Shown in pieces: positions 1-64,000 of a stretch of 64,000 bases of DNA. The notes beneath the pieces are model-generated. The model made no database searches and was not told the DNA's origin. It saw only the letters and a list, made by a program, of their open reading frames with translations. The stretch comes from Geomonas oryzisoli (GTDB lineage: Bacteria > Desulfobacterota > Desulfuromonadia > Geobacterales > Geobacteraceae). Every line of letters begins with the position of its first letter. The first letter of the stretch is position 1. The position numbers were made by a program, and so were the translations under genes. The stretch is taken from assembly GCF_018986915.1 (NCBI RefSeq), contig NZ_CP076723.1, positions 3,996,228-4,060,227 of the forward strand, read 5' to 3'.

Positions 1-3
1 TGA

Positions 4-2604
4 GTGAGCGAGGCCACCGCCCGCAACGAGGAGCAACGGACTGAGACAAGGATCCTATCCCTCGTCCTGTTCACACTCGCCATACTGGTCCTCTACATCT
101 GCAGTACCTACTCTTACCTGCTGTTCCACACCATGGTCGAGGTCTTCTGCGTCCTCGTCACCCTGGGCGTTTTCCTGCTGGCCTGGAATTCCCGAAGATT
201 CCTGGACAACCACTATTTCCTTTTCCTGGCGCTGTCCTTGGCCGTTTCAGGCCTTCTGGAGTTGCTGCACACCTTCGCCTACAAGGGGATCGGGATCTTC
301 GTCGGGTACGACGCCAACCTCCCGACGCAACTCTGGGTCTCCTTCCGCTACGTGGTCAGTCTCTCTTTCCTGGCTGCGCCGCTTTTCATCAACCGAAAGC
401 TCAACGTCGTCGCGGCGGTGACCGGCTTCGGCAGCATTGCGGTGTTGCTCATCCTCGCCATATTTTCCGGCCATTTCCCCGACTGCTACGTCGAGGGGCG
501 GGGGCTGACCTCCTTCAAGATCTACAGCGAGTACCTCGCGATCGTGATCCTGCTGGCCTCGGCTGCGGTGTTGTGGGTGAACCGGGAGCGCTTCGACCGT
601 CGCGTCCTCAGAACACTCGTCGCCTCCGTGCTCAGCGCCGCTTGTGCCGGCATCGCCTTCACGCAGTACCTGAGCGTGTACGGCCAGGCGAACCTGGTCG
701 GCCACCTCTTTCTCTTTCTCTCCTCCGTCCTCATCTACCGGGCCATCGTCTCGACCGGCCTGAAGGAACCCGCCGCGCTGCTGTTTCGCAGCCTGGAACA
801 GAGCGAGCAGGCACTCAAGCTAAGCGAGGCCAGGCTGCAACTCGCCCTGGAACAGCGCACGCGGGAACTGGTCGAGAAGGAGGAACGCGAAGCCGCGCTA
901 AAGCGCAGTAACGAGCGGCTCGATCTTCTGGCTGACACGGCGAGTCAGCTGCTGCAGAGCAAAGATCCCCGACTGCTTGCAACCGTGTTGTGCCGCAAGG
1001 TGATGGAGTTTCTGGACTGCGACGTCTTCTTCAACTACCTCATGGATGAAGAGAACGGTGGGCTGAAACTCAACGCCTGTGCCGGCATCAGCGAAGAGCA
1101 GGCCGCGGCCATAGAACGGCTGAACCTGGGCGTCGCGGTCTGCGGATGTGCTGCGCGCGACGCCTGCAGGATCGTGGCAGAAAACATCCCGGGATCTGTC
1201 GACGCCCGTACCGACCTCGTCAAGTCGCTCGGGGTAAAGGCGTACGCCTGTCATCCGCTTCTGTCCCAGGGGCGGGTGCTGGGAACGCTCTCCTTCGGCA
1301 CCTCCAGCAGGATCAGCTTCAGCGAAGACGACCTCTCGCTGATGAAGGCTGTTGCGGACCAGGTGTCCATCGCCATGGAGCGCAACCTCATGGAGGAGCG
1401 GCTGCGCCAGGCGAAGCTGGCGGCCGAGGAGGCCAGCCATACCAAGAGCAGGTTCGTTGCCAACATGAGCCACGAGCTGCGCACCCCGATGACGGGGGTG
1501 CTCGGCATGCTCGACCTGGCGCTGCTGACCCCGGATGACGCGGAAAGATCCGGCTACATCCAGACCGCCCAAAGGTCGGCGCGCTCGCTGCTGCGGATCC
1601 TGAACGACATCCTGGACCTGGCCAAGGTAGAAGCCGGCAAGTTCACCCTGGACCTCCGGCCCTTCTCCTTGCGCGTCTGTCTCGGTCAGGCGATCGACAT
1701 CGTGATGCCCGAGGTGAAGCGCAAGGGGTTGGAGCTCGATCTACAGGTGGAAGACGGGCTCCCCGACCACGTACAGGGGGATCAGATCAGACTGCGCCAG
1801 GTGCTCACCAACCTGCTTGGAAACGCGGTGAAGTTTACCGAGCACGGCGGAGTCGCCATTACCGTGCGCGCAGGCGCAAGTGGCAACGACGCTCAGATGG
1901 AGTTCCATTTCGCCGTACGCGATACCGGCATCGGCATACCGCCGGACAAGAGGCACATGCTCTTCAATTCCTTCAGCCAACTGGACGACTCCAACACCCG
2001 CAGCCACGGAGGCACCGGCCTGGGACTCGCCATCAGCAAGGAGATCGTGGAGCGGATGGGGGGAAGCATCGTCGTGGAAGGCGAAGCAGGTGCGGGAAGC
2101 TGCTTCTCGTTCTCGGTCCGGCTGGGGCTCGTCGAGGGTGAGGCGGAGGTGGAGCCTCCCTCCCCGCGCCCACCCTCTCAACCGGCAGCGACAGGGAGTG
2201 CGGCAACGGGTGGCGCCCGGCGCCTGCTGGTCGCGGAGGACGATCCCACCATCCGGCAGGTGTTGGGTACCATGCTGGGGAGGGTCGGCTACCAGGTGGA
2301 TTTCGCGGAAGACGGCGAACAGGCGGTGGAAAAGTGGCAGAGGTCCAGCTTCGACATGATCATCATGGACGTCCAGATGCCCCATCTTGATGGCTTCGAG
2401 GCGACTCGGACCATTCGGGAACTGGAACTGCGGCGCGGGGGACGCCTGCCGATCCTCGCCATGACCGCACACGCCATGAAACAGGATGAGGATCGCTGCA
2501 TCGCCGCCGGCATGGATGACTACATCTCGAAACCCATCGACTTCAGGGAATGCCTCGAAAAGATCGGGGCCCTACTCGGTTCAGCCGGCTCCGCCTGTCC
2601 ATAA
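4..2604 (+). CDS. Membrane hybrid sensor histidine kinase (MASE3-like, GAF, HisKA, HATPase, REC)
   Basis: Two-component hybrid kinase of 866 residues. Residues about 15-255 contain seven or so hydrophobic helices resembling the MASE3 sensor. A short coiled coil follows (about 265-310), then a GAF-like domain (about 310-465). The HisKA dimerisation helix carries the phospho-accepting His490 in the motif [10 protein letters not shown]. The ATPase domain shows N-box [16 protein letters not shown] and [12 protein letters not shown]-terminal receiver has the acidic pair VAEDD and the phospho-acceptor Asp789 in IIMDVQMP, plus the conserved Lys in ISKPID. All catalytic residues look intact. The start is the GTG right after an in-frame TGA at 1-3; its ribosome site lies outside the window, so an internal start is possible. 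No output domain or cognate partner is adjacent, so the signal and target are unknown. Confidence 0.93.
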
Positions 2605-2832
2605 TCGAGCGAGACGAGCGTGCCGCCCGGTGCCCCTCCCGCTTTCAGCTGCCGCCGCGGGACAGAGAAGGAAGTGCGGGATCATTGAAAAAAACATGAC
2701 TTTAATAAGAAATCATGATAATAAACAAATGTTTTCCTGCCAGCGAAACCGGTTCGTCAGCTAGCGGCAATCGCACCTGGGCAGGCACCTCTGCAATTCT
2801 TGCAATGACCAGCCGCAAGGGGGATCTTCGTC
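2605..2832. other. Intergenic leader before the secreted protease
   Basis: This 228-bp gap contains an AT-rich island (about 2683-2735) in otherwise GC-rich DNA, with GATAAT at 2717-2722 as a possible -10 box. No convincing -35 box, terminator or known riboswitch fold was seen. A purine-rich AAGGGGGAT at about 2817-2825 is the ribosome site for the following gene. Confidence 0.4.
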
Positions 2833-5800
2833 GTGCTCATGACTCTTTCGCCTTCACTCAGGTTCTATCTCTCCGTTACACTCCTTAACTTCGCGGTCGT
2901 CCTCTCGTCTCAGCCTGCCGTAGCTGCACAGCCCACCGATTCCAGCCAAGTCACCTGCCGTTTCCCGGTGCCGCTCGATCGCGCCGACAGCCGTACTGCA
3001 GTTGCCCCCCGCGCCGTGCCGGGACCGCGTTCGGTTCCTGCACCGGCGACGCAGGGAAAAAAATATGCTCCCGGCCGCTTCATCGTCAAATTCGCCGATA
3101 CCCTCCAGGAACCGGCAGACGTCATCCACGGGTTGGGTCTTACCTTCGCGTCACAGACCGCCGGGCAGGGCGCCGGGCTGGACGAGCTGCACAAAAAACA
3201 CAAGATCAAGGGCGTGAAGCCCCTGTTTCGTCAGTTCTTCGACGGGGACAGCGCTTCTTCCACCAAGAAGGGGCTCCTTGCCAAGAGGAAGCGCAACTTC
3301 GCCGACCGTGTCGCACTGATCAAGACGAAGTACCAGCGGCGAGCACAACGCGCCTCCAAAGGGAGCAAGGTCCCCGATCTCACCAGCGTGTACATATTCG
3401 AGACTGCGGATGATGCAAACGTGGAGGCCGTTGCCCGGGAGTACGCGGCCAACCCGAACGTGGTCTACGCGGTGCCTGCCTACCAGTACCAAACCGAGTC
3501 CGTCCCCAACGACCCCTTCTACTCTTCCTGGGGGTCCTGGGGGTACAACTACGACGACCTGTGGGGGCTCAAGAAGATCGGTGTCTCGGCCGCCTGGGAC
3601 GTCACCAAGGGGGACGGGGTCATAGTCGGCGTGGTCGACACCGGCCTTGACTACAACCACGTCGACATCGCCGCCAACGTCTGGTCCAATCCGGCCGAAA
3701 AGGCAGGCGCTCCCGGCGCCGACGACGATGGCAACGGCTTCGTGGATGACGACAAAGGGTGGGATTTTGCGTACGGCAGCAACGATCCCATCGACCACTT
3801 CGGCCATGGCACCCATGTCGCCGGGACCATCGCCGCCATCGGCGACAACGGCATCGGTGTGCCGGGCATTGCCTACCAATCCCGCATCATGCCGGTCAAA
3901 GGACTCGACGACAACGGAAGCGGATACAACGACCGGTTGGCCAACGCAATCATCTATGCGGCCCAAAACGGTGCCGACGTCATCAACAACAGCTGGGGGT
4001 GCTGGCCCTGCGGTGTCGACCCCGTGGTGGAAGACGCGGTCCGGACGGCTCACGCGCTGGGAAGCGTAGTCGTAGTCGCCGCCGGCAACAGCAGTGGAGA
4101 TGCCTACTACGGATCGCCCGCGAGCATCCAAGACGTGGTGACGGTCGGCTCCACCGGCGTCCAGGACGCCCTCTCCTACTTTTCCAACTACGGGTACATC
4201 ATGGACCTGGTGGCTCCCGGCGGCGGCGCCAGCGACGGTTCTGATACGTACAACATCCTCTCCTTGCGGGCTGCCGGCACGGAGGAAGGTTCCTCCTACC
4301 TGGTCGGGACCGATTACATCCGCCTGGCCGGCACCTCCATGGCAGCCCCCCACGTCTCAGGGGTGGCGGCGCTTATCCTGGCAGCCAATCCCGATCTGAC
4401 CCGCGAGCAGGTGATCTCCATCCTGAGGCATTCCGCGGACGACCAGGTGGGGCCGGCCGATTCCGACAAACCGGGCTTCGATCCCTTCTACGCGTGGGGG
4501 AGACTCAACGCGGCACGGGCGCTCTCGATGGCCTTTGCTCCTCCTGCCGATCCGCCCATCATGAAGGTCCCGGTCACCAGCTTCGACTTCTCCTTGCCGC
4601 ACTCGCAGTGCGGGGAAACACGCGCACTGACATTCGACATTTTCAATATCGGCGGCGGGCACCTCGACTGGTCCGCCGAGGCTCCCTCCTGGCTCACCGT
4701 CACCTCTTCCAGCACCACCACGCCGGCCACGGCCTCCCTTGCCTGCACCAGCGCCGAAAACAGGCAGGGGGTGGTGCGACTGGTGACCTCGGATCCTTCC
4801 CAGGGGCAGGATGTCGCTGTCGCGGCCAGCGTGGTCCCCGATGCACGCATAGACAACTGCAACGTCGCGTTGTCCGAGGCGATGGGTAACCAGGGGTGGC
4901 AACCGCCCTGGAACGTGAACGCGCCCGGAATTCCCGACGGCCAGGGGGGCGCGTTCTATGTTTTCGAGGACGTCCTGTACAACCCGAACCTGTCCATGCA
5001 GCACATCGACAGCCATGGCAAGCCCCTCTGGCGGGCCGGTGGCGTCCCCCTCACCACCACCCCGGTCGGCAGCGCGGCCATCAAGCCTGCCCTGGCCAGC
5101 GACGGCGCCGGCGGCTTCTTCGTGGCCTACGCCGACGGGCTCAACGCAACCTTCAACGCCAATTTCAACATCAAGCTGCAGCACGTCGACGGCGCCGGCA
5201 CCCTGCTCTGGGGTACCGCAGGCATTGGGATCACCCAGATTGCAGGCAGCCAGGGAGGCAACGGACAGACCGAGCCGAGGATTGCCGCGGACGGCTCCGG
5301 TGGCGTCGTCGTCGCCTGGCTGGACAGCGCGACCGGGCGGGTGAAGCTGCAAAGGATCGACGCCACGGGAGCGGCCTTATGGCCCCCGGATGGGGTAACC
5401 GCGACCGTGACGGCGACGGGACAAAACGAGATGATGATGGCCGGCGACGGACAGGGTGGTGCGTTCGTTACCTGGACCGACCGGCGCAGACCCTACTGGG
5501 ACATCTATGCCCAGCACATAGACGGCAGCGGCAACAGGGTGTGGTCCGCGGATGGCCTGATGATCAACACCCCATTGGCGCTGACCGGCGGGTTCGGCTC
5601 CAACGTGGTCTCCGACGGTGCGGGAGGGGCGATCATAGCCTGGCGCGACTTCAGGAACTTCGTTTATCACGCAGGCGCCAACTACATGACCTTGAGCGAC
5701 ATCTTCGCCGTCCGTATCAATGGAGCCGGACAGCACCTCTGGGACCCGGCAGGTGTTCCGGTGGTGACCGGACTGGTTGCCGGGACCAGCGCCTACCAGC

Positions 5801-8583
5801 CGGGATGGAACCCGGCACAGGTCACCATGACTGAGGACGGGGCGGGCGGCGCGATCTTCACCTGGCACGACGCCAGGAGCACCGATTACTATGGCGGGTG
5901 GGACATCTACGCTCAGCGCCTCGACGCCCAGGGTAGTGCCGTCTGGCAGGCCAACGGCGTCCCTGTTTCCACCGGACGGTTTTCCCAGATATCACCTGCC
6001 GTCGCGGCGGACGGTGACGGTGGAGCGTTCTTCGCCTGGATGGACGGCGGTTCCGGAGATTGGGACATCTATACGCAGCATGTGAACCGGGCGGGAACGC
6101 CGCAGTGGGGCAACCAGGGCGTGTGGATCCAAAGCTGGCAGGGGAGCCAGCTCTTCCCCTATCTGGTCCCCCTGGCTGGCAGCAGGGTTGCGGTCACTTG
6201 GGACGACGAGCGCAACTACGACCCCATAGCCGGCTACATGACTGGCACCGGCCGCGAGTTTTTCGGCAAGGTGATCCAGTCGTGCAACGATCGTGATGGT
6301 AACGGCTATTACGACGAAGGCGGGCTCTGCGGACCAACGGCCCCGCAAATCCGCATCGCGGTGACCTTCACCGGTCTGGGCAAAGGTACGATCGAGAGTG
6401 CGCCTGCCGGCTTGATTTGCGACGATGCCGGCTGTGCAGGAGATTTCACGACGGCAAGCACGATCACCCTCACCGCGCTTGCCAACTCCAGTTCCTATTT
6501 CACCGGCTGGGGAGGTGCGTGTTCCGGCACCGGCAACTGCACCGTCACCGTGTCCGATGGCGTGCAGATAACCGCGAACTTCACCAGGAAACCGCTGGCG
6601 ATCAACTACGCAAAGCTCGGGACAGGTGCAGGGGACGTCAGTATGGAGCCGGGTGAAACCTGCTCCGGGAATTGCAGTCAATACTTTGAGCCGGGTACGG
6701 CGGTCGTGCTCAGGGCGACTCCCGCCTTGACGGCTAGATTTGAGGGCTGGGGTGGTGCTTGCAGCGGCACCGGAGCTTGCAGCGTTACCGTTGACAGCGA
6801 CAAAGCCGTCACAGCCTCCTTCACCGACCTGCCGACCGTCTTTGCCGGCGGCAGGTCCTTCTCCGTAGCCCAAATTGGCGGCAAGATCCTGGCGTGGGGA
6901 GATGACGCATACGGGCAGTTGGGAGACGGCGGAACGGCGGCACAGTCAGTACCTGTGCTGGCTTTCGAGCCTGCGGAATACACCAGCATCGCAGCCGGGA
7001 TCGAGTCCGACAGCGTCATCGCTCTTAAAAGCGACGGCACGGTGTGGGGCTGGGGACGCAACGACAGCGGCCAGTTGGGCGACGGCACCTACGTCAATCG
7101 CAGCACACCGGTCCAGACCCGGCTTCTTTCCGGTGTCACCGCCATCGCCGCAGGCGGGACCCACTCCTATGCCATCAAGGGCGATGGCACCCTGTGGGGC
7201 TGGGGGGGAGGAGGCGTCGGCGATGGCACCCAGTACCTCCGCAACTCCCCAGTGCAGCTCCCCAGTATTTCCGGGGCTGCGGCAGTTGCCGCCGGCGCAT
7301 TTCACGGTTTAGCCGTCGACTCGCAGGGCGCGGTCTGGACCTGGGGCTACAACTGGTACGGACAGTTGGGCGACGGTACTACGACTGACAAAATGGCGCC
7401 CATCCGTCTTTCCGGGATCAGCGGGGTAAAGGCTGTCTCTGCGGGTTTCTACCACACGTTGGCGCTCAAACCAGACGGAACCGTCTGGGCCTGGGGGTAC
7501 AACAGTTACGGTGAACTGGGAGACGGCACCAGCACCAACCGGTTTACCCCGGTGCAGGTAGATGGCCTGGCCGACGTAGTGGCCATTTCGGCCGGAACGT
7601 TCCACAGCGCCGCTCTTACTGCGGACGGAAGCGTCTATGTATGGGGCGACATCTACGGCTGGCAACTAGGAGGCGGCACGCCGGTACGGCAGCCCACGAA
7701 AGTTTCAGGATTATCGGGAGTGATTAAGATCACCTCGGGAAGTTCCCACATCCTGGCCCAAAAGAGCGACGGCACCCTGTGGGCCCTGGGGGCGAACGTC
7801 CTGGGCCAACTGGGCGACGGAACCACGACCAGCCGTAAGACAGCTGCTCCGGTGCTGTTCGACCGCCAGTCCCCCACCACCACGGCGACTCCGGCGGGAG
7901 GCAACTATACCGCCCCGCAAACGGTAACCTTGACTGCGAACGAGCCCGCCACCATCTACTACACCCTGGATGGCTCCGAGCCGACTACCGCGTCGGCCGT
8001 CTACAGCAGTCCACTGACCATTTCCGCCACTACGAGCCTCAGGTACTTCGCCAGGGATCGTGCCGGCAATACCGAGAGCGTCAAGTCCCAGTCCTACACG
8101 CTGACGGTGCCCCCGCCGCCGGGTGCCGACTTCATCGCTTCCGTCACCGCTGGAGATGCTCCCCTTAGCGTCAGCTTCACCGACCTGTCCAACGGAGCGC
8201 CGGCATCCTGGTTGTGGAACTTCGGTGACGCCTCGACCAGCACGCTGCAAAACCCGCAGCACACCTACTACAGCGGCGGCAGTTATACCGTTTCCCTCAC
8301 CGTGACCAATTGGGGCGGCAGCGGCACCATGACCAGGACGGGCTACATCAACGTCACGCCCTTTTCACTGCAGCACGCCTATGACACTGTAGCGGACGGA
8401 GGGGACATAAAGGTGCGGGTGGATGATCTGTTCGAAAACCCGGTACTGGACCGGGAGGTCCAGGTCAAGATCAGCGGCGGTTTTGACAACCCTCTGCAGC
8501 AAGTCGTAGGAAAGACGGTTATCCATGGAACGATGAGGGTGAAAAAGGGGAAGGTTTCCCTTGGAGGGGTGACTTTCAAGTAG
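2833..8583 (+). CDS. Giant secreted subtilisin-like (S8) protease with propeller, RCC1, chitobiase-like and PKD modules
   Basis: Predicted extracellular serine protease of 1916 residues. A signal peptide (about 1-32) is followed by a fervidolysin-type propeptide-like region, starting near GRFIVKFAD. The S8 catalytic domain has the triad Asp269 (VVDTGLD), His325 (HGTHVAG) and Ser502 (GTSMAAPHVSG). Next come a BACON/Ig-like segment (about 576-673), Trp/Gly-rich repeats resembling a beta-propeller (about 673-1156), two Cys-containing divergent InlB-type repeats (about 1170-1333), RCC1 repeats (about 1333-1676), a chitobiase C-terminal-like domain (about 1680-1758), a PKD domain (about 1765-1843) and a short tail. 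No sorting signal (PEP-CTERM, LPXTG) is visible. The GTG at 2833 sits 8 nt from AAGGGGGAT; the ATG at 2839 is an alternative. The substrate is unknown; polymer or protein attachment is inferred from the accessory modules. Confidence 0.92.
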   Translation: MLMTLSPSLRFYLSVTLLNFAVVLSSQPAVAAQPTDSSQVTCRFPVPLDRADSRTAVAPRAVPGPRSVPAPATQGKKYAPGRFIVKFADTLQEPADVIHGLGLTFASQTAGQGAGLDELHKKHKIKGVKPLFRQFFDGDSASSTKKGLLAKRKRNFADRVALIKTKYQRRAQRASKGSKVPDLTSVYIFETADDANVEAVAREYAANPNVVYAVPAYQYQTESVPNDPFYSSWGSWGYNYDDLWGLKKIGVSAAWDVTKGDGVIVGVVDTGLDYNHVDIAANVWSNPAEKAGAPGADDDGNGFVDDDKGWDFAYGSNDPIDHFGHGTHVAGTIAAIGDNGIGVPGIAYQSRIMPVKGLDDNGSGYNDRLANAIIYAAQNGADVINNSWGCWPCGVDPVVEDAVRTAHALGSVVVVAAGNSSGDAYYGSPASIQDVVTVGSTGVQDALSYFSNYGYIMDLVAPGGGASDGSDTYNILSLRAAGTEEGSSYLVGTDYIRLAGTSMAAPHVSGVAALILAANPDLTREQVISILRHSADDQVGPADSDKPGFDPFYAWGRLNAARALSMAFAPPADPPIMKVPVTSFDFSLPHSQCGETRALTFDIFNIGGGHLDWSAEAPSWLTVTSSSTTTPATASLACTSAENRQGVVRLVTSDPSQGQDVAVAASVVPDARIDNCNVALSEAMGNQGWQPPWNVNAPGIPDGQGGAFYVFEDVLYNPNLSMQHIDSHGKPLWRAGGVPLTTTPVGSAAIKPALASDGAGGFFVAYADGLNATFNANFNIKLQHVDGAGTLLWGTAGIGITQIAGSQGGNGQTEPRIAADGSGGVVVAWLDSATGRVKLQRIDATGAALWPPDGVTATVTATGQNEMMMAGDGQGGAFVTWTDRRRPYWDIYAQHIDGSGNRVWSADGLMINTPLALTGGFGSNVVSDGAGGAIIAWRDFRNFVYHAGANYMTLSDIFAVRINGAGQHLWDPAGVPVVTGLVAGTSAYQPGWNPAQVTMTEDGAGGAIFTWHDARSTDYYGGWDIYAQRLDAQGSAVWQANGVPVSTGRFSQISPAVAADGDGGAFFAWMDGGSGDWDIYTQHVNRAGTPQWGNQGVWIQSWQGSQLFPYLVPLAGSRVAVTWDDERNYDPIAGYMTGTGREFFGKVIQSCNDRDGNGYYDEGGLCGPTAPQIRIAVTFTGLGKGTIESAPAGLICDDAGCAGDFTTASTITLTALANSSSYFTGWGGACSGTGNCTVTVSDGVQITANFTRKPLAINYAKLGTGAGDVSMEPGETCSGNCSQYFEPGTAVVLRATPALTARFEGWGGACSGTGACSVTVDSDKAVTASFTDLPTVFAGGRSFSVAQIGGKILAWGDDAYGQLGDGGTAAQSVPVLAFEPAEYTSIAAGIESDSVIALKSDGTVWGWGRNDSGQLGDGTYVNRSTPVQTRLLSGVTAIAAGGTHSYAIKGDGTLWGWGGGGVGDGTQYLRNSPVQLPSISGAAAVAAGAFHGLAVDSQGAVWTWGYNWYGQLGDGTTTDKMAPIRLSGISGVKAVSAGFYHTLALKPDGTVWAWGYNSYGELGDGTSTNRFTPVQVDGLADVVAISAGTFHSAALTADGSVYVWGDIYGWQLGGGTPVRQPTKVSGLSGVIKITSGSSHILAQKSDGTLWALGANVLGQLGDGTTTSRKTAAPVLFDRQSPTTTATPAGGNYTAPQTVTLTANEPATIYYTLDGSEPTTASAVYSSPLTISATTSLRYFARDRAGNTESVKSQSYTLTVPPPPGADFIASVTAGDAPLSVSFTDLSNGAPASWLWNFGDASTSTLQNPQHTYYSGGSYTVSLTVTNWGGSGTMTRTGYINVTPFSLQHAYDTVADGGDIKVRVDDLFENPVLDREVQVKISGGFDNPLQQVVGKTVIHGTMRVKKGKVSLGGVTFK

Positions 8584-8622
8584 GAACGTCCCGGTGCAGA
8601 TACATCAACAGTGGTGGCCCTA

Positions 8623-9096
8623 TTACTGTGGCCAGGACAGAAGATTGAGTTCGAGGTGCAGTTGGTAGGGCTTCAGCGAGTAGGAGCGGTAGCTTATGCT
8701 GCCGTCATGGTTGAGCAGCACGGCGAGACGCTCGCGCATGACGGGGCTGGTCACCATCTCCAGGGCCTGGGTTTCGTCGACCCAGGCGGCCTCCTCGCTG
8801 TCGTCGGTGGGGTTCAGCTCTCCTGAGAGGTAGCGCCCCAGAAAGGCGAAGATGAGGGCGGAGCCTGGGGACACCATGGACCAGACCGCAGCCAGCGGGC
8901 CTACCTCCACCTCGACACCGGCCTCTTCGGCGACCTCGCGGCGCACCGCAGCAAGAAGGTCCTCGCTTTCCTCGACCCGCCCCTGCGGGATCTCCCAGCC
9001 ACGCTTGCGGTGCCGGATCATCAGCACCTGGTTCTTGTCGTTGCGCACCAGGCATCCCACCACCACCGTATGTCTCGGTTCGGCTTGTTCCGTCAT
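8623..9096 (-). CDS. NUDIX hydrolase
   Basis: A 157-residue NUDIX-superfamily pyrophosphohydrolase, acting on a nucleoside diphosphate linked to some moiety. The complete Nudix box GX5EX7REUXEEXGU is present, from Gly in GRVEES through REVAEEAGV (about residues 38-60), so the Mg-binding glutamates are intact. A GGGGAA ribosome site precedes the ATG. It is convergent with the large protease gene, 39 bp away, and lies downstream of the aminotransferase on the same strand but 238 bp apart. The substrate (8-oxo-dGTP, Ap4A, ADP-ribose or other) cannot be assigned from sequence, and no operon partner gives a clue. Confidence 0.9.
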   Translation of the reverse strand: MTEQAEPRHTVVVGCLVRNDKNQVLMIRHRKRGWEIPQGRVEESEDLLAAVRREVAEEAGVEVEVGPLAAVWSMVSPGSALIFAFLGRYLSGELNPTDDSEEAAWVDETQALEMVTSPVMRERLAVLLNHDGSISYRSYSLKPYQLHLELNLLSWPQ

Positions 9097-9240
9097 CTCG
9101 GTTCCCCTTCCTGAAAATCTGCCATCGCGGCGCTATCCACTATGCCATTGGTGGGCCGTCACTGGCAACAATCCAAACCTTTCGCCACGGAGAACATCTG
9201 AGGAAAGGGAAAGGGCCAACGGTTTTCCGGTTTTTTAAAT

Positions 9241-9307
9241 ACGACAACGGCAGTGCTGTGCATCTCTTCTTCCCCAACCCCGAAGATGCCAACACTGCCG
9301 TTGCCGT
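9241..9307. terminator. Long imperfect stem-loop 3' of the aminotransferase gene
   Basis: Arms at 9241-9265 and 9284-9307 pair over about 24 bp with one bulge and few mismatches (shared core CAACGGCAGTG). The element lies 28 bp beyond the stop codon of the minus-strand aminotransferase, which suggests a transcript end or an RNA-stabilising hairpin. A T-run is missing on the minus-strand side, so it is not a classic intrinsic terminator. Confidence 0.5.
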
Positions 9308-9334
9308 ATCGTTCTTGCTACTTTGCCTTGAACC

Positions 9335-10645
9335 TTAGATCTCGGTGTTCACCTCGGCGAGCGATTCCTCGAGGATGGCCATGCCGCGGTCGAGCTGCTC
9401 GTCGGTGATGACCAGCGGCATCAGCAGACGGACCACGTTGCCCAGTGCACCGCAGGAGAGGATGATGAGCCCCTTGTCGTAGCAGAGCTTCACCAGCTTC
9501 TTGGCGAGGTCGCCGGCGGGCGCCTTGGTGTTGCGGTCGCGGACGAGCTCGAGGGCGAGCATGGGGCCCTTGCCGCGCACTTCGCCGATGATCTCGTACT
9601 TCTGCTGCATCTCGTCGAAACGCTGCTGCAGCTTCTCGCCGAGCTTCACGGACTGGTCCAGCAGACCGTCATTGAGGAAGATGTCGAGAACCGCGAGGGC
9701 CGCGGCGCAGGAGAGCGGGTTGCCGCCGTAGGTGCCGCCCAAGCCGCCCGGGTGCGGCTGGCTCATGATCTCGGCGCGACCAGTGATCGCGGAGAGCGGC
9801 ATGCCGCCGGCAAGGCTCTTGGCGGTGGTGATAAGGTCCGGCTCGATGCCCCAGTGGTCGATGGCGAACAGCTTGCCGGTGCGCCCCATGCCGCTCTGGA
9901 TCTCGTCGATGATGAGGAGGATGCCGTGCTTCTTGCAAATCCCCTGCACGATCTCGAAGTACTCCTTCGGCGGGGTGACGAAGCCGCCCTCACCCTGGAT
10001 CGGCTCGATGATGATGGCCGCGGTCTGCTCGGCCGCAACGTACCCGGTGAAGAACTCGTCGAGCTTGTGGGCGCAGGCACAGCCGCAGCTCGGGTAGCTC
10101 CCGCCGTAAGGGCAGCGGTAGCAGTATGCGGACGGAATGCGGTAGCTCTCCGGAGCGAAGGGGCCGAAGCCGTACTTGTAGGGCTTCACCTTGGAGGTCA
10201 GGGTCATGGTCATCAGGGTGCGGCCGTGGAAGCCGTTCTCAAGCGAGATGACGCCCGGGCGCTTGGTGACGTAGCGGGCGATCTTGATGGCGTTCTCGAC
10301 CGCCTCGGCGCCGGAGTTGGCCAGCATGGTCTGCTTCGGGGAATTGCCCGGTGCCAGTTCGTTCAGGCGCTGCGCCAGTTCGATGTACCCCTGGTAGGGA
10401 GCGACGTGGAAGCAGGTGTGGATGAACTTCTCGGCCTGCTCCTGGATGGCCTTGACGACCTTCGGGTGGCTGTGCCCCACGTTGTTCACGCCGATGCCGC
10501 CGGCGAAATCGATCAGGTCACGTCCGTCGACGTCGGTCATGATGGCCCCCTGGGCCTTGGCGATGAAGGCGGGGCTCAAAAGTGCTACCCCTCCGGGGAC
10601 GTGTTTGTTGCGCAGTTCCATCAGTTGCTCGTTACCAGCGGTCAT
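9335..10645 (-). CDS. gabT: Class III PLP aminotransferase (4-aminobutyrate aminotransferase type)
   Basis: Pyridoxal-phosphate aminotransferase of 436 residues, the usual size for the GabT/ArgD/acetylornithine group. It shows the phosphate-binding ANSGAEAVENA motif, IIDEIQSGMGRTG with the cofactor-binding Asp, and the Schiff-base Lys in TTAKSLAGGMP. A Cys-rich insertion, CYRCPYGGSYPSCGCACAHK, resembles one seen in a subset of bacterial and archaeal class III aminotransferases. GGAG precedes the ATG at good spacing. It is divergent from a sigma-54 activator and close to a liv transporter and glutamate dehydrogenase, which suggests it passes amino groups to 2-oxoglutarate during amino-acid breakdown. 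The exact donor (GABA, 5-aminovalerate, ornithine or another omega-amino acid) is unresolved, so the symbol is a family-level call. Confidence 0.85.
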   Translation of the reverse strand: MTAGNEQLMELRNKHVPGGVALLSPAFIAKAQGAIMTDVDGRDLIDFAGGIGVNNVGHSHPKVVKAIQEQAEKFIHTCFHVAPYQGYIELAQRLNELAPGNSPKQTMLANSGAEAVENAIKIARYVTKRPGVISLENGFHGRTLMTMTLTSKVKPYKYGFGPFAPESYRIPSAYCYRCPYGGSYPSCGCACAHKLDEFFTGYVAAEQTAAIIIEPIQGEGGFVTPPKEYFEIVQGICKKHGILLIIDEIQSGMGRTGKLFAIDHWGIEPDLITTAKSLAGGMPLSAITGRAEIMSQPHPGGLGGTYGGNPLSCAAALAVLDIFLNDGLLDQSVKLGEKLQQRFDEMQQKYEIIGEVRGKGPMLALELVRDRNTKAPAGDLAKKLVKLCYDKGLIILSCGALGNVVRLLMPLVITDEQLDRGMAILEESLAEVNTEI

Positions 10646-11143
10646 GGGTGAAGCTCCTTTGCCTAGTAGTTGGTGACTACCGGGTCCGTGTGAGGATCCC
10701 GGTAAAGGTGTCGGATCAAGAGAACGGACTTCATTCAGTCCGCCCGGTCATCCCCTACTACAAAGACCGTACCAAGGTGTCATAGAGTAGCCTGTATCGG
10801 CCAACATGGCCGTTGACGTAAAGGTAAGTTTGCCATAGCTCCTCTTTGGAGACAGAGGCGAAAGGCCCGTTACAGTAGCGCGTTATATGTATACTGGCAG
10901 GGATGCAGGCTACGCACTATAAGTAAGGCCAAAAATGTCATACACGAAAAGGAGGGACTTTCACTACTGAGGGTGATAAGAACGGCTATGACTGTTTCGG
11001 GGTTGTTCTATTATTTACACTTGAATATTTGATTCATTTCTGCATAATGCGCCCCAAAGGGGTTATGGTATACGCCGACACCGGGCAGCCCCCAGGACCT
11101 CCGCCCCCTACGCAAACGGGTACGCAGAAGGAGATCGACTGCC
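10646..11143. promoter_or_regulatory. Divergent control region between the aminotransferase and sigma-54 activator genes
   Basis: A 498-bp region without a gene. It holds several small inverted repeats: GTAGT/ACTAC (10666-10680), ACCGGG/CCCGGT (10679-10703), CGGCCA-aca-TGGCCG (10798-10812) and CCTCT/AGAGG (10841-10858). It also holds a degenerate copy (11011-11028) of the palindrome found 3' of the activator gene. A scan for -24/-12 elements with correct GG/GC spacing gave no convincing promoter for either gene. AAGGAGAT at 11128-11135 is the activator's ribosome site. Confidence 0.55.
11011..11028. promoter_or_regulatory. Degenerate copy of the 18-bp palindrome (possible activator site)
   Basis: TTATTTACACTTGAATAT matches the perfect palindrome at 12946-12963 at 14 of 18 positions and lies 116 bp upstream of the sigma-54 activator start. 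Two related copies bracketing a Fis-type activator gene fit binding by that activator; this is inference. Confidence 0.45.
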
Positions 11144-12922
11144 GTGAACACCTCACTGAACCCAGCGGAATTCATAGGATTTCCCAGCAGCGGCGAGCTG
11201 CGCTCGGACGCCTTCTACCAGGCCATGGTGAACGCGGTCGATGTCGGCATCCTGGCCGTTAACACCTCGGGCATGGTGATCCTGGCCAACCGGGCTGTCC
11301 GGGAAAGCTTCGGCGCCTTCCAGGGGGTGCACCTGAACGACGTACTCCCCGACCTGTGGCCCAAGGTGGCGCAGAGGCTTCTGGGGCACGCGCGCAACAC
11401 CGAGATCTCCGTGCGCGGCATCGAGTCCAACTTCCTGGTGCGGGTGAGCCCTATGCTGCTGGACCAGGAGCAGGTAGGTGCGGTCTGCGTCTTCGTCGAG
11501 AGCACCGAGCTCGAAGAGATGGCCAAGCAGATGGAGTTTTACCAGGGACTTACCCGCGAACTGGACACCATCATCGATTCATCCTCGGACGGCCTGTGGA
11601 TCTGCGACGCCGACGCCAATGTGGTGCGCATAAACCCCGCCTCGGAGCGGATCAACAACGTCCAGGCTAAGGACGTGGTCGGCCGCAACATGCGTGACCT
11701 CATCAACGCCCGCGTCTTCGACCGCTCCGCCACCCTCGAGGTGCTGAGGACACACGGGCGGGTGAACCTCTTGCAACAGCGCGAGGGACGCAAGCTGATC
11801 ACCACGGCGGCCCCGGTCTTCGACTCTGCCGGCCGCATCACCCGGGTCGTGGTAAGCGAGCGGGATATCACCGAAATCGACAACCTGCAGCGCGAACTGG
11901 AGGACCAGGAGGCGATCCGGGACCAGTACCGCAACCAAATGCTGGAAATGCAGCAGGAACAGCAGCTGGAGAACCAGCAGATCATCGCCCGCAGCCCCGC
12001 CATGCTCAAGGCGTTGCGCCAGGCGCTCAAGGTCGCCAAGGTGGAGTCGACCGTGCTGATCCTGGGCCCTTCCGGCGTGGGCAAGGGGCTCTTCGCCGAC
12101 CTGATCCACAAGAACTCGGAGCGCGCCAACAAGCCGCTCATCAAGATTAACTGCGGCGCCATCCCCGAATCCCTCATAGAATCCGAACTTTTCGGCTACG
12201 ACAAGGGCGCCTTCACCGGCGCTCAGACCGGCGGCAAGCCTGGCTACTTCGAGCTCGCCGACGGCGGCATCCTGTTCCTCGACGAGATCGCCGAGCTGCC
12301 GCTCCCCTCCCAGGTGAAGCTTCTGCGCTTCATGGAGGACGGCACCATCATGCGCCTGGGGAGCACCCGCCCCCGCGAGGTGAAAGTGCGCATCCTCGCC
12401 GCAACCCACCGTAACCTCGAGCAAATGGTCGAGGAAGGAAAGTTCCGCCTCGACCTGTACTACCGCCTCAAGGTCATACCGATCCACGTCCCTTCCCTCA
12501 AGGAGCGCAAGGAATGCCTGCTCCCCCTCATCCTGCACTACATCGAGTGGTACGCAAAGAAGCACAAGACCAGTAAACGCCTCTCCCGCGCGGCCTGCGA
12601 CACCCTCCTGGGCTATCCCTTCCCCGGCAACGTGCGGGAACTGATGAACCTGTGCGAGCGGCTGGTGGTCATGACCGAGTCCGAGGTGATCAGCCTGCAG
12701 GACCTCCCGGCCGACGTGGCCAAGGGCGACACCAGCGAGGCGACCGCCCCGGCGCAGTGGCCGGAGAGCATGACCCTGCCGCAAGTCATTGAAAGTACGG
12801 AGCGTGCGCTGCTGGCCCACGCCATCAAATCCCATGGCTGCCAGGCCGACCTGGCCGAGGCGCTCGGCGTGAGCCAGCCGACCATTGCGCGCAAATTAAA
12901 ACGCTACGGGCTCGCCTGCTGA
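11144..12922 (+). CDS. Sigma-54-dependent activator with two PAS domains
   Basis: Enhancer-binding protein of 592 residues that would open sigma-54 promoters by ATP hydrolysis. Two PAS-like domains (about 22-125 and 140-255) and a coiled coil replace a receiver domain, so control is probably by a small ligand or redox state rather than phosphorylation. The AAA+ module has Walker A GPSGVGKG (about 307), the sigma-54 contact loop GAFTGA (about 355) and Walker B ILFLDEIAE. A Fis-type helix-turn-helix is at the C-terminus (QADLAEALGVSQPTIARKL). The start is GTG at 11144, with AAGGAGAT 8 nt upstream. It sits between the aminotransferase and the liv operon, the latter with a -24/-12 promoter, so it is probably their local regulator. 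Confidence 0.92.
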   Translation: MNTSLNPAEFIGFPSSGELRSDAFYQAMVNAVDVGILAVNTSGMVILANRAVRESFGAFQGVHLNDVLPDLWPKVAQRLLGHARNTEISVRGIESNFLVRVSPMLLDQEQVGAVCVFVESTELEEMAKQMEFYQGLTRELDTIIDSSSDGLWICDADANVVRINPASERINNVQAKDVVGRNMRDLINARVFDRSATLEVLRTHGRVNLLQQREGRKLITTAAPVFDSAGRITRVVVSERDITEIDNLQRELEDQEAIRDQYRNQMLEMQQEQQLENQQIIARSPAMLKALRQALKVAKVESTVLILGPSGVGKGLFADLIHKNSERANKPLIKINCGAIPESLIESELFGYDKGAFTGAQTGGKPGYFELADGGILFLDEIAELPLPSQVKLLRFMEDGTIMRLGSTRPREVKVRILAATHRNLEQMVEEGKFRLDLYYRLKVIPIHVPSLKERKECLLPLILHYIEWYAKKHKTSKRLSRAACDTLLGYPFPGNVRELMNLCERLVVMTESEVISLQDLPADVAKGDTSEATAPAQWPESMTLPQVIESTERALLAHAIKSHGCQADLAEALGVSQPTIARKLKRYGLAC

Positions 12923-12945
12923 TGGCGCGACCCTGTATACGACCG

Positions 12946-12963
12946 TTATTCACATGTGAATAA
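12946..12963. promoter_or_regulatory. Perfect 18-bp palindrome, candidate upstream activator site of the liv operon
   Basis: TTATTCACATGTGAATAA is its own reverse complement. It begins 24 bp after the activator stop and is centred about 160 bp upstream of the -24 element at 13115, a typical enhancer distance for sigma-54 promoters. The AT-rich arms contrast with surrounding GC-rich DNA. Binding by the adjacent Fis-type activator is inferred. Confidence 0.6.
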
Positions 12964-13114
12964 TTTTGCCGCCGACCAGGGGTGCCCCAGCGGGGCCGCA
13001 CCCCGCTCCTCCGTCCCCTGCATCGACCCGTTCATCGTTCATTGTCAGTAAGCATGCGGAGTTTCACCAAACCCCGTTCTGCAAAATCCTCCTTTGCCGC
13101 CACAGAGGGCCATT

Positions 13115-13130
13115 TGGCATGCTTTCTGCT
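13115..13130 (+). promoter_or_regulatory. Sigma-54 (-24/-12) promoter of livK
   Basis: TGGCATGCTTTCTGCT fits the consensus TGGCACGRNNNTTGCW, with the GG and GC doublets exactly 10 nt apart. Transcription would start near 13141, giving a leader of about 148 nt before livK. The remainder of the 12923-13288 gap shows no gene. Confidence 0.65.
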
Positions 13131-13288
13131 GTATACGGGCTGCCAGCGCCGCGAGGTGCGGGCACCGGGTTCCCTCGGCCGACGGTAGCCGACGTCGTCC
13201 ACCGCACCGGCCGCGAACCCTGAATGGAATGCGATGCAGGTTGTTTCAAAAACTTTTTTTGGCACATCAAACAACAGGAGGTAGCACA

Positions 13289-14530
13289 ATGAAGTTTGGA
13301 TTCGTCAGGGTACTGCTGCTCATCGCAGCCCTCTTCGTGGCCATCCCGGTCCACGCGGAGCAGAGGAACTTCTTCAAGATCGGTGTCATCACCGAGCTCT
13401 CCGGGGACCTGGTCACCGGCGGCAACATCACCAAGCGCGGCTACGACCTCTGGGCGCAGGAAGTAAACGCCAAGGGTGGCATCGAGATCCAGGGCAAGAA
13501 GTACCCGGTCAAGCTGGTGTACGCCGACGCCCAGTCCAACCCGGCTGCCGGCGCTGCAGCGGCCGAGAGGCTGATCACCCAGGAGAAAGTCGACTTCATC
13601 CTCGGACCCTACTCCTCCGGCGTAACCCTCGCCGTGGCCCCGGTCGTCGACAAGTACAAGATCCCGATGATCACCGGCTCCGCAGAGAGCCCGCTCATCT
13701 GGAAGAACAAGTTCAAGTACACCTTCGGCACCATCCCGCCGATCAACTTCACCGGCGCTACCTCCATCAAGACCCTGACCGAGATGAAGCCGGCTCCGAA
13801 GACCATCGCCATCATCGGCTCCAACGACGCATTCTCCAAGGCGACCGCAGAGGCTTACAAGACTGCCGCCGAGAAGGCCAAGCTGAAGATCGTGAAGTTC
13901 AGCATCGTCCCCTCCGGTCAGGACATGACCCCGCTCCTCTCCGCAGTACGTAGCATGAAGCCCGACGTCATCGCCTTCGGCGGCCACGACGAAGAGCACG
14001 TGAAGTTCGTGAAAGCCCTCAAACAGATCGGCTACACCCCGAAAGCCCTCCTCATGCACTGTGGCATCACCGACAAGGCGTTCATCGACGCGGTCGGCAA
14101 AGACGGCGAGCAGATCTTCGGCACCACCTGCTGGACCGGCACCGCCAAGACCAAGAGCAAGGTGCTCTGGCCGAACGCTGCAGCTTACGCCGCCGCTTCC
14201 CAGAAAGCATTCAACAACCCGGGCGACTACACCCAGGGTGGCTGCTCCGCCGCCGGCATCGCCTTCCAGACCGCTCTGCAGAAAATCGGCGCGAAGCCGG
14301 GCATGGACGAGGCTACTCGCACCAAGCTGATCACCGCTCTCGAGCAGATCGACGTGCAGACCTTCTACGGCCGCGTGAAATTCGCCACCTCCGGCGAGTT
14401 CTACCACGCCAACGTCGGCCTCGACCCGCTCACCGTCCAGATCCAGGGCGGCCATGTCAAGACCGTCGGGCCGAAGGCTTCCGTCGAAGCTCCGGCCATC
14501 TACCCGATGAAAGAGTGGAAGTCCCGTTAA
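13289..14530 (+). CDS. livK: Branched-chain amino-acid ABC transporter, substrate-binding protein
   Basis: Periplasmic binding protein of 413 residues, type I fold (Peripla_BP_6/LivK family), that captures the substrate for the ABC transporter encoded directly downstream. A signal peptide (about 1-23, ending HA before EQRNF) precedes the mature start FKIGVITELSGDLV. Its length is within the family range. The ATG at 13289 follows AGGAGGTA at ideal spacing; an upstream in-frame extension lacks a signal peptide and was rejected. The substrate could be leucine/isoleucine/valine, but homologues also bind urea, aromatic acids or other amides, so specificity is an inference from the neighbouring aminotransferase and glutamate dehydrogenase genes. 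Confidence 0.9.
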   Translation: MKFGFVRVLLLIAALFVAIPVHAEQRNFFKIGVITELSGDLVTGGNITKRGYDLWAQEVNAKGGIEIQGKKYPVKLVYADAQSNPAAGAAAAERLITQEKVDFILGPYSSGVTLAVAPVVDKYKIPMITGSAESPLIWKNKFKYTFGTIPPINFTGATSIKTLTEMKPAPKTIAIIGSNDAFSKATAEAYKTAAEKAKLKIVKFSIVPSGQDMTPLLSAVRSMKPDVIAFGGHDEEHVKFVKALKQIGYTPKALLMHCGITDKAFIDAVGKDGEQIFGTTCWTGTAKTKSKVLWPNAAAYAAASQKAFNNPGDYTQGGCSAAGIAFQTALQKIGAKPGMDEATRTKLITALEQIDVQTFYGRVKFATSGEFYHANVGLDPLTVQIQGGHVKTVGPKASVEAPAIYPMKEWKSR

Positions 14531-14546
14531 TAGCTGCATGAAGTAT

Positions 14547-14578
14547 CCCCTGCCGGCAGCAACCGCCGCCGGCAGGGG
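14547..14578 (+). terminator. Intra-operon GC-rich stem-loop after livK
   Basis: An 11-bp perfect stem, CCCCTGCCGGC and its complement, with a 10-nt loop, followed by TTCTCT. It lies 16 bp after livK and before livH. Such a hairpin commonly lets the binding protein be made in excess over the membrane components, by partial termination or by protecting the 3' end. Confidence 0.7.
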
Positions 14579-14707
14579 TTCTCTCCCGTAAAGGGCGAAC
14601 CACCACGGCCAGAGCGGCCCGGGCGGGTAACCGCCGCCGGTCCAGACGGACCACAAACAACGTAGCTGCCATATTCGCTGGAAACGCAACGCTGGAGGAC
14701 TTGCTTT

Positions 14708-15595
14708 ATGATGGAACTGCTGCCACAAGCTTTGACCGACGGGATACTGCTGGGGGGGATCTACATCACCATCGCCATCGCATTCTCGCTCACTTACGGG
14801 GTCATGCACGTCATCGACTTCGCCGTCGGGGAATGGATCATGTTCGGGGCCTTCACCGGCTACTACCTGAACAAATGGACCGGGCTCGATCCCTTCCTTT
14901 TTCTGCCGGTCATTTTCGTCCTCTACTTCGGGGTCGGCTACGTGATCCAGCCGGTGATCCACCGGGTGCTTTCCGGGACCAAGGGTAACCCCTTCCTGAT
15001 GGGCCTCGTCTTCACCTTCGGTCTGGCCATCATGTTCCGCGGGCTCGCCCTCACCGTTTTCGGCTTCTACTCGAACTCGATCCCGTCCGCCTTCTCGGAA
15101 GGATCGTTCGACCTGGAGCCGCTGGGACTGGCCGTGACCATCCCGACCGTGCGCCTGGTGGGTCTCGCCTACGCTCTTGCGATCACCCTGATCCTGCACT
15201 ACCTCTTAAAAAAGACCAATTTCGGCCTTGGCGTCCGTGCGCTGGCACAGCACAAGGATGCCGCGGGTCTCATGGGAGTGAACAGCAAGCGCACCGGTTC
15301 CTACGTGTACGGCATCTATGTCGGCATCTCGGCCATGACCGGCGTGCTTTTGGGCTGTATCCTCTCCATCGGCGCCCAGATGGGCAACGAGTACACCATC
15401 TTCGCCTTCTTCGTGGTGGTGCTCGCCGGCATGGGCTACCTGGCCGGCGTGCCCTGGGCGGCGCTCCTTCTGGGCCTGGTGCAGTCGATCTTCATGATCT
15501 ACTTCAACCCGAGCCACACCCTGCTCGCCGTCTTCGCCATCCTCTACATCATCCTGCTGATTTCCCCGCGCGGGCTGTTCGGCAAGGGGGTCTGA
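14708..15595 (+). CDS. livH: Branched-chain amino-acid ABC transporter permease LivH
   Basis: Inner-membrane permease of 295 residues in the BPD_transp_2 family, with about eight hydrophobic helices. It pairs with LivM to form the translocation path. The family-typical N-terminus (LTDGILLGGIYITIAIAFSL) and the conserved cytoplasmic segment ALAQHKDAAGLMGVN, which contacts the ATPase subunits, are visible. GGAGG at 14694-14698 supports the ATG at 14708; a second in-frame ATG follows immediately. A 177-bp gap with a hairpin separates it from livK, and 1 bp separates it from livM. Confidence 0.92.
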   Translation: MMELLPQALTDGILLGGIYITIAIAFSLTYGVMHVIDFAVGEWIMFGAFTGYYLNKWTGLDPFLFLPVIFVLYFGVGYVIQPVIHRVLSGTKGNPFLMGLVFTFGLAIMFRGLALTVFGFYSNSIPSAFSEGSFDLEPLGLAVTIPTVRLVGLAYALAITLILHYLLKKTNFGLGVRALAQHKDAAGLMGVNSKRTGSYVYGIYVGISAMTGVLLGCILSIGAQMGNEYTIFAFFVVVLAGMGYLAGVPWAALLLGLVQSIFMIYFNPSHTLLAVFAILYIILLISPRGLFGKGV

Positions 15596-15596
15596 C

Positions 15597-16598
15597 ATGA
15601 AAAATCGTGGCGCAACCATACTGGCCATCATCGGTGCCGCCCTTTTGATCCTGCCTCTCGTGGTGCACGACACCTTCGTACTGCGTGTCCTCACCGAGGG
15701 AGTGATGTGGATCGGGCTCGCCATCGCCTTCGACGTCATCGCCGGCTACACCGGCTACCTGAACTTCGGCCACGGTGCCTTCTTCGGCATCGGCGCCTAC
15801 ACCATCGGCATCCTGATGATGCAGGCTAACCTCCCCTTCTGGGCGGCCCTGCCGGCCGGCGGCGTCGCTGCCGCCATCGTGGCGCTCATCGCGGGCATCC
15901 CGACCTTGAGACTGAAAGGGGCCTACTTCGCCATCGCCACCTGGGCGCTCTCCCGTGCGATCCAGCAGCTCGCCCTGAACGTCGAGTTCACCGGCGGCCC
16001 GGACGGCATGCGTCTCGAGGCGTTCCTGAACCCGCAGTTCTTCTACTACCTGATGCTGATCACCGTGGGCGCCACCTTCGCCATCCTCTGGTATCTGCTG
16101 GAGCGCGCGCCCTTCGGCCTCAAGCTCAAGGCGATCCGCGAGGACGAGGAAGGTGCCAAGGCGCTGGGGCTCAACCCGACCAAGCTGAAGATGCAGTCCT
16201 TCATCCTCTCGGCGCTCCCCACCGGCATCCTCGGCGGCATCTATGCCTACTGGATCACCTTCATCGACCCTTCCTCTACGCTGGGTGACATGGTCAGCGA
16301 CCAGGCGGTGGTCATGGTGGTCTTCGGCGGCATGGGGACCCTGTTCGGACCGGCTCTCGGAGCCATCCTGATCTTCGCCTTCAAGACGATCTTCTGGGCC
16401 TACCTGTCCGACTTCCAGCTCCTCTATCTCATCATCCTGGGCGCGCTGATCGCCATCAGCGTCATCTTCATACCCAACGGCCTCTGGGGCACCATGGTCA
16501 AGCGCAAGGCGGGTGCCACCAGGCCCGAGCAAAACGCAGAACCGGCATCGGAAACCGCGGTTCTTTCCGCCGTGGCAGCACCGGAAGAGGGGAACTAA
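15597..16598 (+). CDS. livM: Branched-chain amino-acid ABC transporter permease LivM
   Basis: Second inner-membrane permease, 333 residues with multiple hydrophobic helices. The LivM signature is visible in GYTGYLNFGHGAFFGIGAY near residue 50. The EAA-like loop that docks the ATPases, AIREDEEGAKALGLNP, lies near residue 180. The C-terminal roughly 35 residues are a polar Ala/Glu-rich tail. The start lies 1 nt after the livH stop, indicating translational coupling, and livG follows 3 nt later. Confidence 0.92.
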   Translation: MKNRGATILAIIGAALLILPLVVHDTFVLRVLTEGVMWIGLAIAFDVIAGYTGYLNFGHGAFFGIGAYTIGILMMQANLPFWAALPAGGVAAAIVALIAGIPTLRLKGAYFAIATWALSRAIQQLALNVEFTGGPDGMRLEAFLNPQFFYYLMLITVGATFAILWYLLERAPFGLKLKAIREDEEGAKALGLNPTKLKMQSFILSALPTGILGGIYAYWITFIDPSSTLGDMVSDQAVVMVVFGGMGTLFGPALGAILIFAFKTIFWAYLSDFQLLYLIILGALIAISVIFIPNGLWGTMVKRKAGATRPEQNAEPASETAVLSAVAAPEEGN

Positions 16599-16601
16599 CT
16601 C

Positions 16602-17323
<722 letters not shown>

Positions 17324-17327
<4 letters not shown>

Positions 17328-18034
17328 ATTTGCTCGACGTCAACGGCATCTCAGTCAATTACGGGGACATCCAGGCCCTGTGGAACATCTCTTTCTCGGT
17401 CGCCAAGGGGCAGTTGGTCGCCCTCATCGGCGCCAACGGCGCCGGCAAGACCACGACCCTCAAATCGCTGTGCGGCCTGATCCCGACCGCCAGCGGCACC
17501 ATCCACTATGACGGCAAGCTGGTCACCGGCATGCCGGTGCACAAGGTGGTCGACCTCGGCATCACCCTGGTCCCGGAGGGACGCCAGCTCTTCCCGAAAA
17601 TGACCGTGGAAGAGAACCTGCTGGTGGGCGCCTACCTGAAGAGGGCGCACGGCAAAAGGGCCCAGACCCTGAAGCGGATCTACGAGATCTTCCCGCGCCT
17701 TGAAGAGCGCCGCACCCAGACCGCCGAGACCCTTTCCGGCGGCGAGCAGCAGATGGTTGCCATCGGCCGCGCGCTGATGCAGGATCCCCAGGTCATCATG
17801 TTCGACGAGCCGAGCCTCGGTCTCGCGCCGATCATGGTGCAGGAGGTCTTCAAGGTAATCCAGGAGCTGCACAAGCAGGGTCTCACCATCTTCCTGGTCG
17901 AGCAGAACGTGCACCAGACCTTGAAGGTCGCCGACTACTGTTACGTCATGGAAAACGGGCGCATCGTGGGCCAGGGGACCGGCAAGGACCTTGAAGCCGA
18001 CGAGTCCATCCGCGAAGCCTACCTCGGCTTCTAA
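17324..18034 (+). CDS. livF: Branched-chain amino-acid ABC transporter ATPase LivF
   Basis: Second cytoplasmic ATPase, 236 residues. Walker A GANGAGKTT, the canonical signature LSGGEQQMVAIGRALM, Walker B VIMFDEPSLGLAP and the switch His replaced by Gln-Asn in LVEQNVHQ are all visible; the VEQN form is normal for LivF. Together with LivG it powers the LivH/LivM channel. It is the last of five tightly packed liv genes; a GC-rich repeat hairpin lies 50 bp downstream, before the moaD-like gene. Confidence 0.92.
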
Positions 18035-18083
18035 GCAGCAACCTGTAACAGACGCTCCATCCAGATCCCCTATTCACCCGCGC

Positions 18084-18114
18084 AGGGGACAGGCTCCGCA
18101 GGTGCCTGTCCCCT
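18084..18114. repeat. GGGGACAGG palindromic repeat, copy 1
   Basis: Arms AGGGGACAGG and CCTGTCCCCT flank a short loop containing CTCCGCAGGTG. This is the inverse orientation of the copies at 18546-18577, 33942-33980 and 34000-34036. It sits between livF and the MoaD-like gene and could also act as a transcript-end hairpin. Confidence 0.75.
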
Positions 18115-18150
18115 TTGCCACTTTTCCGTTGTCATGACGGGAGGTTTCAC

Positions 18151-18375
18151 ATGCAGATCAAGGTAAAACTCTACGCGTCCCTGCGCAGGCAGAAGTTCGA
18201 CGAGGCGGACTGGGAGATCACCCCGGACCAAAAGATCGCGTCGATCGTGGAGCAGCTGGGGCTCGCCAGGCAGGACGTGGGCACGGTCCTCGTCAACGGC
18301 CTGCACGCGGGATGGGACGAGACCGTAGCGGAGGGGGACGTCGTTTCCTTCCTGCCGCGCATGGGCGGAGGATAG
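18151..18375 (+). CDS. MoaD/ThiS-family small sulfur-carrier-like protein
   Basis: A 74-residue ubiquitin-fold protein, ending RMGGG. The terminal Gly-Gly is the site that MoaD and ThiS proteins activate as a thiocarboxylate to donate sulfur in pterin or thiamine synthesis. GGGAGG at 18140-18145 places the start at ATG 18151 rather than at an earlier in-frame codon. Proteins of this type are commonly encoded beside tungsten or molybdenum aldehyde:ferredoxin oxidoreductases, and one follows here 237 bp downstream. It therefore probably helps make or load the tungstopterin cofactor, as inferred from this context. Confidence 0.85.
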   Translation: MQIKVKLYASLRRQKFDEADWEITPDQKIASIVEQLGLARQDVGTVLVNGLHAGWDETVAEGDVVSFLPRMGGG

Positions 18376-18394
18376 TCTAATCCTCCTGCTGTTC

Positions 18395-18424
18395 GGGGCC
18401 TGGCTTCGCAGGTGCCTGTCCCCT
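18395..18424. repeat. GGGGACAGG palindromic repeat, copy 2 (degenerate)
   Basis: GGGGCCTGG and CCTGTCCCC arms around CTTCGCAGGTG. It is the same family as copy 1 with a mutated left arm, immediately 3' of the MoaD-like gene. Confidence 0.65.
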
Positions 18425-18435
18425 TGCCTTCACGG

Positions 18436-18522
18436 CTCCCCCCTTTGCGAAGGGGGGGCGGGGGGGATTTGCCTCTCCACAGCCACAAGCAAATCCCCTA
18501 AATCCCCCTTCGCAAAGGGGGA
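18436..18522. repeat. CCCCCTTTGCGAAGGGGG compound inverted repeat
   Basis: Two self-complementary cores, CCCCCTTTGCGAAGGGGG (about 18438-18458) and CCCCCTTCGCAAAGGGGG (18504-18521), face each other. They are joined by GGGATTTG/CAAATCCC arms, so the whole 87-bp unit can also fold as one cruciform. It has no coding potential. With copies 2 and 3 of the other repeat it fills the 237-bp gap before the aldehyde oxidoreductase gene. Confidence 0.75.
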
Positions 18523-18545
18523 CTTTCTATCACCACCTTAAGACC

Positions 18546-18581
18546 AAGGGGACTGGCACCTGGCGGAGCCAGTCCCCTAAG
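18546..18581. repeat. GGGGACTGGC palindromic repeat, copy 3
   Basis: Perfect 10-bp arms, GGGGACTGGC (18548-18557) and GCCAGTCCCC (18568-18577), around ACCTGGCGGA. Same family as copies 1, 2, 4 and 5. Confidence 0.75.
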
Positions 18582-18612
18582 GTCCATCACCTTATTTTTG
18601 CGGAGCTACGAT

Positions 18613-20454
18613 ATGAGCGAAAAAACCATCAGCAACAATCCGGAAAGCGTCATCTATAAGCGCTGCACCGTCGACCTTGCCACCGGCACAACCACCTTCG
18701 CCCAAGTCCCCTGCAAAAACCTGGAAGACGTGCTGGGCGGCTTCGGCAGGAGCTTCCAGATACTCGCCGAGCGCGACATCGCCGAGGCCTACTGCCCGGA
18801 GAACCCGGTCATCCTCAACACCGGCCTCTTGACCGGCACCAGCATCATGACTGGCATGCGCAGCTACTTCTCCGGCTACAGCCCCTTGAAGCAGTCCGGC
18901 ACCGGGCGCCCCGGCGCCATGTGGTCCACCGGCAGCGGCAACTTCGGCAACAAGTTCAAGTGGACCGGGCTGGACGAGGTGATCTTCGAGAACCGCTCCG
19001 ACAAGCCGGTCTACGCCCTGCTGAAGGAAGGGGCCAACGGTCCGGAGGTCGAGCTGAAGCCCGCCGACCACTTGGTCGGCCTCACCGGCCACGGCAAGAT
19101 CATGGCGCTGTACCAGGAGTACCCCGAAGCCCACTTCGCCGCCATCGGCCCCGCCGGCGAGAACTGGCAGAACAACTACATGGGCGCGGTGGTGATGAGC
19201 ACCGACAATGAACTGAAGTCGGGCGAGCCCAAGAGCCGCTTCGCCGGCCGCGGCGGCATGGGGAGCCTTTTGGGGTACAAGAACCTCTTGGCCATTGTGG
19301 CGCTCAGCTCCGACAAGCTGCAGAAGATCACCCCCGAGATCCGCGACGTGAACCGCGACATCCTGAAAAGCGGCGGCAGCGCGCGCTTTCAGCCGGCGAG
19401 CCAGGGTGGCGGCGGCGGCACCTGGGCCAACATCGAAGTGCTGCAGGTCTTCCACGCGGTGCCGCTCAACAACTTCCGTCCCAAGGGGAACACCGACGTG
19501 GAGCGGCTGTTCCGCGACGAGGTGGAGAAGGAATTCGACATCGCCACCGAGGCCTGCCACCGCTGCGGCATCCGCTGCCACAACAACCTCTTCTACAAGA
19601 ACGAGGACGGCAGCCGCGGCAAGCTGGCGGCAAAGTTCGACTTCGAGCCGCTCATCCTGTTCGGTTCCAACCTGGGCGTGCACGAACCGGCCAAGGTCTG
19701 CGACCTGATCCACCGCTGCGACCTCCTGGGCATGGACGCCATTTCTCTGGGGACCACCATATCCTACGTGCTCGACTATAACGAGCGCCACCCGGACAAG
19801 CCGCTCTTCAACGGCGCCACCTTCGGCGACTACGAGAAGATCGCGGAGCTGATCGAGGACGCCGGCCGCGGCACCCTCCCCGGCATCGCCCGCGGCGTGA
19901 AGCGGCTCTCCGAGGAGACCGGCGAAACCGCCTACGCCATGCACGTGAAGGGCCTCGAGCTCCCGGCCTACCTCCCGGACACCAACCCCGGCTACATGTT
20001 CGCCATCGCCGGCGGCCACATGTCCATGGGGACCCACATGATGCTCGCCAAGGAAGGGAAGCACTCCCTCGAAGAGTGGACCCAGGCCATCACCACCGGC
20101 GGACTTTTGCAGGTCGGCTACGACATGATCGGCCTTTGCAAGTTCGTCGGCGTCGGCATCGGTCACGACATCATCGTGCGCGCCTTGAAGGAAGCTGCCG
20201 GACTGGAGATCGCCTCGCAGGACATCGTCGCCGCCGTGCGCCGGGCCTACCTGCGCGGACTGGCACTGGAGCTGCGCCAGGGGTTCCACGAGGAGAAGGA
20301 GTATACCCTCCCCTCGCAGGTCATGAACGACCCGAACCCCAAGGTGACGCTGCCGAAATTCATCACCAACGAGTTTCTGGGTGAGCTGCGCCAGCGCGTC
20401 TGGAGCGTGTTCAAGCCGGAAATGGAAGGACTGCTGCCGGTCCAGGGGGAGTGA
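18613..20454 (+). CDS. aor: Tungsten-type aldehyde:ferredoxin oxidoreductase
   Basis: AOR-family enzyme of 613 residues that oxidises aldehydes to carboxylates with ferredoxin as acceptor, using a tungsto- or molybdo-bispterin. The [4Fe-4S] ligands Cys315, Cys318 and Cys322 (CHRCGIRC) and the distal Cys509 are all present. The N-terminal domain keeps the NTGLLTGTSI and SGTGRPGAMW pterin-binding patterns. The start is ATG 18613, with GGAG 7 nt upstream; an upstream TTG is less likely. It lies 1 nt before the glutamate dehydrogenase gene and follows the MoaD-like gene. The context suggests oxidation of aldehydes from amino-acid 2-oxoacids. Substrate and metal are not determinable here. Confidence 0.9.
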   Translation: MSEKTISNNPESVIYKRCTVDLATGTTTFAQVPCKNLEDVLGGFGRSFQILAERDIAEAYCPENPVILNTGLLTGTSIMTGMRSYFSGYSPLKQSGTGRPGAMWSTGSGNFGNKFKWTGLDEVIFENRSDKPVYALLKEGANGPEVELKPADHLVGLTGHGKIMALYQEYPEAHFAAIGPAGENWQNNYMGAVVMSTDNELKSGEPKSRFAGRGGMGSLLGYKNLLAIVALSSDKLQKITPEIRDVNRDILKSGGSARFQPASQGGGGGTWANIEVLQVFHAVPLNNFRPKGNTDVERLFRDEVEKEFDIATEACHRCGIRCHNNLFYKNEDGSRGKLAAKFDFEPLILFGSNLGVHEPAKVCDLIHRCDLLGMDAISLGTTISYVLDYNERHPDKPLFNGATFGDYEKIAELIEDAGRGTLPGIARGVKRLSEETGETAYAMHVKGLELPAYLPDTNPGYMFAIAGGHMSMGTHMMLAKEGKHSLEEWTQAITTGGLLQVGYDMIGLCKFVGVGIGHDIIVRALKEAAGLEIASQDIVAAVRRAYLRGLALELRQGFHEEKEYTLPSQVMNDPNPKVTLPKFITNEFLGELRQRVWSVFKPEMEGLLPVQGE

Positions 20455-20455
20455 C

Positions 20456-23523
<3,068 letters not shown>

Positions 23524-23524
<1 letters not shown>

Positions 23525-24321
23525 TGGAGCTGAAACAGATTCTTGTCTTCATGGATGACCCGGACCATTCCGCCGACCGGCTCGACCTCGCCCTCAACCT
23601 CGCCAAGCGGCACCGCGCCGGGGTTCTCGGGCTCAAGGTGCAGCCGCACCACCTGATCCCGCTGCGCCGAGGCCACGACCAGGACACCACCGAGGAGCTG
23701 GCGCGACTGTTTAAGGAAAAGACCGCAGCCGCCGACGTAAAGGGCGAGTGGATCACCGTCGACGCCAAGGTGCTTGGGGGGGTGGTCGAGGCCATCAACC
23801 ACTACGCCACTTTTGCCGATCTGGTGGTGGTCGGCCAGAGCGAGCACGGCTCCTCCGAGCGCCGCGCCACAGACTTCCTCCCTGAAAAGGTGGTCTTCGG
23901 CTCCGGTAAGCCGGTGCTGATCGTCCCCTACACCGGCAAGTACAACAGCCTGGGCGACAAGGTCCTGGTGGCCTGGAAAACCGGTCGGGAATCGTCTCGC
24001 GCACTTACCGACGCCGTACCGTTCCTGAAGGCCGCCGCGTCGACCCACGTCTTCGAGGTGAATCCGAGCCAGGGTGAAGAGGCTGACCTGGAGAGCCTGC
24101 GTCGCTACCTCGCAGCGCACGGGGTCACCGCCGAGATCGAGACCAGTCTCATCACCGAGCTGCACGTAGGCGACGTGCTGCTGAATCGCGTCTCCGACGA
24201 GGGGAGCGACCTCCTGGTGATGGGGGCCTACGCCGACCTGCACTTCGGCAACTACGTGCTCGGGGACGTCGCGAAGCACGTGCTGCGCCACATGACCATC
24301 CCGGTCCTCATGTCCCACTGA
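23524..24321 (+). CDS. Tandem universal stress protein (UspA x2)
   Basis: Cytoplasmic protein of 265 residues with two Usp domains (about 1-140 and 145-265). The first begins KQILVFMDDPDHSADRLDLAL. The second ends with a pattern close to the Usp nucleotide-binding signature: LVMGAYADLHFGNYVLGDVAKHVL, where GxxG and the following segment would contact ATP. AAGGAGG precedes the ATG, whose A is shared with the TGA stop of the glutamate dehydrogenase gene. Its partner is unknown; genetic coupling to glutamate dehydrogenase and a 2-hydroxyacid dehydrogenase suggests a regulatory link to this metabolic operon. Confidence 0.88.
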
Positions 24322-25268
24322 TGGAGAGGATCGTCTTTCTGGACCGCGGCGGCATTTCGGTGCCGCTGCGCACCCCATGCTTCCCGCACCGTTGGCAGGA
24401 ATACCCGGACACGAGACCGGAGCAGGTGGTGGAGCGTCTTGCCGATGCGACCATCGCGATCACGGACCAGGTCGCCATCAACGCGGAACACCTGGCCGAA
24501 CTGCCGAACCTGCGCATGATCGCCGTTGCCGCCACCGGGGTGGATCACGTCGACGTCAACGCCTGCCGCCACCAGGGCGTGGCGGTAACGAACGTGCGCG
24601 ACTGGTCGGTGAGCGTACCGGAGCATGTCTTCTCCCTGGTCCTCGCCCTGCGGCGCAACCTGCTTGCCTACCATGACGTGGTCCAGGGGGGCACCTGGCA
24701 GCGCTCGGAAGGCTACCTGGTGCAGGTGGAACCGATGCCGCGCTCGCTGTCCGGTGCGAACCTCGGCATCATCGGGGTCGGCGCATTGGGAAGCAAGGTG
24801 GCCGCGCTGGGCAAGGCCTTCGGAATGGAGGTGCTTTACGCGGAAAGGAAGGGGGCTACGGAGTTGCGTCCCGACCGGACACCGTTCGAGGAGGTGCTGG
24901 CAAAAAGTGACGTGCTGGTGCTGCTTTGCCCGCTCACCGAAGAAAGCCGCGGCATGATCGGCGAGGCGGAGTTGAAGTTGATGCCGCGCCACGCCATCCT
25001 GGTCAATTGCGGCCGGGGCGGGCTCCTGGACGAAGCGGCACTGGCCAAGGCATTGGAGGAAGGCATCATCGCCGGGGCCGGGCTCGACGTTCTGACCCAG
25101 GAGCCGCCGCGGGACGGCTCACCCCTGCTGGACCTTAAACAGCCCAACCTGATCGTCACGCCGCACGTCGCCTGGATCAGCGACCGATCTCTCGCCACCC
25201 TGGCCGAGCAGGTGATCGGGAACGTGGAAGGGTTCGTTCTCGGGCACCCGCGCAACCTGGTGGTGTGA
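24321..25268 (+). CDS. D-2-hydroxyacid dehydrogenase (glycerate dehydrogenase/hydroxypyruvate reductase-like)
   Basis: NAD(P)-dependent reductase of 2-oxoacids, 315 residues. The Rossmann motif GVGALGSK (about residues 152-159) and the catalytic residues Arg in NCGRGGLLDE, Glu in TQEPPR and His in TPHVAW are present. The ATG overlaps the Usp stop by 1 nt (TGATG), making this the last gene of the aor-gdh-usp-dehydrogenase run. A bidirectional terminator follows. It probably reduces the 2-oxoacid produced by transamination, or hydroxypyruvate; substrate choice is an inference. Confidence 0.9.
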   Translation: MERIVFLDRGGISVPLRTPCFPHRWQEYPDTRPEQVVERLADATIAITDQVAINAEHLAELPNLRMIAVAATGVDHVDVNACRHQGVAVTNVRDWSVSVPEHVFSLVLALRRNLLAYHDVVQGGTWQRSEGYLVQVEPMPRSLSGANLGIIGVGALGSKVAALGKAFGMEVLYAERKGATELRPDRTPFEEVLAKSDVLVLLCPLTEESRGMIGEAELKLMPRHAILVNCGRGGLLDEAALAKALEEGIIAGAGLDVLTQEPPRDGSPLLDLKQPNLIVTPHVAWISDRSLATLAEQVIGNVEGFVLGHPRNLVV

Positions 25269-25276
25269 AACAAAAA

Positions 25277-25305
25277 AAGCCGGGCACCCCTTGGGAGCCC
25301 GGCTT
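25277..25305. terminator. Bidirectional intrinsic terminator
   Basis: Arms AAGCCGGGC (25277-25285) and GCCCGGCTT (25297-25305) are perfect. An A-run on the left gives a U-run for the minus-strand lipoprotein transcript, so termination is strongest leftward; it also follows the plus-strand dehydrogenase by 8 bp. Confidence 0.85.
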
Positions 25306-25328
25306 CGTCGTTTCGATGCTTTTCCTGT

Positions 25329-25637
25329 TTATTCGCCGTAGACGTGCAGCTTGTACTCGCCGAAGAGGCCGAGGATGTTCTTGCCTTCCCAGTCGACGGT
25401 AGAAACCTTGCTGATGCCGCCGTTTTTCTTGGCGGTTTCGATGCTGCAGTCACCGGTTGCCACGAGCCCCAGCACGCTTTTGCACTCGGCCACACCATGC
25501 TTTCTCTCGCCGCCGTTAGCGGTAGCCGCAACCGGAAGCTTCAGCTCAGTGTAGAGGGCGCCCATCGGGAAGGGCGAGGCACAACCGGACATGATCCCAA
25601 AACCAGCCAACAGACCTGCATAAAGAATCTTCTTCAC
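25329..25637 (-). CDS. TRL-like family lipoprotein
   Basis: Small exported protein of 102 residues. The signal peptide ends in the lipobox-like IMSGCAS, so Cys19 is probably lipidated. The body has the TRL-family pattern: GALYTELK, then CKSVLGLVATGDCSIETAKKNGGISKVS, and a C-terminal KNILGLFGEYKLHVYGE. The family is widespread in Gram-negatives but has no firm function. It begins at GTG 25637, supported by GAGGAGGAAGC. It stands alone, between a terminator and a 211-bp gap in which nothing further was recognised. Confidence 0.82.
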   Translation of the reverse strand: MKKILYAGLLAGFGIMSGCASPFPMGALYTELKLPVAATANGGERKHGVAECKSVLGLVATGDCSIETAKKNGGISKVSTVDWEGKNILGLFGEYKLHVYGE

Positions 25638-25848
25638 TGCTTCCTCCTCATAACAAAATTTTCAATCTCACGCCCCCGAAGCCACCGCAGCGTCAGTTTC
25701 CGCCAACGTCGAGCAATGATCTCAAGAACTTAACGGTGGAGACCATAGCACGCGTGAAACATATATTCAAGTTTTTGAAGGTATTTATTCGATTTGCCTG
25801 AGGGAGGGGGAGTAATTCAAGGGGCATTTGCGGGGCAGCTTGGAAGAT

Positions 25849-26055
25849 CTACGGGTGTAAATCTTTGGTGCTCTTATCTTTAGTTCTTCGGGGTTTACGC
25901 ACCACCTTGGCTTTAGCAAAAAAGTCGGCTACCTGTTCCGCATCGTTGGGATCATAGAGATCGGTTTCTGCGTCGTAAAGAACGGGGACATCGGCCACAG
26001 CCTCCTGCTTCACGCGCTCCCAGTCAGTCCCTAAATTCTTTTTCGAGCCAGTCAT
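25849..26055 (-). CDS. Small hypothetical protein, weakly antitoxin-like
   Basis: A 68-residue basic/acidic protein with no signal peptide or membrane segment. GAGG 5 nt before the ATG and normal codon use support translation. The N-terminal TDWERVKQEA followed by acidic residues and a Lys/Arg-rich tail loosely recalls BrnA/CopG-type antitoxins. No toxin-sized gene is adjacent on either side: the upstream neighbour is a sigma-54 activator 104 bp away. It would therefore be an orphan, or an unrelated protein. The function is unassigned. Confidence 0.6.
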   Translation of the reverse strand: MTGSKKNLGTDWERVKQEAVADVPVLYDAETDLYDPNDAEQVADFFAKAKVVRKPRRTKDKSTKDLHP

Positions 26056-26159
26056 GATACCTCACACCTATCTTGTTCGATTGTTGCCGCTGCACGTGGT
26101 CGCCCACCTCTTATTGTAGGTGCGATCAGGAGTTGCGGTCAACGGCTGCGCTCGCGTCG

Positions 26160-27638
26160 CTAGCTCCCCATCTGCACATACTTCTTCACCGTGCGTCGAT
26201 CGAGCTGGGTGCGGCGGGCGACTTCTTCGTAGGTGCCGTGGGTGTCGTAGAGAAGCCCGCAGTAGGCGGCTAACACTTCTTCGGCGTTGAGCGCGCCGTC
26301 CCTGAGCCCCGCGGCCAGACGCTGGACCGCGTCTCCACTCCCCTTTTCCCGCTTCACCCCCTGGTACCGCCCCGTCAGAATGATCCGCTTCACGGCCTGT
26401 TCCAATTCCCGCACGTTGCCCGGCCAGTCGTACTCCCGCCCCACATCGCGCTGCAACACCTTCTGCACCAATTGCCGCTCGCGCGCGGAAACAGGCTGTC
26501 CGGCGATGCGGCGCAGGATGGCCTCCAGCAGGGACTCCAGCTCCTCTGGCTCCTCTTTCAGGCGCTGGCGTAGCGGCGGGATGATGATTTCGTCGGAGCA
26601 TAGGCGGTAATAGAGGTCGTCGCGGAACTTCCCGTCGAGGAGCATCTCGTCGAGCGGCCGGTTGGTCGCCGCCACGATGCGGCCGCTGAAACGCCTGGGT
26701 TCATGGCTTCCGACCGGGAAGAAGACCCGCTCCTGCAGGACCTGCAAGAGCTTGATCTGGACGGGAATGCTGACGTCGCCGATCTCGTCCAGGAAGATGA
26801 CACCGTGCGGCGCGCAGCGGCTGAAAAGCCCCTCATGGTTTTCGACGGCGCCGGTGAAGGAGCCCTTCTTGTGCCCGAACAGCTCGGACTCGAGCACCCC
26901 CTCGGAATACTGGGACAGGTTGATGGCGACAAAGTTGCGGGTGAAGCTCTCGGTGAAGCCGTTTCGGGCAGGATCGTAGGGGATGAAGCCGGAGCGCCCG
27001 ATGGCGGCGGCCGCGGCCCCCTTGCCGGTCCCGGTCTCACCGAGCAGCAGGATGGAAAACTCCTCCATGCGGTTCCACAACCCCGCTTCGAACCAGCGCA
27101 CGTCATGGGTGAAGACGCAGTCCCAAAGGTGGCGGCGCAGCGCCTTCATGGAAGGGGAGCTCCCGACCAGCCCGTTCCTGATGAAGTAGAAGGCGCGGCG
27201 CAGCTGGTAAAAAACGGCGAAGGTCCGCTCCGCCTCCTCCGCGGTGAGGCCGAAACCGGACAGCTCCTCCAGCGCCTGCCGGGCGAAGCCGACGCGGCAG
27301 GGCTTGTCCCCCTGTTGCAACTGCTCCTGGATGAGCCGGTCGAAGTGGTCGACGTAACGATGGAAGACGTGGAACAGACAGAACCTGCGCAGCACCTCGC
27401 GCCGGTGTCCCCCCTGTCCCTGCAGGTCCGCAAGCCCCCGGCGGCGCAGGCTCTCCACTTGCGTTGCGACCCGGGTCAGTACCGAGTCGAGGATCTCTTC
27501 AGACGAAGACCCGCGCGGCGCGCCTCCGATGGCAAAATCGAGATCGTCCCTGGTCTCGCCAAAGGGATTGGCAAAGGCAGCCCGCGCGACTGTCTCGAGG
27601 AAGGCCCATTCTTGATCTGTCATTTTTGTAGCAGTCAT
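26160..27638 (-). CDS. Sigma-54-dependent activator with an unusual N-terminal domain and GSFTGA loop
   Basis: AAA+ enhancer-binding protein of up to 492 residues. The N-terminal 180 or so residues are helical and match no PAS, GAF or receiver pattern that I recognise. Walker A GETGTGKG is near residue 205, the sigma-54 loop reads GSFTGA rather than GAFTGA (a tolerated natural variant), and Walker B is VIFLDEIGD. The C-terminus has a short HTH (TYEEVARRTQLDRRTVKKYV). No Shine-Dalgarno precedes ATG 27638, and an inverted repeat covers it; ATG 27623 is an alternative start. It is divergent from an amidohydrolase-acyltransferase pair, its likely target. Confidence 0.87.
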   Translation of the reverse strand: MTATKMTDQEWAFLETVARAAFANPFGETRDDLDFAIGGAPRGSSSEEILDSVLTRVATQVESLRRRGLADLQGQGGHRREVLRRFCLFHVFHRYVDHFDRLIQEQLQQGDKPCRVGFARQALEELSGFGLTAEEAERTFAVFYQLRRAFYFIRNGLVGSSPSMKALRRHLWDCVFTHDVRWFEAGLWNRMEEFSILLLGETGTGKGAAAAAIGRSGFIPYDPARNGFTESFTRNFVAINLSQYSEGVLESELFGHKKGSFTGAVENHEGLFSRCAPHGVIFLDEIGDVSIPVQIKLLQVLQERVFFPVGSHEPRRFSGRIVAATNRPLDEMLLDGKFRDDLYYRLCSDEIIIPPLRQRLKEEPEELESLLEAILRRIAGQPVSARERQLVQKVLQRDVGREYDWPGNVRELEQAVKRIILTGRYQGVKREKGSGDAVQRLAAGLRDGALNAEEVLAAYCGLLYDTHGTYEEVARRTQLDRRTVKKYVQMGS

Positions 27639-27651
27639 ACATTATATGTAT
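27637..27651. promoter_or_regulatory. Inverted repeat over the activator start, possible autoregulatory site
   Basis: ATACAT-tat-ATGTAT is a perfect inverted repeat overlapping the first possible start codon of the minus-strand activator. Further out, ACATTAT (27639-27645) and ATAATGT (27665-27671) form a second, wider pair. A minus-strand TTGACA (27670-27675) and a TATAAT (27641-27646) are also embedded, although their spacing is too long for a standard promoter. Confidence 0.45.
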
Positions 27652-27760
27652 TATCAATGTACAAATAATGTCAAGTTGCCTTTTGAGTGCGCGGCAAAAC
27701 TCAGCGCACTAACAACACGGAATCAGCATGTTACGCCTACACTCTTAACGGATCTACAAT

Positions 27761-27776
27761 TGGCATAGTACCTGTA
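27761..27776 (+). promoter_or_regulatory. Candidate -24/-12 promoter of the amidohydrolase gene
   Basis: TGGCATAGTACCTGTA has a good -24 half and correct spacing, but the -12 GC is GT. It would start transcription near 27787, 23 nt before the gene. It is next to a divergent sigma-54 activator, which raises its plausibility. Confidence 0.4.
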
Positions 27777-27809
27777 ATAGTAAAGGCATCCGACTCAGGG
27801 GAGACCGAC

Positions 27810-28805
27810 ATGGACGCTACCACCACAGCAAAGGGCATCATCGACATCCACTGTCACACCGCCGGCATCGGCGCGGGAAACAGCGGCTGTTTCATCTCAC
27901 CGGCAATGCGCAGGAGCTGGAGATACAGAGTGTTCCTGAAAGCCTTCGGCGTGACGGAACAGGAACTGCTCGATGAAGGGGACGGGCTGGTCATGCGGCG
28001 CACGTCGCAGAGCCTGGCCACCTCGGAGCGGGTGACCGCCGCGGTCATCCTGGCCATGGACGGTGCGGTGGACGACAAGGGTGAACTGGACCGCTCCCAG
28101 ACTGAGATGTTCATCCCCAACGAATTCGTGGCGGCGGAGTCGGCCAAGTACCCGAACCTCCTTTTCGGCGCCAGCATCAATCCCCTGCGCCGGGACGCCC
28201 TGGAGCGCCTGGAGCGGGCGGCGGCTGACGGAGCGGTGCTGGTCAAGTGGCTCCCTTCCATCCAGCACTTCGACCCCGCCGACCGGAGCCTGACCCCGTT
28301 CTACCTGAAGCTGAGGGAGCTTGGCTTGCCGCTGCTCACCCACACCGGCTCGGAACAATCCTTCACCGCGGTCCGTAACGAACTGGCTGACCCGGAGCGC
28401 CTGAGGCTGCCGCTCAGCCTCGGTGTGAACGTCATCGCCGCGCACGCCGCCAGTAACGGCCGCAACCACGGGGAAAGCAACCACCGCCGCTTCCTGAGAC
28501 TCTGCGGCGAGTACCCCAACCTGTACGCGGACATCTCCGCGCTCACGCAGTTGAACCGCCTGACGCACCTGCAACGCCTGCTCAAGCACCCGGAACTGTT
28601 CGATCGGCTCCTCTACGGCACCGACATGCCCATCCCCAACACGGCGGCGGTCACTCCGTTAGGGTTCCCGAACCGGCTCTCGCCGCGGCGCATGCTGCAG
28701 GTCTCGCAGATCACCAACCCGTGGGACCAGGACGTCGCCCTCAAGGAAGCGCTGGGCGTCCCGGAGCAGATTTTCTTCAACGCCAACGCCATCATCAGGC
28801 TTTAA
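27810..28805 (+). CDS. Amidohydrolase-family metal-dependent hydrolase (TIM barrel)
   Basis: Cytoplasmic hydrolase or decarboxylase of the amidohydrolase_2 (PF04909) type, 331 residues. The metal-binding HxH is in IDIHCHTAG near the N-terminus. Further ligands are the His residues in LTHTGSEQ and IAAHAASNG and the Asp in LYGTDMPIP. ATG 27810 has AGGGGAG at good spacing; an earlier in-frame start would add about 40 uncharacteristic residues. It lies 18 bp before the phospholipid acyltransferase fusion gene, suggesting an operon controlled by the divergent sigma-54 activator. The substrate is unknown. Confidence 0.85.
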   Translation: MDATTTAKGIIDIHCHTAGIGAGNSGCFISPAMRRSWRYRVFLKAFGVTEQELLDEGDGLVMRRTSQSLATSERVTAAVILAMDGAVDDKGELDRSQTEMFIPNEFVAAESAKYPNLLFGASINPLRRDALERLERAAADGAVLVKWLPSIQHFDPADRSLTPFYLKLRELGLPLLTHTGSEQSFTAVRNELADPERLRLPLSLGVNVIAAHAASNGRNHGESNHRRFLRLCGEYPNLYADISALTQLNRLTHLQRLLKHPELFDRLLYGTDMPIPNTAAVTPLGFPNRLSPRRMLQVSQITNPWDQDVALKEALGVPEQIFFNANAIIRL

Positions 28806-28823
28806 GCCACCAGGAGCACCGCA

Positions 28824-31800
28824 ATGAGCACCGACACCACTACATCAAAATCCTTCGCCTGGCTCAACACCACCCAATTCCTCGGGGCGCTGAACGACAA
28901 CATCCTGAAGCTGTTGATCATCTTCTTCCTGATCGGCAGCCACGGGCGCGCCCATGCCGGCGCCGTCACCGCTGCGGTGGGCGGTGCCTTCGTGCTCCCC
29001 TTCCTGCTCTTCTCGGCACCGGCCGGCTGCCTCGCCGACCGTTTCCCGAAAGCGAAGCTGATCGTGAACGTGAAGCTGGTCGAAGTCCTGGTGACGCTCC
29101 TGGCGGTCGCGGCCTTCGCCCTGCGCCTGGAGCAGGCCCTCTACCTGGTCGCCTTCCTGATGGCCGCCCACAGCACCTTCTTCGCTCCCGCGAAGTACAG
29201 CATCCTCCCGGAATTGGTGGCCAAGGAAGAACTCTCCCGGGTCAACGGGGCAATGGAATCCTGCACTTTCATGGCGATCATCGTCGGCACCGGACTGGCC
29301 TCCGGATTGGCCCAACTGGTCGACGGACGTTTCTGGGTGGCAGCGCTTTTCTGCCTCGCCATCGCGGTCGCCGGTCTCTGCTCGGCCCGTGGGATCGGTA
29401 AGAGCGAGCACTGCGACGCCAACCACCCGGTGGCGCTGCTCCCGACCGAGATCCTGCGCACCATCAAGGGCGTGAGCCGCGACCGCCACCTCATGCTCGC
29501 TATCATCGGACTGGCCTGGTTCATGTTCATCGGTGCCTTCGCCCAACTCAACCTGATCGGCTACGGCATGGAGCGACTCGGGCTCTCGGAGACCCATAGC
29601 GGTTACCTGTTCCTCGCCGCCGCGCTCGGCATCGGCCTGGGGTCACTGCTCGCCGCGAAGCTCTCCGGCCGCGACGTCGAGTTCGGCATCGTGCCCCTGG
29701 GCGCCGCCGGCCTCACCCTCTCTCCGTGGCTGCTGCACGCGCTCCCCGCCAGCCTCCCGGTATGCCTCGCCGTCATCGTCTGCTTCGGCATCTCCGCCGG
29801 CGTTTTCAGCCTGCCGCTGCAGACCTTCATCCAGCTGCGTGCCGACGCCTCCATGCGCGGCGAGGTGCTGGCCGCCTCGACCTTCATCAACTGGATCGGC
29901 ATCCTCTTCGCCTCCGGGCTCACCTGGCTCTTCAGCGGTCCGCTGGGACTCTCAGCCGCCCAGGGCTTCAGCATCATCGGCGCACTTACCCTGGTGCTCA
30001 CCATCCTTTCATTCCGGATCCTGCCGGACTTCCTGCTCCGCTTCATCGCCCTGGTCACCATGCGCATCTTCTACCGCCTGCGCATCATCGGTCGGGACAA
30101 CCTGCCGGTGGAGGGGCCGGCCCTTTTGATCCCGAACCACGTCACCTGGGCGGACGCCCTGCTCCTCACCGCCACCTGCCAGCGCCGCATCCGCTTCGTC
30201 ATGGAGCGCAGCATCTACAACACTCCGGTCCTGCGCGGCCTGTTCCGGCTCATGGGGGTCATCCCGGTTTCCTCGGCCGATGGTAAGCGCGAGATGCTGG
30301 AATTCATCAAAAGCGCCCGGGCCGCCCTGGACGAGGGGTACATGGTCTGCATCTTCGCCGAAGGCGCGCTGACCCGAAACGGCATGCTGGGCGAGTTCCG
30401 CGGCGGCTTCGAGCGCATCGTGAAGGGAACCGACTACCCCATCATCCCGGTCTACATCGGCGGTGCCTGGGGGAGCATCCTCTCCTATGCCCACGGCAAA
30501 CTCCTCTCGCGGCTGCCGGCCTTCTCGCCGTACCCGGTGACCATCCTGTTCGGCACCCCGCTGCCCGCCACCAGCCCTGCCGTGGAGGTGCGTCAGAAGG
30601 TGGCCGAGCTCTCCTGCGACTACTTCGCCTCACGCAAAGAACAGCGCAGGCCGCTGCCGGAGTACTTCATCCGCACCGCGCGCCAGAACTGGGGACGCCG
30701 GGCCGTCGCCGACACCTCCGGCAAGAACCTGAGCTACGGCCGCACCGTCACCGGCGCCGTGGCACTGGCGGACAAGCTGGAGGGGCTGATCGGAACTGAG
30801 GAGCACGTGGGACTACTGCTCCCCGCTTCCGCCGGTGGCGTACTGGCGAACCTCGCGCTCTCCATGCTGGGTCGGGTCACCGTCAACCTCAACTTCACCG
30901 CATCCGAGGCTTCCCTGCGGTCCGCAATCGATCAGTGCGGCATCCGTACCGTGATCACCTCGCGCGCCTTCCTGGAAAAGATCCCCACCCTGCCGCACCT
31001 GGAAGGGATGATCTGCCTGGAGGACGTCGCCCCGACCATCTCGGGCCTGGACAAGCTCGTCGCCCTGTTCAAGGCACGGCTCTACCCCACGTCGCTGCTG
31101 TGCCGCTGCAACGGCTTCCACGCCGACAGAAGCGCCACGGTCATCTTCTCCTCGGGGAGCACCGGCGAGCCCAAGGGGGTGATGCTCAGCCACCACAACA
31201 TCATGTCCAACATCGAGGCGCTGCGCATGGTGTTCCGGGTGGACCTGAACGACAACATCTGCTCCGCCCTCCCCTTCTTCCACTCCCTGGGCTTCACCGC
31301 GACGCTCTGGTTCCCGCTCACCAGCGGCTTCTCCGCCGCCTATCATCCCAATCCGCTCGACGGCGAAAAAATCGCCCAGGTGGTGCGCGAGCACAAATCG
31401 ACCCTGCTCCTGGCGACACCAACCTTCCTGCTTTCCTACCTGCGTCGCGCCAAGCGCGAGGATTTCGCCACGCTGCGGCTGGTGATCACCGGCGCCGAGA
31501 AGCTGAGGAGCAAGCTGGCCGATAGCTTCGAGGAAAAGTTCGGGGTGCGCCCGATGGAAGGGTACGGTGCTACGGAGCTTTCCCCAGTAATCTCGCTGAG
31601 CCTGCCCGACGTGGAGATCGACGGCGTGCGCCAGCTGGGCGCCAAGGAAGGGAGCGTAGGGCACCCGATCCCCGGCGTTGCCATTCGGGTGGTCGACCCC
31701 GAGAGCGGCACCGTGCTGAGCCCGGGACAGCCCGGGATGATCGAAGTGAAAGGCCCCAACGTCATGGTCGGCTACCTCGGCAAAGAGGAACAGACCGCCG

Positions 31801-32204
31801 CCGTGGTGCGGGACGGGTGGTACGCGACGGGGGACCTGGGCATCATGGACGACGACGGCTTCATCAGGATCACCGATCGCATCTCGCGCTTCAGTAAGAT
31901 CGGCGGAGAGATGGTGCCCCACGGCGTGGTCGAGGACGAGTTGCACGGGCGGCTCGGGCAGACCGGGGTCCTGGCGGTGACCGCGGTCCCGGACGAGAAG
32001 AAGGGGGAGCGGCTGGTGGTGGTGTACACCCGCGGCGCCACCGACGCTGCCACCTTATCGCGGCTTGTCTCGGAAAGCGAGCTCCCCAACCTCTGGAAGC
32101 CGGGACGCGACGGCTATGTCGAGGTGGAGAGCCTTCCCATTCTCGGCACCGGCAAGCTGGACCTGAAGGGGCTCAAGGAACTGGCGCTCGCGGCAACAAA
32201 TTAG
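28824..32204 (+). CDS. aas: Fused lysophospholipid transporter/acyltransferase/acyl-ACP synthetase (LplT-PlsC-Aas type)
   Basis: Inner-membrane protein of 1126 residues with three modules. Residues 1-400 are an MFS transporter like LplT, starting with WLNTTQFLGALNDNILK. Residues about 410-590 are a PlsC-type acyltransferase with the HX4D pair His439/Asp444 and the FAEGALTRNG motif. Residues about 610-1126 are an AMP-forming acyl-ligase with FSSGSTGEPKG (about 776-786), GYGATELSP and GDLG. In enterobacteria LplT and Aas are separate proteins that flip and re-acylate lysophospholipids; this fusion is common in several phyla. CAGGAGC supports the ATG. It follows the amidohydrolase by 18 bp. Confidence 0.9.
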   Translation: MSTDTTTSKSFAWLNTTQFLGALNDNILKLLIIFFLIGSHGRAHAGAVTAAVGGAFVLPFLLFSAPAGCLADRFPKAKLIVNVKLVEVLVTLLAVAAFALRLEQALYLVAFLMAAHSTFFAPAKYSILPELVAKEELSRVNGAMESCTFMAIIVGTGLASGLAQLVDGRFWVAALFCLAIAVAGLCSARGIGKSEHCDANHPVALLPTEILRTIKGVSRDRHLMLAIIGLAWFMFIGAFAQLNLIGYGMERLGLSETHSGYLFLAAALGIGLGSLLAAKLSGRDVEFGIVPLGAAGLTLSPWLLHALPASLPVCLAVIVCFGISAGVFSLPLQTFIQLRADASMRGEVLAASTFINWIGILFASGLTWLFSGPLGLSAAQGFSIIGALTLVLTILSFRILPDFLLRFIALVTMRIFYRLRIIGRDNLPVEGPALLIPNHVTWADALLLTATCQRRIRFVMERSIYNTPVLRGLFRLMGVIPVSSADGKREMLEFIKSARAALDEGYMVCIFAEGALTRNGMLGEFRGGFERIVKGTDYPIIPVYIGGAWGSILSYAHGKLLSRLPAFSPYPVTILFGTPLPATSPAVEVRQKVAELSCDYFASRKEQRRPLPEYFIRTARQNWGRRAVADTSGKNLSYGRTVTGAVALADKLEGLIGTEEHVGLLLPASAGGVLANLALSMLGRVTVNLNFTASEASLRSAIDQCGIRTVITSRAFLEKIPTLPHLEGMICLEDVAPTISGLDKLVALFKARLYPTSLLCRCNGFHADRSATVIFSSGSTGEPKGVMLSHHNIMSNIEALRMVFRVDLNDNICSALPFFHSLGFTATLWFPLTSGFSAAYHPNPLDGEKIAQVVREHKSTLLLATPTFLLSYLRRAKREDFATLRLVITGAEKLRSKLADSFEEKFGVRPMEGYGATELSPVISLSLPDVEIDGVRQLGAKEGSVGHPIPGVAIRVVDPESGTVLSPGQPGMIEVKGPNVMVGYLGKEEQTAAVVRDGWYATGDLGIMDDDGFIRITDRISRFSKIGGEMVPHGVVEDELHGRLGQTGVLAVTAVPDEKKGERLVVVYTRGATDAATLSRLVSESELPNLWKPGRDGYVEVESLPILGTGKLDLKGLKELALAATN

Positions 32205-32269
32205 TTGTCACGGCAGTGAAGTGCCGGTATCTTTTGCGCGTTTAATTCAATGCCAACACGGAGGCTGCC

Positions 32270-33832
32270 ATGAAACTTCGGCTCTACATCCTGCTCTCGC
32301 TCCTTGTCACCTTTTCCTGCGCCCTCCCCGTCCAGGCCGGCGACTCGCTCAAAGACCTGGCCCAGAAGGGGCTTTGCAGCGAAGGCGAGTCCAATAAAAC
32401 CTGTGCCGGGCACTTCCTGGCCGCGCACGGCTGCGGCAAGGCGTCGGTGGAGCAGGGGCTGACCAGGGAGCTGACGGAGTTCCGCACCTTGGCGGAAGAA
32501 GCGCTTTCGCTGCGGGCGGAGACCATCAAGACCGGCCTGCGCATCAAACAGGAGATGGACCAGGGCAAGCCGCTTACCGGGGACGACCTCGCCATGATCA
32601 ACCAGGGGATCATCCAGCATATGGCGCTGCGCCAGAAGCTTCTGGCCCTGGCCGAGGCGCACGAATGCTGGCTCGACGCCGGCGACAAGGAGCTGACCGC
32701 GCTGGGGGTGACCCAGGAGAGCCGGCTGAAAGGAGTCATGCTCTCGCTCTCTTCGGCCCTGGTTCTCTACGACAACTACCTGCTCGCTGTTTCCCTGTTC
32801 GAGGGAGACAGCAAGTTGCGCCGCATCCTGAACGAACGTGACCCAGGCTACGCGGTGAGGAGCGCCGAGCTCGCCAAGGTGACCATGAGCTACGACTCCA
32901 TCTCCAACCGGCAAAGGGTGCGCAAGGCCATCAAGTTCTACGAGAAGCAGATCCGCAAATCCCCCTTCTCGTCCGACACGCTGGCCATGGACTACGTCTC
33001 CACGCTGATCAAGCAGAGCCCCTCCTACGACATGGTGAAGAAGTGGTCGCCGTTTTACGTGGTGGGTCGCAAGCTCGGTTTCTTCGGAGCCGTGACCACC
33101 GACACGGTGCTCGGGCTGGAGCGGGAAGGGACCAGCCTGTTCAGCATGATCTTCGGCAACGCGGTGGGACTGGTCGAGACCCGCAAGGGGAAGCTCTACG
33201 GGCGCGAGGACGTTCGGGCGGAGGTGCAGAAGACGCTGCAGGCGGGTGACATCCTGCTGGAAAAGACGCCGTTTAGGCTGACCGACAAGCTGATCCCCGG
33301 GTATTGGGGGCATGCTGCGGTCTGGACCGGGAGCGAGGCGGAGCTGAAGGAATTGGGGATCTGGGATCACCCGGTGGTGCGTCCCTACCAGGAGCAGATC
33401 AGAAGCGGGCATGAGGTGGTCGAGGCGCTGCGTTCCGGTGTCGAGATGAACACCATGCAGCACTTCCTCAATATCGACAGCATCGGCATCCTGCGCAAGA
33501 CCGGTGCCACCCGTTCCGACCGTGCCAACATGGTGATCCAGGCGTTGCGCCAGGTGGGCAAGCCTTACGACTTCAACTTCGACGTGGAGTCCAAAGGGCG
33601 GGTCTACTGCTCCAAGCTCGTTTACCTGAGCTACAGCGGGATCGACTGGCCCACCAAGAAATCGCTCGGGCGCACCACCTTTACGCCGGACGACGTGGCC
33701 ATCAAGGCGGTCAAGGGGGGCTCGCTGCAACTGGTCACCTTCTATCACGAGGGGAGCAGGGTTACGGGGAACCAGCTGGATACCATGGCCAAGCTGATGG
33801 GAGTCAATAACGGGAGTCAGGCGGCACGATGA
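32270..33832 (+). CDS. Exported YiiX/YebB-like permuted papain-fold protein
   Basis: Exported protein of 520 residues with a signal peptide (about 1-23, ending VQA). The N-terminal 300 residues are helical and unassigned. The C-terminal region matches the permuted NlpC/P60 YiiX family. It begins QAGDILLEKTP and has the expected residues His348 (WGHAAVW), Glu385 (VVEALRS) and Cys447 (VYCSKLVYLSY). Members are thought to hydrolyse amide or thioester bonds in lipids or peptides, but substrates are mostly unknown. GGAGG precedes the ATG. It lies 65 bp after the acyltransferase gene on the same strand, so a link to envelope lipid turnover is possible. Confidence 0.8.
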   Translation: MKLRLYILLSLLVTFSCALPVQAGDSLKDLAQKGLCSEGESNKTCAGHFLAAHGCGKASVEQGLTRELTEFRTLAEEALSLRAETIKTGLRIKQEMDQGKPLTGDDLAMINQGIIQHMALRQKLLALAEAHECWLDAGDKELTALGVTQESRLKGVMLSLSSALVLYDNYLLAVSLFEGDSKLRRILNERDPGYAVRSAELAKVTMSYDSISNRQRVRKAIKFYEKQIRKSPFSSDTLAMDYVSTLIKQSPSYDMVKKWSPFYVVGRKLGFFGAVTTDTVLGLEREGTSLFSMIFGNAVGLVETRKGKLYGREDVRAEVQKTLQAGDILLEKTPFRLTDKLIPGYWGHAAVWTGSEAELKELGIWDHPVVRPYQEQIRSGHEVVEALRSGVEMNTMQHFLNIDSIGILRKTGATRSDRANMVIQALRQVGKPYDFNFDVESKGRVYCSKLVYLSYSGIDWPTKKSLGRTTFTPDDVAIKAVKGGSLQLVTFYHEGSRVTGNQLDTMAKLMGVNNGSQAAR

Positions 33833-33836
33833 TTCC

Positions 33837-33920
33837 CCCTCCCCAGCCCTCCCCCTCCGGGGGCGGGAGTTGTACCGCCGATCCTCCCTCCCCCGGAGGG
33901 GGAGGGTCGGGGAGGGGGAA
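33837..33920. repeat. Long GC-rich inverted repeat (CCCTCCCCCTCCGGGGG family)
   Basis: The left arm, about 33838-33863, and right arm, about 33891-33919, pair nearly perfectly over 27 bp, each made of C-runs and G-runs around CTCCGGGGG/CCCCCGGAG. A related element lies at 36341-36430. It starts 5 bp after the papain-like gene and may form a terminator-like cruciform. Confidence 0.7.
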
Positions 33921-33941
33921 GGTCTACGAAGGGAATAAAAG

Positions 33942-33980
33942 AAAAAGGGGACAGGCACCTGCGGAGCCAGCCCCCTTTTT
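33942..33980. repeat. GGGGACAGGC palindromic repeat, copy 4
   Basis: AAAAAGGGG-ACAGGC at the left and GCC-AGCCCCCTTTTT at the right, around ACCTGCGGA. With its A-run and T-run it could work as a bidirectional terminator between the convergent papain-like and nitroreductase genes. Confidence 0.75.
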
Positions 33981-33999
33981 GGTGGGTGTATGTGGTTGT

Positions 34000-34036
34000 A
34001 AAGGGGACAGGCACCTGGCGGAGCCAGTCCCCTTTT
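34000..34036. repeat. GGGGACAGGC palindromic repeat, copy 5
   Basis: AAAGGGGACAGGC at the left and GCCAGTCCCCTTTT at the right around ACCTGGCGGA, 20 bp after copy 4 in direct orientation. Confidence 0.75.
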
Positions 34037-34057
34037 CGCGCCGGGGGATTTGGCTTA

Positions 34058-34882
34058 CTAAACCCGGTGAATCAGCGCCCCGCGGTGCTGCACGGTACGG
34101 GCGTACTGGACGGCAGGCTTGCCGAAGGCCATGCAGTAGCCGAGGGTATGATCCTCCGGAAGACCCAGGGTTGCCTGCGCTTCCGGCACCAGGTCGGCTA
34201 TGGCGATCTTGGCCAATCCATCCCAGACGGTCCCGACGCCGTTGGCCTGGGCAAAAAGCTCGAAGTAGCTGAGCGCGATTATGCAGTCCTGCAGCGGCGA
34301 TACCGCCTTGCTCGACACCGACGCCACCAGCAGGTGCGGCGCCCCACGGAACAGCACGTCCACTCCCTGCTCCTCCCAGAGCTTCACGAAATCGGCGAAG
34401 AAGGCGAGTCCTTCGGGAAGGGCGTTCTCCCGCACCAGGCGCTTGATACCTGCCAAGAGCTCGTCGCGGAAGGCGGCCAGTTTTTCGCGATCGTCGATGA
34501 CGGTGAAACGGACCTGCCGGGTGTTGACCCCGGTCGGCGCGTGCCATGCCACTTCGAGGAGCCGCTGCATAAGTTCCGGCTCCAGGTTCTCCGGCTTGTA
34601 GCGACGCACCGAGCGCCGCCCCTTGATCAGGGTCTCCAGTCGCGCCGAGTCCGGGCGCCAGTCGCCGGTGAGCGGCGTGCTCTCCCCCGGGTCCAGGCCC
34701 AGGATGGAAACCGCGCCGGTCGGGCAGACCGCGAAACAGTGCTCGCAGCGGTAGCAGCCGGCTTCCTTCTCTGCCGTGATCAGCGGATAGCCGTCCGCCG
34801 TGTCGATCACGTGGGCCGGACAGTCGGCTACGCACAGCCCGCAACGGGTACATTTATCCTTGGCAACCTTGAAATCGAGCAT
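34058..34882 (-). CDS. Ferredoxin-nitroreductase fusion protein
   Basis: Cytoplasmic redox protein of 274 residues. The first 60 residues form a 2x[4Fe-4S] ferredoxin, with CTRCGLCVADCP and CYRCEHCFAVCP. From about residue 85 a nitroreductase-like FMN domain begins with KGRRSVRRYKPENL and includes APTGVNTRQVRF and LGYCMAFGKP. Such fusions are frequent in anaerobes and are thought to reduce flavin-bound substrates using low-potential electrons. GAGACC precedes the ATG weakly. It lies 200 bp downstream of the Fe-S flavoprotein gene on the same strand. The physiological substrate is unknown. Confidence 0.88.
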   Translation of the reverse strand: MLDFKVAKDKCTRCGLCVADCPAHVIDTADGYPLITAEKEAGCYRCEHCFAVCPTGAVSILGLDPGESTPLTGDWRPDSARLETLIKGRRSVRRYKPENLEPELMQRLLEVAWHAPTGVNTRQVRFTVIDDREKLAAFRDELLAGIKRLVRENALPEGLAFFADFVKLWEEQGVDVLFRGAPHLLVASVSSKAVSPLQDCIIALSYFELFAQANGVGTVWDGLAKIAIADLVPEAQATLGLPEDHTLGYCMAFGKPAVQYARTVQHRGALIHRV

Positions 34883-34922
34883 GGTCTCTCCTCAAAATTC
34901 TACGTGCATTAAGTCAAAAGCA

Positions 34923-35059
34923 GTTACGCAAAGCACACGAAGGGTGCGCGAAGAACGCTAAGAAAGCGAAAATCAACTACCCGGGTTCAAGATTTTGCCT
35001 TTTCCCTAAAAAGATTTTCCTTTGCGTCCTTCGCGGATACCCAGCGTTCTTTGCGTAAC
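34923..35059. repeat. ACGCAAAG-type inverted repeat
   Basis: The left arm (34923-34974) starts GTTACGCAAAG and ends GAAAATC; the right arm (35014-35059) is its approximate inverse, GATTTTCCTTTGCG to CTTTGCGTAAC. Within each arm a 10-bp ACGCAAAGA-like unit recurs. It fills most of the gap between the Fe-S flavoprotein and nitroreductase genes. Confidence 0.65.
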
Positions 35060-35084
35060 AGCTTTCAGGTTCTTGTTTCTCGGC

Positions 35085-35717
35085 TTACCTGATGAAGTTG
35101 GTCATTACCTTCGCTTCACGCTCCGGCTCGGGTACGACGCCTTTGCCGTTTTCCAAAAGCTTCAGGAGCCAGACCATGTTCTTACCCAGCACGCGCATGA
35201 TCTGCACCCCTTCGCCGTCCTGCAGCGCCTCGCCCGGCGTCCTGCCGTGGATGACATTCCAGTAGTTGGAGGTCGGCAAGAGCATCTCGGAATAGTTAAG
35301 GAAGTGGTTCAATTCGTCGAAGGTGGTGACCCCGCCGGAGCGGCGCACCGCCACGACCGCCGCGCCCACCTTGTGACGCAACAGGCCGCCGTTGACACCG
35401 GCAACGAAGAAGGCACGGTCCAGGAAGGATTTCATGGTGCCGCCTACGCCGGAGTAGTGCACCGGGGAGCCGATGATAATTGCGTCAGCCTCCTTCATCT
35501 TCTGGACCCACTCGTTCACCTCGTCCTTGATGGCGCACTGCTCGTCCTGATTCTTCACGCACTGGTAACAGGCGATACAGCCGCGGATCGCCTTGTTGCC
35601 CACGTGGACGATCTCGGTCTCGATCCCCTCTTGCTCCAGTTCCGCCGTCACAAGCTTGATGGCGTGATAGGTGTTCCCTTCCTTGTTGGGGCTGCCGTTG
35701 AATGCGACGACTTTCAT
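35085..35717 (-). CDS. Iron-sulfur flavoprotein (flavodoxin-fold, Isf-like)
   Basis: Flavodoxin-fold electron carrier or NAD(P)H-dependent reductase of 210 residues. The FMN phosphate loop is NGSPNKEGNT at the N-terminus. A compact cluster, CX2CX2CX7C (CIACYQCVKNQDEQC, about residues 48-62), matches the [4Fe-4S] motif of iron-sulfur flavoproteins. GSPVHYSG and the later SGGVTTFDEL are family features. GGGAGGAG places the start at ATG 35717, not further upstream. It is divergent from an HxlR regulator whose promoter holds tandem repeats, so HxlR probably controls it in response to electrophile or redox stress. Confidence 0.87.
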   Translation of the reverse strand: MKVVAFNGSPNKEGNTYHAIKLVTAELEQEGIETEIVHVGNKAIRGCIACYQCVKNQDEQCAIKDEVNEWVQKMKEADAIIIGSPVHYSGVGGTMKSFLDRAFFVAGVNGGLLRHKVGAAVVAVRRSGGVTTFDELNHFLNYSEMLLPTSNYWNVIHGRTPGEALQDGEGVQIMRVLGKNMVWLLKLLENGKGVVPEPEREAKVMTNFIR

Positions 35718-35824
35718 ATCTGCTCCTCCCGTTGAGCCGGTCTGGGGTGAACCGGACGCTTTTCTTTTTTGGCCGGATGCGCTATATAGGACCATTAGTT
35801 TCGAATCGTCAATAACGAACTTTT

Positions 35825-35875
35825 TCGAAACGTAGTACCCGTATCGAAACACAGTACCTTTTTGGAAACCATGAC
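35825..35875. promoter_or_regulatory. Three tandem 19-bp repeats upstream of the HxlR gene, probable operator
   Basis: TCGAAACGTAGTACC (35825-35839), TCGAAACACAGTACC (35844-35858) and a weaker TGGAAACCATGAC (35863-35875) recur with a 19-bp period, about two helical turns. A partial TCGAATCG lies at 35801-35808. Regularly spaced GTACC-containing sites between divergent hxlR and flavoprotein genes suggest cooperative HxlR binding. Confidence 0.6.
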
Positions 35876-36254
35876 AAAGGCAGGGGACGTGATGCAGCAC
35901 AATCAATCGGCGGCAGAACTTATGACGTTTCGGGACAGGGAGTACAAGTGTGGCATCGACGTGACGCTGGCGCTGGTCGGGGGGAAGTGGAAGGCGTCCA
36001 TACTCTGGCACCTGGCACAGGAGACCATGCGTTTCTCCGATCTGCAGCGCCAGTTCTCCGACACCACCAGAAAGATGCTCACCCAGCAGTTGCGCGAACT
36101 CGAGACGGACGGACTCGTTCACCGCAAGGTCTACCCGCAGGTTCCGCCCAAGGTGGAGTATTCGCTGACCGAGCAGGGGCGAACCATCTTCCCCATCCTG
36201 GAGATGATGTGCGACTGGGGACGCAACTACGCCCAGGCCGGTAATCCGCTCTAG
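35871..36254 (+). CDS. HxlR-family transcriptional regulator
   Basis: Winged-helix DNA-binding protein of about 127 residues. The HxlR core begins with EYKCGIDVTLALVGGKWKASILWHL, its single Cys at the usual redox- or electrophile-sensing position, followed by FSDLQRQFSDTTRKMLTQQLREL. ATG 35871 is weakly served by GGA; ATG 35892, after AGGGGA, is an equally plausible start and would remove the overlap with the third operator-like repeat. The gene is divergent from the Fe-S flavoprotein gene. The inducer is unknown. Confidence 0.87.
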   Translation: MTKAGDVMQHNQSAAELMTFRDREYKCGIDVTLALVGGKWKASILWHLAQETMRFSDLQRQFSDTTRKMLTQQLRELETDGLVHRKVYPQVPPKVEYSLTEQGRTIFPILEMMCDWGRNYAQAGNPL

Positions 36255-36278
36255 CGGTTCTCAAAGCCGATACAAAAG

Positions 36279-36310
36279 AAGAGCCCCTTCCCATAACGGA
36301 AGGGGCTCTT
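36279..36310. terminator. Intrinsic terminator after the HxlR gene
   Basis: Perfect 13-bp arms, AAGAGCCCCTTCC (36279-36291) and GGAAGGGGCTCTT (36298-36310), with a 6-nt loop and flanking A/T runs, starting 24 bp after the stop. Confidence 0.88.
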
Positions 36311-36340
36311 TGCGCTTCTGATAAAGTTGCCGAAGCGTTC

Positions 36341-36430
36341 CCGCCCCCGGAGGGGGGAGGGACAGGGAGGGGGAGCGTAGCGGCTCGATCCGGCTTCCCC
36401 CCTCCCAGCCTCCCCCCTCCAGGGGGAGGT
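36341..36430. repeat. GC-rich inverted repeat related to 33837-33920
   Basis: CCCGCCCCCGGAGGGGGGAGGGACAGGGAGGGGG-type left arm and CCCCCCTCCCAGCCTCCCCCCTCCAGGGGG-type right arm (key blocks at 36341-36374 and 36396-36427) pair imperfectly. Located between the HxlR terminator and the 3' end of the Pro/Arg-rich protein gene. Confidence 0.65.
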
Positions 36431-36490
36431 GCGCTTTCTCGCCGACAAGACACCGCAGCAGGCGGGGTCGGGGGCTAATCACGTACGGCA

Positions 36491-37411
36491 TCAACGGCCG
36501 CGGCCTTCGTCTCTATCGGGGCCGCGTCCACGCTCCGGACCGCCGCCACGCTCACCGCCTCCACCTCTTTCCATCCTTTCCATCGGCATGCGCTCCTGCA
36601 TCCGTTCCTGGCGCTCCATCCGGTCCATGCGCGGCTCATGCCTGGGCTCCATCTGCCGTGGCTCAACGCCCTGCGGCGCCCGCGGTTCCATCCTCATCGG
36701 CGCCTGGCGCTCGTGCTCCGGCCCGCGATGCATCGGTGCCGGTGGCGCCGCTGCCGGCCCTCTCATCTCAGGACGTTCCTGGCGGGGCGCCGGTGCCGGC
36801 GGGCGTTGTTCAACAGCTCTCATGTGCCGGCGCACCGCGGGGTTGCGCGGCTCGTAGCGATAGCTTTCCCTGTTCAGCCGGCGCTGTTGCTCGACGCCCG
36901 GGTAACGGTCGCCAGAGTAGCTGCGCTGATAGGTGGGCAGCGGTGCCCGTCTCGGTGCACGGCTGCGGTCCCAGCGGTCCCAACCGTGACGGCGGTCTTC
37001 CCAGCCGCGGCCCCAGTGCTGGCCCCAGCGCGGGGGTCTATCCGGCCCCCAGCCCCGGAAATACGGAGGCGGTTCACGGTAATAACGCACCGGAACGCGC
37101 AGGATGTACAACGGAACCACGTACGGGTCGACCAGCGCCCAAGGGCCGTTGTACCAGGAGCTCGCATACCAGGCATCGTTCCAGAAGACCCAGTACATGC
37201 CATCGTAGAAGAAATAGTTTCCGTAGACGTTGGGGGCGTAATAGACGGGATAGCCGGGGATCGGTCTCAGATCGGGGTATCCCCCAAGGTTGATGCCGAT
37301 ACTCACATTGGGAAGCCCGATGCCGATGCCGACGCTGACTGAAGCAGTTGCAGTAGTCGTCAGACAGAACAACAACCCCAGCACAATGAAGCCGTAACGC
37401 AATCTTCGCAT
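36491..37411 (-). CDS. Exported Tyr/Trp-rich protein with Arg/Pro/Met-rich tail
   Basis: A 306-residue protein of no recognised family. The signal peptide (about 1-23, MRRLRYGFIVLGLLFC to ATA) is followed by a glycine-rich VGIGIGLPNVSIGINLGGYP segment. A Tyr/Trp-rich region (about 45-150) has motifs such as YYAPNVYGNYFFYDGMYWVFWNDAWY, which is how DUF-type YXWXF surface proteins look. The last 130 residues are low complexity: Arg, Pro, Glu and Met repeats such as RMERMERGG. GGAGG places the start at ATG 37411. It may be an envelope or matrix protein; the disordered cationic tail suggests binding of polyanions. The function is unknown. Confidence 0.7.
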   Translation of the reverse strand: MRRLRYGFIVLGLLFCLTTTATASVSVGIGIGLPNVSIGINLGGYPDLRPIPGYPVYYAPNVYGNYFFYDGMYWVFWNDAWYASSWYNGPWALVDPYVVPLYILRVPVRYYREPPPYFRGWGPDRPPRWGQHWGRGWEDRRHGWDRWDRSRAPRRAPLPTYQRSYSGDRYPGVEQQRRLNRESYRYEPRNPAVRRHMRAVEQRPPAPAPRQERPEMRGPAAAPPAPMHRGPEHERQAPMRMEPRAPQGVEPRQMEPRHEPRMDRMERQERMQERMPMERMERGGGGERGGGPERGRGPDRDEGRGR

Positions 37412-37551
37412 GTCGTCCTCCATCTCTCAGTAGGTGTTGTAGATAGCTTAAAACCGGCGCTGCCGCTAATCTTGGTAGCGCGCGTCTATCAATATACCAC
37501 AAACTGACTGATGCAGCCAAAGCAGCGGCGTCTGAGTCAACGCGTGACCAT

Positions 37552-37652
37552 TGTAGGGGGAATAACCCATTCGCCCTGTTTGCACCTTGACCGATCCCGC
37601 CATTGACGGTGATCGTAGCACCTGCGGCAGGGCGAATGATTATTCGCCCATA
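37552..37652. repeat. GTAGGGG/CATTCGCCC inverted repeat
   Basis: The left arm TGTAGGGGGAATAACCCATTCGCCCTG (37552-37578, in parts) mirrors the right arm CAGGGCGAATGATTATTCGCCCA (37628-37650). The arms are about 50 bp apart, with no coding capacity between them. It looks like a degenerate copy of a dispersed intergenic element. Confidence 0.6.
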
Positions 37653-37674
37653 CGGATCGGCCACACCAAAAAGG

Positions 37675-37700
37675 AAAAGCCACCCGGATGGGTGGCTTTT
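37675..37700. terminator. Intrinsic terminator of the cytochrome gene
   Basis: AAAAGCCACCC (37675-37685), loop GGAT, and GGGTGGCTTTT (37690-37700). The minus-strand U-run is supplied by the left A-run. It starts 35 bp after the cytochrome stop codon. Confidence 0.85.
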
Positions 37701-37735
37701 CGGTGCTACTGGCGCTACAGGATTCGACCTAAGGT

Positions 37736-39751
37736 CTAGTGCTCTTCAGTGTGTCCGCCGGTCATGCCGGCGCTGAAGGTGTGGCAGTTGCTGCAGTCAT
37801 ACCCTTTGCCCTGAACGTGCCTGCTGTGGACGGAGTTGGCGCTGGTGAAGGTCTCCCTGCTGTGGCAGTTGTCGCACAGCGTGGTGACCGGCTCTTTCAG
37901 CGGGTAGCCGGTGCCGTGGCAGGCCGCGCAGTTCTTGCGGTCGCGGTGGTTGCTGTGCAGGCTGGTGAAGCTCGTATAGCTCTTGAGCGAGTGGCAGACA
38001 TCGCACATCTGCGCGGTGGTGCCACGGCGGGTGTAGCCCAGGGTCGAGAACGGAATCCTGTTGGCGCCGGTGGTGATCTGCGGATGGCAGCCGCCGTTGG
38101 CGCAGGAAACCGCGGTGGTCTTGGGACCGACGCCGTGGAAGATGCCTTCGTACTGCTCGGTCGGGATGAAGGTGTGGGCGTTGTAGGTCATCCCCTGTGC
38201 TGCGGCGCCCAGTTGGATGGCGGTGGTCACGTCGCCGGTCTCAAAGGCGTACTTGTTCTTCAAAGGCAGCAGCTGTTTGGTGGTGGTCTCCATCGGCTGG
38301 GAACCGGTGTGGAGCTTGAAGGGGAACAGTTTGGAGTACTTGCCGGCCGGGTCCTCGAAGGCGCCGTCGGGCTTGCTGATCACTTGGACTCCGCGGGCAT
38401 CGAGGCTGGCCGGATCCTTGAACTTGTAGAAGTGGCTGAAGCCGTTGAACCAGGCGTAGGTCGGCATGACGTTGGTGGCCTTGATCATGGTCGGATCCCA
38501 CAGCGCCTTGGCGGTATCGATCTCCATGACGGACCAGTCACGGTTCATGTCGGTGGGGATGGTCTTGGCGAAGGTCGGCACGTGGCAGACCGAGCAGTTG
38601 ACTTTGTCGCTGTGGCGGTTCAGGTCGGTGTAGCTCACGTTGGTAGAGCGGTGCGGGATGCGGGAGTGGCAGTTCTCGCAAGAGAGCGGCGTGGTGCTGT
38701 CGAGGGCGCGCATGTCGGAGCCGCGTCCGGCCATCTTGTGGTTGGTGGTCCGGTGGCACTCCTGGCAGGGGAAGTTCTGCCCGTCGCTGCCCATGTGCAC
38801 ATCGTAGGCCTTGGTGCAGGTCTTGTTGGTGGACTCGATGTCGCCGCGCTTGTAGTTGTCGCCGCCGCCGGACTTCTCATGGCAGCGCATGCATGCCGCA
38901 CGGGTCGGACGGATCACGTTCTGCGCGATGGACAGCACGTTGAGGCCGTCGGCCGGGGCCATGGAGAAGGTGAGGTCGGCGTTCTGGACCACCTTCCTGG
39001 AGTAGCCGTTGCCGTGGCACATGAGACAGTCGATGTTCTCGAGCTGGGCCTGGCTGGAGGTGGTGGAGGGCTTGAGACCGTTGCCGGCATGGCAGACCGC
39101 GCAGCCGCCGGGGCCGGTGGTGCCGTCGGTCTTGGCGAAGATGGTCAGCCAGTTCATGTCCGGCTGGATGCAGAAGTTGTTGATGCCGCCCAGCTTCGAG
39201 GCCTTGGAACCGGAGGCGGCCAGCTCGATCGCTTTCTGGTTGTCACCGGTCCACTGGTAATGTACGGAACCGAACATCGCGGTTGCCTGGGCAGCGTGGC
39301 AGGCGCTGGTGATGCAGGTGGCGGGACCGTTGTACGCGGTCACGTAGCTTACGTGGCTCGGCACCGGGAGCTGCACCTTGAAGGTGGTGGAGCCGGTACC
39401 GGTGTTGCCGCTGGTGTCGGTAAAGCTGACCGTCGCGGTGTAGGTCCCCTTGGGCGCGGAGCTGGAGAGGGTGTAGTTATAGTAGGCGAAGCCGGTGTAG
39501 GGGTCTTTGCTCATGGCGACGCCGTTCAAAAGCGTGGTGCCGCTGGGATTCTTGATGGTGACGTTGGCGTAGCGGATGCTGCCCGTGGTGATCCTGGTGG
39601 TGCCGTTTTCTGCGTTGGCCTTGACGGTGACGACGGAGCTCTGGCCGTAGTTCAGCTTGTTGGTCGCCGTCTGCACCGACAGCGTCGCGCCGAAAGCGGT
39701 CCCGTAGAAGGATGCCAGCAGCACGCCCCCTACCAAAACGGATTTCTTCAT
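37736..39751 (-). CDS. Dodecahaem-type exported c-type cytochrome with N-terminal Ig-like domain
   Basis: Periplasmic or outer-surface electron carrier of 671 residues. The signal peptide (about 1-22, ending FGA) precedes an Ig/cadherin-like domain (about 23-125). I count ten CXXCH motifs: CAVCH, CLMCH, CMRCH, CQECH, CENCH, CSVCH, CDVCH, CAACH, CDNCH and CSNCH. Two CX4CH motifs, CITSACH and CANGGCH, are also present, so up to twelve haems may bind. No lipobox is present. AAGGAGG places the start at ATG 39751. Large multihaem proteins of this type conduct electrons to extracellular acceptors in Geobacter relatives; the closest named Omc cannot be told from sequence alone. No porin or redox partner gene is adjacent. 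Confidence 0.92.
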   Translation of the reverse strand: MKKSVLVGGVLLASFYGTAFGATLSVQTATNKLNYGQSSVVTVKANAENGTTRITTGSIRYANVTIKNPSGTTLLNGVAMSKDPYTGFAYYNYTLSSSAPKGTYTATVSFTDTSGNTGTGSTTFKVQLPVPSHVSYVTAYNGPATCITSACHAAQATAMFGSVHYQWTGDNQKAIELAASGSKASKLGGINNFCIQPDMNWLTIFAKTDGTTGPGGCAVCHAGNGLKPSTTSSQAQLENIDCLMCHGNGYSRKVVQNADLTFSMAPADGLNVLSIAQNVIRPTRAACMRCHEKSGGGDNYKRGDIESTNKTCTKAYDVHMGSDGQNFPCQECHRTTNHKMAGRGSDMRALDSTTPLSCENCHSRIPHRSTNVSYTDLNRHSDKVNCSVCHVPTFAKTIPTDMNRDWSVMEIDTAKALWDPTMIKATNVMPTYAWFNGFSHFYKFKDPASLDARGVQVISKPDGAFEDPAGKYSKLFPFKLHTGSQPMETTTKQLLPLKNKYAFETGDVTTAIQLGAAAQGMTYNAHTFIPTEQYEGIFHGVGPKTTAVSCANGGCHPQITTGANRIPFSTLGYTRRGTTAQMCDVCHSLKSYTSFTSLHSNHRDRKNCAACHGTGYPLKEPVTTLCDNCHSRETFTSANSVHSRHVQGKGYDCSNCHTFSAGMTGGHTEEH

Positions 39752-39798
39752 GTCTGCCTCCTTGGAATTATTCCCTGCAGTGATGAATCGACAGTCTT

Positions 39799-39810
39799 CC
39801 GTGGCCACGG
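39799..39810. promoter_or_regulatory. 12-bp palindrome in the cytochrome leader
   Basis: CCGTGGCCACGG is fully self-complementary, 48 bp upstream of the cytochrome start. It could be an operator or a chance site. The rest of the 39752-40077 gap also holds a weak AGGTG/CACCT-TTTTT hairpin (39928-39949) and GGTGT-ttt-ACACC (39951-39963). Confidence 0.35.
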
Positions 39811-39999
39811 TTGCTGTTTTCACAAACCTCCGCCAATAAGCAACCCTTATACCAACTCGCTTCGCGGTAATAACTGCCCGTTTTCTCTAATTAATTTTTT
39901 GACGACTCGCATCAGGCGACCGGCACTAGGTGGGGCTCCTCACCTTTTTGGGTGTTTTACACCACAAGTTAGGGTGAAATGCCTATCAGAACTGAAACG

Positions 40000-40028
40000 T
40001 TGACATGCCAAGGTAAATTTCATACAAA
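40000..40028 (+). promoter_or_regulatory. Sigma-70-type promoter of the TolB-like gene
   Basis: TTGACA (40000-40005), a 17-bp spacer and TACAAA (40023-40028). It predicts a start near 40035 and a leader of about 43 nt before the gene at 40078. Confidence 0.6.
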
Positions 40029-40077
40029 AGCAGGCGGCTCAAACAGCCTGACAACGTCCCCCAAAGCGAGGAACCCA

Positions 40078-41040
40078 ATGAAGAAGACCATCTGCCTGCT
40101 CATCGCATCCCTGCTGATCGGCTCCTGGTGCAGCGCCCAGGACATCCCGGTCAAACAGATCAGCTCCGGAGTAGGCACCAGGCAGTTTCCCGACGTCTAC
40201 GGAAACCGTGTGGTCTGGCAGGATACCCGCGACGGCAAGGCCGACATCTACCTCTATGACATTGAGACCGGCACGGAAACTCGGATCACCCAAGGTGGGG
40301 ACAACCACAAGAAGCCCCGCATCTACGGCAACAGGATCTACTGGCAGGATTACCGCAACGGGACGTCGGACATCTACATGTACGACATCGCCGAGGGGAA
40401 GGAAGAGCCGGTAGTGCTTTCCGCCACTCCCAAGGTGGACCTGGCCGTATCGGATCGCTACCTGGCCTATACCGAGATGAACGAAGGCAAGGCGACGGTC
40501 TGCCTCCTTGATCTGATGACCAGGAAGGAAAAGCGCATGGAAGCCGGGCAGGCAGGCCAAGGTTTTGCCGCACTTGGAATCGACTACCTGGCCTGGAAGG
40601 ATGAGCGTAACGATTCAGGAGATATCTACCTCTACGATCTGCCCAAAGGGAAGGAGCAGCGGGTGACTTCCAATCCGGAGGCCCAGTGGTCCCCCTCGGT
40701 CTACGACAACCTGGTGGTCTGGGAGGACAACCGCAACAAGGACGTGCTCCCCAACTACGACATCTACCTCTACGACATCAACAGCAGACAGGAGCGCAGG
40801 CTCACCACGAGCGACGCCAACCAGCGCTTCCCGCGCATATGGGGCACCAAGGTGGCGTTTGTCGACAACTCAAAGGGTGAACTGGAGAACATCCATGTCC
40901 TGGACCTGGTCACCGGAAAAGAGACCCCGCTCGCCGGCTGCAGCCAGGACCGGTACACGCCCGCAATCTACGGCGACTACGTTGTCTTCAGCGACTTGAA
41001 CGGGATCTACCTTGCTGACATAGGCAACTCCAGGCGCTGA
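40078..41040 (+). CDS. Exported TolB-like beta-propeller protein
   Basis: Periplasmic protein of 320 residues with a signal peptide (about 1-20, ending CSA). The rest is made of about six repeats of 45-50 residues, each with the pattern YGNRVVWQDTRDGKADIYLYD followed by a GTETRIT-like strand. This is the PD40/TolB six-bladed propeller signature; the repeat DIYLYD occurs several times. GAGGAA supports ATG 40078. It lies upstream of pal on the same strand, with one small gene between them. Pal-TolB are partners in other bacteria, but this protein lacks TolB's N-terminal domain, so it is probably not the orthologue. Confidence 0.82.
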   Translation: MKKTICLLIASLLIGSWCSAQDIPVKQISSGVGTRQFPDVYGNRVVWQDTRDGKADIYLYDIETGTETRITQGGDNHKKPRIYGNRIYWQDYRNGTSDIYMYDIAEGKEEPVVLSATPKVDLAVSDRYLAYTEMNEGKATVCLLDLMTRKEKRMEAGQAGQGFAALGIDYLAWKDERNDSGDIYLYDLPKGKEQRVTSNPEAQWSPSVYDNLVVWEDNRNKDVLPNYDIYLYDINSRQERRLTTSDANQRFPRIWGTKVAFVDNSKGELENIHVLDLVTGKETPLAGCSQDRYTPAIYGDYVVFSDLNGIYLADIGNSRR

Positions 41041-41065
41041 CACCGTCACCGGTCGCGACTTCTCA

Positions 41066-41084
41066 ATCGCTGCGGTGCAGCGAT
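41066..41084 (+). terminator. Small stem-loop after the TolB-like gene
   Basis: ATCGCTGC-ggt-GCAGCGAT, 8-bp perfect arms followed by GGTCTT, 25 bp after the stop. No U-run, so termination is uncertain. Confidence 0.45.
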
Positions 41085-41162
41085 GGTCTTGCCCAAACAT
41101 GAAATGATCAGGCGCAGCTTCAGGGGACTGACAGGTGGGCCGCAGCTGCCTAAAGTAGCCGG

Positions 41163-41191
41163 TTGTGTTTCCGCTGCAGATGCGCTATAAC
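41163..41191 (+). promoter_or_regulatory. Sigma-70-type promoter before a small membrane protein gene
   Basis: TTGTGT, 17-bp spacer, TATAAC (41186-41191). Predicted start near 41198, about 32 nt ahead of ATG 41230; it may also serve pal and the TPR gene. Confidence 0.5.
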
Positions 41192-41229
41192 CCTCTGGTT
41201 CGCTGCAATCTTTGCGCAGACACAGAGCT

Positions 41230-41565
41230 ATGATCTACAAGAACCTGAGCCATAGAAGTCTCCTGGTGCTGGTCACCTGCCTCACTTCGATCTGCATCCT
41301 TACCTTCGGGATGCGCGGTCCGGACCTGTCGCGTCCGAACCGCCCCAAACCAAAGCCTCGCGCGTACCTTGAGGAGCAGTTCAAGAAGTCGCAGGAGACG
41401 GTTGCCAAGAAGTCCCTGGACCAGATCCATGCGGAGCCGGCGCCGAGCTGCGAGCCGGTTCTGCATGCCGCACTTTGCACCGTTTTCCCGCCCATTACCC
41501 AGGGCGTGGGCGCCTCCCCGGTTTTCTCCAACCTTTCGCGGGCACCTCCCGTCACCGCTGCCTGA
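41230..41565 (+). CDS. Small hypothetical single-pass membrane protein
   Basis: A 111-residue protein of no recognised family. One hydrophobic segment (about 10-28, SLLVLVTCLTSICILTFG) near the N-terminus could be an anchor or uncleaved signal. It is followed by a Pro/Arg/Lys-rich linker and two Cys residues (SCEP, ALCTV). Codon third positions are GC-rich as in neighbouring genes, and a plausible promoter lies upstream, but the Shine-Dalgarno is weak. It lies 117 bp before pal on the same strand. The function is unknown, and it could be a spurious frame. Confidence 0.45.
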   Translation: MIYKNLSHRSLLVLVTCLTSICILTFGMRGPDLSRPNRPKPKPRAYLEEQFKKSQETVAKKSLDQIHAEPAPSCEPVLHAALCTVFPPITQGVGASPVFSNLSRAPPVTAA

Positions 41566-41682
41566 CATCCCCTATCAGGCACCACAACGCCTGTCATCAC
41601 CACTGTGCATGAACAGCGCTCGCTTGCCGCCCGCGCGCGCTTTGTCGCGCTCGAACAACCAAACCAACAAGGGAGGAACTCC

Positions 41683-42282
41683 ATGAAAAAAACTCTGAAA
41701 CGACTGGCACCGGTCCTTTGCACCGGCGTATTCATCTTTAGCGGCTGCGCTAAACAGCAGGCGGTCAAGTCCGACCAGCCCGTCGCACCTTCGGCGACCA
41801 CCCAGCAGGCGGCGCCCGCCAAGGTCCAGGCACCCGCTGCGCCGCAACAGGCAATGCCGATGACGACCGCGCTCCCCGCTACCAGCATCAAGGCGGAGCC
41901 GATCCAGTCGCAGCCCGCGGCACTGACCAACAACGAGGCCGCCCTCGCCGGCGCGCTGGAAAAAATCTACTTCGATTTCGACTCCGACGTGCTGAGCGAT
42001 GCCGCCAGGAAGACCCTGACCGAAAACTACGCCAAGCTGAAGGCGACGCCCAACGTGAAGATCCGGATCGAGGGGAACTGCGACGAGCGTGGCTCGGATG
42101 AGTACAACCTGGCACTCAGCGAGCGCCGCGCCCAGTCTGCGATGAAATACCTGGTGTCCCTGGGCATCCCCGCCAGCCGCCTCTCCACCATCGGCTACGG
42201 CGAAGAGAAGCCCGCCGTGGCCGGCCACGACGAGGCCGCCTGGGCCAAGAACAGGCGCGACGAGTTCAGCATCAACAAATAG
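41683..42282 (+). CDS. pal: Peptidoglycan-associated lipoprotein Pal (OmpA C-terminal domain)
   Basis: Outer-membrane lipoprotein of 199 residues that binds peptidoglycan. The signal peptide ends in the lipobox FSGC (about residue 22). An Ala/Pro/Gln-rich linker (about 25-85) leads to the OmpA-like domain, beginning KIYFDFDSDVLS and containing the peptidoglycan-binding pattern IEGNCDERGSDEYNLALSERRA. GGGAGG supports the ATG. It is 22 bp before a TPR protein. In the classic system Pal works with TolQRAB; no tolQRA genes are seen here, so they would lie elsewhere. Confidence 0.92.
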   Translation: MKKTLKRLAPVLCTGVFIFSGCAKQQAVKSDQPVAPSATTQQAAPAKVQAPAAPQQAMPMTTALPATSIKAEPIQSQPAALTNNEAALAGALEKIYFDFDSDVLSDAARKTLTENYAKLKATPNVKIRIEGNCDERGSDEYNLALSERRAQSAMKYLVSLGIPASRLSTIGYGEEKPAVAGHDEAAWAKNRRDEFSINK

Positions 42283-42304
42283 ATAGAACGGAAGGAGGGG
42301 CCGC

Positions 42305-44215
42305 ATGTCGGCCCCTCAACGTTTTAAGGTCATTAACATGAGCCAAATATTTTTACGCCGGTCCCTACAGGCCGGCCTGATCCTGCTCGCCTTTCTTTGC
42401 ATGGGCTTCACTTGGGGCGGCAAGGATAAGTGCACCGAAGCGCGGGAAGCCGTTGACAAAATAGCACCCGAAACCCCGGCAGCCGAGCGGGCCGAAACTG
42501 AAAAGAAGGTCCACGCGCTTTGCCGCGACGGAGCAGCGGCACTGTACCTCAAGGCGGTTTCCCTTGAGGCAGACGGAAAAAGTGACGAGGCAATGGCTGC
42601 CTACCGCGACGCTTTTGCCAAGGATCGTCAACTCCTCCAGGCCCAGGGGCGCCTCGGGCTCTTGCTGCTGGCCAAAGGGAACCGCGAAGAGGCATCGGTA
42701 CCCCTTTTCGAGGCGTCCAGGCAGTCCGGCGACCCGCGCTACACCCGCGCCCTTGCCGACATATTCCTGGAAGGGAAGCTGTACGCGCTGGCCCTGAGCC
42801 AGTACCTCGCGGCCCAGCCTGCCTTTGCCGACGACGTCAACCTCTTCCTCGGGCTCGCCCGCAGCTACACCGGCCTGGGCGATCAGCAGCACGCGCTGGC
42901 ATCGCTACAGGAGGCCCTGCGCCTGCAACCAACCAACGTAACGGTCCAACTCGAATTGGCCGCCCTGTACCAAGAGACTCGCCATTACGACCAGGCGGCT
43001 GCTCACCTGCGCGAGGCGATCCGCGAGGATCCGGGCAACGCCAATGCTCATTTCAGGCTGGCACAGCTTCTGGAGGTGACGGGCAAGCGGGAAGAGGCCG
43101 AGCAGGAATACGCGCGAGCCGGGGTGCAGCGCACCGTCACGGTAGCCGACCACCTCAAGCGGGCCGCGAGATACGAGGGTGCCGGCGACCTCGCGCTGGC
43201 CGCCGCCGAGTACACGGCGCTGCTGGTTAAGAATCCGGACACGGCGGGGGTACGGGAGAAGCTGGGTGACGCCCAAATGGCGGCCGGTCGGGATGCCGAA
43301 GCGATCTCGGCCTACGAAGACGCCCTGCGGCGGAAGGAGGATTCCACCCGGCTGCGCTACCACCTGGGCACTCTCTACGAGCGCAAGGGGGATCTCGATG
43401 AGGCAGTGGCCAACTTCGCAGCCGCGCTGCGGCTCGACCAGGGCAATAGCGAGGCCCGCAGGCGGCTGGCAGACATCCGCACTCTGCGCGGCGAGTTGGA
43501 TGAAGCCATCGCTTCCTACCGCGAACTCGTGTCCCGGCAGACGGACAACCCCATCAACTACCTGAAGCTCGCCCGACTGCTGGAGAAACGACACGCGTAC
43601 AAGGAGGCGGCGGCCGCCTATGACAAGGCGCTCTCCCTCGACTCGTCCAACAGCGAGGCCCATCGCAGCGTCGCGTTCCTGCTACTGCGCATGAAGCAGC
43701 CCGAACCGGCGGAGCACCACCTGCGCGACGCCCTGAAGCTCGACCCGGCTAATGCACAGGCACGCGACGCGCTGATCTCGCTCCTCGTGAAACAGAAGCG
43801 TTACGATGACGTCGTCGTTCTGCTGGAAGAGGATGCGCAGCTCAACCCGCAAAGCGCCGACAGCCAGTACCGCCTGGGGGTCGTCTATGCTTTCAAGCGG
43901 CAAGACGACAAGGCTCTGCAGCAGTTCGACGCCGCGCTGAAGATAAAACCCGATCACGCCCGGGCACTGAACGCGCGAGGGAAGATCTTCCTCAAGCAGG
44001 GCGACCAGGAAAAGGCGAAGGAGGCGTTCGCTGCCGCCAGAGCGGCCGACCCGGACCTACTGGAGCCGGTCGAACTGTGGAGCAAGCTGAACGTTACCAG
44101 CAAAAAGCACATCGAGAAGAAGAAATCACATGAAGGGAAGCAGAGGGCGAGATCCAGGAAGAAGAGCGAACCCAAAAAGATCAGCTCGAAGAAAAGATCG
44201 AAGTCCAAACGGTGA
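42305..44215 (+). CDS. Exported TPR-repeat protein with Lys-rich tail
   Basis: Protein of 636 residues with an N-terminal hydrophobic signal-like helix (about 17-36). At least a dozen tetratricopeptide repeats fill residues about 75-590; examples are ALASLQEALRLQPTNVTVQ and AAAAYDKALSLDSSNSEAHR. The C-terminal 45 residues are strongly basic, KKHIEKKKSHEGKQRARSRK in part. AAGGAGG at 42292 supports ATG 42305; ATG 42338 is an alternative that better fits a signal peptide. It is likely co-transcribed with pal (22-bp gap) and probably acts as an envelope scaffold. The partner is unknown. A strong terminator follows. Confidence 0.85.
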   Translation: MSAPQRFKVINMSQIFLRRSLQAGLILLAFLCMGFTWGGKDKCTEAREAVDKIAPETPAAERAETEKKVHALCRDGAAALYLKAVSLEADGKSDEAMAAYRDAFAKDRQLLQAQGRLGLLLLAKGNREEASVPLFEASRQSGDPRYTRALADIFLEGKLYALALSQYLAAQPAFADDVNLFLGLARSYTGLGDQQHALASLQEALRLQPTNVTVQLELAALYQETRHYDQAAAHLREAIREDPGNANAHFRLAQLLEVTGKREEAEQEYARAGVQRTVTVADHLKRAARYEGAGDLALAAAEYTALLVKNPDTAGVREKLGDAQMAAGRDAEAISAYEDALRRKEDSTRLRYHLGTLYERKGDLDEAVANFAAALRLDQGNSEARRRLADIRTLRGELDEAIASYRELVSRQTDNPINYLKLARLLEKRHAYKEAAAAYDKALSLDSSNSEAHRSVAFLLLRMKQPEPAEHHLRDALKLDPANAQARDALISLLVKQKRYDDVVVLLEEDAQLNPQSADSQYRLGVVYAFKRQDDKALQQFDAALKIKPDHARALNARGKIFLKQGDQEKAKEAFAAARAADPDLLEPVELWSKLNVTSKKHIEKKKSHEGKQRARSRKKSEPKKISSKKRSKSKR

Positions 44216-44242
44216 CGTGCCGAAGCGGCAGGAACCAATGAG

Positions 44243-44270
44243 GGAGGCGCCGGGCCGGCGCCTCCTTTTT
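44243..44270. terminator. Intrinsic terminator between the TPR gene and nhaA
   Basis: GGAGGCGCC-ggGcc-GGCGCCTCC followed by TTTTT on the plus strand. It closes the pal-TPR transcript and lies just before the nhaA 3' end on the other strand. Confidence 0.9.
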
Positions 44271-44277
44271 CTCACCT

Positions 44278-45441
44278 TCATCTCACCCTGGCCCCGGTCC
44301 CGTTCCTCAAAATCAGGTAGCCGGTCCCGCCTGCCAGCACCGAAGCCACCAGGATGCTAAGTTTGGAGCCGATCAGGAGTTGATCGTCTTCGAAAGCGAG
44401 CGTGGTTATGAATATGGACATGGTAAAGCCGATGCCACCAAGCATCCCCGCCCCCACCACATGCCTCCAGCGTACGCCGGCCGGCAGCGCGGACAACTTC
44501 CATCTGACCGCCAGGTAGCTGAACAGCCATATCCCTAAAGGCTTCCCGATCAGCAACCCCATCATGATGCCGAGGCTGTTGGCCGTCACCACCGAATCCA
44601 GCCAGCGCTCCGGGAGCCTAAGCCCTGTATTGGCCAAAGCAAACAGCGGCATGATGACGAAGCCCACCGGCTTGTGCAGGAAGTGCTGCAGCCTGTATGA
44701 CGGAGATGCCCCGTCCCCGGAGCGGAACGGAACCGCGAAGGCGAGGAGCACCCCCGCGATGGTGGCATGAACACCGGATTGCAGCATCAGGTACCACATG
44801 AGCAGCCCAACCGGCAAAAAGATGGAAAGCCTGCTCAATCCAAAACGGTTCAGGGCCAGTAACAGCGCGAAAACCGCCAAGGCCGCCACCAGGTGCGGTA
44901 TCGACAACCCCGCTGCGTAGAACAAAGCGATCACCACTATGGCGCCGAGATCATCGATGATGGCCAGGGCCACCAGGAAGACCTTCAGCGTCGAGGGGAT
45001 CCTCTTTTTCAGAAAGGACAGGATCCCTATGGCGAAGGCGATGTCGGTCGCGGTAGGGATACCGGCCCCCTTTGCAGTCGCGGTGCCGTGATTGAGGAGG
45101 AAGTGGATCACAGCGGGGACCGCCATGCCCCCAACTGCCGCCACTATGGGAAGCAAGGCCTTTTTGTGGTCGGTAAGCTCCCCGACGTACAGTTCCCGTT
45201 CTATCTCGAGCCCGATCAAAAGGAAGAAGACGGCCATCAGCCCATCGTTGATCCAGTGCTGCAAGGTATGCCCAAGGAATTCGGCATGCCAAAGACGGCC
45301 ATAGGCGTCGGCCAAGGGAGAGTTCGCCAAAGTGATGGCGACAACCGTGGCCAGGAACAGGACCACCCCCGAGGACATCTCGCTCTCCAGGAACTCGGCG
45401 AACAGCCCGGCAAGCTTTCTTTTGCCTCTTTCAATGGTCAT
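44278..45441 (-). CDS. nhaA: Na+/H+ antiporter NhaA
   Basis: Inner-membrane sodium/proton antiporter of 387 residues, the usual NhaA length, with about 12 helices. The paired aspartates needed for transport are in LAIIDDLGAIVVIALF. The unwound-helix motif TATDIAFAIGIL and GLMAVFFLLIGLEIERELYVGEL at the N-terminal half are NhaA hallmarks. AGGGGA precedes the ATG. It starts 31 bp after ablB and is the last gene of the eight-gene run that also makes trehalose and acetyl-beta-lysine. That context supports a role in salt and pH homeostasis. Confidence 0.94.
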   Translation of the reverse strand: MTIERGKRKLAGLFAEFLESEMSSGVVLFLATVVAITLANSPLADAYGRLWHAEFLGHTLQHWINDGLMAVFFLLIGLEIERELYVGELTDHKKALLPIVAAVGGMAVPAVIHFLLNHGTATAKGAGIPTATDIAFAIGILSFLKKRIPSTLKVFLVALAIIDDLGAIVVIALFYAAGLSIPHLVAALAVFALLLALNRFGLSRLSIFLPVGLLMWYLMLQSGVHATIAGVLLAFAVPFRSGDGASPSYRLQHFLHKPVGFVIMPLFALANTGLRLPERWLDSVVTANSLGIMMGLLIGKPLGIWLFSYLAVRWKLSALPAGVRWRHVVGAGMLGGIGFTMSIFITTLAFEDDQLLIGSKLSILVASVLAGGTGYLILRNGTGARVR

Positions 45442-45472
45442 GTTCGTCCCCTACGGGAGGTTGATTGTGCCA

Positions 45473-46354
45473 TCAGGCCGGGCTCGACGGAAAAACCGAA
45501 CTCCAGGCGAGGGCCGGATCGTCGCCCAGTGCCTTGTACCAGACATTGACGCTCTCAAGGGTACCGTAAATATTGGTGCTGTTGGTGAGGGTACCGCCGT
45601 AACAGTACCCCCCCCTGGCAAAGGTGATGTTGATGCCGGGGGCGTAGGCGCGCACCGCCGACCACAGCAGCCTGACCCCCAGCGGACTCAAGGCCTGGGC
45701 CATGCCCTGCAGCAGCAGCAAGGCATGCCCCCGGCCCCGGTGCTGCGGGTGAACCGCAAAGTGGGCCAGTTCGCCGCTGCCGGAGGCGGCGTCGAGGTGT
45801 GCCGCGCACATGGCGACGGGGGCCTCTGCGACCCACACCCCCAGAAAAAGATCCCCCCTGTTCAGGGCGGCCTCCAAAAAACGGGGGTCGTGGACGGCGG
45901 CAGGCTTGGCCACCCCCACCTCGCCGTAAAGGGCGGCCACCCGGTCAACGTCCGCCGCTTGGGCCAGCCGCAGCGTCCCCCCTTCGGCCAGCGTCACTGC
46001 AGGGGCCGGGGGCTGCAACTCGGTGGTAGCCAGGACCGCGTTGCGCAGCATCGGCGCCCGCTCCAGCATCTGCTCCTTGACGAAGAATCTGGTCATGAAA
46101 CAGCCGGTGTCGCCCTCGCCGTAAAAGTGCGGGATCGCCGCCTCCAGCTGGTAACCGGCTGCGACGAAATGGCGGGCGTGGGCCGCCGCAATCCTGGCGC
46201 ATACCTTGGTGTACCCTCGGGAAATGGCCACCCGCTCCAGGTCGGCGACGATGCCCGGTGCGTCCCCCGGATCGAGGTGCACAAGGACCGCCTGTCCGTC
46301 ACGGCGGTCATGGCGCAAAAGCGATTTCCCCATCTTTTCGATCTCGTCTGTCAT
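45473..46354 (-). CDS. ablB: Beta-lysine N-acetyltransferase (AblB)
   Basis: GNAT-family enzyme of 293 residues that acetylates beta-lysine to N-epsilon-acetyl-beta-lysine, a compatible solute of methanogens and some bacteria. The acetyl-CoA site is in VHPQHRGRGHALLLLQ (about residues 210-225), and the AblB-like N-terminal region has HFYGEGDTGCFMTRFF. The C-terminus INITFARGGYCYGGTLTNSTNI fits the family. GGGAGA precedes the ATG at 46354; a longer frame overlapping otsB is not supported. AblA (lysine 2,3-aminomutase), which makes the substrate, is not in the window. It follows otsB by 17 bp and precedes nhaA by 31 bp. Confidence 0.87.
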   Translation of the reverse strand: MTDEIEKMGKSLLRHDRRDGQAVLVHLDPGDAPGIVADLERVAISRGYTKVCARIAAAHARHFVAAGYQLEAAIPHFYGEGDTGCFMTRFFVKEQMLERAPMLRNAVLATTELQPPAPAVTLAEGGTLRLAQAADVDRVAALYGEVGVAKPAAVHDPRFLEAALNRGDLFLGVWVAEAPVAMCAAHLDAASGSGELAHFAVHPQHRGRGHALLLLQGMAQALSPLGVRLLWSAVRAYAPGINITFARGGYCYGGTLTNSTNIYGTLESVNVWYKALGDDPALAWSSVFPSSPA

Positions 46355-46371
46355 GCTTTTCTCCCGTCCAC

Positions 46372-47159
46372 TCAGCCGTCCGCGCATTCGGGCCCGCTTT
46401 CGCAGCACGACTCCAGGACACCTACGATGGAATTGAGCAGTCCCAGTATCTCGGACTGCTGGTTGAGGTAATAGGTCGCGGCCGACTGGTCGTTCCTGCC
46501 GACATGCACACCGAAGATGTCGCCCCGCGCCATCCTGAAGACATCCTCGTCGGTTTCGTCGTCGCCGAAGTAGATTGCCCTGGAGCAGCCCAGTTGCTCC
46601 AGGGCAGCCGCCAGCGCCTCGCCTTTGCCCAAGGCCTCCGCGGGAACGACGTTCACCACGTATTTCCCGCCAATGGTGCGTGGTGCCGGATCGAGGTCCT
46701 CGATGGCCGCATTGATCATCATCAATGCGCGCTGCGGGTCCTCGCTCTTGCGGTAATGCAGGCTCAGCGACTCCCCCTTGAACTCGATCTCCACCCCCGG
46801 CTCGTAGAAAAGCGCCGTGTGCAGGCGGTCCCGCCACTTGAGGCAAAGCTGGACCAGCTCCCAGCGCCGCCCGCTATTTTGTCCCGGCCATTCCGCCCCA
46901 TGGTTTCCGATCACGAGGTGCGGCTGGAATCCGAGGATGCCGATGGCATCCTGGCGCGATCTACCGGTGATGATCGCTACCTTGGCCAATCCCATCAGGC
47001 GCTGCAGGACCCCGCGCACCGGCTTGGCAACCCTCGCTTGGCCGTAGTCCGCGACGATGGGGGCGAGGGTGCCGTCCAGGTCGAAGGCGAACAGGGTGTC
47101 CGCCGCCACGTGGTGGGTGAAAGCTGCGAGTTCTTCAAACTGGAAGAGGTAACTGGGCA

Positions 47160-47160
<1 letters not shown>
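46372..47160 (-). CDS. otsB: Trehalose-6-phosphate phosphatase OtsB
   Basis: HAD-superfamily phosphatase of 262 residues that releases trehalose from trehalose-6-phosphate. HAD motif I FDLDGTLAP (about residue 27) holds the nucleophile Asp and acid/base Asp; motif II ITGRSR and motif III/IV IYFGDDETDED are present, with IGNHGAEW as the trehalose-phosphatase signature. The start codon shares its A with the stop of otsA, indicating tight coupling. It lies between otsA and ablB, so solute synthesis genes are contiguous. If the upstream synthase makes a different sugar phosphate, this would be the matching phosphatase. Confidence 0.92.
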
Positions 47161-49418
<2,258 letters not shown>

Positions 49419-49442
49419 GCGAGCCTCGCTGCGGTCGGCGCG

Positions 49443-50210
49443 CTAAGCCGCCTGAGCCGATCCCGCGTTGAAATAGGGGAGCATGAGATCCTCCATGCTG
49501 TAGAGCCCGGCGCCCCTTTCATGCAGATGCTTCGCCGCAAAGAGCACGCCGTTGCCGAAGGCCTCGCGGGTGATGGACTCGTGCTTCAGGCGCACCGTCT
49601 GGAAGGGGAAGCCGAAGAGGATCTCGTGCACCCCGATGATGCCGCCGGCACGCACGGTCTTGATCGCTTCCTCTTCGAGCCCCAGGGACGAGGCGATCTT
49701 TTTGGCCGTCCCGGAGACTTCGGGCTTGGCCTTGAAATGTTCCTCCACGACCTCGATGTCCGTGTAGGGCGCGATATTCTTGAGGATCTTCGCCGCGATG
49801 ATGAGAAAATTGATGCCGATGGTGATGTTGGGAGACCATAGCACCCGAGTTTTTTGCGCCAGGTGTTTCAGATACGCCACCGTCTGCTCCGAATACGAGG
49901 AGATGGCACTCACCACGGCGACGTTGCGGTCACGGGCCGCCTCGCCGTAGTATCTCACCCCATGCTCGGAGGAAAAGTCGATGATGACATCCACCGGGAA
50001 CCGCTCCAGCAGTTCCGCCCCGGAAAATTCATCCGCGGAATAGATGTATCCCGGCTCCTCCGAATCGATCCCCAGGAACTCCGGTACCGATCTATGTTCG
50101 AGGTTGTGCGACTTGCGCAGCACCCACTGAAGGTTGGTTTCCTTGCTCTGCAGCAGCACCGATGCCACCGCCTTGCCTGTCTTGCCGAATCCCATCAATC
50201 CTACTTTCAT
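49443..50210 (-). CDS. DapB-like reductase (dihydrodipicolinate reductase paralogue)
   Basis: NAD(P)-dependent reductase of 255 residues. The N-terminal nucleotide motif is GFGKTGKAVASVL. The C-terminal half resembles DapB but lacks its hallmark: where DapB has HHxxKxDAPSGTA this protein reads EEHFKAKPEVSGTAKKI, losing the HH pair and DAP segment while keeping SGTA. Dihydrodipicolinate may therefore not be its substrate. ATG 50210 has GAGG upstream, inside the DUF389 stop; GTG 50216 is less likely. It is 2 nt after the DUF389 gene and 24 bp before otsA. A link to diamino-acid metabolism, perhaps of beta-lysine, is speculative. Confidence 0.8.
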   Translation of the reverse strand: MKVGLMGFGKTGKAVASVLLQSKETNLQWVLRKSHNLEHRSVPEFLGIDSEEPGYIYSADEFSGAELLERFPVDVIIDFSSEHGVRYYGEAARDRNVAVVSAISSYSEQTVAYLKHLAQKTRVLWSPNITIGINFLIIAAKILKNIAPYTDIEVVEEHFKAKPEVSGTAKKIASSLGLEEEAIKTVRAGGIIGVHEILFGFPFQTVRLKHESITREAFGNGVLFAAKHLHERGAGLYSMEDLMLPYFNAGSAQAA

Positions 50211-50212
50211 GT

Positions 50213-51802
50213 TCACCTCACATTGTCATACCGCACGACGCGCAGCGTCACCGCGCCTCCCCGACCGCGGGATGTGACCGTGGTGACAGCCTGTGCCGGA
50301 ACGTCCAGTTGTTGCGCGAGATAGCGCCCAAGGAAGCGCAGCCTGCCGCCGCTCTCCTTCGGCCCGGCCACCTCGAAACGGAACGCCGATGGCCCTTCGG
50401 GCAGGTGGCGCAGCATCTCCAGTTTGCTTTTGCTTTCGGGGGCAAGGGATCCGTCCCCGGCGAAAACGATGGGCGGCAGCATCGGAGTCACGCGGATTTC
50501 CACCCGCACCGGGACCCCCAGTGCCTGCTGCAGCTGCCGGCTCAACAGCAGGCGCTCATCGTCGCGTACCTCGTAATCCCTGCCCAGCGTGGCGCTCACC
50601 AGCAGAGGCCCTCCCTCTCCGCCGAACGCCACCGTGGTGTGCGAAACCTCGAAGGGGACGAGGGCACCGGTAAGTTCCTGCTCGACCCTCGCCACGAGCG
50701 GCCCCATCTTCGCAGCGAGCTCAGCCGGGCTCTCCTTCGCAGGCTGTGCCCCAACGCCCCCCCTTTTTGCCGTTACATCCCCGAGCTGGCTTTCCGAGGC
50801 AACGATCACCTGCTCAAGCTCCAGCCGCACCGGGCGCCCAAGCCCCTGGGCCAGTTCCTGCTCGATCGCTTGTTGCGCCGGTTTGGGAACAAAGCGCACC
50901 GTGTTCACCGATGCCATCACCAGCACCGCCTTGCCCTCCTGCCGAAACCGGTACCCGGTCAGGCGCGACGCGAGCTCACGGTCCAGGCGGCTTTTGAGCA
51001 CCCGCCCGATGCGTTTTTCGTTCTTGATCCTCGTCACATCGCTGCTCAGCGTGTAGACGAGCGGCACGGAAATAAGGGTCAAAACCGTGGTGATAACGGC
51101 CAGCCTGGTCCGGTGCGAGTGCTGCGATGCCTCCACGTGGCTGGTCCTGAATCCCATGATGAAAAAGACGATGTCCGAGCTCAGGATGATGGCAACGAAG
51201 TTGGTGAAAAAGAGCAGGAATCCGCCCAGGGCCAGCATCGGCTGCCAGGTCCCCAGGCCATAACCGGCCACGCTCAGGGGGGGGATGACGGCGGTCGCGA
51301 CTGCCACCCCGGTCGACGTGATCAGGTAGTTGCGCTTGGTGCACAGGGCCACCGCACCGGCGACCCCGGACAGCGCCGCAATGAACAGGTCCAGGATGTT
51401 AGGCCGCACCCGGGACAGGATCTCCGCCGTGGGCTCCTTTAACGGAGACACGAGCGTTATGAGTGCGCTGACCGCCACGGTGAGCGCGATGCTCGTGCCC
51501 AGGGTCCGGAATGTCCGCCGCACCAGGGCAAGGTCGCCGATGGTGAAGGAAAGACTCGCCGAGATGATCGGTCCCATGAGCGGAGAGATCAGCATGGCCC
51601 CGATTACCACGGCTACACTGTTCAGAAGCAGTCCCAGCAGGGCGATCACCGCGGCGAGGATGAGCATCACGTAATAGACCCAGGAGCCGTCCACCGAAGC
51701 GGCGACCTCCCTGATCACCTCGCGGTGCTGCACCATGTCAGCCTTCATGGCCAGATAGGCTTTCATCCTGCCCCGGTAGAATGGAGTGCCGGTTCCTGCC
51801 AT
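50213..51802 (-). CDS. DUF389 (TIGR00341-type) membrane protein
   Basis: Inner-membrane protein of 529 residues with about six hydrophobic helices in residues 30-270. The family signature is LLNSVAVVIGAMLISPLMGPII near the first helices, with a second conserved run YLITSTGVAVATAVIPPLSVAGYGL. The C-terminal 250 residues are a soluble alpha/beta region, rich in RVEI and VRLELEQV strands, that most DUF389 proteins lack or vary. The start is ATG 51802 with GGAAGGAT. It overlaps nothing, being 11 bp after the glucosidase gene. The function of DUF389 is unknown; its place among ion and solute genes suggests transport or sensing in salt stress. Confidence 0.82.
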   Translation of the reverse strand: MAGTGTPFYRGRMKAYLAMKADMVQHREVIREVAASVDGSWVYYVMLILAAVIALLGLLLNSVAVVIGAMLISPLMGPIISASLSFTIGDLALVRRTFRTLGTSIALTVAVSALITLVSPLKEPTAEILSRVRPNILDLFIAALSGVAGAVALCTKRNYLITSTGVAVATAVIPPLSVAGYGLGTWQPMLALGGFLLFFTNFVAIILSSDIVFFIMGFRTSHVEASQHSHRTRLAVITTVLTLISVPLVYTLSSDVTRIKNEKRIGRVLKSRLDRELASRLTGYRFRQEGKAVLVMASVNTVRFVPKPAQQAIEQELAQGLGRPVRLELEQVIVASESQLGDVTAKRGGVGAQPAKESPAELAAKMGPLVARVEQELTGALVPFEVSHTTVAFGGEGGPLLVSATLGRDYEVRDDERLLLSRQLQQALGVPVRVEIRVTPMLPPIVFAGDGSLAPESKSKLEMLRHLPEGPSAFRFEVAGPKESGGRLRFLGRYLAQQLDVPAQAVTTVTSRGRGGAVTLRVVRYDNVR

Positions 51803-51813
51803 CTCTATCCTTC

Positions 51814-53604
51814 CTAAAACGCGGTGTCCCACCTTTTCGAGAGGCGGATGGCCGCGTTGATCAGCCCGACCATGCTGTAGGTCTGCACGAAGTTGCCCCA
51901 CTGCTCCCCGGTCGCCACGTCGACGTGCTCCGCCATCAGGCCGTGCCGGTTGTGGCGCGCCAGGAGATTTTCAAAGAGCCGGCGCGCTTCCTCGGAGCGC
52001 CCCAAGGCCACCAGGGCGTAGATGTACCAGTAGGTGCAGACGATGAACGCGTTTTTGGGCGTGCCAAAGTCGTCGTCCTCGACGTAGCGGAAGATGTAGT
52101 CGCCGCGGCGCAGATCGCGCTCGATGGCGGCGACGGTCGAGGCGAAGCGCGGGTCGTCGGCAGCAAGGAAGCCTACGTCGTGCATGAGCAGGAGACTTGC
52201 GTCGAGGGTATCCCCTTCGAATGCCGCCGTGAAGCTCTTCTTCTCCTCACTCCAGCCACGCCGGCACACCGTCTCGTGGATGCGCTGCGCCTGGGCCTCC
52301 CAGTATGCGGCCCGTTCCCTGAGCCCAAGTCGGGTTGCTATCCTCCCCAGGCGGTCGCAGGCGGCCCAGCACATGATGCTGGAGAAGGTGTGAACCCTGC
52401 GGCTTCCCCTGAGCTCCCAAAGCCCGGCGTCCGGCTGGTCGTGCATCTGGATCGCCATCTCACCCAGCGGCTCGAGACGGTGGAACAGGGGCATATCGCC
52501 GCGCTGCATGAGGCGGTGATCGAAAAACACGTGGGTAACCGCCAGAACCGCAGAACCGTACACGTCGTGCTGCACCTGCAGGCAGGCCTGGTTGCCGACC
52601 CGCACCGGTCCCATGCCGCGGTAGCCGGGCAGCGACGGCATCTCCTTCTCTTCCAGGTTGCTGCTGCCGTCGATGCCGTACACCGGTTGCAGATAGCCGC
52701 CTTCGCTGCCGGCAACCACGTTGACCAGGTAGCGCAGGTAGCGCTCCATGGTCTTGGTCGCGCCGAGGCGGTTCAGCGCGTTGACAACGAAATAGGAGTC
52801 GCGCAGCCAGCAGTAGCGGTAATCCCAGTTCCTTCCGGAATCCGGGGCCTCGGGGATCGAGGTGGTGAGAGCGGCGGCGATGGCGCCGGTGTCCTCGAAG
52901 GCGTTCAGCTTGAGTGTGATGGCCGCCCTGATCACCTCGTCCTGCCACTCGTACGGGATGCCCAGATCCCGCACCCATTCCTGCCAGTAGGCGATAGTGT
53001 CGTTCCTGAAGCGGTGCGCGAGCTCGGAGACGTTTTCGTGCACGGTTTCGTCCGGGCCGAACACGAGGTTCACCTCGTCATCAAGCACGAACGGGAGTTC
53101 CTGCAGGATGGCGGTGATCGAGGCGTCGGTGGAGAGGCGCAGCACCATGTACGGCGAGACGTAGCGGATGTGGTGGCTGCCGTGGGTAAATTCGCCGCGT
53201 TCCGCGCCATAGTTGCGTGCCGGCCGCACCCTGATGACGACCCTCGGCGTCCCCTGCACCCGGCGCATCTGCCGGACCAGCATGATGGGGGTGAACATCC
53301 TGCCGTACTGCCGGAAGCGGGGGGCGAAGTCGCTGATCTCCACCACGCCGCCCCGGGAGTCGGTCATCCTGGTGACGAGAACCGCCGAGTTGGTGAGGTA
53401 CTCCTGTTCGCTCGCCACCTGGTCCATGAGTTCTACGGAGCAGTAGCCAAGCCCCTCTCCCGGTTCGTGCTCCTGGAGCAGGGAGCAGAATACGGGGTCG
53501 CCGTCGAAGCGGGGTAGGCAGTACCATACGATCTCCGCCTGATTGTCGATCAGCGCGCCGATCTGGCAGTTGCCGATCAATGCGAGGTCAAGGGAATGCT
53601 TCAT
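51814..53604 (-). CDS. Glycoside hydrolase family 15 protein (glucoamylase/trehalase type)
   Basis: Cytoplasmic GH15 enzyme of 596 residues, with no signal peptide. The N-terminal beta-sandwich starts LALIGNCQIGALIDNQAEIVW. The (alpha/alpha)6 catalytic domain has RNWDYRYCWLRDSYF, the general-acid Glu in AGLWELRG and a second candidate acid Glu in LMAEHVDVATGEQWGN. Related bacterial GH15 enzymes, such as mycobacterial-type trehalases, hydrolyse trehalose. Encoded 36 bp after marR and in the same run as otsAB, it most likely removes trehalose when stress ends. A glucoamylase activity cannot be excluded. Confidence 0.88.
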   Translation of the reverse strand: MKHSLDLALIGNCQIGALIDNQAEIVWYCLPRFDGDPVFCSLLQEHEPGEGLGYCSVELMDQVASEQEYLTNSAVLVTRMTDSRGGVVEISDFAPRFRQYGRMFTPIMLVRQMRRVQGTPRVVIRVRPARNYGAERGEFTHGSHHIRYVSPYMVLRLSTDASITAILQELPFVLDDEVNLVFGPDETVHENVSELAHRFRNDTIAYWQEWVRDLGIPYEWQDEVIRAAITLKLNAFEDTGAIAAALTTSIPEAPDSGRNWDYRYCWLRDSYFVVNALNRLGATKTMERYLRYLVNVVAGSEGGYLQPVYGIDGSSNLEEKEMPSLPGYRGMGPVRVGNQACLQVQHDVYGSAVLAVTHVFFDHRLMQRGDMPLFHRLEPLGEMAIQMHDQPDAGLWELRGSRRVHTFSSIMCWAACDRLGRIATRLGLRERAAYWEAQAQRIHETVCRRGWSEEKKSFTAAFEGDTLDASLLLMHDVGFLAADDPRFASTVAAIERDLRRGDYIFRYVEDDDFGTPKNAFIVCTYWYIYALVALGRSEEARRLFENLLARHNRHGLMAEHVDVATGEQWGNFVQTYSMVGLINAAIRLSKRWDTAF

Positions 53605-53640
53605 GACTGGCTCCTCCCTTTCAGCCGCGGCCCGCGGAGG

Positions 53641-54102
53641 TCAGCCGCGCAGCGGCTGCGGCATCAGGTGTTCGGCTCCCAGTATCCTCACCATGTGCCG
53701 CATCCCTTCCAGGACGCTGTCGAACTCCTGCTGCGTGAGCGTGGACAGGCCGTTCACCAGCATGACCTGCGCGACCTCGGGAGCCTTGGCCACAAGCACC
53801 CTGCCCGCGCCTGTCAACTCCAGGTCAACCGCGCGCCGATCCTGCTGCGACCTGGTGCGGGTCACCAGCCCCTTGCCCTCCAACCGGTCCAGAATCCCCA
53901 CCACGGTGGCAGGGCGCAGGTACATCTGCCGGGCTAAATCTGAGACGCGAAGAGGTGCCTGCCGGTCGAGGATCTTCAAAGCCCACAGCTGTGGTCCGGT
54001 TAGCTCGGTCTCTCTCTCGGCGCTGCGCGAATACTCACTCACCGCCTGAAAGATCCTCCTCAGATTGTCTATGATTTCTGGTGTCTGCTCACTACGTCCC
54101 AT
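53641..54102 (-). CDS. MarR-family transcriptional regulator
   Basis: Winged-helix regulator of 153 residues. The DNA-binding region is PLRVSDLARQMYLRPATVVGILDRLEGKGLVTRTRSQQDRRAVDLELT, read in parts; the DxRA loop sits in SQQDRRAVDLELT. GGAGCG precedes ATG 54102. It is the first gene of the eight-gene minus-strand run leading to nhaA and is divergent from the ClC gene. The shared 265-bp region contains two face-to-face promoters, so this regulator probably represses itself and its neighbours. The ligand or signal is unknown. Confidence 0.9.
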   Translation of the reverse strand: MGRSEQTPEIIDNLRRIFQAVSEYSRSAERETELTGPQLWALKILDRQAPLRVSDLARQMYLRPATVVGILDRLEGKGLVTRTRSQQDRRAVDLELTGAGRVLVAKAPEVAQVMLVNGLSTLTQQEFDSVLEGMRHMVRILGAEHLMPQPLRG

Positions 54103-54119
54103 GTTGCGCTCCAAATACC

Positions 54120-54148
54120 TTGACAACAAGATTAGCAAGGCGAATAAT
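54120..54148 (+). promoter_or_regulatory. Plus-strand sigma-70 promoter toward the ClC gene
   Basis: TTGACA (54120-54125), 17-bp spacer, AATAAT (54143-54148): five of six -10 bases and all -35 bases match. Predicted start near 54155, leaving a long leader of about 213 nt before the GTG at 54368. Confidence 0.6.
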
Positions 54149-54159
54149 TAGCCCCACAA

Positions 54160-54188
54160 ACTATATCAACTATCAGCAGGTCCGTCAA
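54160..54188 (-). promoter_or_regulatory. Minus-strand sigma-70 promoter toward marR
   Basis: On the minus strand TTGACG (54183-54188), 17-bp spacer, TATAGT (54160-54165). Predicted start near 54153, 51 nt before marR. It faces the plus-strand promoter, so the two transcripts overlap. The direct repeat AACTAT-atc-AACTAT (54159-54173) covers its -10 box and may be a regulator site. Confidence 0.6.
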
Positions 54189-54367
54189 GGTAGTCCCGGA
54201 ACACCTTCCCCTCAGGCTACTCCCTGCAACCATGAGTGCACGTCTATCATCGCAATCAAGAAGGCCTCTCAACGCTAAGTTGACGATGCAGCCGTAAAAG
54301 CTGGCACTGCCATCGCGCACTCTGTCGTGATAGCTCACGCTGCATCGAGATAGAAAGGATACAACCA

Positions 54368-55732
54368 GTGAACCGTAAAATAGTCGAACAGGTGACGCTT
54401 TTGGCAAGCGTGATCAAGTGGGCAAGCTACGCCTCCGCCGTTGGGGTGCTGGTCGGCGGCGGCACCACCGCCTTTTTGAAGGCGCTCGCATGGAGTACAT
54501 CCCAGTATTCAAAGATGCCCGACTACTACCTGCTGCTCCCAGTCACACTCGTCGCAAGCGCCCTCTTGGTCAGGTGGTTCGCCCCCGACGCAGCCGGCCA
54601 TGGCACGGAAAAGGTGATCGAGGCGGTGCACCAGAGAATGGGGAGAATCCCGGTAATGGTGGTCCCGGTGAAACTGGCGGCGACGGTCATCACCCTGGCT
54701 GGTGGCGGGTCGGCGGGAAAAGAGGGCCCCTGCGCCCAGATCGGCGCCGGACTCGCCTCCTCGTTCGCGTCACTGCTGCGACTCAACGACGTCGACCGGC
54801 GCAAACTGGTCATATGCGGCATCAGTGCGGGGTTCGCTACCGTCTTCGGTACCCCGATCGCGGGGGCTCTTTTCGGCGTGGAGGTGCTCGTACTCGGGCA
54901 GGTGTTCTACGACGTGCTTTTTCCTTCATTCGTGGCGGGCATCATCGGCTTCCACGTGGCAGGGAAGCTCGGGGCGAGCTACCCGCATCCTGCGGCCGAA
55001 ATCATCCCCGCCGTCACCGGCTGGAGTTTCACCGAGATGATCCTGCTCGGCATCTGGTGCGGTGTCGCCGCTTTGCTCTTCATCGAGTTGATGCAACTGG
55101 GACACCGGCTGTTCGCACGGCTTTCCTGGCATCCGGTGGTGAAGGCACTGTTGGGAGGGGTGCTCCTGGTCCTGATCGGCAGGTTCGTATCGCTGCGCTA
55201 TCTGGGGCTTGGCCTGGACAGCATTGATGCCGCGCTCAACGGCGCGGTGCTTCCCGCCGGGGCCACTTTCATGAAGATGATTGCGACCTCGATCACCCTG
55301 GGCAGCGGCGGCAGCGGCGGCGTGGTCACCCCGATTTTCTTCATAGGAACCGCAGCGGGGAACCTCTTCGCCTCGCTGTTCCACGAACCCCTGGTCGCCA
55401 CCTTCTCGGCCATCGGCATGGTTGCCCTTTTGGCCGGTGCAGCCAACACCCCCATAGCCGCCTCGGTCATGGCCATGGAGCTCTTCGGGGCCGGCATCGC
55501 CCCGCACGCCGGCGTCGCCTGCATGGTGAGCTTTCTCATCGTGGGATACCGCAGCATCTACCCGAGCCAGATCCTTGGCATCCAGAAGAGTTCGTCGCTG
55601 AAGGTGGAAACCGGGCGGCCGCTCGGACAGTTGAATCCGGAGAAACGGCAGGACCACCTGGCAATTTCTCTACCGTCATTCGTGGTGAAGGGGGCCAAGG
55701 TCCTCGGTAAAAACCGTAAGAGGTATAAATGA
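54368..55732 (+). CDS. ClC-family chloride channel/antiporter
   Basis: Inner-membrane anion transporter of 454 residues with about 10-12 hydrophobic helices. The ClC selectivity segment reads GGGSAGKEGPCAQIGAGLAS; its GKEGP has the glutamate at the gating position, suggesting an exchanger. A second motif is GSGGSGGVVTPIFFIGTAAG, where GxFxP is replaced by GVVTP. No CBS domains are present. The start is GTG 54368 with AAAGGAT upstream. It is divergent from marR and the salt-stress operon and convergent with a 38-residue gene. A role in chloride or acid tolerance is inferred from this context. Confidence 0.9.
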   Translation: MNRKIVEQVTLLASVIKWASYASAVGVLVGGGTTAFLKALAWSTSQYSKMPDYYLLLPVTLVASALLVRWFAPDAAGHGTEKVIEAVHQRMGRIPVMVVPVKLAATVITLAGGGSAGKEGPCAQIGAGLASSFASLLRLNDVDRRKLVICGISAGFATVFGTPIAGALFGVEVLVLGQVFYDVLFPSFVAGIIGFHVAGKLGASYPHPAAEIIPAVTGWSFTEMILLGIWCGVAALLFIELMQLGHRLFARLSWHPVVKALLGGVLLVLIGRFVSLRYLGLGLDSIDAALNGAVLPAGATFMKMIATSITLGSGGSGGVVTPIFFIGTAAGNLFASLFHEPLVATFSAIGMVALLAGAANTPIAASVMAMELFGAGIAPHAGVACMVSFLIVGYRSIYPSQILGIQKSSSLKVETGRPLGQLNPEKRQDHLAISLPSFVVKGAKVLGKNRKRYK

Positions 55733-55738
55733 AATCAG

Positions 55739-55855
55739 TCATTTTTTGGACACCTTCACTATTACCACGATCAGCAGGACCACCAGGAGTACCCCGGCAA
55801 TCCCCCAGATCATCATCGACCCCATCATCCAACCCATCATATCCTGATGCATCAT
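55739..55855 (-). CDS. Unannotated-size Met-rich single-pass membrane peptide (38 aa)
   Basis: A tiny gene with a strong GGGAGG ribosome site 8 nt before ATG. The 38-residue product starts MMHQDMMGWMMGSMM, so 8 of its first 15 residues are Met, followed by a hydrophobic helix (about 15-33, IWGIAGVLLVVLLIVVIV) and a KVSKK tail. Met/His clusters near a membrane helix are typical of copper- or silver-handling peptides; this is inference. It ends 6 bp from the convergent ClC gene and starts 71 bp after the DUF4396 gene, closing the four-gene minus-strand run. Confidence 0.7.
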   Translation of the reverse strand: MMHQDMMGWMMGSMMIWGIAGVLLVVLLIVVIVKVSKK

Positions 55856-55926
55856 GGCTCATCCTCCCGACCGGCCGCTTCGCTTTCCCCTAGCGGCCGC
55901 TACTGCTCCTGAGACGCACCGCCCCC

Positions 55927-56637
55927 TCACATCCTTTCCTTGATCCCCTTCTTGATCAACCACCAGTTCACCGGGAAGGAGGTCATAAGGCCGAACCACA
56001 TGGCGATCTGCATCATGAACCAAAAGACCGGGTTGGTCTTGGGGATCTCGTGCCGGAAGATTACGAACACGGCGATCGCCATCCAGCCATACATCCCGAC
56101 CTGCCAGGCCGTGAGCGACAGGGCGTCGGCCTTGACCGCTGCCCAGACCCCCTTTCCCTTGGGGAGGTTTTTCATCGGCACGATGGTGAAGTACTGGAAC
56201 GCCACCCCGAAAAGGAAGGCGAGGATGTAGTCGAGAAGCCACGCGCCGAAAATCTTCTGTCCCAGTACGGCAAAGGGGAAGGCGACGATGAGCCATTCGG
56301 CGGCGATGTCCCCTACCGTGCAACCGCTGCCACAGTGAGAGGCGCCCAGGGCGGTTATCTGCCAGAACGGCTTCTCCTTGCCCGGAGGGGTCTTCCCCTG
56401 ACGCTTCGCCTCCTCCACCGCATTACGCGTTGAAAGACGGCCCGCCCTAAAGTAGGCCCACAGCGCGAAGGCGCTACCGTAGAGGGCGGTGATGGGCCAG
56501 ACCACGTTCATGATCCACATGTGCTGCCGGTGGTCTCTGGCAATGTCGATCACGATTATTGCCGAGCACAAGACTGCCAGCGCCAACGATGTCCATGCCA
56601 GTGCTACCAGCCATGCAGGGTAGACAATCGCTTCCAT
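55927..56637 (-). CDS. DUF4396 inner-membrane protein
   Basis: Membrane protein of 236 residues with about six hydrophobic helices. The DUF4396 signature ALGASHCGSGCTVGDIAAEWLI is centred near residue 105: His-Cys-Gly-Ser-Gly-Cys within a membrane segment is suggestive of a metal or redox site. A Met-His cluster (RQHMWIMNVVW) lies nearby. GGAGGTCAC supports ATG 56637; a longer upstream frame was rejected. It sits 85 bp after the barrel gene and before the Met-rich peptide. The biochemical function of the family is unknown. Confidence 0.85.
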   Translation of the reverse strand: MEAIVYPAWLVALAWTSLALAVLCSAIIVIDIARDHRQHMWIMNVVWPITALYGSAFALWAYFRAGRLSTRNAVEEAKRQGKTPPGKEKPFWQITALGASHCGSGCTVGDIAAEWLIVAFPFAVLGQKIFGAWLLDYILAFLFGVAFQYFTIVPMKNLPKGKGVWAAVKADALSLTAWQVGMYGWMAIAVFVIFRHEIPKTNPVFWFMMQIAMWFGLMTSFPVNWWLIKKGIKERM

Positions 56638-56722
56638 GTGACCTCCATTTTCCTCAGCCGCCGTTGCCCCGTTAGACTGCAACCGGCACACTACCGACTT
56701 ACCGCGGCTCCTTTCGGCGCCT

Positions 56723-57475
56723 TTAAAAGCTGTGCTGCACCCCGATGGTGACCCGGTAGCGCTCCGAGGCATCGCCGAAGCCGGCTCCGGCGCCGATCGA
56801 TCCGATCGTGTACGGGGTGAGTTGCCGCCGCAGCCCCGCTTCCACCACGTTGGACTCCTCGTGCTTCTTTTCCTTCTGCTCGCGTACATAATCGAGGACC
56901 AGGCTCTGGTCCTTCCCGGCGCGGCAGCTGAACCCGATGATGCCCTTGAACTGGACATGGCGCTCGGTCGCCCGGTCGCGCCCTGCGTTTCTCTTCCAGA
57001 TCAGGTTCGCGTGCAGACGGTGCAGCCAGGTGGTCCGGACGTAGGGCATCTTGGACAGGATGACTTTTGTGGTTACATCCACTCCCGCTGACCGCTCGCC
57101 GGTCGGAAAGTCTGCGTTCACCGCCAGTGCGAACGCCGGGAGGTAGAGCGATTCCGTGTTGAAGTTGTAAAGGACCTCAGCGCTCACGTCGCCGCTCCCC
57201 GTGCGGTCGGTGTTGCCGCTGTAGAAAGTCCCCTGCACGGTGAATTCCGTGTTGGGGAGCACGCCGAACTCGAAGCGCGGCTGGTACACGAAGCGGTTTC
57301 CGGGATCCTCATCTATGTAGCGCACCACACCCTGCACCTCCCTGTTCCGGAAAGGCGTGGCATACGCGTCCTGAAGTTCCGTCGGGAGATTCTCGTCCAG
57401 GTTGGTGTGGTCCGAGGCATAGGCAGCAGTGCCAGTAATTATCAGCAAAGACAGGCAGAGAAGTGTGCGTTTCAT
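56723..57475 (-). CDS. Outer-membrane beta-barrel protein
   Basis: Exported protein of 250 residues with a signal peptide (about 1-20, ending AYA). The remainder alternates hydrophobic and polar residues in short beta strands, ends in the outer-membrane insertion signature VTIGVQHSF (C-terminal Phe), and resembles the MetA-type or general transporter-like barrel families (PF13557 type). The ATG overlaps the stop of the preceding gene by 4 nt, so it is translationally coupled to the His/Met-rich protein. It may be a channel for the same substrate as the rest of the cluster; the identity of that substrate is open. Confidence 0.82.
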   Translation of the reverse strand: MKRTLLCLSLLIITGTAAYASDHTNLDENLPTELQDAYATPFRNREVQGVVRYIDEDPGNRFVYQPRFEFGVLPNTEFTVQGTFYSGNTDRTGSGDVSAEVLYNFNTESLYLPAFALAVNADFPTGERSAGVDVTTKVILSKMPYVRTTWLHRLHANLIWKRNAGRDRATERHVQFKGIIGFSCRAGKDQSLVLDYVREQKEKKHEESNVVEAGLRRQLTPYTIGSIGAGAGFGDASERYRVTIGVQHSF

Positions 57476-58818
57476 AGCGACCCTCCTTCAGGCAGTGCGC
57501 GCGGCGCGGCAGGTTCCTGCTCCATCGGCATCGGGGCGACATCGGGCATGGCGCCGTACTTGTCCTGCCACCCTTTCATCATCACATCGACCATCTTTTG
57601 CGGCGTCTGCCCCGGCTCCATTGACTCCGGGCTCATCTGCATCTGGGGCATGACCTTCTTCAGCGCGTCCATCAGGGAACCCGGCAGCTCTCCCTCCTGC
57701 ATCCCGGGCGTCATCTTCTTCTTGAACTGTTCCATCATCTGCGCCTTCATCAGGGGATCAGGCTGCCCGGGCATCATGAGCGGCATCATCTCCTCCATCA
57801 TCTCCATCATGATCCGATTCATCTCCCCTTCCGTTCCCTTCATCCACGGCTCGTAGAGCCTCGGGTCCATGTCCGGGTGCGGCGTCGAGAACTTCCGCGC
57901 CAGCTTCTCGTCACCGGGGTGGTAGCTCATGGCCTTGATGACCCGGTACAACTCGTCCCGCTTCTGTTCCACAGTCCATCCCTCGTACGACAGGAGATCG
58001 TAGGCGATACCGTGCAGCATGTGCAGGTTGTCGAAGATGTTGGCGGACTCCGGGGACATGCGGCTGTACCGTGGCATCATCTCGCGGGACAAGAGCATAC
58101 GCTGGGGGCGCTCCTTGAGAACCTGGGTGAAGAGGGTGCGATCGGTGTCACGCACCATCTCCTCCTGCGCCTTGCCGTTGCCTCCGAGCATCTGGGCCTC
58201 GTAGATGGCGGGATGCCACCAGTGCGCGGCGAAGAAGAAGTTGTTCGACTTGGGATAGTTGTTCCGGAACAAGGTGGCATACGGCTTCATCATGACGGCC
58301 GCGCGCCGCAAGGTCACGTCGAGGGGCGCGGGGCTGCGGGGGATATCCAACTTCTCCAGGTAGTAGGCAACGGCCCGGTCGGTCCAGCGTTTCTTCCGAT
58401 CCCAGGGTATGTCCCGGTCGGCCAGGATGTCATAGGTTTGCTCGTGGTGCATGTGGGTCCAATCGATGGCCCGGTAGAGCTGCCACATCGTGCGCGCCGT
58501 GTAGGGGCCGTAGAGTTCCATCTTCGGCTCGGTCTGCGGCGGGTTGTGGATCATCTCCAGGTACGCCAGATCCGCCTTCCGGTCGGTCTCTTCATGCTGC
58601 GCCAGAGGCTCCAGTTGCAGGAAATCGTGCTGGATGCCGTGGGCGAAGTGGATGGCGGCACCGACCCTGAAGGCCCCGTTCTCGCGGTGAAAAAACGCCG
58701 CATTATACGGCCCTTTCAGGTTGGAAACTTCTTTGCGCTGCTCCAGCGCCGCACCCGCCTTTGGCTGCAGGGCAAGGGCAAATAGCATTGCCGCCGACAG
58801 GGCAGTTCCGATTCTCAT
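57472..58818 (-). CDS. Exported His/Met-rich protein of unknown family
   Basis: A 448-residue protein that I do not recognise. A signal peptide (about 1-23, MRIGTALSAAMLFALALQ to GA) directs export. The first half contains clustered histidines: AIHFAHGIQHDFLQ, DWTHMHHEQT, FAAHWWHPAIYEAQ and NLHMLHGIAYD. They suggest a metal- or haem-binding helical fold. The second half (about 330-420) is very Met-rich (MNRIMMEMMEEMMPLMMPG). AAAGGAGG supports ATG 58818. It is the first gene of a run with an outer-membrane barrel (4-nt overlap), DUF4396 and the Met-rich peptide. Met- and His-rich exported proteins often bind copper, but no named family fits. Confidence 0.78.
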   Translation of the reverse strand: MRIGTALSAAMLFALALQPKAGAALEQRKEVSNLKGPYNAAFFHRENGAFRVGAAIHFAHGIQHDFLQLEPLAQHEETDRKADLAYLEMIHNPPQTEPKMELYGPYTARTMWQLYRAIDWTHMHHEQTYDILADRDIPWDRKKRWTDRAVAYYLEKLDIPRSPAPLDVTLRRAAVMMKPYATLFRNNYPKSNNFFFAAHWWHPAIYEAQMLGGNGKAQEEMVRDTDRTLFTQVLKERPQRMLLSREMMPRYSRMSPESANIFDNLHMLHGIAYDLLSYEGWTVEQKRDELYRVIKAMSYHPGDEKLARKFSTPHPDMDPRLYEPWMKGTEGEMNRIMMEMMEEMMPLMMPGQPDPLMKAQMMEQFKKKMTPGMQEGELPGSLMDALKKVMPQMQMSPESMEPGQTPQKMVDVMMKGWQDKYGAMPDVAPMPMEQEPAAPRALPEGGSL

Positions 58819-58939
58819 GACCGCCTCCTTTAATTTGAAAGGTTAAAATTTTCACATCTGGTATTCTAATGGGCATTGCTCCGATGGCAACTTATGATTT
58901 TCTCTAAGTAGGCTCGGAGTAATCCGAACAGGAGGTCTA

Positions 58940-59971
58940 ATGATGGATTCTATTGCACACAGAGTAGTAGTCATTACCGGTGCTTCAGCAGGGTTGGGAC
59001 GGGCGATAGCACAGGCGTTTGCGCGCGAGGGGGCCAGCATTGGGCTTGTCGCCAGGAACCGCGAAAGACTGGAGGCGGCAAAAGTTGAGGTCGAGCAGTT
59101 GGGAGGGAAGGCGCTGGTATTGGTCGGAGACGTGGCGGACGCGCAGCGCGTCGAGGAGGCAGCGGCGGAGGTGGAAGGGGAGTACGGCCCCATCGACGTC
59201 TGGGTGAACAACGCCATGACCTCGGTCTTCTCCCCCTTCAACCAGATGACCGCGGAGGAATTCAGGCGGGTCACCGAGGTGACTTACCTTGGCGCGGTGC
59301 ACGGCACCATGGCTGCGCTGAAGAGGATGCTGCCGCGGAACCGGGGCATGGTGATCCAGGTGGGCTCGGCGCTCTCGGATCGCAGCATCCCGCTGCAGTC
59401 CGCCTACTGCGGCGCCAAGCACGGCATGAGGGGCTTCACCGACTCGATCCGCTGCGAACTGATCCACGAGAAAAGCCGGGTGCACATCACCATGGTGCAG
59501 CTCCCGGCCATGAACACGCCGCAGTTCGACTGGGTCGAGTCGCGCCTTCCCAACCGGCCCCAGCCGGTCCCCCCCATCTACCAGCCCGAGGTTGCTGCCA
59601 ACGCCATCGTCTGGGCCTCGCACCACCGGCGCCGGGAGATCTACGTTGGCTTGCCGACGGTCAAGGCGATGTGGGGCAACAAGTTCATCCGGGGCCTACT
59701 CGACCTCTACCTTGGCCGCACCGGGTACACGTCGCAGCAGACCGACGAACCGGAGCGCCCGGAGCGCCCCGCCAACCTCTGGCACACGGTGCCCGGCCCC
59801 TTCAGCGCGCACGGACGCTTCGACGCCCGTTCCAAGGCCTTCAGCACCCAAGTCTGGCTCTCGGAAAACAAGTGGGGGCTAGGCATATTGCTGGCCGGCG
59901 GCCTCACGGCGGCCACCCTTTTCTTCAAGTCCAGCCATGACCGGCACCGCCGCGGCAAGTCCGGTCGATGA
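58940..59971 (+). CDS. Short-chain dehydrogenase/reductase with C-terminal membrane segment
   Basis: NAD(P)-dependent oxidoreductase of 343 residues. The SDR cofactor motif TGASAGLGRAIA and the catalytic Tyr/Lys in YCGAKHG are present, with the Ser in QVGSALSDRS. The C-terminal extension (about 260-343) is unusual for an SDR and contains a hydrophobic segment (ILLAGGLTAATLFF) near 315-330, so the protein may be membrane-tethered. GGAGG supports ATG 58940. It overlaps the cation-efflux gene by 4 nt. The substrate is unknown. Confidence 0.88.
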   Translation: MMDSIAHRVVVITGASAGLGRAIAQAFAREGASIGLVARNRERLEAAKVEVEQLGGKALVLVGDVADAQRVEEAAAEVEGEYGPIDVWVNNAMTSVFSPFNQMTAEEFRRVTEVTYLGAVHGTMAALKRMLPRNRGMVIQVGSALSDRSIPLQSAYCGAKHGMRGFTDSIRCELIHEKSRVHITMVQLPAMNTPQFDWVESRLPNRPQPVPPIYQPEVAANAIVWASHHRRREIYVGLPTVKAMWGNKFIRGLLDLYLGRTGYTSQQTDEPERPERPANLWHTVPGPFSAHGRFDARSKAFSTQVWLSENKWGLGILLAGGLTAATLFFKSSHDRHRRGKSGR

Positions 59972-60882
59972 GCGGCAGCCCGAAGAAAGTCATCTGGGCG
60001 GCCATGGCCGCGAACCTCGCCATCGCCGCGATCAAATTCTTCGCCGCCTGGCGCACCGGGAGCTCCGCCATCCTCTCCGAGGGGATCCATTCCGTGGTCG
60101 ACACCAGCGATCAGGTGCTCCTTCTGTACGGGTTGCACCGGGCGGCGCTCCCGCCGGACCGCGACTTCCCCTTCGGGCACGGCAAGGAGATCTACTTCTG
60201 GAGCTTCGTGGTCGCCATGCTCATCTTTTCGCTGGGCGCAGGCGTCTCTTTCTACGAGGGGGTGCACCACCTGCTGCACCCTGCCAAACTGGTCGATCCC
60301 AAGGTGAACTACTTCGTCATCGCCGCCGCCATGATCTTCGAGGGTATTTCGTGGACCATATCGGTGCTGGAATTCAGGAAACAGAAGAAGCCCGGGCTCG
60401 GTTACCTGCAGGCGATCCACAGGGGGAAGGACCCCACCCTGTTCCTGGTACTGATGGAGGATTCGGCAGCACTGCTGGGCCTTCTTACCGCACTGATAGG
60501 TATCGGGCTGAGCCAGGCCACCGGTCATCACTTTTTCGACGGGGCCGCCTCCCTCGTTATCGGCGCCATCCTGGCCGCTACCGCCGTCTTCCTTGCGCGG
60601 GAAACCAAGGGGCTGCTCATCGGGGAAGCGGCCGATCGTGAGGCGGAGCAGGTCATCAGGGGGATCGTGCAAAAGGGGCAACACGTGGAACGGGTCAACG
60701 AGGTGCTCACGCTGCAGATGGGCCCGGAATACGTCCTGGCCACGGTGGCCCTCGCTTTCGCCGATGGTATCACCGCGGATCAGATCGAGGACGAGGTCGC
60801 AAAACTGGAAACGGAGATAAAGAAGAGCCTGCCGACGGTGAAGAAGGTGTACATCGAGGCGGAAGGGGAGAAAACAGTATAG
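59968..60882 (+). CDS. Cation diffusion facilitator (CDF) transporter
   Basis: Metal/proton antiporter of the CDF family, 304 residues with about six hydrophobic helices. The first metal-site half is SEGIHSVVDTSDQ (HxxxD). The equivalent of the second half reads LMEDSAALLGLL, in which the usual His is replaced by Glu-Asp, as in the SLC30A9-like subgroup. A cytoplasmic C-terminal ferredoxin-like domain ends VKKVYIEAE. Substrate (Zn, Mn, Fe or Co) is not predictable. The ATG overlaps the SDR stop. A terminator lies 27 bp downstream. Confidence 0.9.
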   Translation: MSGSPKKVIWAAMAANLAIAAIKFFAAWRTGSSAILSEGIHSVVDTSDQVLLLYGLHRAALPPDRDFPFGHGKEIYFWSFVVAMLIFSLGAGVSFYEGVHHLLHPAKLVDPKVNYFVIAAAMIFEGISWTISVLEFRKQKKPGLGYLQAIHRGKDPTLFLVLMEDSAALLGLLTALIGIGLSQATGHHFFDGAASLVIGAILAATAVFLARETKGLLIGEAADREAEQVIRGIVQKGQHVERVNEVLTLQMGPEYVLATVALAFADGITADQIEDEVAKLETEIKKSLPTVKKVYIEAEGEKTV

Positions 60883-60908
60883 AGGGCAAGGGGGTGGAAC
60901 TATAACTG

Positions 60909-60943
60909 AAAGGGGGACGGCTGCTGCCGTCCCCCTTTTTGCG
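60909..60943. terminator. Bidirectional intrinsic terminator after the CDF gene
   Basis: AAAGGGGGACGGC (60909-60921), loop TGCT, GCCGTCCCCCTTT (60926-60938) and a T-run. It ends both the plus-strand SDR-CDF transcript and the minus-strand receiver-like gene. Confidence 0.9.
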
Positions 60944-61681
60944 TCACTCTTTGCTCTTCTTGAAGTAGGCCAGGAACTCCTGACGGGTGAGCCACTTCTT
61001 GCGCACCAGGTGCTCGATGCTGCGGCTCATGGCCTGGCGCTCGCCGTCTTTCATCTCCCCCTTGAGCAGCACGAAGAACGGGATGTTCCTCGTCTGCGGG
61101 TAGAGCCGGAAACGCTCCAGGAGCTCGAAGGCCGCCTGGTCCGGGAGCATCAGCGCGCAAAACATCATGTAGGGATGGATGATGGTGCCAAGGGCGACAG
61201 CCTCCTTCCCGGTATAGGCGTTCACGACCTCGAAGCCGAGTTTGGTGATTGCGTGCTGCACCTGCTCCTCGCCCTTGCGGGTCACCAGCATCACCTGCAG
61301 GTCGTAGTCATCCGACTCGTCCGTGAGACCCAGTTGCTTCAGTTTCCGGGTCATATAGGTCGTGTCGACGGGGAGAGTGAAGAAGCCCGCCACCGGGAAC
61401 ACGGCCCCCACCTGCCCGATCTCACTCAGGTACATGGGGAGGATCGGGATCTCCCGTGTCGCCGGGTTCTCCTTCAGGGCCAGCAGGACTCCCCAGCCGT
61501 CGTCGGACCAGGGGGAGAGGTCCAGCAGGATCGCCCTCGGAGTGCAACCTGCCAATTCCGAAATCTTGGCGGTCCTGGCGCGGTGCCCCCCTTCGGCGAG
61601 ATAGCTGCATGCGATGGCGCCTCGCTCCACCCTCTCGCCCAGTCCCATGATCCAGAGTTCTCGCTCGTCACATTCGATCAT
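60944..61681 (-). CDS. Degenerate double-receiver response-regulator-like protein
   Basis: A 245-residue cytoplasmic protein with two receiver-like (CheY-fold) halves (about 1-115 and 125-245). The first keeps an acidic segment, ILLDLSPWSDDGW, whose Asp could be the acceptor. In the second the acceptor position falls in MFCALMLPD, without a clear Asp at the expected place, and the conserved Lys is not clear either. No output domain follows. It may act as a protein-interaction module or scaffold in signalling. A ribosome site is weak (AGGAGTA before the ATG). No kinase is adjacent. Confidence 0.75.
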   Translation of the reverse strand: MIECDERELWIMGLGERVERGAIACSYLAEGGHRARTAKISELAGCTPRAILLDLSPWSDDGWGVLLALKENPATREIPILPMYLSEIGQVGAVFPVAGFFTLPVDTTYMTRKLKQLGLTDESDDYDLQVMLVTRKGEEQVQHAITKLGFEVVNAYTGKEAVALGTIIHPYMMFCALMLPDQAAFELLERFRLYPQTRNIPFFVLLKGEMKDGERQAMSRSIEHLVRKKWLTRQEFLAYFKKSKE

Positions 61682-61990
61682 CGGTACTCCTTTATCGTAC
61701 CCGGCGCTGCAATCGCCCTCCCCTTTTCAGGTGGAGGAGAGGCAGCCCCGGGGCCGAATTTTTAATGGTTTGCAGGGCGTCACCGTCGCGGGCCCGGCCG
61801 GCCGCCGTCAGCCGCGATGCCGCTCCTACAGCGTCGTTTCAACTCTTGCCCAGCCGAGTACACTGAGAATTTTTAATAAATAACATATTTTACCCGCAGA
61901 GCAAGAAAAAGTTGCGAGCTGTTGTATTGGCCTGCGATATATGATACCAATCGCTGGTCGTCTGTCAGGCATGTCTATAGGAGGGAAGCT
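61682..61990. other. Intergenic region before the DUF362 gene
   Basis: A 309-bp gap. The last 130 bp are AT-rich and probably hold the promoter of the DUF362 gene; TTGCGA (about 61912) with CGATAT downstream is weak. AGGAGGGAAGC just before 61991 is the ribosome site. The first part contains GC-rich palindromic patches with no clear terminator. No gene was recognised. Confidence 0.4.
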
Positions 61991-63097
61991 ATGAAGAGCA
62001 AGGTATTTTTCGCGGATATGAGGGCAGGGGCCAAGGAAAACCTGTTCGGCAAGATCGGTCGGCTGATGCAGCAGGCCGGGTTGGCGCAGAGCGTCGCGCC
62101 CGGGGACCTGGTCGCCGTGAAGGTCCACTTCGGGGAGCGGGGCAACCATACCTTCATCCGCCCGATCTTCCTGCGCCGTGTGGTGGACGAGATCAAGGCG
62201 CTGGAAGGAAAGCCGTTTCTGACCGACTCATCCACCCTCTACCCCGGCGAGCGCAAGGAGGCGGTTTCCGCCCTGGCCTGTGCCGTCGAGAACGGCTTTG
62301 CCTACGCCGTGGTCAACGCGCCGCTCATCATGTGTGACGGCCTTAAGGGGCATAACGCCAAGGACGTGCAGGTCGACGGCGAGATACTGAAGACGGTCAA
62401 CATCGGAGCCGAGATACTGGAGGCGGACGCGCTCATCGCGGTTTCCCATTTCAAGTGCCACGAGCTGACCGGGTTCGGCGGAACCCTGAAGAACCTGGGC
62501 ATGGGGTGCTCGAGCCGCACCGGAAAGATGCAGCAGCACTCCACGGTAGCGCCGAAGGTGGCTGAGCGTTTCTGCAACGGCTGCGCCGTCTGCCTTAAGT
62601 CCTGCGCCCACGCCGCCATCACCATCATCGAAGGGAAGGCCCACATCGACCCGGCCGCCTGTGTTGGGTGCAGCCGCTGCATCACCGCCTGCCAGAAGAA
62701 AGCGATCAACATCCAATGGAACGAGAGCGCGTCGCTGGTGATGCGCAAAATGGCCGAATACGCCAAGGGTGCCCTCCACGGCAAGGAGGGCAAGACCCTC
62801 TTTTTGAACTTCATCACCCAGGTCTCGCCGGCCTGCGACTGCTACGGGCACGCCGACGCCCCCATCGTCAACGACATCGGTATCTGCGCCTCGGCCGACC
62901 CGGTGGCGCTGGATCAGGCCTGCGCCGACCTGGTCAACAACGCTCGCGGCAACCAGGAGACCGCGCTCGCCAGCGGCCACGAGCCCGGCGGCGACAAGTT
63001 CCGCGGCGTCCATCCCGAGATCGACTGGGAAGTGCAGTTGGAGCACGCCGAAAATATCGGCGTCGGGACCAGAGCGTACGAACTGGTCAGGATCTGA
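61991..63097 (+). CDS. DUF362 family protein with 2x[4Fe-4S] ferredoxin domain
   Basis: A 368-residue iron-sulfur protein. The DUF362 part (about 1-190, 265-368) includes GDLVAVKVHFGERGNHTFIRP and VSHFKCHELTGFGGTLKNLGMG. The inserted ferredoxin has two complete cluster motifs, CNGCAVCLKSCAH and CVGCSRCITACQ. Functions are poorly defined; related proteins are annotated as Fe-S centre or sulfur-related redox proteins in anaerobes. ATG 61991 is well supported by AGGAGGG. It stands alone, followed by a terminator. Confidence 0.87.
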   Translation: MKSKVFFADMRAGAKENLFGKIGRLMQQAGLAQSVAPGDLVAVKVHFGERGNHTFIRPIFLRRVVDEIKALEGKPFLTDSSTLYPGERKEAVSALACAVENGFAYAVVNAPLIMCDGLKGHNAKDVQVDGEILKTVNIGAEILEADALIAVSHFKCHELTGFGGTLKNLGMGCSSRTGKMQQHSTVAPKVAERFCNGCAVCLKSCAHAAITIIEGKAHIDPAACVGCSRCITACQKKAINIQWNESASLVMRKMAEYAKGALHGKEGKTLFLNFITQVSPACDCYGHADAPIVNDIGICASADPVALDQACADLVNNARGNQETALASGHEPGGDKFRGVHPEIDWEVQLEHAENIGVGTRAYELVRI

Positions 63098-63124
63098 AAG
63101 ACAATTGAGCGAGTGCTTAACGAG

Positions 63125-63157
63125 AACGCCCCGGCAGAGTGAACCTGCCGGGGCGTT
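63125..63157. terminator. Intrinsic terminator after the DUF362 gene
   Basis: AACGCCCCGGCAG (63125-63137) and CTGCCGGGGCGTT (63145-63157), perfect 13-bp arms, 27 bp after the stop and 60 bp before the 3' end of the convergent sigma-54 activator gene. Confidence 0.85.
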
Positions 63158-63217
63158 GTCATGTGTGGTGTGAGTGTTGCTTTCCGCCGGCCGCGAGGAT
63201 GCGGCCCCGGGTGCGGC

Positions 63218-64000
63218 CTACTTCAGGAAGCCGAATTTCTTCATCCGGTAACGGAAGGCGTCGATGCCGAGGTTGAGCTTCTTGGCCGCCTTGGACTGGT
63301 TCCAGTCGGTCATTTCCAGGGACTGCTTGATCAGCTCGCGCTCCACCTCTTCGATGTCGATCCCCTCGGGGGGAAGCTTGAAGGTGGTGAGCGGCACGGT
63401 GACCTGCGAGGCCTTGGCCACGATCTCCAGCGGCAGGTTCTCCAGGAGCAGGTTCTCGTCGTTGCCAAGGATGATGGCGCGCTCGATCACGTTCTTCAGC
63501 TCACGGATGTTGCCGGGCCAGTTGTACTCCACCAGGAGCTTCTCCGCCATACTGGAGATCCCCTTGGTCGGTTTGCCGAACTCCTTGGAGAACACCTCGA
63601 TGAAGTAGTTGGCGAGCACCAGGATGTCCTCTTTGCGCTCGCGCAGGGCGGGGAGGAAGATCGGGATCACCTGGAGCCGGTAATACAGGTCGTTCCTGAA
63701 GGTCTTCTCCTCGATGGCCTTCATGAGATCCTTGTTGGTCGCCGAGATGATCCTCACGTCCACCGGGATCACCTTGCCCCCGCCGATGCGCCGGAAGGTG
63801 CGGTCCTCGAGGAAGCGCAGCAGCTTCGCCTGCATGCCGATCTCCATGTCCCCTATCTCGTCCAGGAACACGGTACCGCCGTCGGCGAGCTCGAAAAGGC
63901 CTTTCTTGGAGGTCTTGGCGTCGGTGAAAGCGCCCTTTTCGTGGCCGAACAGCTCGCTTTCCAGCAGCGTGGCCGGGACCGCGGCGCAGTTGATGGCAAC
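63218..64000 (-). CDS. Sigma-54-dependent Fis-type activator, 3' part (cut by window edge)
   Basis: C-terminal 260 or so residues of an NtrC-class activator whose start lies beyond the window. The visible AAA+ region includes [17 protein letters not shown] (the sigma-54 loop in the common GAFTDA form), Walker [10 protein letters not shown], the arginine finger context FRRIGGG and sensor II region [15 protein letters not shown]. The C-terminal HTH is [22 protein letters not shown]. The missing N-terminal domain (probably a receiver) would decide the signal. It is convergent with the DUF362 gene. Confidence 0.9.

What the first reader, a model, noticed from the sequence alone, without database searches (positions are those of the whole stretch)
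44278..54102. Eight-gene minus-strand run combining two compatible solutes with ion transport
marR, GH15 glucosidase/trehalase, DUF389, DapB-like, otsA, otsB, ablB and nhaA lie head to tail with gaps of 36, 11, 2, 24, -1, 17 and 31 bp, and face a ClC chloride transporter gene. Trehalose synthesis and degradation, acetyl-beta-lysine formation, a sodium/proton antiporter and an anion transporter in one MarR-linked unit form an unusually complete salt, osmotic and pH module. DUF389 and the DapB-like protein have no known role in it, so they may be new components.
Basis: partly seen in the sequence, partly recalled or inferred. Interest (0 to 1): 0.72.

Follow-up and report, generated by a model that had tools for sequence, protein, structure and literature searches.

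The report
Salt-stress operon with sensor-fused trehalose enzyme
A bacterium close to Geomonas carries a conserved gene run that joins sugar-based osmotic protection to salt and proton pumps under one likely repressor; its sugar-making enzyme has a predicted built-in membrane sensor, and one partner belongs to an apparently undescribed, widely scattered enzyme family often found beside ion pumps.

Summary
In detail: eight minus-strand genes with the stated gaps, facing a ClC gene. The full order is kept in 5 of 19 congeners (own included); its core (MarR, OtsA, OtsB, often DUF389, NhaA, GH15, ClC) recurs in 13 loci of other genera of the order. A tandem palindrome (TAATTAGC-N3-GCTAATTA, copies 16 bp apart) lies over the predicted divergent promoters and also precedes clc in one genome where clc is unlinked, which supports a MarR-controlled osmotic/salt regulon. 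The second compatible solute is not supported: AblB is below its cut-off and the genome has no AblA over cut-off; true ablAB pairs occur in 3 of 58 relatives, elsewhere. OtsA has a 265-residue N-terminus modelled as a histidine-kinase-type membrane sensor. The DapB-like protein belongs to a separate clade spread over several phyla, which coexists with canonical DapB and in 8 of 38 sampled loci lies within two genes of an inorganic-ion transporter; the commonest Flavobacterium neighbours are not such genes. DUF389 and DapB-like are credible recurrent components; their chemistry is unknown. Co-transcription, salt response and function are untested.

The parts
53641..54102 (-). marR, MarR-family repressor, first gene of the run
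   Evidence: PF01047 63.9 bits; ATG at 54102
51814..53604 (-). GH15 glycoside hydrolase with trehalase-like N-domain (trehalase or other glucosidase)
   Evidence: PF00723 193.3 bits, TREH_N 27.3 bits; TreH1 model below cut-off
50213..51802 (-). DUF389 polytopic membrane protein
   Evidence: PF04087 130.2 bits, TIGR00341 102.1 over cut-off 94.75 (longer ORF); 53-56% identical partners in 6 sensor-OtsA loci of other genera
49443..50210 (-). DapB-like reductase of a distinct paralogous clade
   Evidence: DapB_N/DapB_C; TIGR00036 110.8 below cut-off 122; one side of a branch against 19 canonical DapBs, support 100/99
47160..49418 (-). otsA: trehalose-6-phosphate synthase with predicted N-terminal membrane sensor (residues 1-265) and GT20 domain (270-734)
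   Evidence: PF00982 390.6 bits; model of the N-part closest to a WalK model, Foldseek E 1.3e-8
46372..47160 (-). otsB, trehalose-6-phosphate phosphatase
   Evidence: TIGR00685 105.2 over cut-off 68.05
45473..46354 (-). AblB-like GNAT acetyltransferase, substrate unknown
   Evidence: TIGR03827 189.7 below cut-off 205.1; no ablA over cut-off in the genome
44278..45441 (-). nhaA, sodium/proton antiporter
   Evidence: TIGR00773 408.1 over cut-off 254
54368..55732 (+). ClC-family anion transporter, divergent from marR
   Evidence: PF00654 246.4 bits
54145..54163 (.). proposed MarR operator, copy 1 (3 mismatches to TAATTAGC-N3-GCTAATTA)
   Evidence: overlaps both predicted -10 boxes
54129..54147 (.). 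proposed MarR operator, copy 2, offset 16 bp (4 mismatches)
54160..54188 (-). sigma-70-like promoter of the marR run, TTGACG-17-TATAGT
54120..54148 (+). sigma-70-like promoter towards ClC, TTGACA-17-AATAAT
44243..44265 (.). hairpin just after nhaA, between it and the converging TPR gene; T run on the plus strand only
   Evidence: z -5.25 (minus) and -4.77 (plus)

Best explanation
The run is a MarR-repressed osmotic/salt-homeostasis operon of the Geobacter order. Shown by sequence: conserved gene order, a tandem palindromic operator (16-bp offset) over predicted divergent promoters, and the same operator before clc when clc is unlinked. Inferred: stress (ligand unknown) releases MarR and raises two outputs together. 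One is trehalose, made by OtsA/OtsB, with GH15 turning over the pool. The other is ion and proton exchange through NhaA and ClC, with DUF389 as a further membrane transporter or channel. OtsA is predicted to be held in the membrane by a WalK/CitA-type extracytoplasmic sensor, so an outside cue would set synthase activity directly, without a kinase relay. The DapB-like protein is an NAD(P)H-dependent reductase kept for ion or pH stress rather than for ordinary lysine synthesis; its substrate is unknown. The AblB-like GNAT acetylates an unknown amine.
For: Of 18 sensor-OtsA loci: otsB in 18, marR in 15 on the same strand (one of them only 35% identical) plus 1 opposite, DUF389 in 11, nhaA in 11, GH15 in 10, ClC in 8 (six NhaA calls confirmed by Pfam). 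Operator within 4 mismatches in 15 of 22 marR upstream regions, 0 of 100 shuffles as good in each of the 15. Of 14 sites with up to 2 mismatches in 14 genomes, 10 lie at the marR promoter of such a run, 2 beside clc elsewhere and 2 at unrelated genes. Sensor fold. Neighbours at +-1 and +-2 of DapB-like genes: DUF389 4, ClC 3, Na_H_Exchanger 3 and CitMHS 3 of 134 proteins are among the leaders of the Pfam tally (control); proteins with 6 or more hydrophobic segments 24 of 134 against 8 of 150 in the control, one-sided Fisher p 7e-4. 17 of 19 DapB-like genomes searched also hold canonical DapB over cut-off. Of 5 DapB-like genomes among 395, 4 are among the 29 with sensor-OtsA, hypergeometric p 1.1e-4.
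Against: No expression, binding or biochemical data. At up to 3 mismatches the operator is not enriched genome-wide (59 sites against 73 for the reversed pattern over 14 genomes), and it was derived from the regions in which it was counted; 7 of 22 upstream regions lack it. The window's own copies are degenerate (3 and 4 mismatches). DapB-like occurs in only 5 of 18 sensor-OtsA loci. In 39 Flavobacterium-group loci the commonest +-2 neighbours are a DUF1810 gene (33), a SdhB-like (25) and SdhA-like (20) gene and an ABC ATPase (22), none an obvious ion transporter. Two loci put Asp/lysine-pathway genes near DapB-like (L072, L071). ClC starts about 200 bp from its predicted promoter. The scan also finds terminator-like sites inside the run, 12 over the region against 7.0 (sd 3.3) expected. 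The DUF389 model is poor (pLDDT 64.5), with no Foldseek hit at E <= 0.001. Three of the four genomes in the co-occurrence overlap are one family.
Confidence: 0.7

Rival explanations
1. The run is a loose stress island: genes useful in salt or desiccation were gathered by transfer, each largely independent, and MarR controls only its own gene and perhaps clc.
For: Patchy: 5 of 19 congeners have it and 1 (G018, 85% complete) a shorter form. Composition varies between loci, and the ablB-nhaA end is only 58-62% identical in three congeners whose otsB is 83-87%, so parts are exchanged.
Against: Gaps of -1 to 36 bp, no internal minus-strand promoter-like site in the consensus scan, and the same order in 5 congeners.
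Confidence: 0.2
2. Two-solute operon: trehalose plus N-epsilon-acetyl-beta-lysine, with DapB-like feeding lysine.
For: AblB-like GNAT in the run; a KamA-family protein exists elsewhere in the genome; the DapB-like catalytic His and Lys are kept.
Against: No ablA over cut-off in any of the 5 genomes with the run; the KamA protein has counterparts in all 58 relatives; true ablAB pairs sit in 3 other genomes. Canonical DapB coexists.
Confidence: 0.07
3. The DapB-like protein is a second, ordinary 4-hydroxy-tetrahydrodipicolinate reductase that merely boosts lysine or diaminopimelate supply.
For: Fold and the His/Lys/SGT residues kept. In L072 an exchanger gene and then an aspartokinase (AA_kinase plus ACT) follow it; in L071 an aspartokinase-like gene and a DapB homologue lie at +6 and +7. 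The odds were raised slightly after finding these.
Against: Separate clade on a long branch (3.8 changes per column, with long-branch warnings among the canonical rows); the second active-site His is an invariant Phe; across phyla it is far more conserved than canonical DapB of the same eight genomes (59-72% against 25-51%).
Confidence: 0.18

Closest known systems
E. coli-type otsAB trehalose pathway (families PF00982/TIGR02400, TIGR00685)
   Same: Both enzymes present, adjacent, with full-length domains.
   Different: OtsA carries a predicted N-terminal membrane sensor; a MarR gene is linked, where E. coli uses sigma-S (recalled).
Geobacter sulfurreducens GSU2337-GSU2336 (otsA, otsB) and mrpABCDEFG GSU2344-2338, PMC2700814 (passages read)
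   Same: OtsA described as containing a synthase domain, with OtsB; a sodium/proton antiporter complex has adjoining locus numbers.
   Different: The passages read treat them separately and name no sensor, MarR, DUF389 or DapB-like protein.
Arthrobacter OtsA as osmotic stress sensor, PMC5685639 (abstract and outline seen)
   Same: OtsA linked to osmotic sensing.
   Different: There through self-assembly promoted by trehalose-6-phosphate; here through a predicted membrane sensor.
WalK / CitA extracytoplasmic sensor domains of histidine kinases
   Same: Predicted helix-sensor-helix membrane layout and fold.
   Different: Output is a glycosyltransferase, not a kinase.
DapB, 4-hydroxy-tetrahydrodipicolinate reductase (TIGR00036)
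   Same: Fold, catalytic His and Lys, SGT motif.
   Different: Below the model cut-off, separate clade, His-to-Phe change, mostly different neighbours.
ablAB acetyl-beta-lysine operon
   Same: A full-length match to the AblB model.
   Different: Below cut-off and no ablA over cut-off.

Membership tests
OtsA (trehalose-6-phosphate synthase) | full GT20 domain over the Pfam cut-off | tested here: met
   PF00982 390.6 bits, cut-off 32.5, residues 270-734
OtsA (trehalose-6-phosphate synthase) | stricter equivalog model TIGR02400 over cut-off | tested here: not met
   415.7 against 564.85; works like an OtsA by domain and by its OtsB partner
OtsA (trehalose-6-phosphate synthase) | makes trehalose-6-phosphate | not testable with these tools
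   no assay possible
OtsB | TIGR00685 over cut-off | tested here: met
   105.2 against 68.05
NhaA | TIGR00773 over cut-off | tested here: met
   408.1 against 254
AblB beta-lysine acetyltransferase | TIGR03827 over cut-off | tested here: not met
   189.7 against 205.1
AblAB acetyl-beta-lysine pathway | lysine 2,3-aminomutase AblA over cut-off in the genome | tested here: not met
   best 420 bits against 525.4; a protein of that sort is present in all 58 relatives
DapB (lysine pathway) | TIGR00036 over cut-off | tested here: not met
   110.8 against 122
DapB (lysine pathway) | the genome's only DapB | tested here: not met
   canonical DapB at C1:4489977-4490564; over cut-off in 17 of 19 DapB-like genomes
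DapB (lysine pathway) | catalytic His and Lys | tested here: met
   H158 and K162 invariant in 31 rows; catalytic role recalled from E. coli DapB
Archaeal trehalase TreH1 (GH15) | NF041084 over cut-off | tested here: not met
   318.7 against 820; GH15 itself met
DUF389 / TIGR00341 | model over cut-off | tested here: met
   102.1 against 94.75
MarR regulator | MarR wHTH domain | tested here: met
   PF01047 63.9 bits
MarR regulator | binds a palindromic operator at its own promoter | tested here: inconclusive
   operator found by sequence only; binding not tested
Histidine-kinase-type sensor module | TM-extracytoplasmic PAS/CACHE fold-TM | tested here: inconclusive
   model pLDDT 71.7, Foldseek to a WalK model E 1.3e-8; no Pfam match; predicted, not solved

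The most novel reading that the evidence does not exclude
Two new things meet here. First, a trehalose synthase under direct transmembrane control by a kinase-type sensor, a one-protein route from outside osmolarity to solute synthesis. Second, a conserved, horizontally spread DapB-derived enzyme family whose job is ion or pH homeostasis, making or sensing an unknown NAD(P)H-linked metabolite together with DUF389 and Na+/H+ or Cl- transporters.
Probability: 0.35. Interest if true: 0.76.

Novelty: new variant of a known kind. Interest (0 to 1): 0.56.

Why it matters
If the sensor domain gates OtsA, trehalose synthesis can answer outside conditions without a phosphorelay, which is testable by domain deletion. 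The DapB-like clade gives a concrete handle on DUF389, a membrane family without known function: both recur beside sodium, proton and chloride transporters. The operator lets the regulon be predicted in related bacteria.

Tried and rejected
Acetyl-beta-lysine synthesis was tested and rejected as unsupported. Rfam found nothing at gathering threshold in 43900-55900. DUF389: no PDB relative by sequence (E up to 1) and no Foldseek hit at E <= 0.001 on a weak model; the zinc-transporter hits among the 50 rows shown have TM-scores by query of at most 0.17 and are not evidence. GH15: no PDB relative by sequence at E <= 0.001. Surveys for DapB-like found few: 5 of 395 and 1 of 369 genomes. The operator pattern at 3 mismatches is not enriched over the reversed pattern.

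Literature searches, held library only: DUF389 (8 papers, none with it in title or abstract, listing only); trehalose/ablB/Geobacter/otsA (6 papers, of which PMC2700814 was then read in passages); DapB paralogue terms (1 paper, listing only, on Clostridium heat resistance by title); trehalose-6-phosphate synthase with HAMP domain (1 fungal paper, listing only); Geomonas with trehalose (on another order by title); MarR, trehalose, chloride channel, operon and Geobacter together (none); acetyl-beta-lysine/ablB/trehalose/otsA, any two (477 papers, 15 listed); GSU2337 and similar (both seen in passages); otsA, transmembrane, trehalose-6-phosphate synthase and sensor domain (listing only). By these searches I found no description of the sensor-OtsA or of the DapB-like clade in print; most subscription papers are not covered.

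Errors of mine: the first query file held DUF389 and the OtsA C-part out of frame; numbers for those two are void, and repeats them in frame (the DUF389 count stayed 11 of 18). In one search I labelled an L138 protein as a Na/Pi transporter; one search shows a biotin carboxylase, and the two Na_Pi_cotrans members are in L055. L109's neighbour, first read as a CPA1 antiporter, has no Pfam match, only a phmmer match to the L072 exchanger (E 1.1e-60). The first ORF picker failed and was replaced; it mis-picks strands in some GC-rich loci such as L059, which lowers neighbour counts there.
Full report
OBSERVATION. The eight minus-strand genes and the facing ClC gene are present at the stated places with exactly the stated gaps, and the families hold apart from AblB. 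The genome is a single 4.85-Mb contig.

CONSERVATION. Among 19 congeners searched (own included), 5 carry the sensor-type OtsA at 90% or more (G000, G004, G008, G013, G017), and all 5 keep the order marR-GH15-DUF389-DapB-OtsA-OtsB-AblB-NhaA. G018 (85% complete) has a short form, ClC facing marR-DapB-OtsB-NhaA. Over 58 relatives, 19 match the OtsA N-terminus; G016 is weak (2.8e-4) and was left out, which gives 18 loci. Within about 9 kb (less where a contig ends) these hold: otsB 18, marR 15 on the same strand (one only 35% identical) plus 1 opposite, DUF389 11, nhaA 11, GH15 10, ClC 8 (one a distant ClC of 27% identity in L033), DapB-like 5, AblB-like 5. Six of the NhaA calls were confirmed by Pfam. 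So the core is MarR, sensor-OtsA and OtsB, with a changing set of ion-transport partners. In G. sulfurreducens the published locus numbers put otsA-otsB (GSU2337-2336) directly after mrpABCDEFG (GSU2344-2338) (PMC2700814, passages; PMC3495685, one passage).

OPERATOR. Upstream of the orthologous marR genes lies the palindrome TAATTAGC-N3-GCTAATTA, often with a second, weaker copy offset by 16 bp. The motif was taken from these regions, so counting it there is partly circular: 15 of 22 upstream regions have it within 4 mismatches, with 0 of 100 dinucleotide shuffles as good in each of the 15. In the window the copies are 54145-54163 (3 mismatches) and 54129-54147 (4 mismatches). Copy 1 overlaps the -10 boxes of both predicted divergent promoters, and copy 2 the -10 box towards ClC. 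A less circular test is the scan of 14 genomes. At up to 3 mismatches the pattern is not enriched (59 against 73 for the reversed pattern). Of the 14 sites with up to 2 mismatches, 10 are at the marR promoter of such a run (G018's short form included), 2 are at clc away from the ots genes and 2 are at unrelated genes. The two clc sites are tandem copies: in G027 directly before clc (its otsAB genes are on another contig), and in G036 between an OmpA-family gene plus ClC on one side and marR, an MscS-family channel, two amylase-family genes and a GH57 gene on the other. I read those sugar genes as the maltooligosyl-trehalose route, from recall; Pfam names only the broad families. ClC therefore appears to share the operator even when unlinked.

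SENSOR-OTSA. The synthase domain is residues 270-734 of 752; the first 265 residues match no Pfam family. The 16-row alignment gave a model with mean pLDDT 71.7: a long helix, a mixed helix-strand domain, a second long helix, then a weak coil. Foldseek puts a WalK model first (E 1.3e-8, TM-score 0.51 by query length), then WalK extracytoplasmic domains and, lower, CitA domains, with TM-scores by target length of about 0.5-0.65 (only 3 matches reach E <= 0.001). The fused form is found in 29 of 395 genomes of the phylum sample (three of the weakest matches cover only the part next to the synthase), so it is not a local oddity.

DAPB-LIKE. The protein scores 110.8 against the DapB cut-off of 122. 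Canonical dapB lies elsewhere in the genome. A pattern-led scan of species genomes found 222 relatives; the best 80 were kept, 59-98% identical, from several bacterial phyla and one Bathyarchaeota assembly (single archaeal and metagenome contigs could be mis-binned). A 31-row alignment has 74 invariant columns; the catalytic His and Lys and the SGT motif stay, while the second active-site His is an invariant Phe (roles recalled from E. coli DapB). In a tree with 19 canonical DapBs the 31 form one side of a branch with support 100/99; the tool warns of long branches among canonical rows. Of 19 genomes that carry it, 17 also have canonical DapB over cut-off; the other two show only partial canonical matches, and L072's genome, also asked for, was not held. 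Between phyla it is 59-72% identical to the window protein, where the canonical DapBs of the same eight genomes are 25-51% identical to the window genome's own, some over partial lengths; within the Geobacter group this reverses, 76% against 83% for L044. That fits spread by transfer plus strong constraint.

NEIGHBOURS OF DAPB-LIKE. From the loci held I chose 38 of differing origin, dropping most Flavobacterium and Acinetobacter and near-copies, and scanned the +-1 and +-2 neighbours (134 proteins; 6 over 900 aa left out). The Pfam tally is led by DUF389 (4), Voltage_CLC (3), Na_H_Exchanger (3), AA_kinase (3), CitMHS (3), AAA_19 (3), Trehalose_PPase (3) and a viral-helicase domain (3), with Na_Pi_cotrans, MarR, TrkA_C and others at 2. 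The control, the first 150 of 181 proteins at +-5 to +-8, shows among transporters only MnhG (2) and DUF1646 (1) in its 25 listed families; single hits further down are not shown, and the L047 ClC at +7 is in that set. A second measure, proteins with 6 or more hydrophobic segments, gives 24 of 134 against 8 of 150, one-sided Fisher p 7e-4. Locus by locus, an inorganic-ion transporter within two genes is supported in 8 of 38: L036 (ClC, NhaA), L043 (NhaD and two Na/H exchangers), L044 (ClC), L047 (Mrp-type antiporter subunit), L048 (Na/Ca exchanger), L055 (ClC, two Na/Pi transporters), L072 (Na/H exchanger), L093 (sodium-pumping decarboxylase beta subunit). It is 9 with L109, whose neighbour only resembles the L072 exchanger, and 11 if DUF389 alone counts (window, L095). 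Overlapping or touching pairs include DUF389-DapB (L095), DapB-exchanger (L072) and DapB-Mrp (L047). Against this: among 39 Flavobacterium-group loci the commonest +-2 neighbours are a DUF1810 gene, SdhA- and SdhB-like genes and an ABC ATPase, and Acinetobacter shows RluA-like, GNAT and drug/metabolite-exporter-like neighbours (read by eye). L072 also has an aspartokinase at +2, and L071 an aspartokinase-like gene and a DapB homologue at +6 and +7, so a lysine-side role cannot be excluded. Genomes with DapB-like in the 395-genome sample are 5, of which 4 also have sensor-OtsA (29 of 395), hypergeometric p 1.1e-4; three of the four are one family. In one of these (L140) GH15-OtsA-OtsB lies about 4.5 kb from the DapB-like gene.

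WHAT FAILS. Acetyl-beta-lysine: TIGR03827 matches over its cut-off in 3 of 58 relatives (G037, G043, G056), each directly beside a 769-773-bit AblA. The five genomes with the run have 167-190-bit AblB-like proteins and no AblA over cut-off, only a KamA protein of 404-425 bits (own genome: 343 aa, beside genes that read as pyrD and pyrK) of a sort that all 58 relatives hold. The AblB-like protein should be called a GNAT acetyltransferase of unknown substrate. GH15 may be a trehalase or another glucosidase. DUF389 remains unsolved.

MECHANISM AND STATUS. Shown: gene order, operator sequence, domain make-up, no AblA over cut-off, separateness of the DapB-like clade. Inferred: MarR repression and its release, direct control of OtsA by the sensor, reductase activity, the role of DUF389. 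Nothing here shows expression or chemistry. The system as a whole is a variant of known osmotic-stress operons; the sensor fusion and the DapB-like clade are the parts that may be new.

Noticed in passing
L033 2749-8608, L034 4373-6060, L035 3927-5614: One or two further marR paralogues (55-58% identical) lie upstream of the orthologous marR in three congeners; of these four extra copies only one (L033 2749) has the operator.
   Followed up: partly
L033, L034, L035 (ablB-nhaA end): ablB and nhaA are only 58-62% identical to the window's while otsB is 83-87%, so the 3' end of the run seems exchanged in these species.
   Followed up: no
window 54368-55732: By eye, the ClC protein lacks the usual GSGIP motif (reads GHGTE) and the internal proton glutamate, while the gating glutamate is kept; motif roles are recalled, so the transport mode may be unusual.
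   Followed up: no
L043 3467-15092: DapB-like sits in a cluster of a 1115-aa amylase-family protein that reads as trehalose synthase, NhaD, an SPFH protein, a Kef-type and a second Na/H exchanger, and a GGDEF-like protein.
   Followed up: partly
L041 8767-9369, L193 6465-7037: An OmpA-family gene lies between ClC and marR in two loci (Pfam) and genes of like size in others, apparently under the same operator.
   Followed up: partly
L121 1807-2838: A short 343-aa KamA-family radical SAM protein in the window's genome, with a counterpart in all 58 relatives; it is below cut-off for AblA and EpmB alike.
   Followed up: partly
L141 (G447:C40:188941-189657): One genome holds a second, about 50% identical copy of the DapB-like gene.
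   Followed up: no
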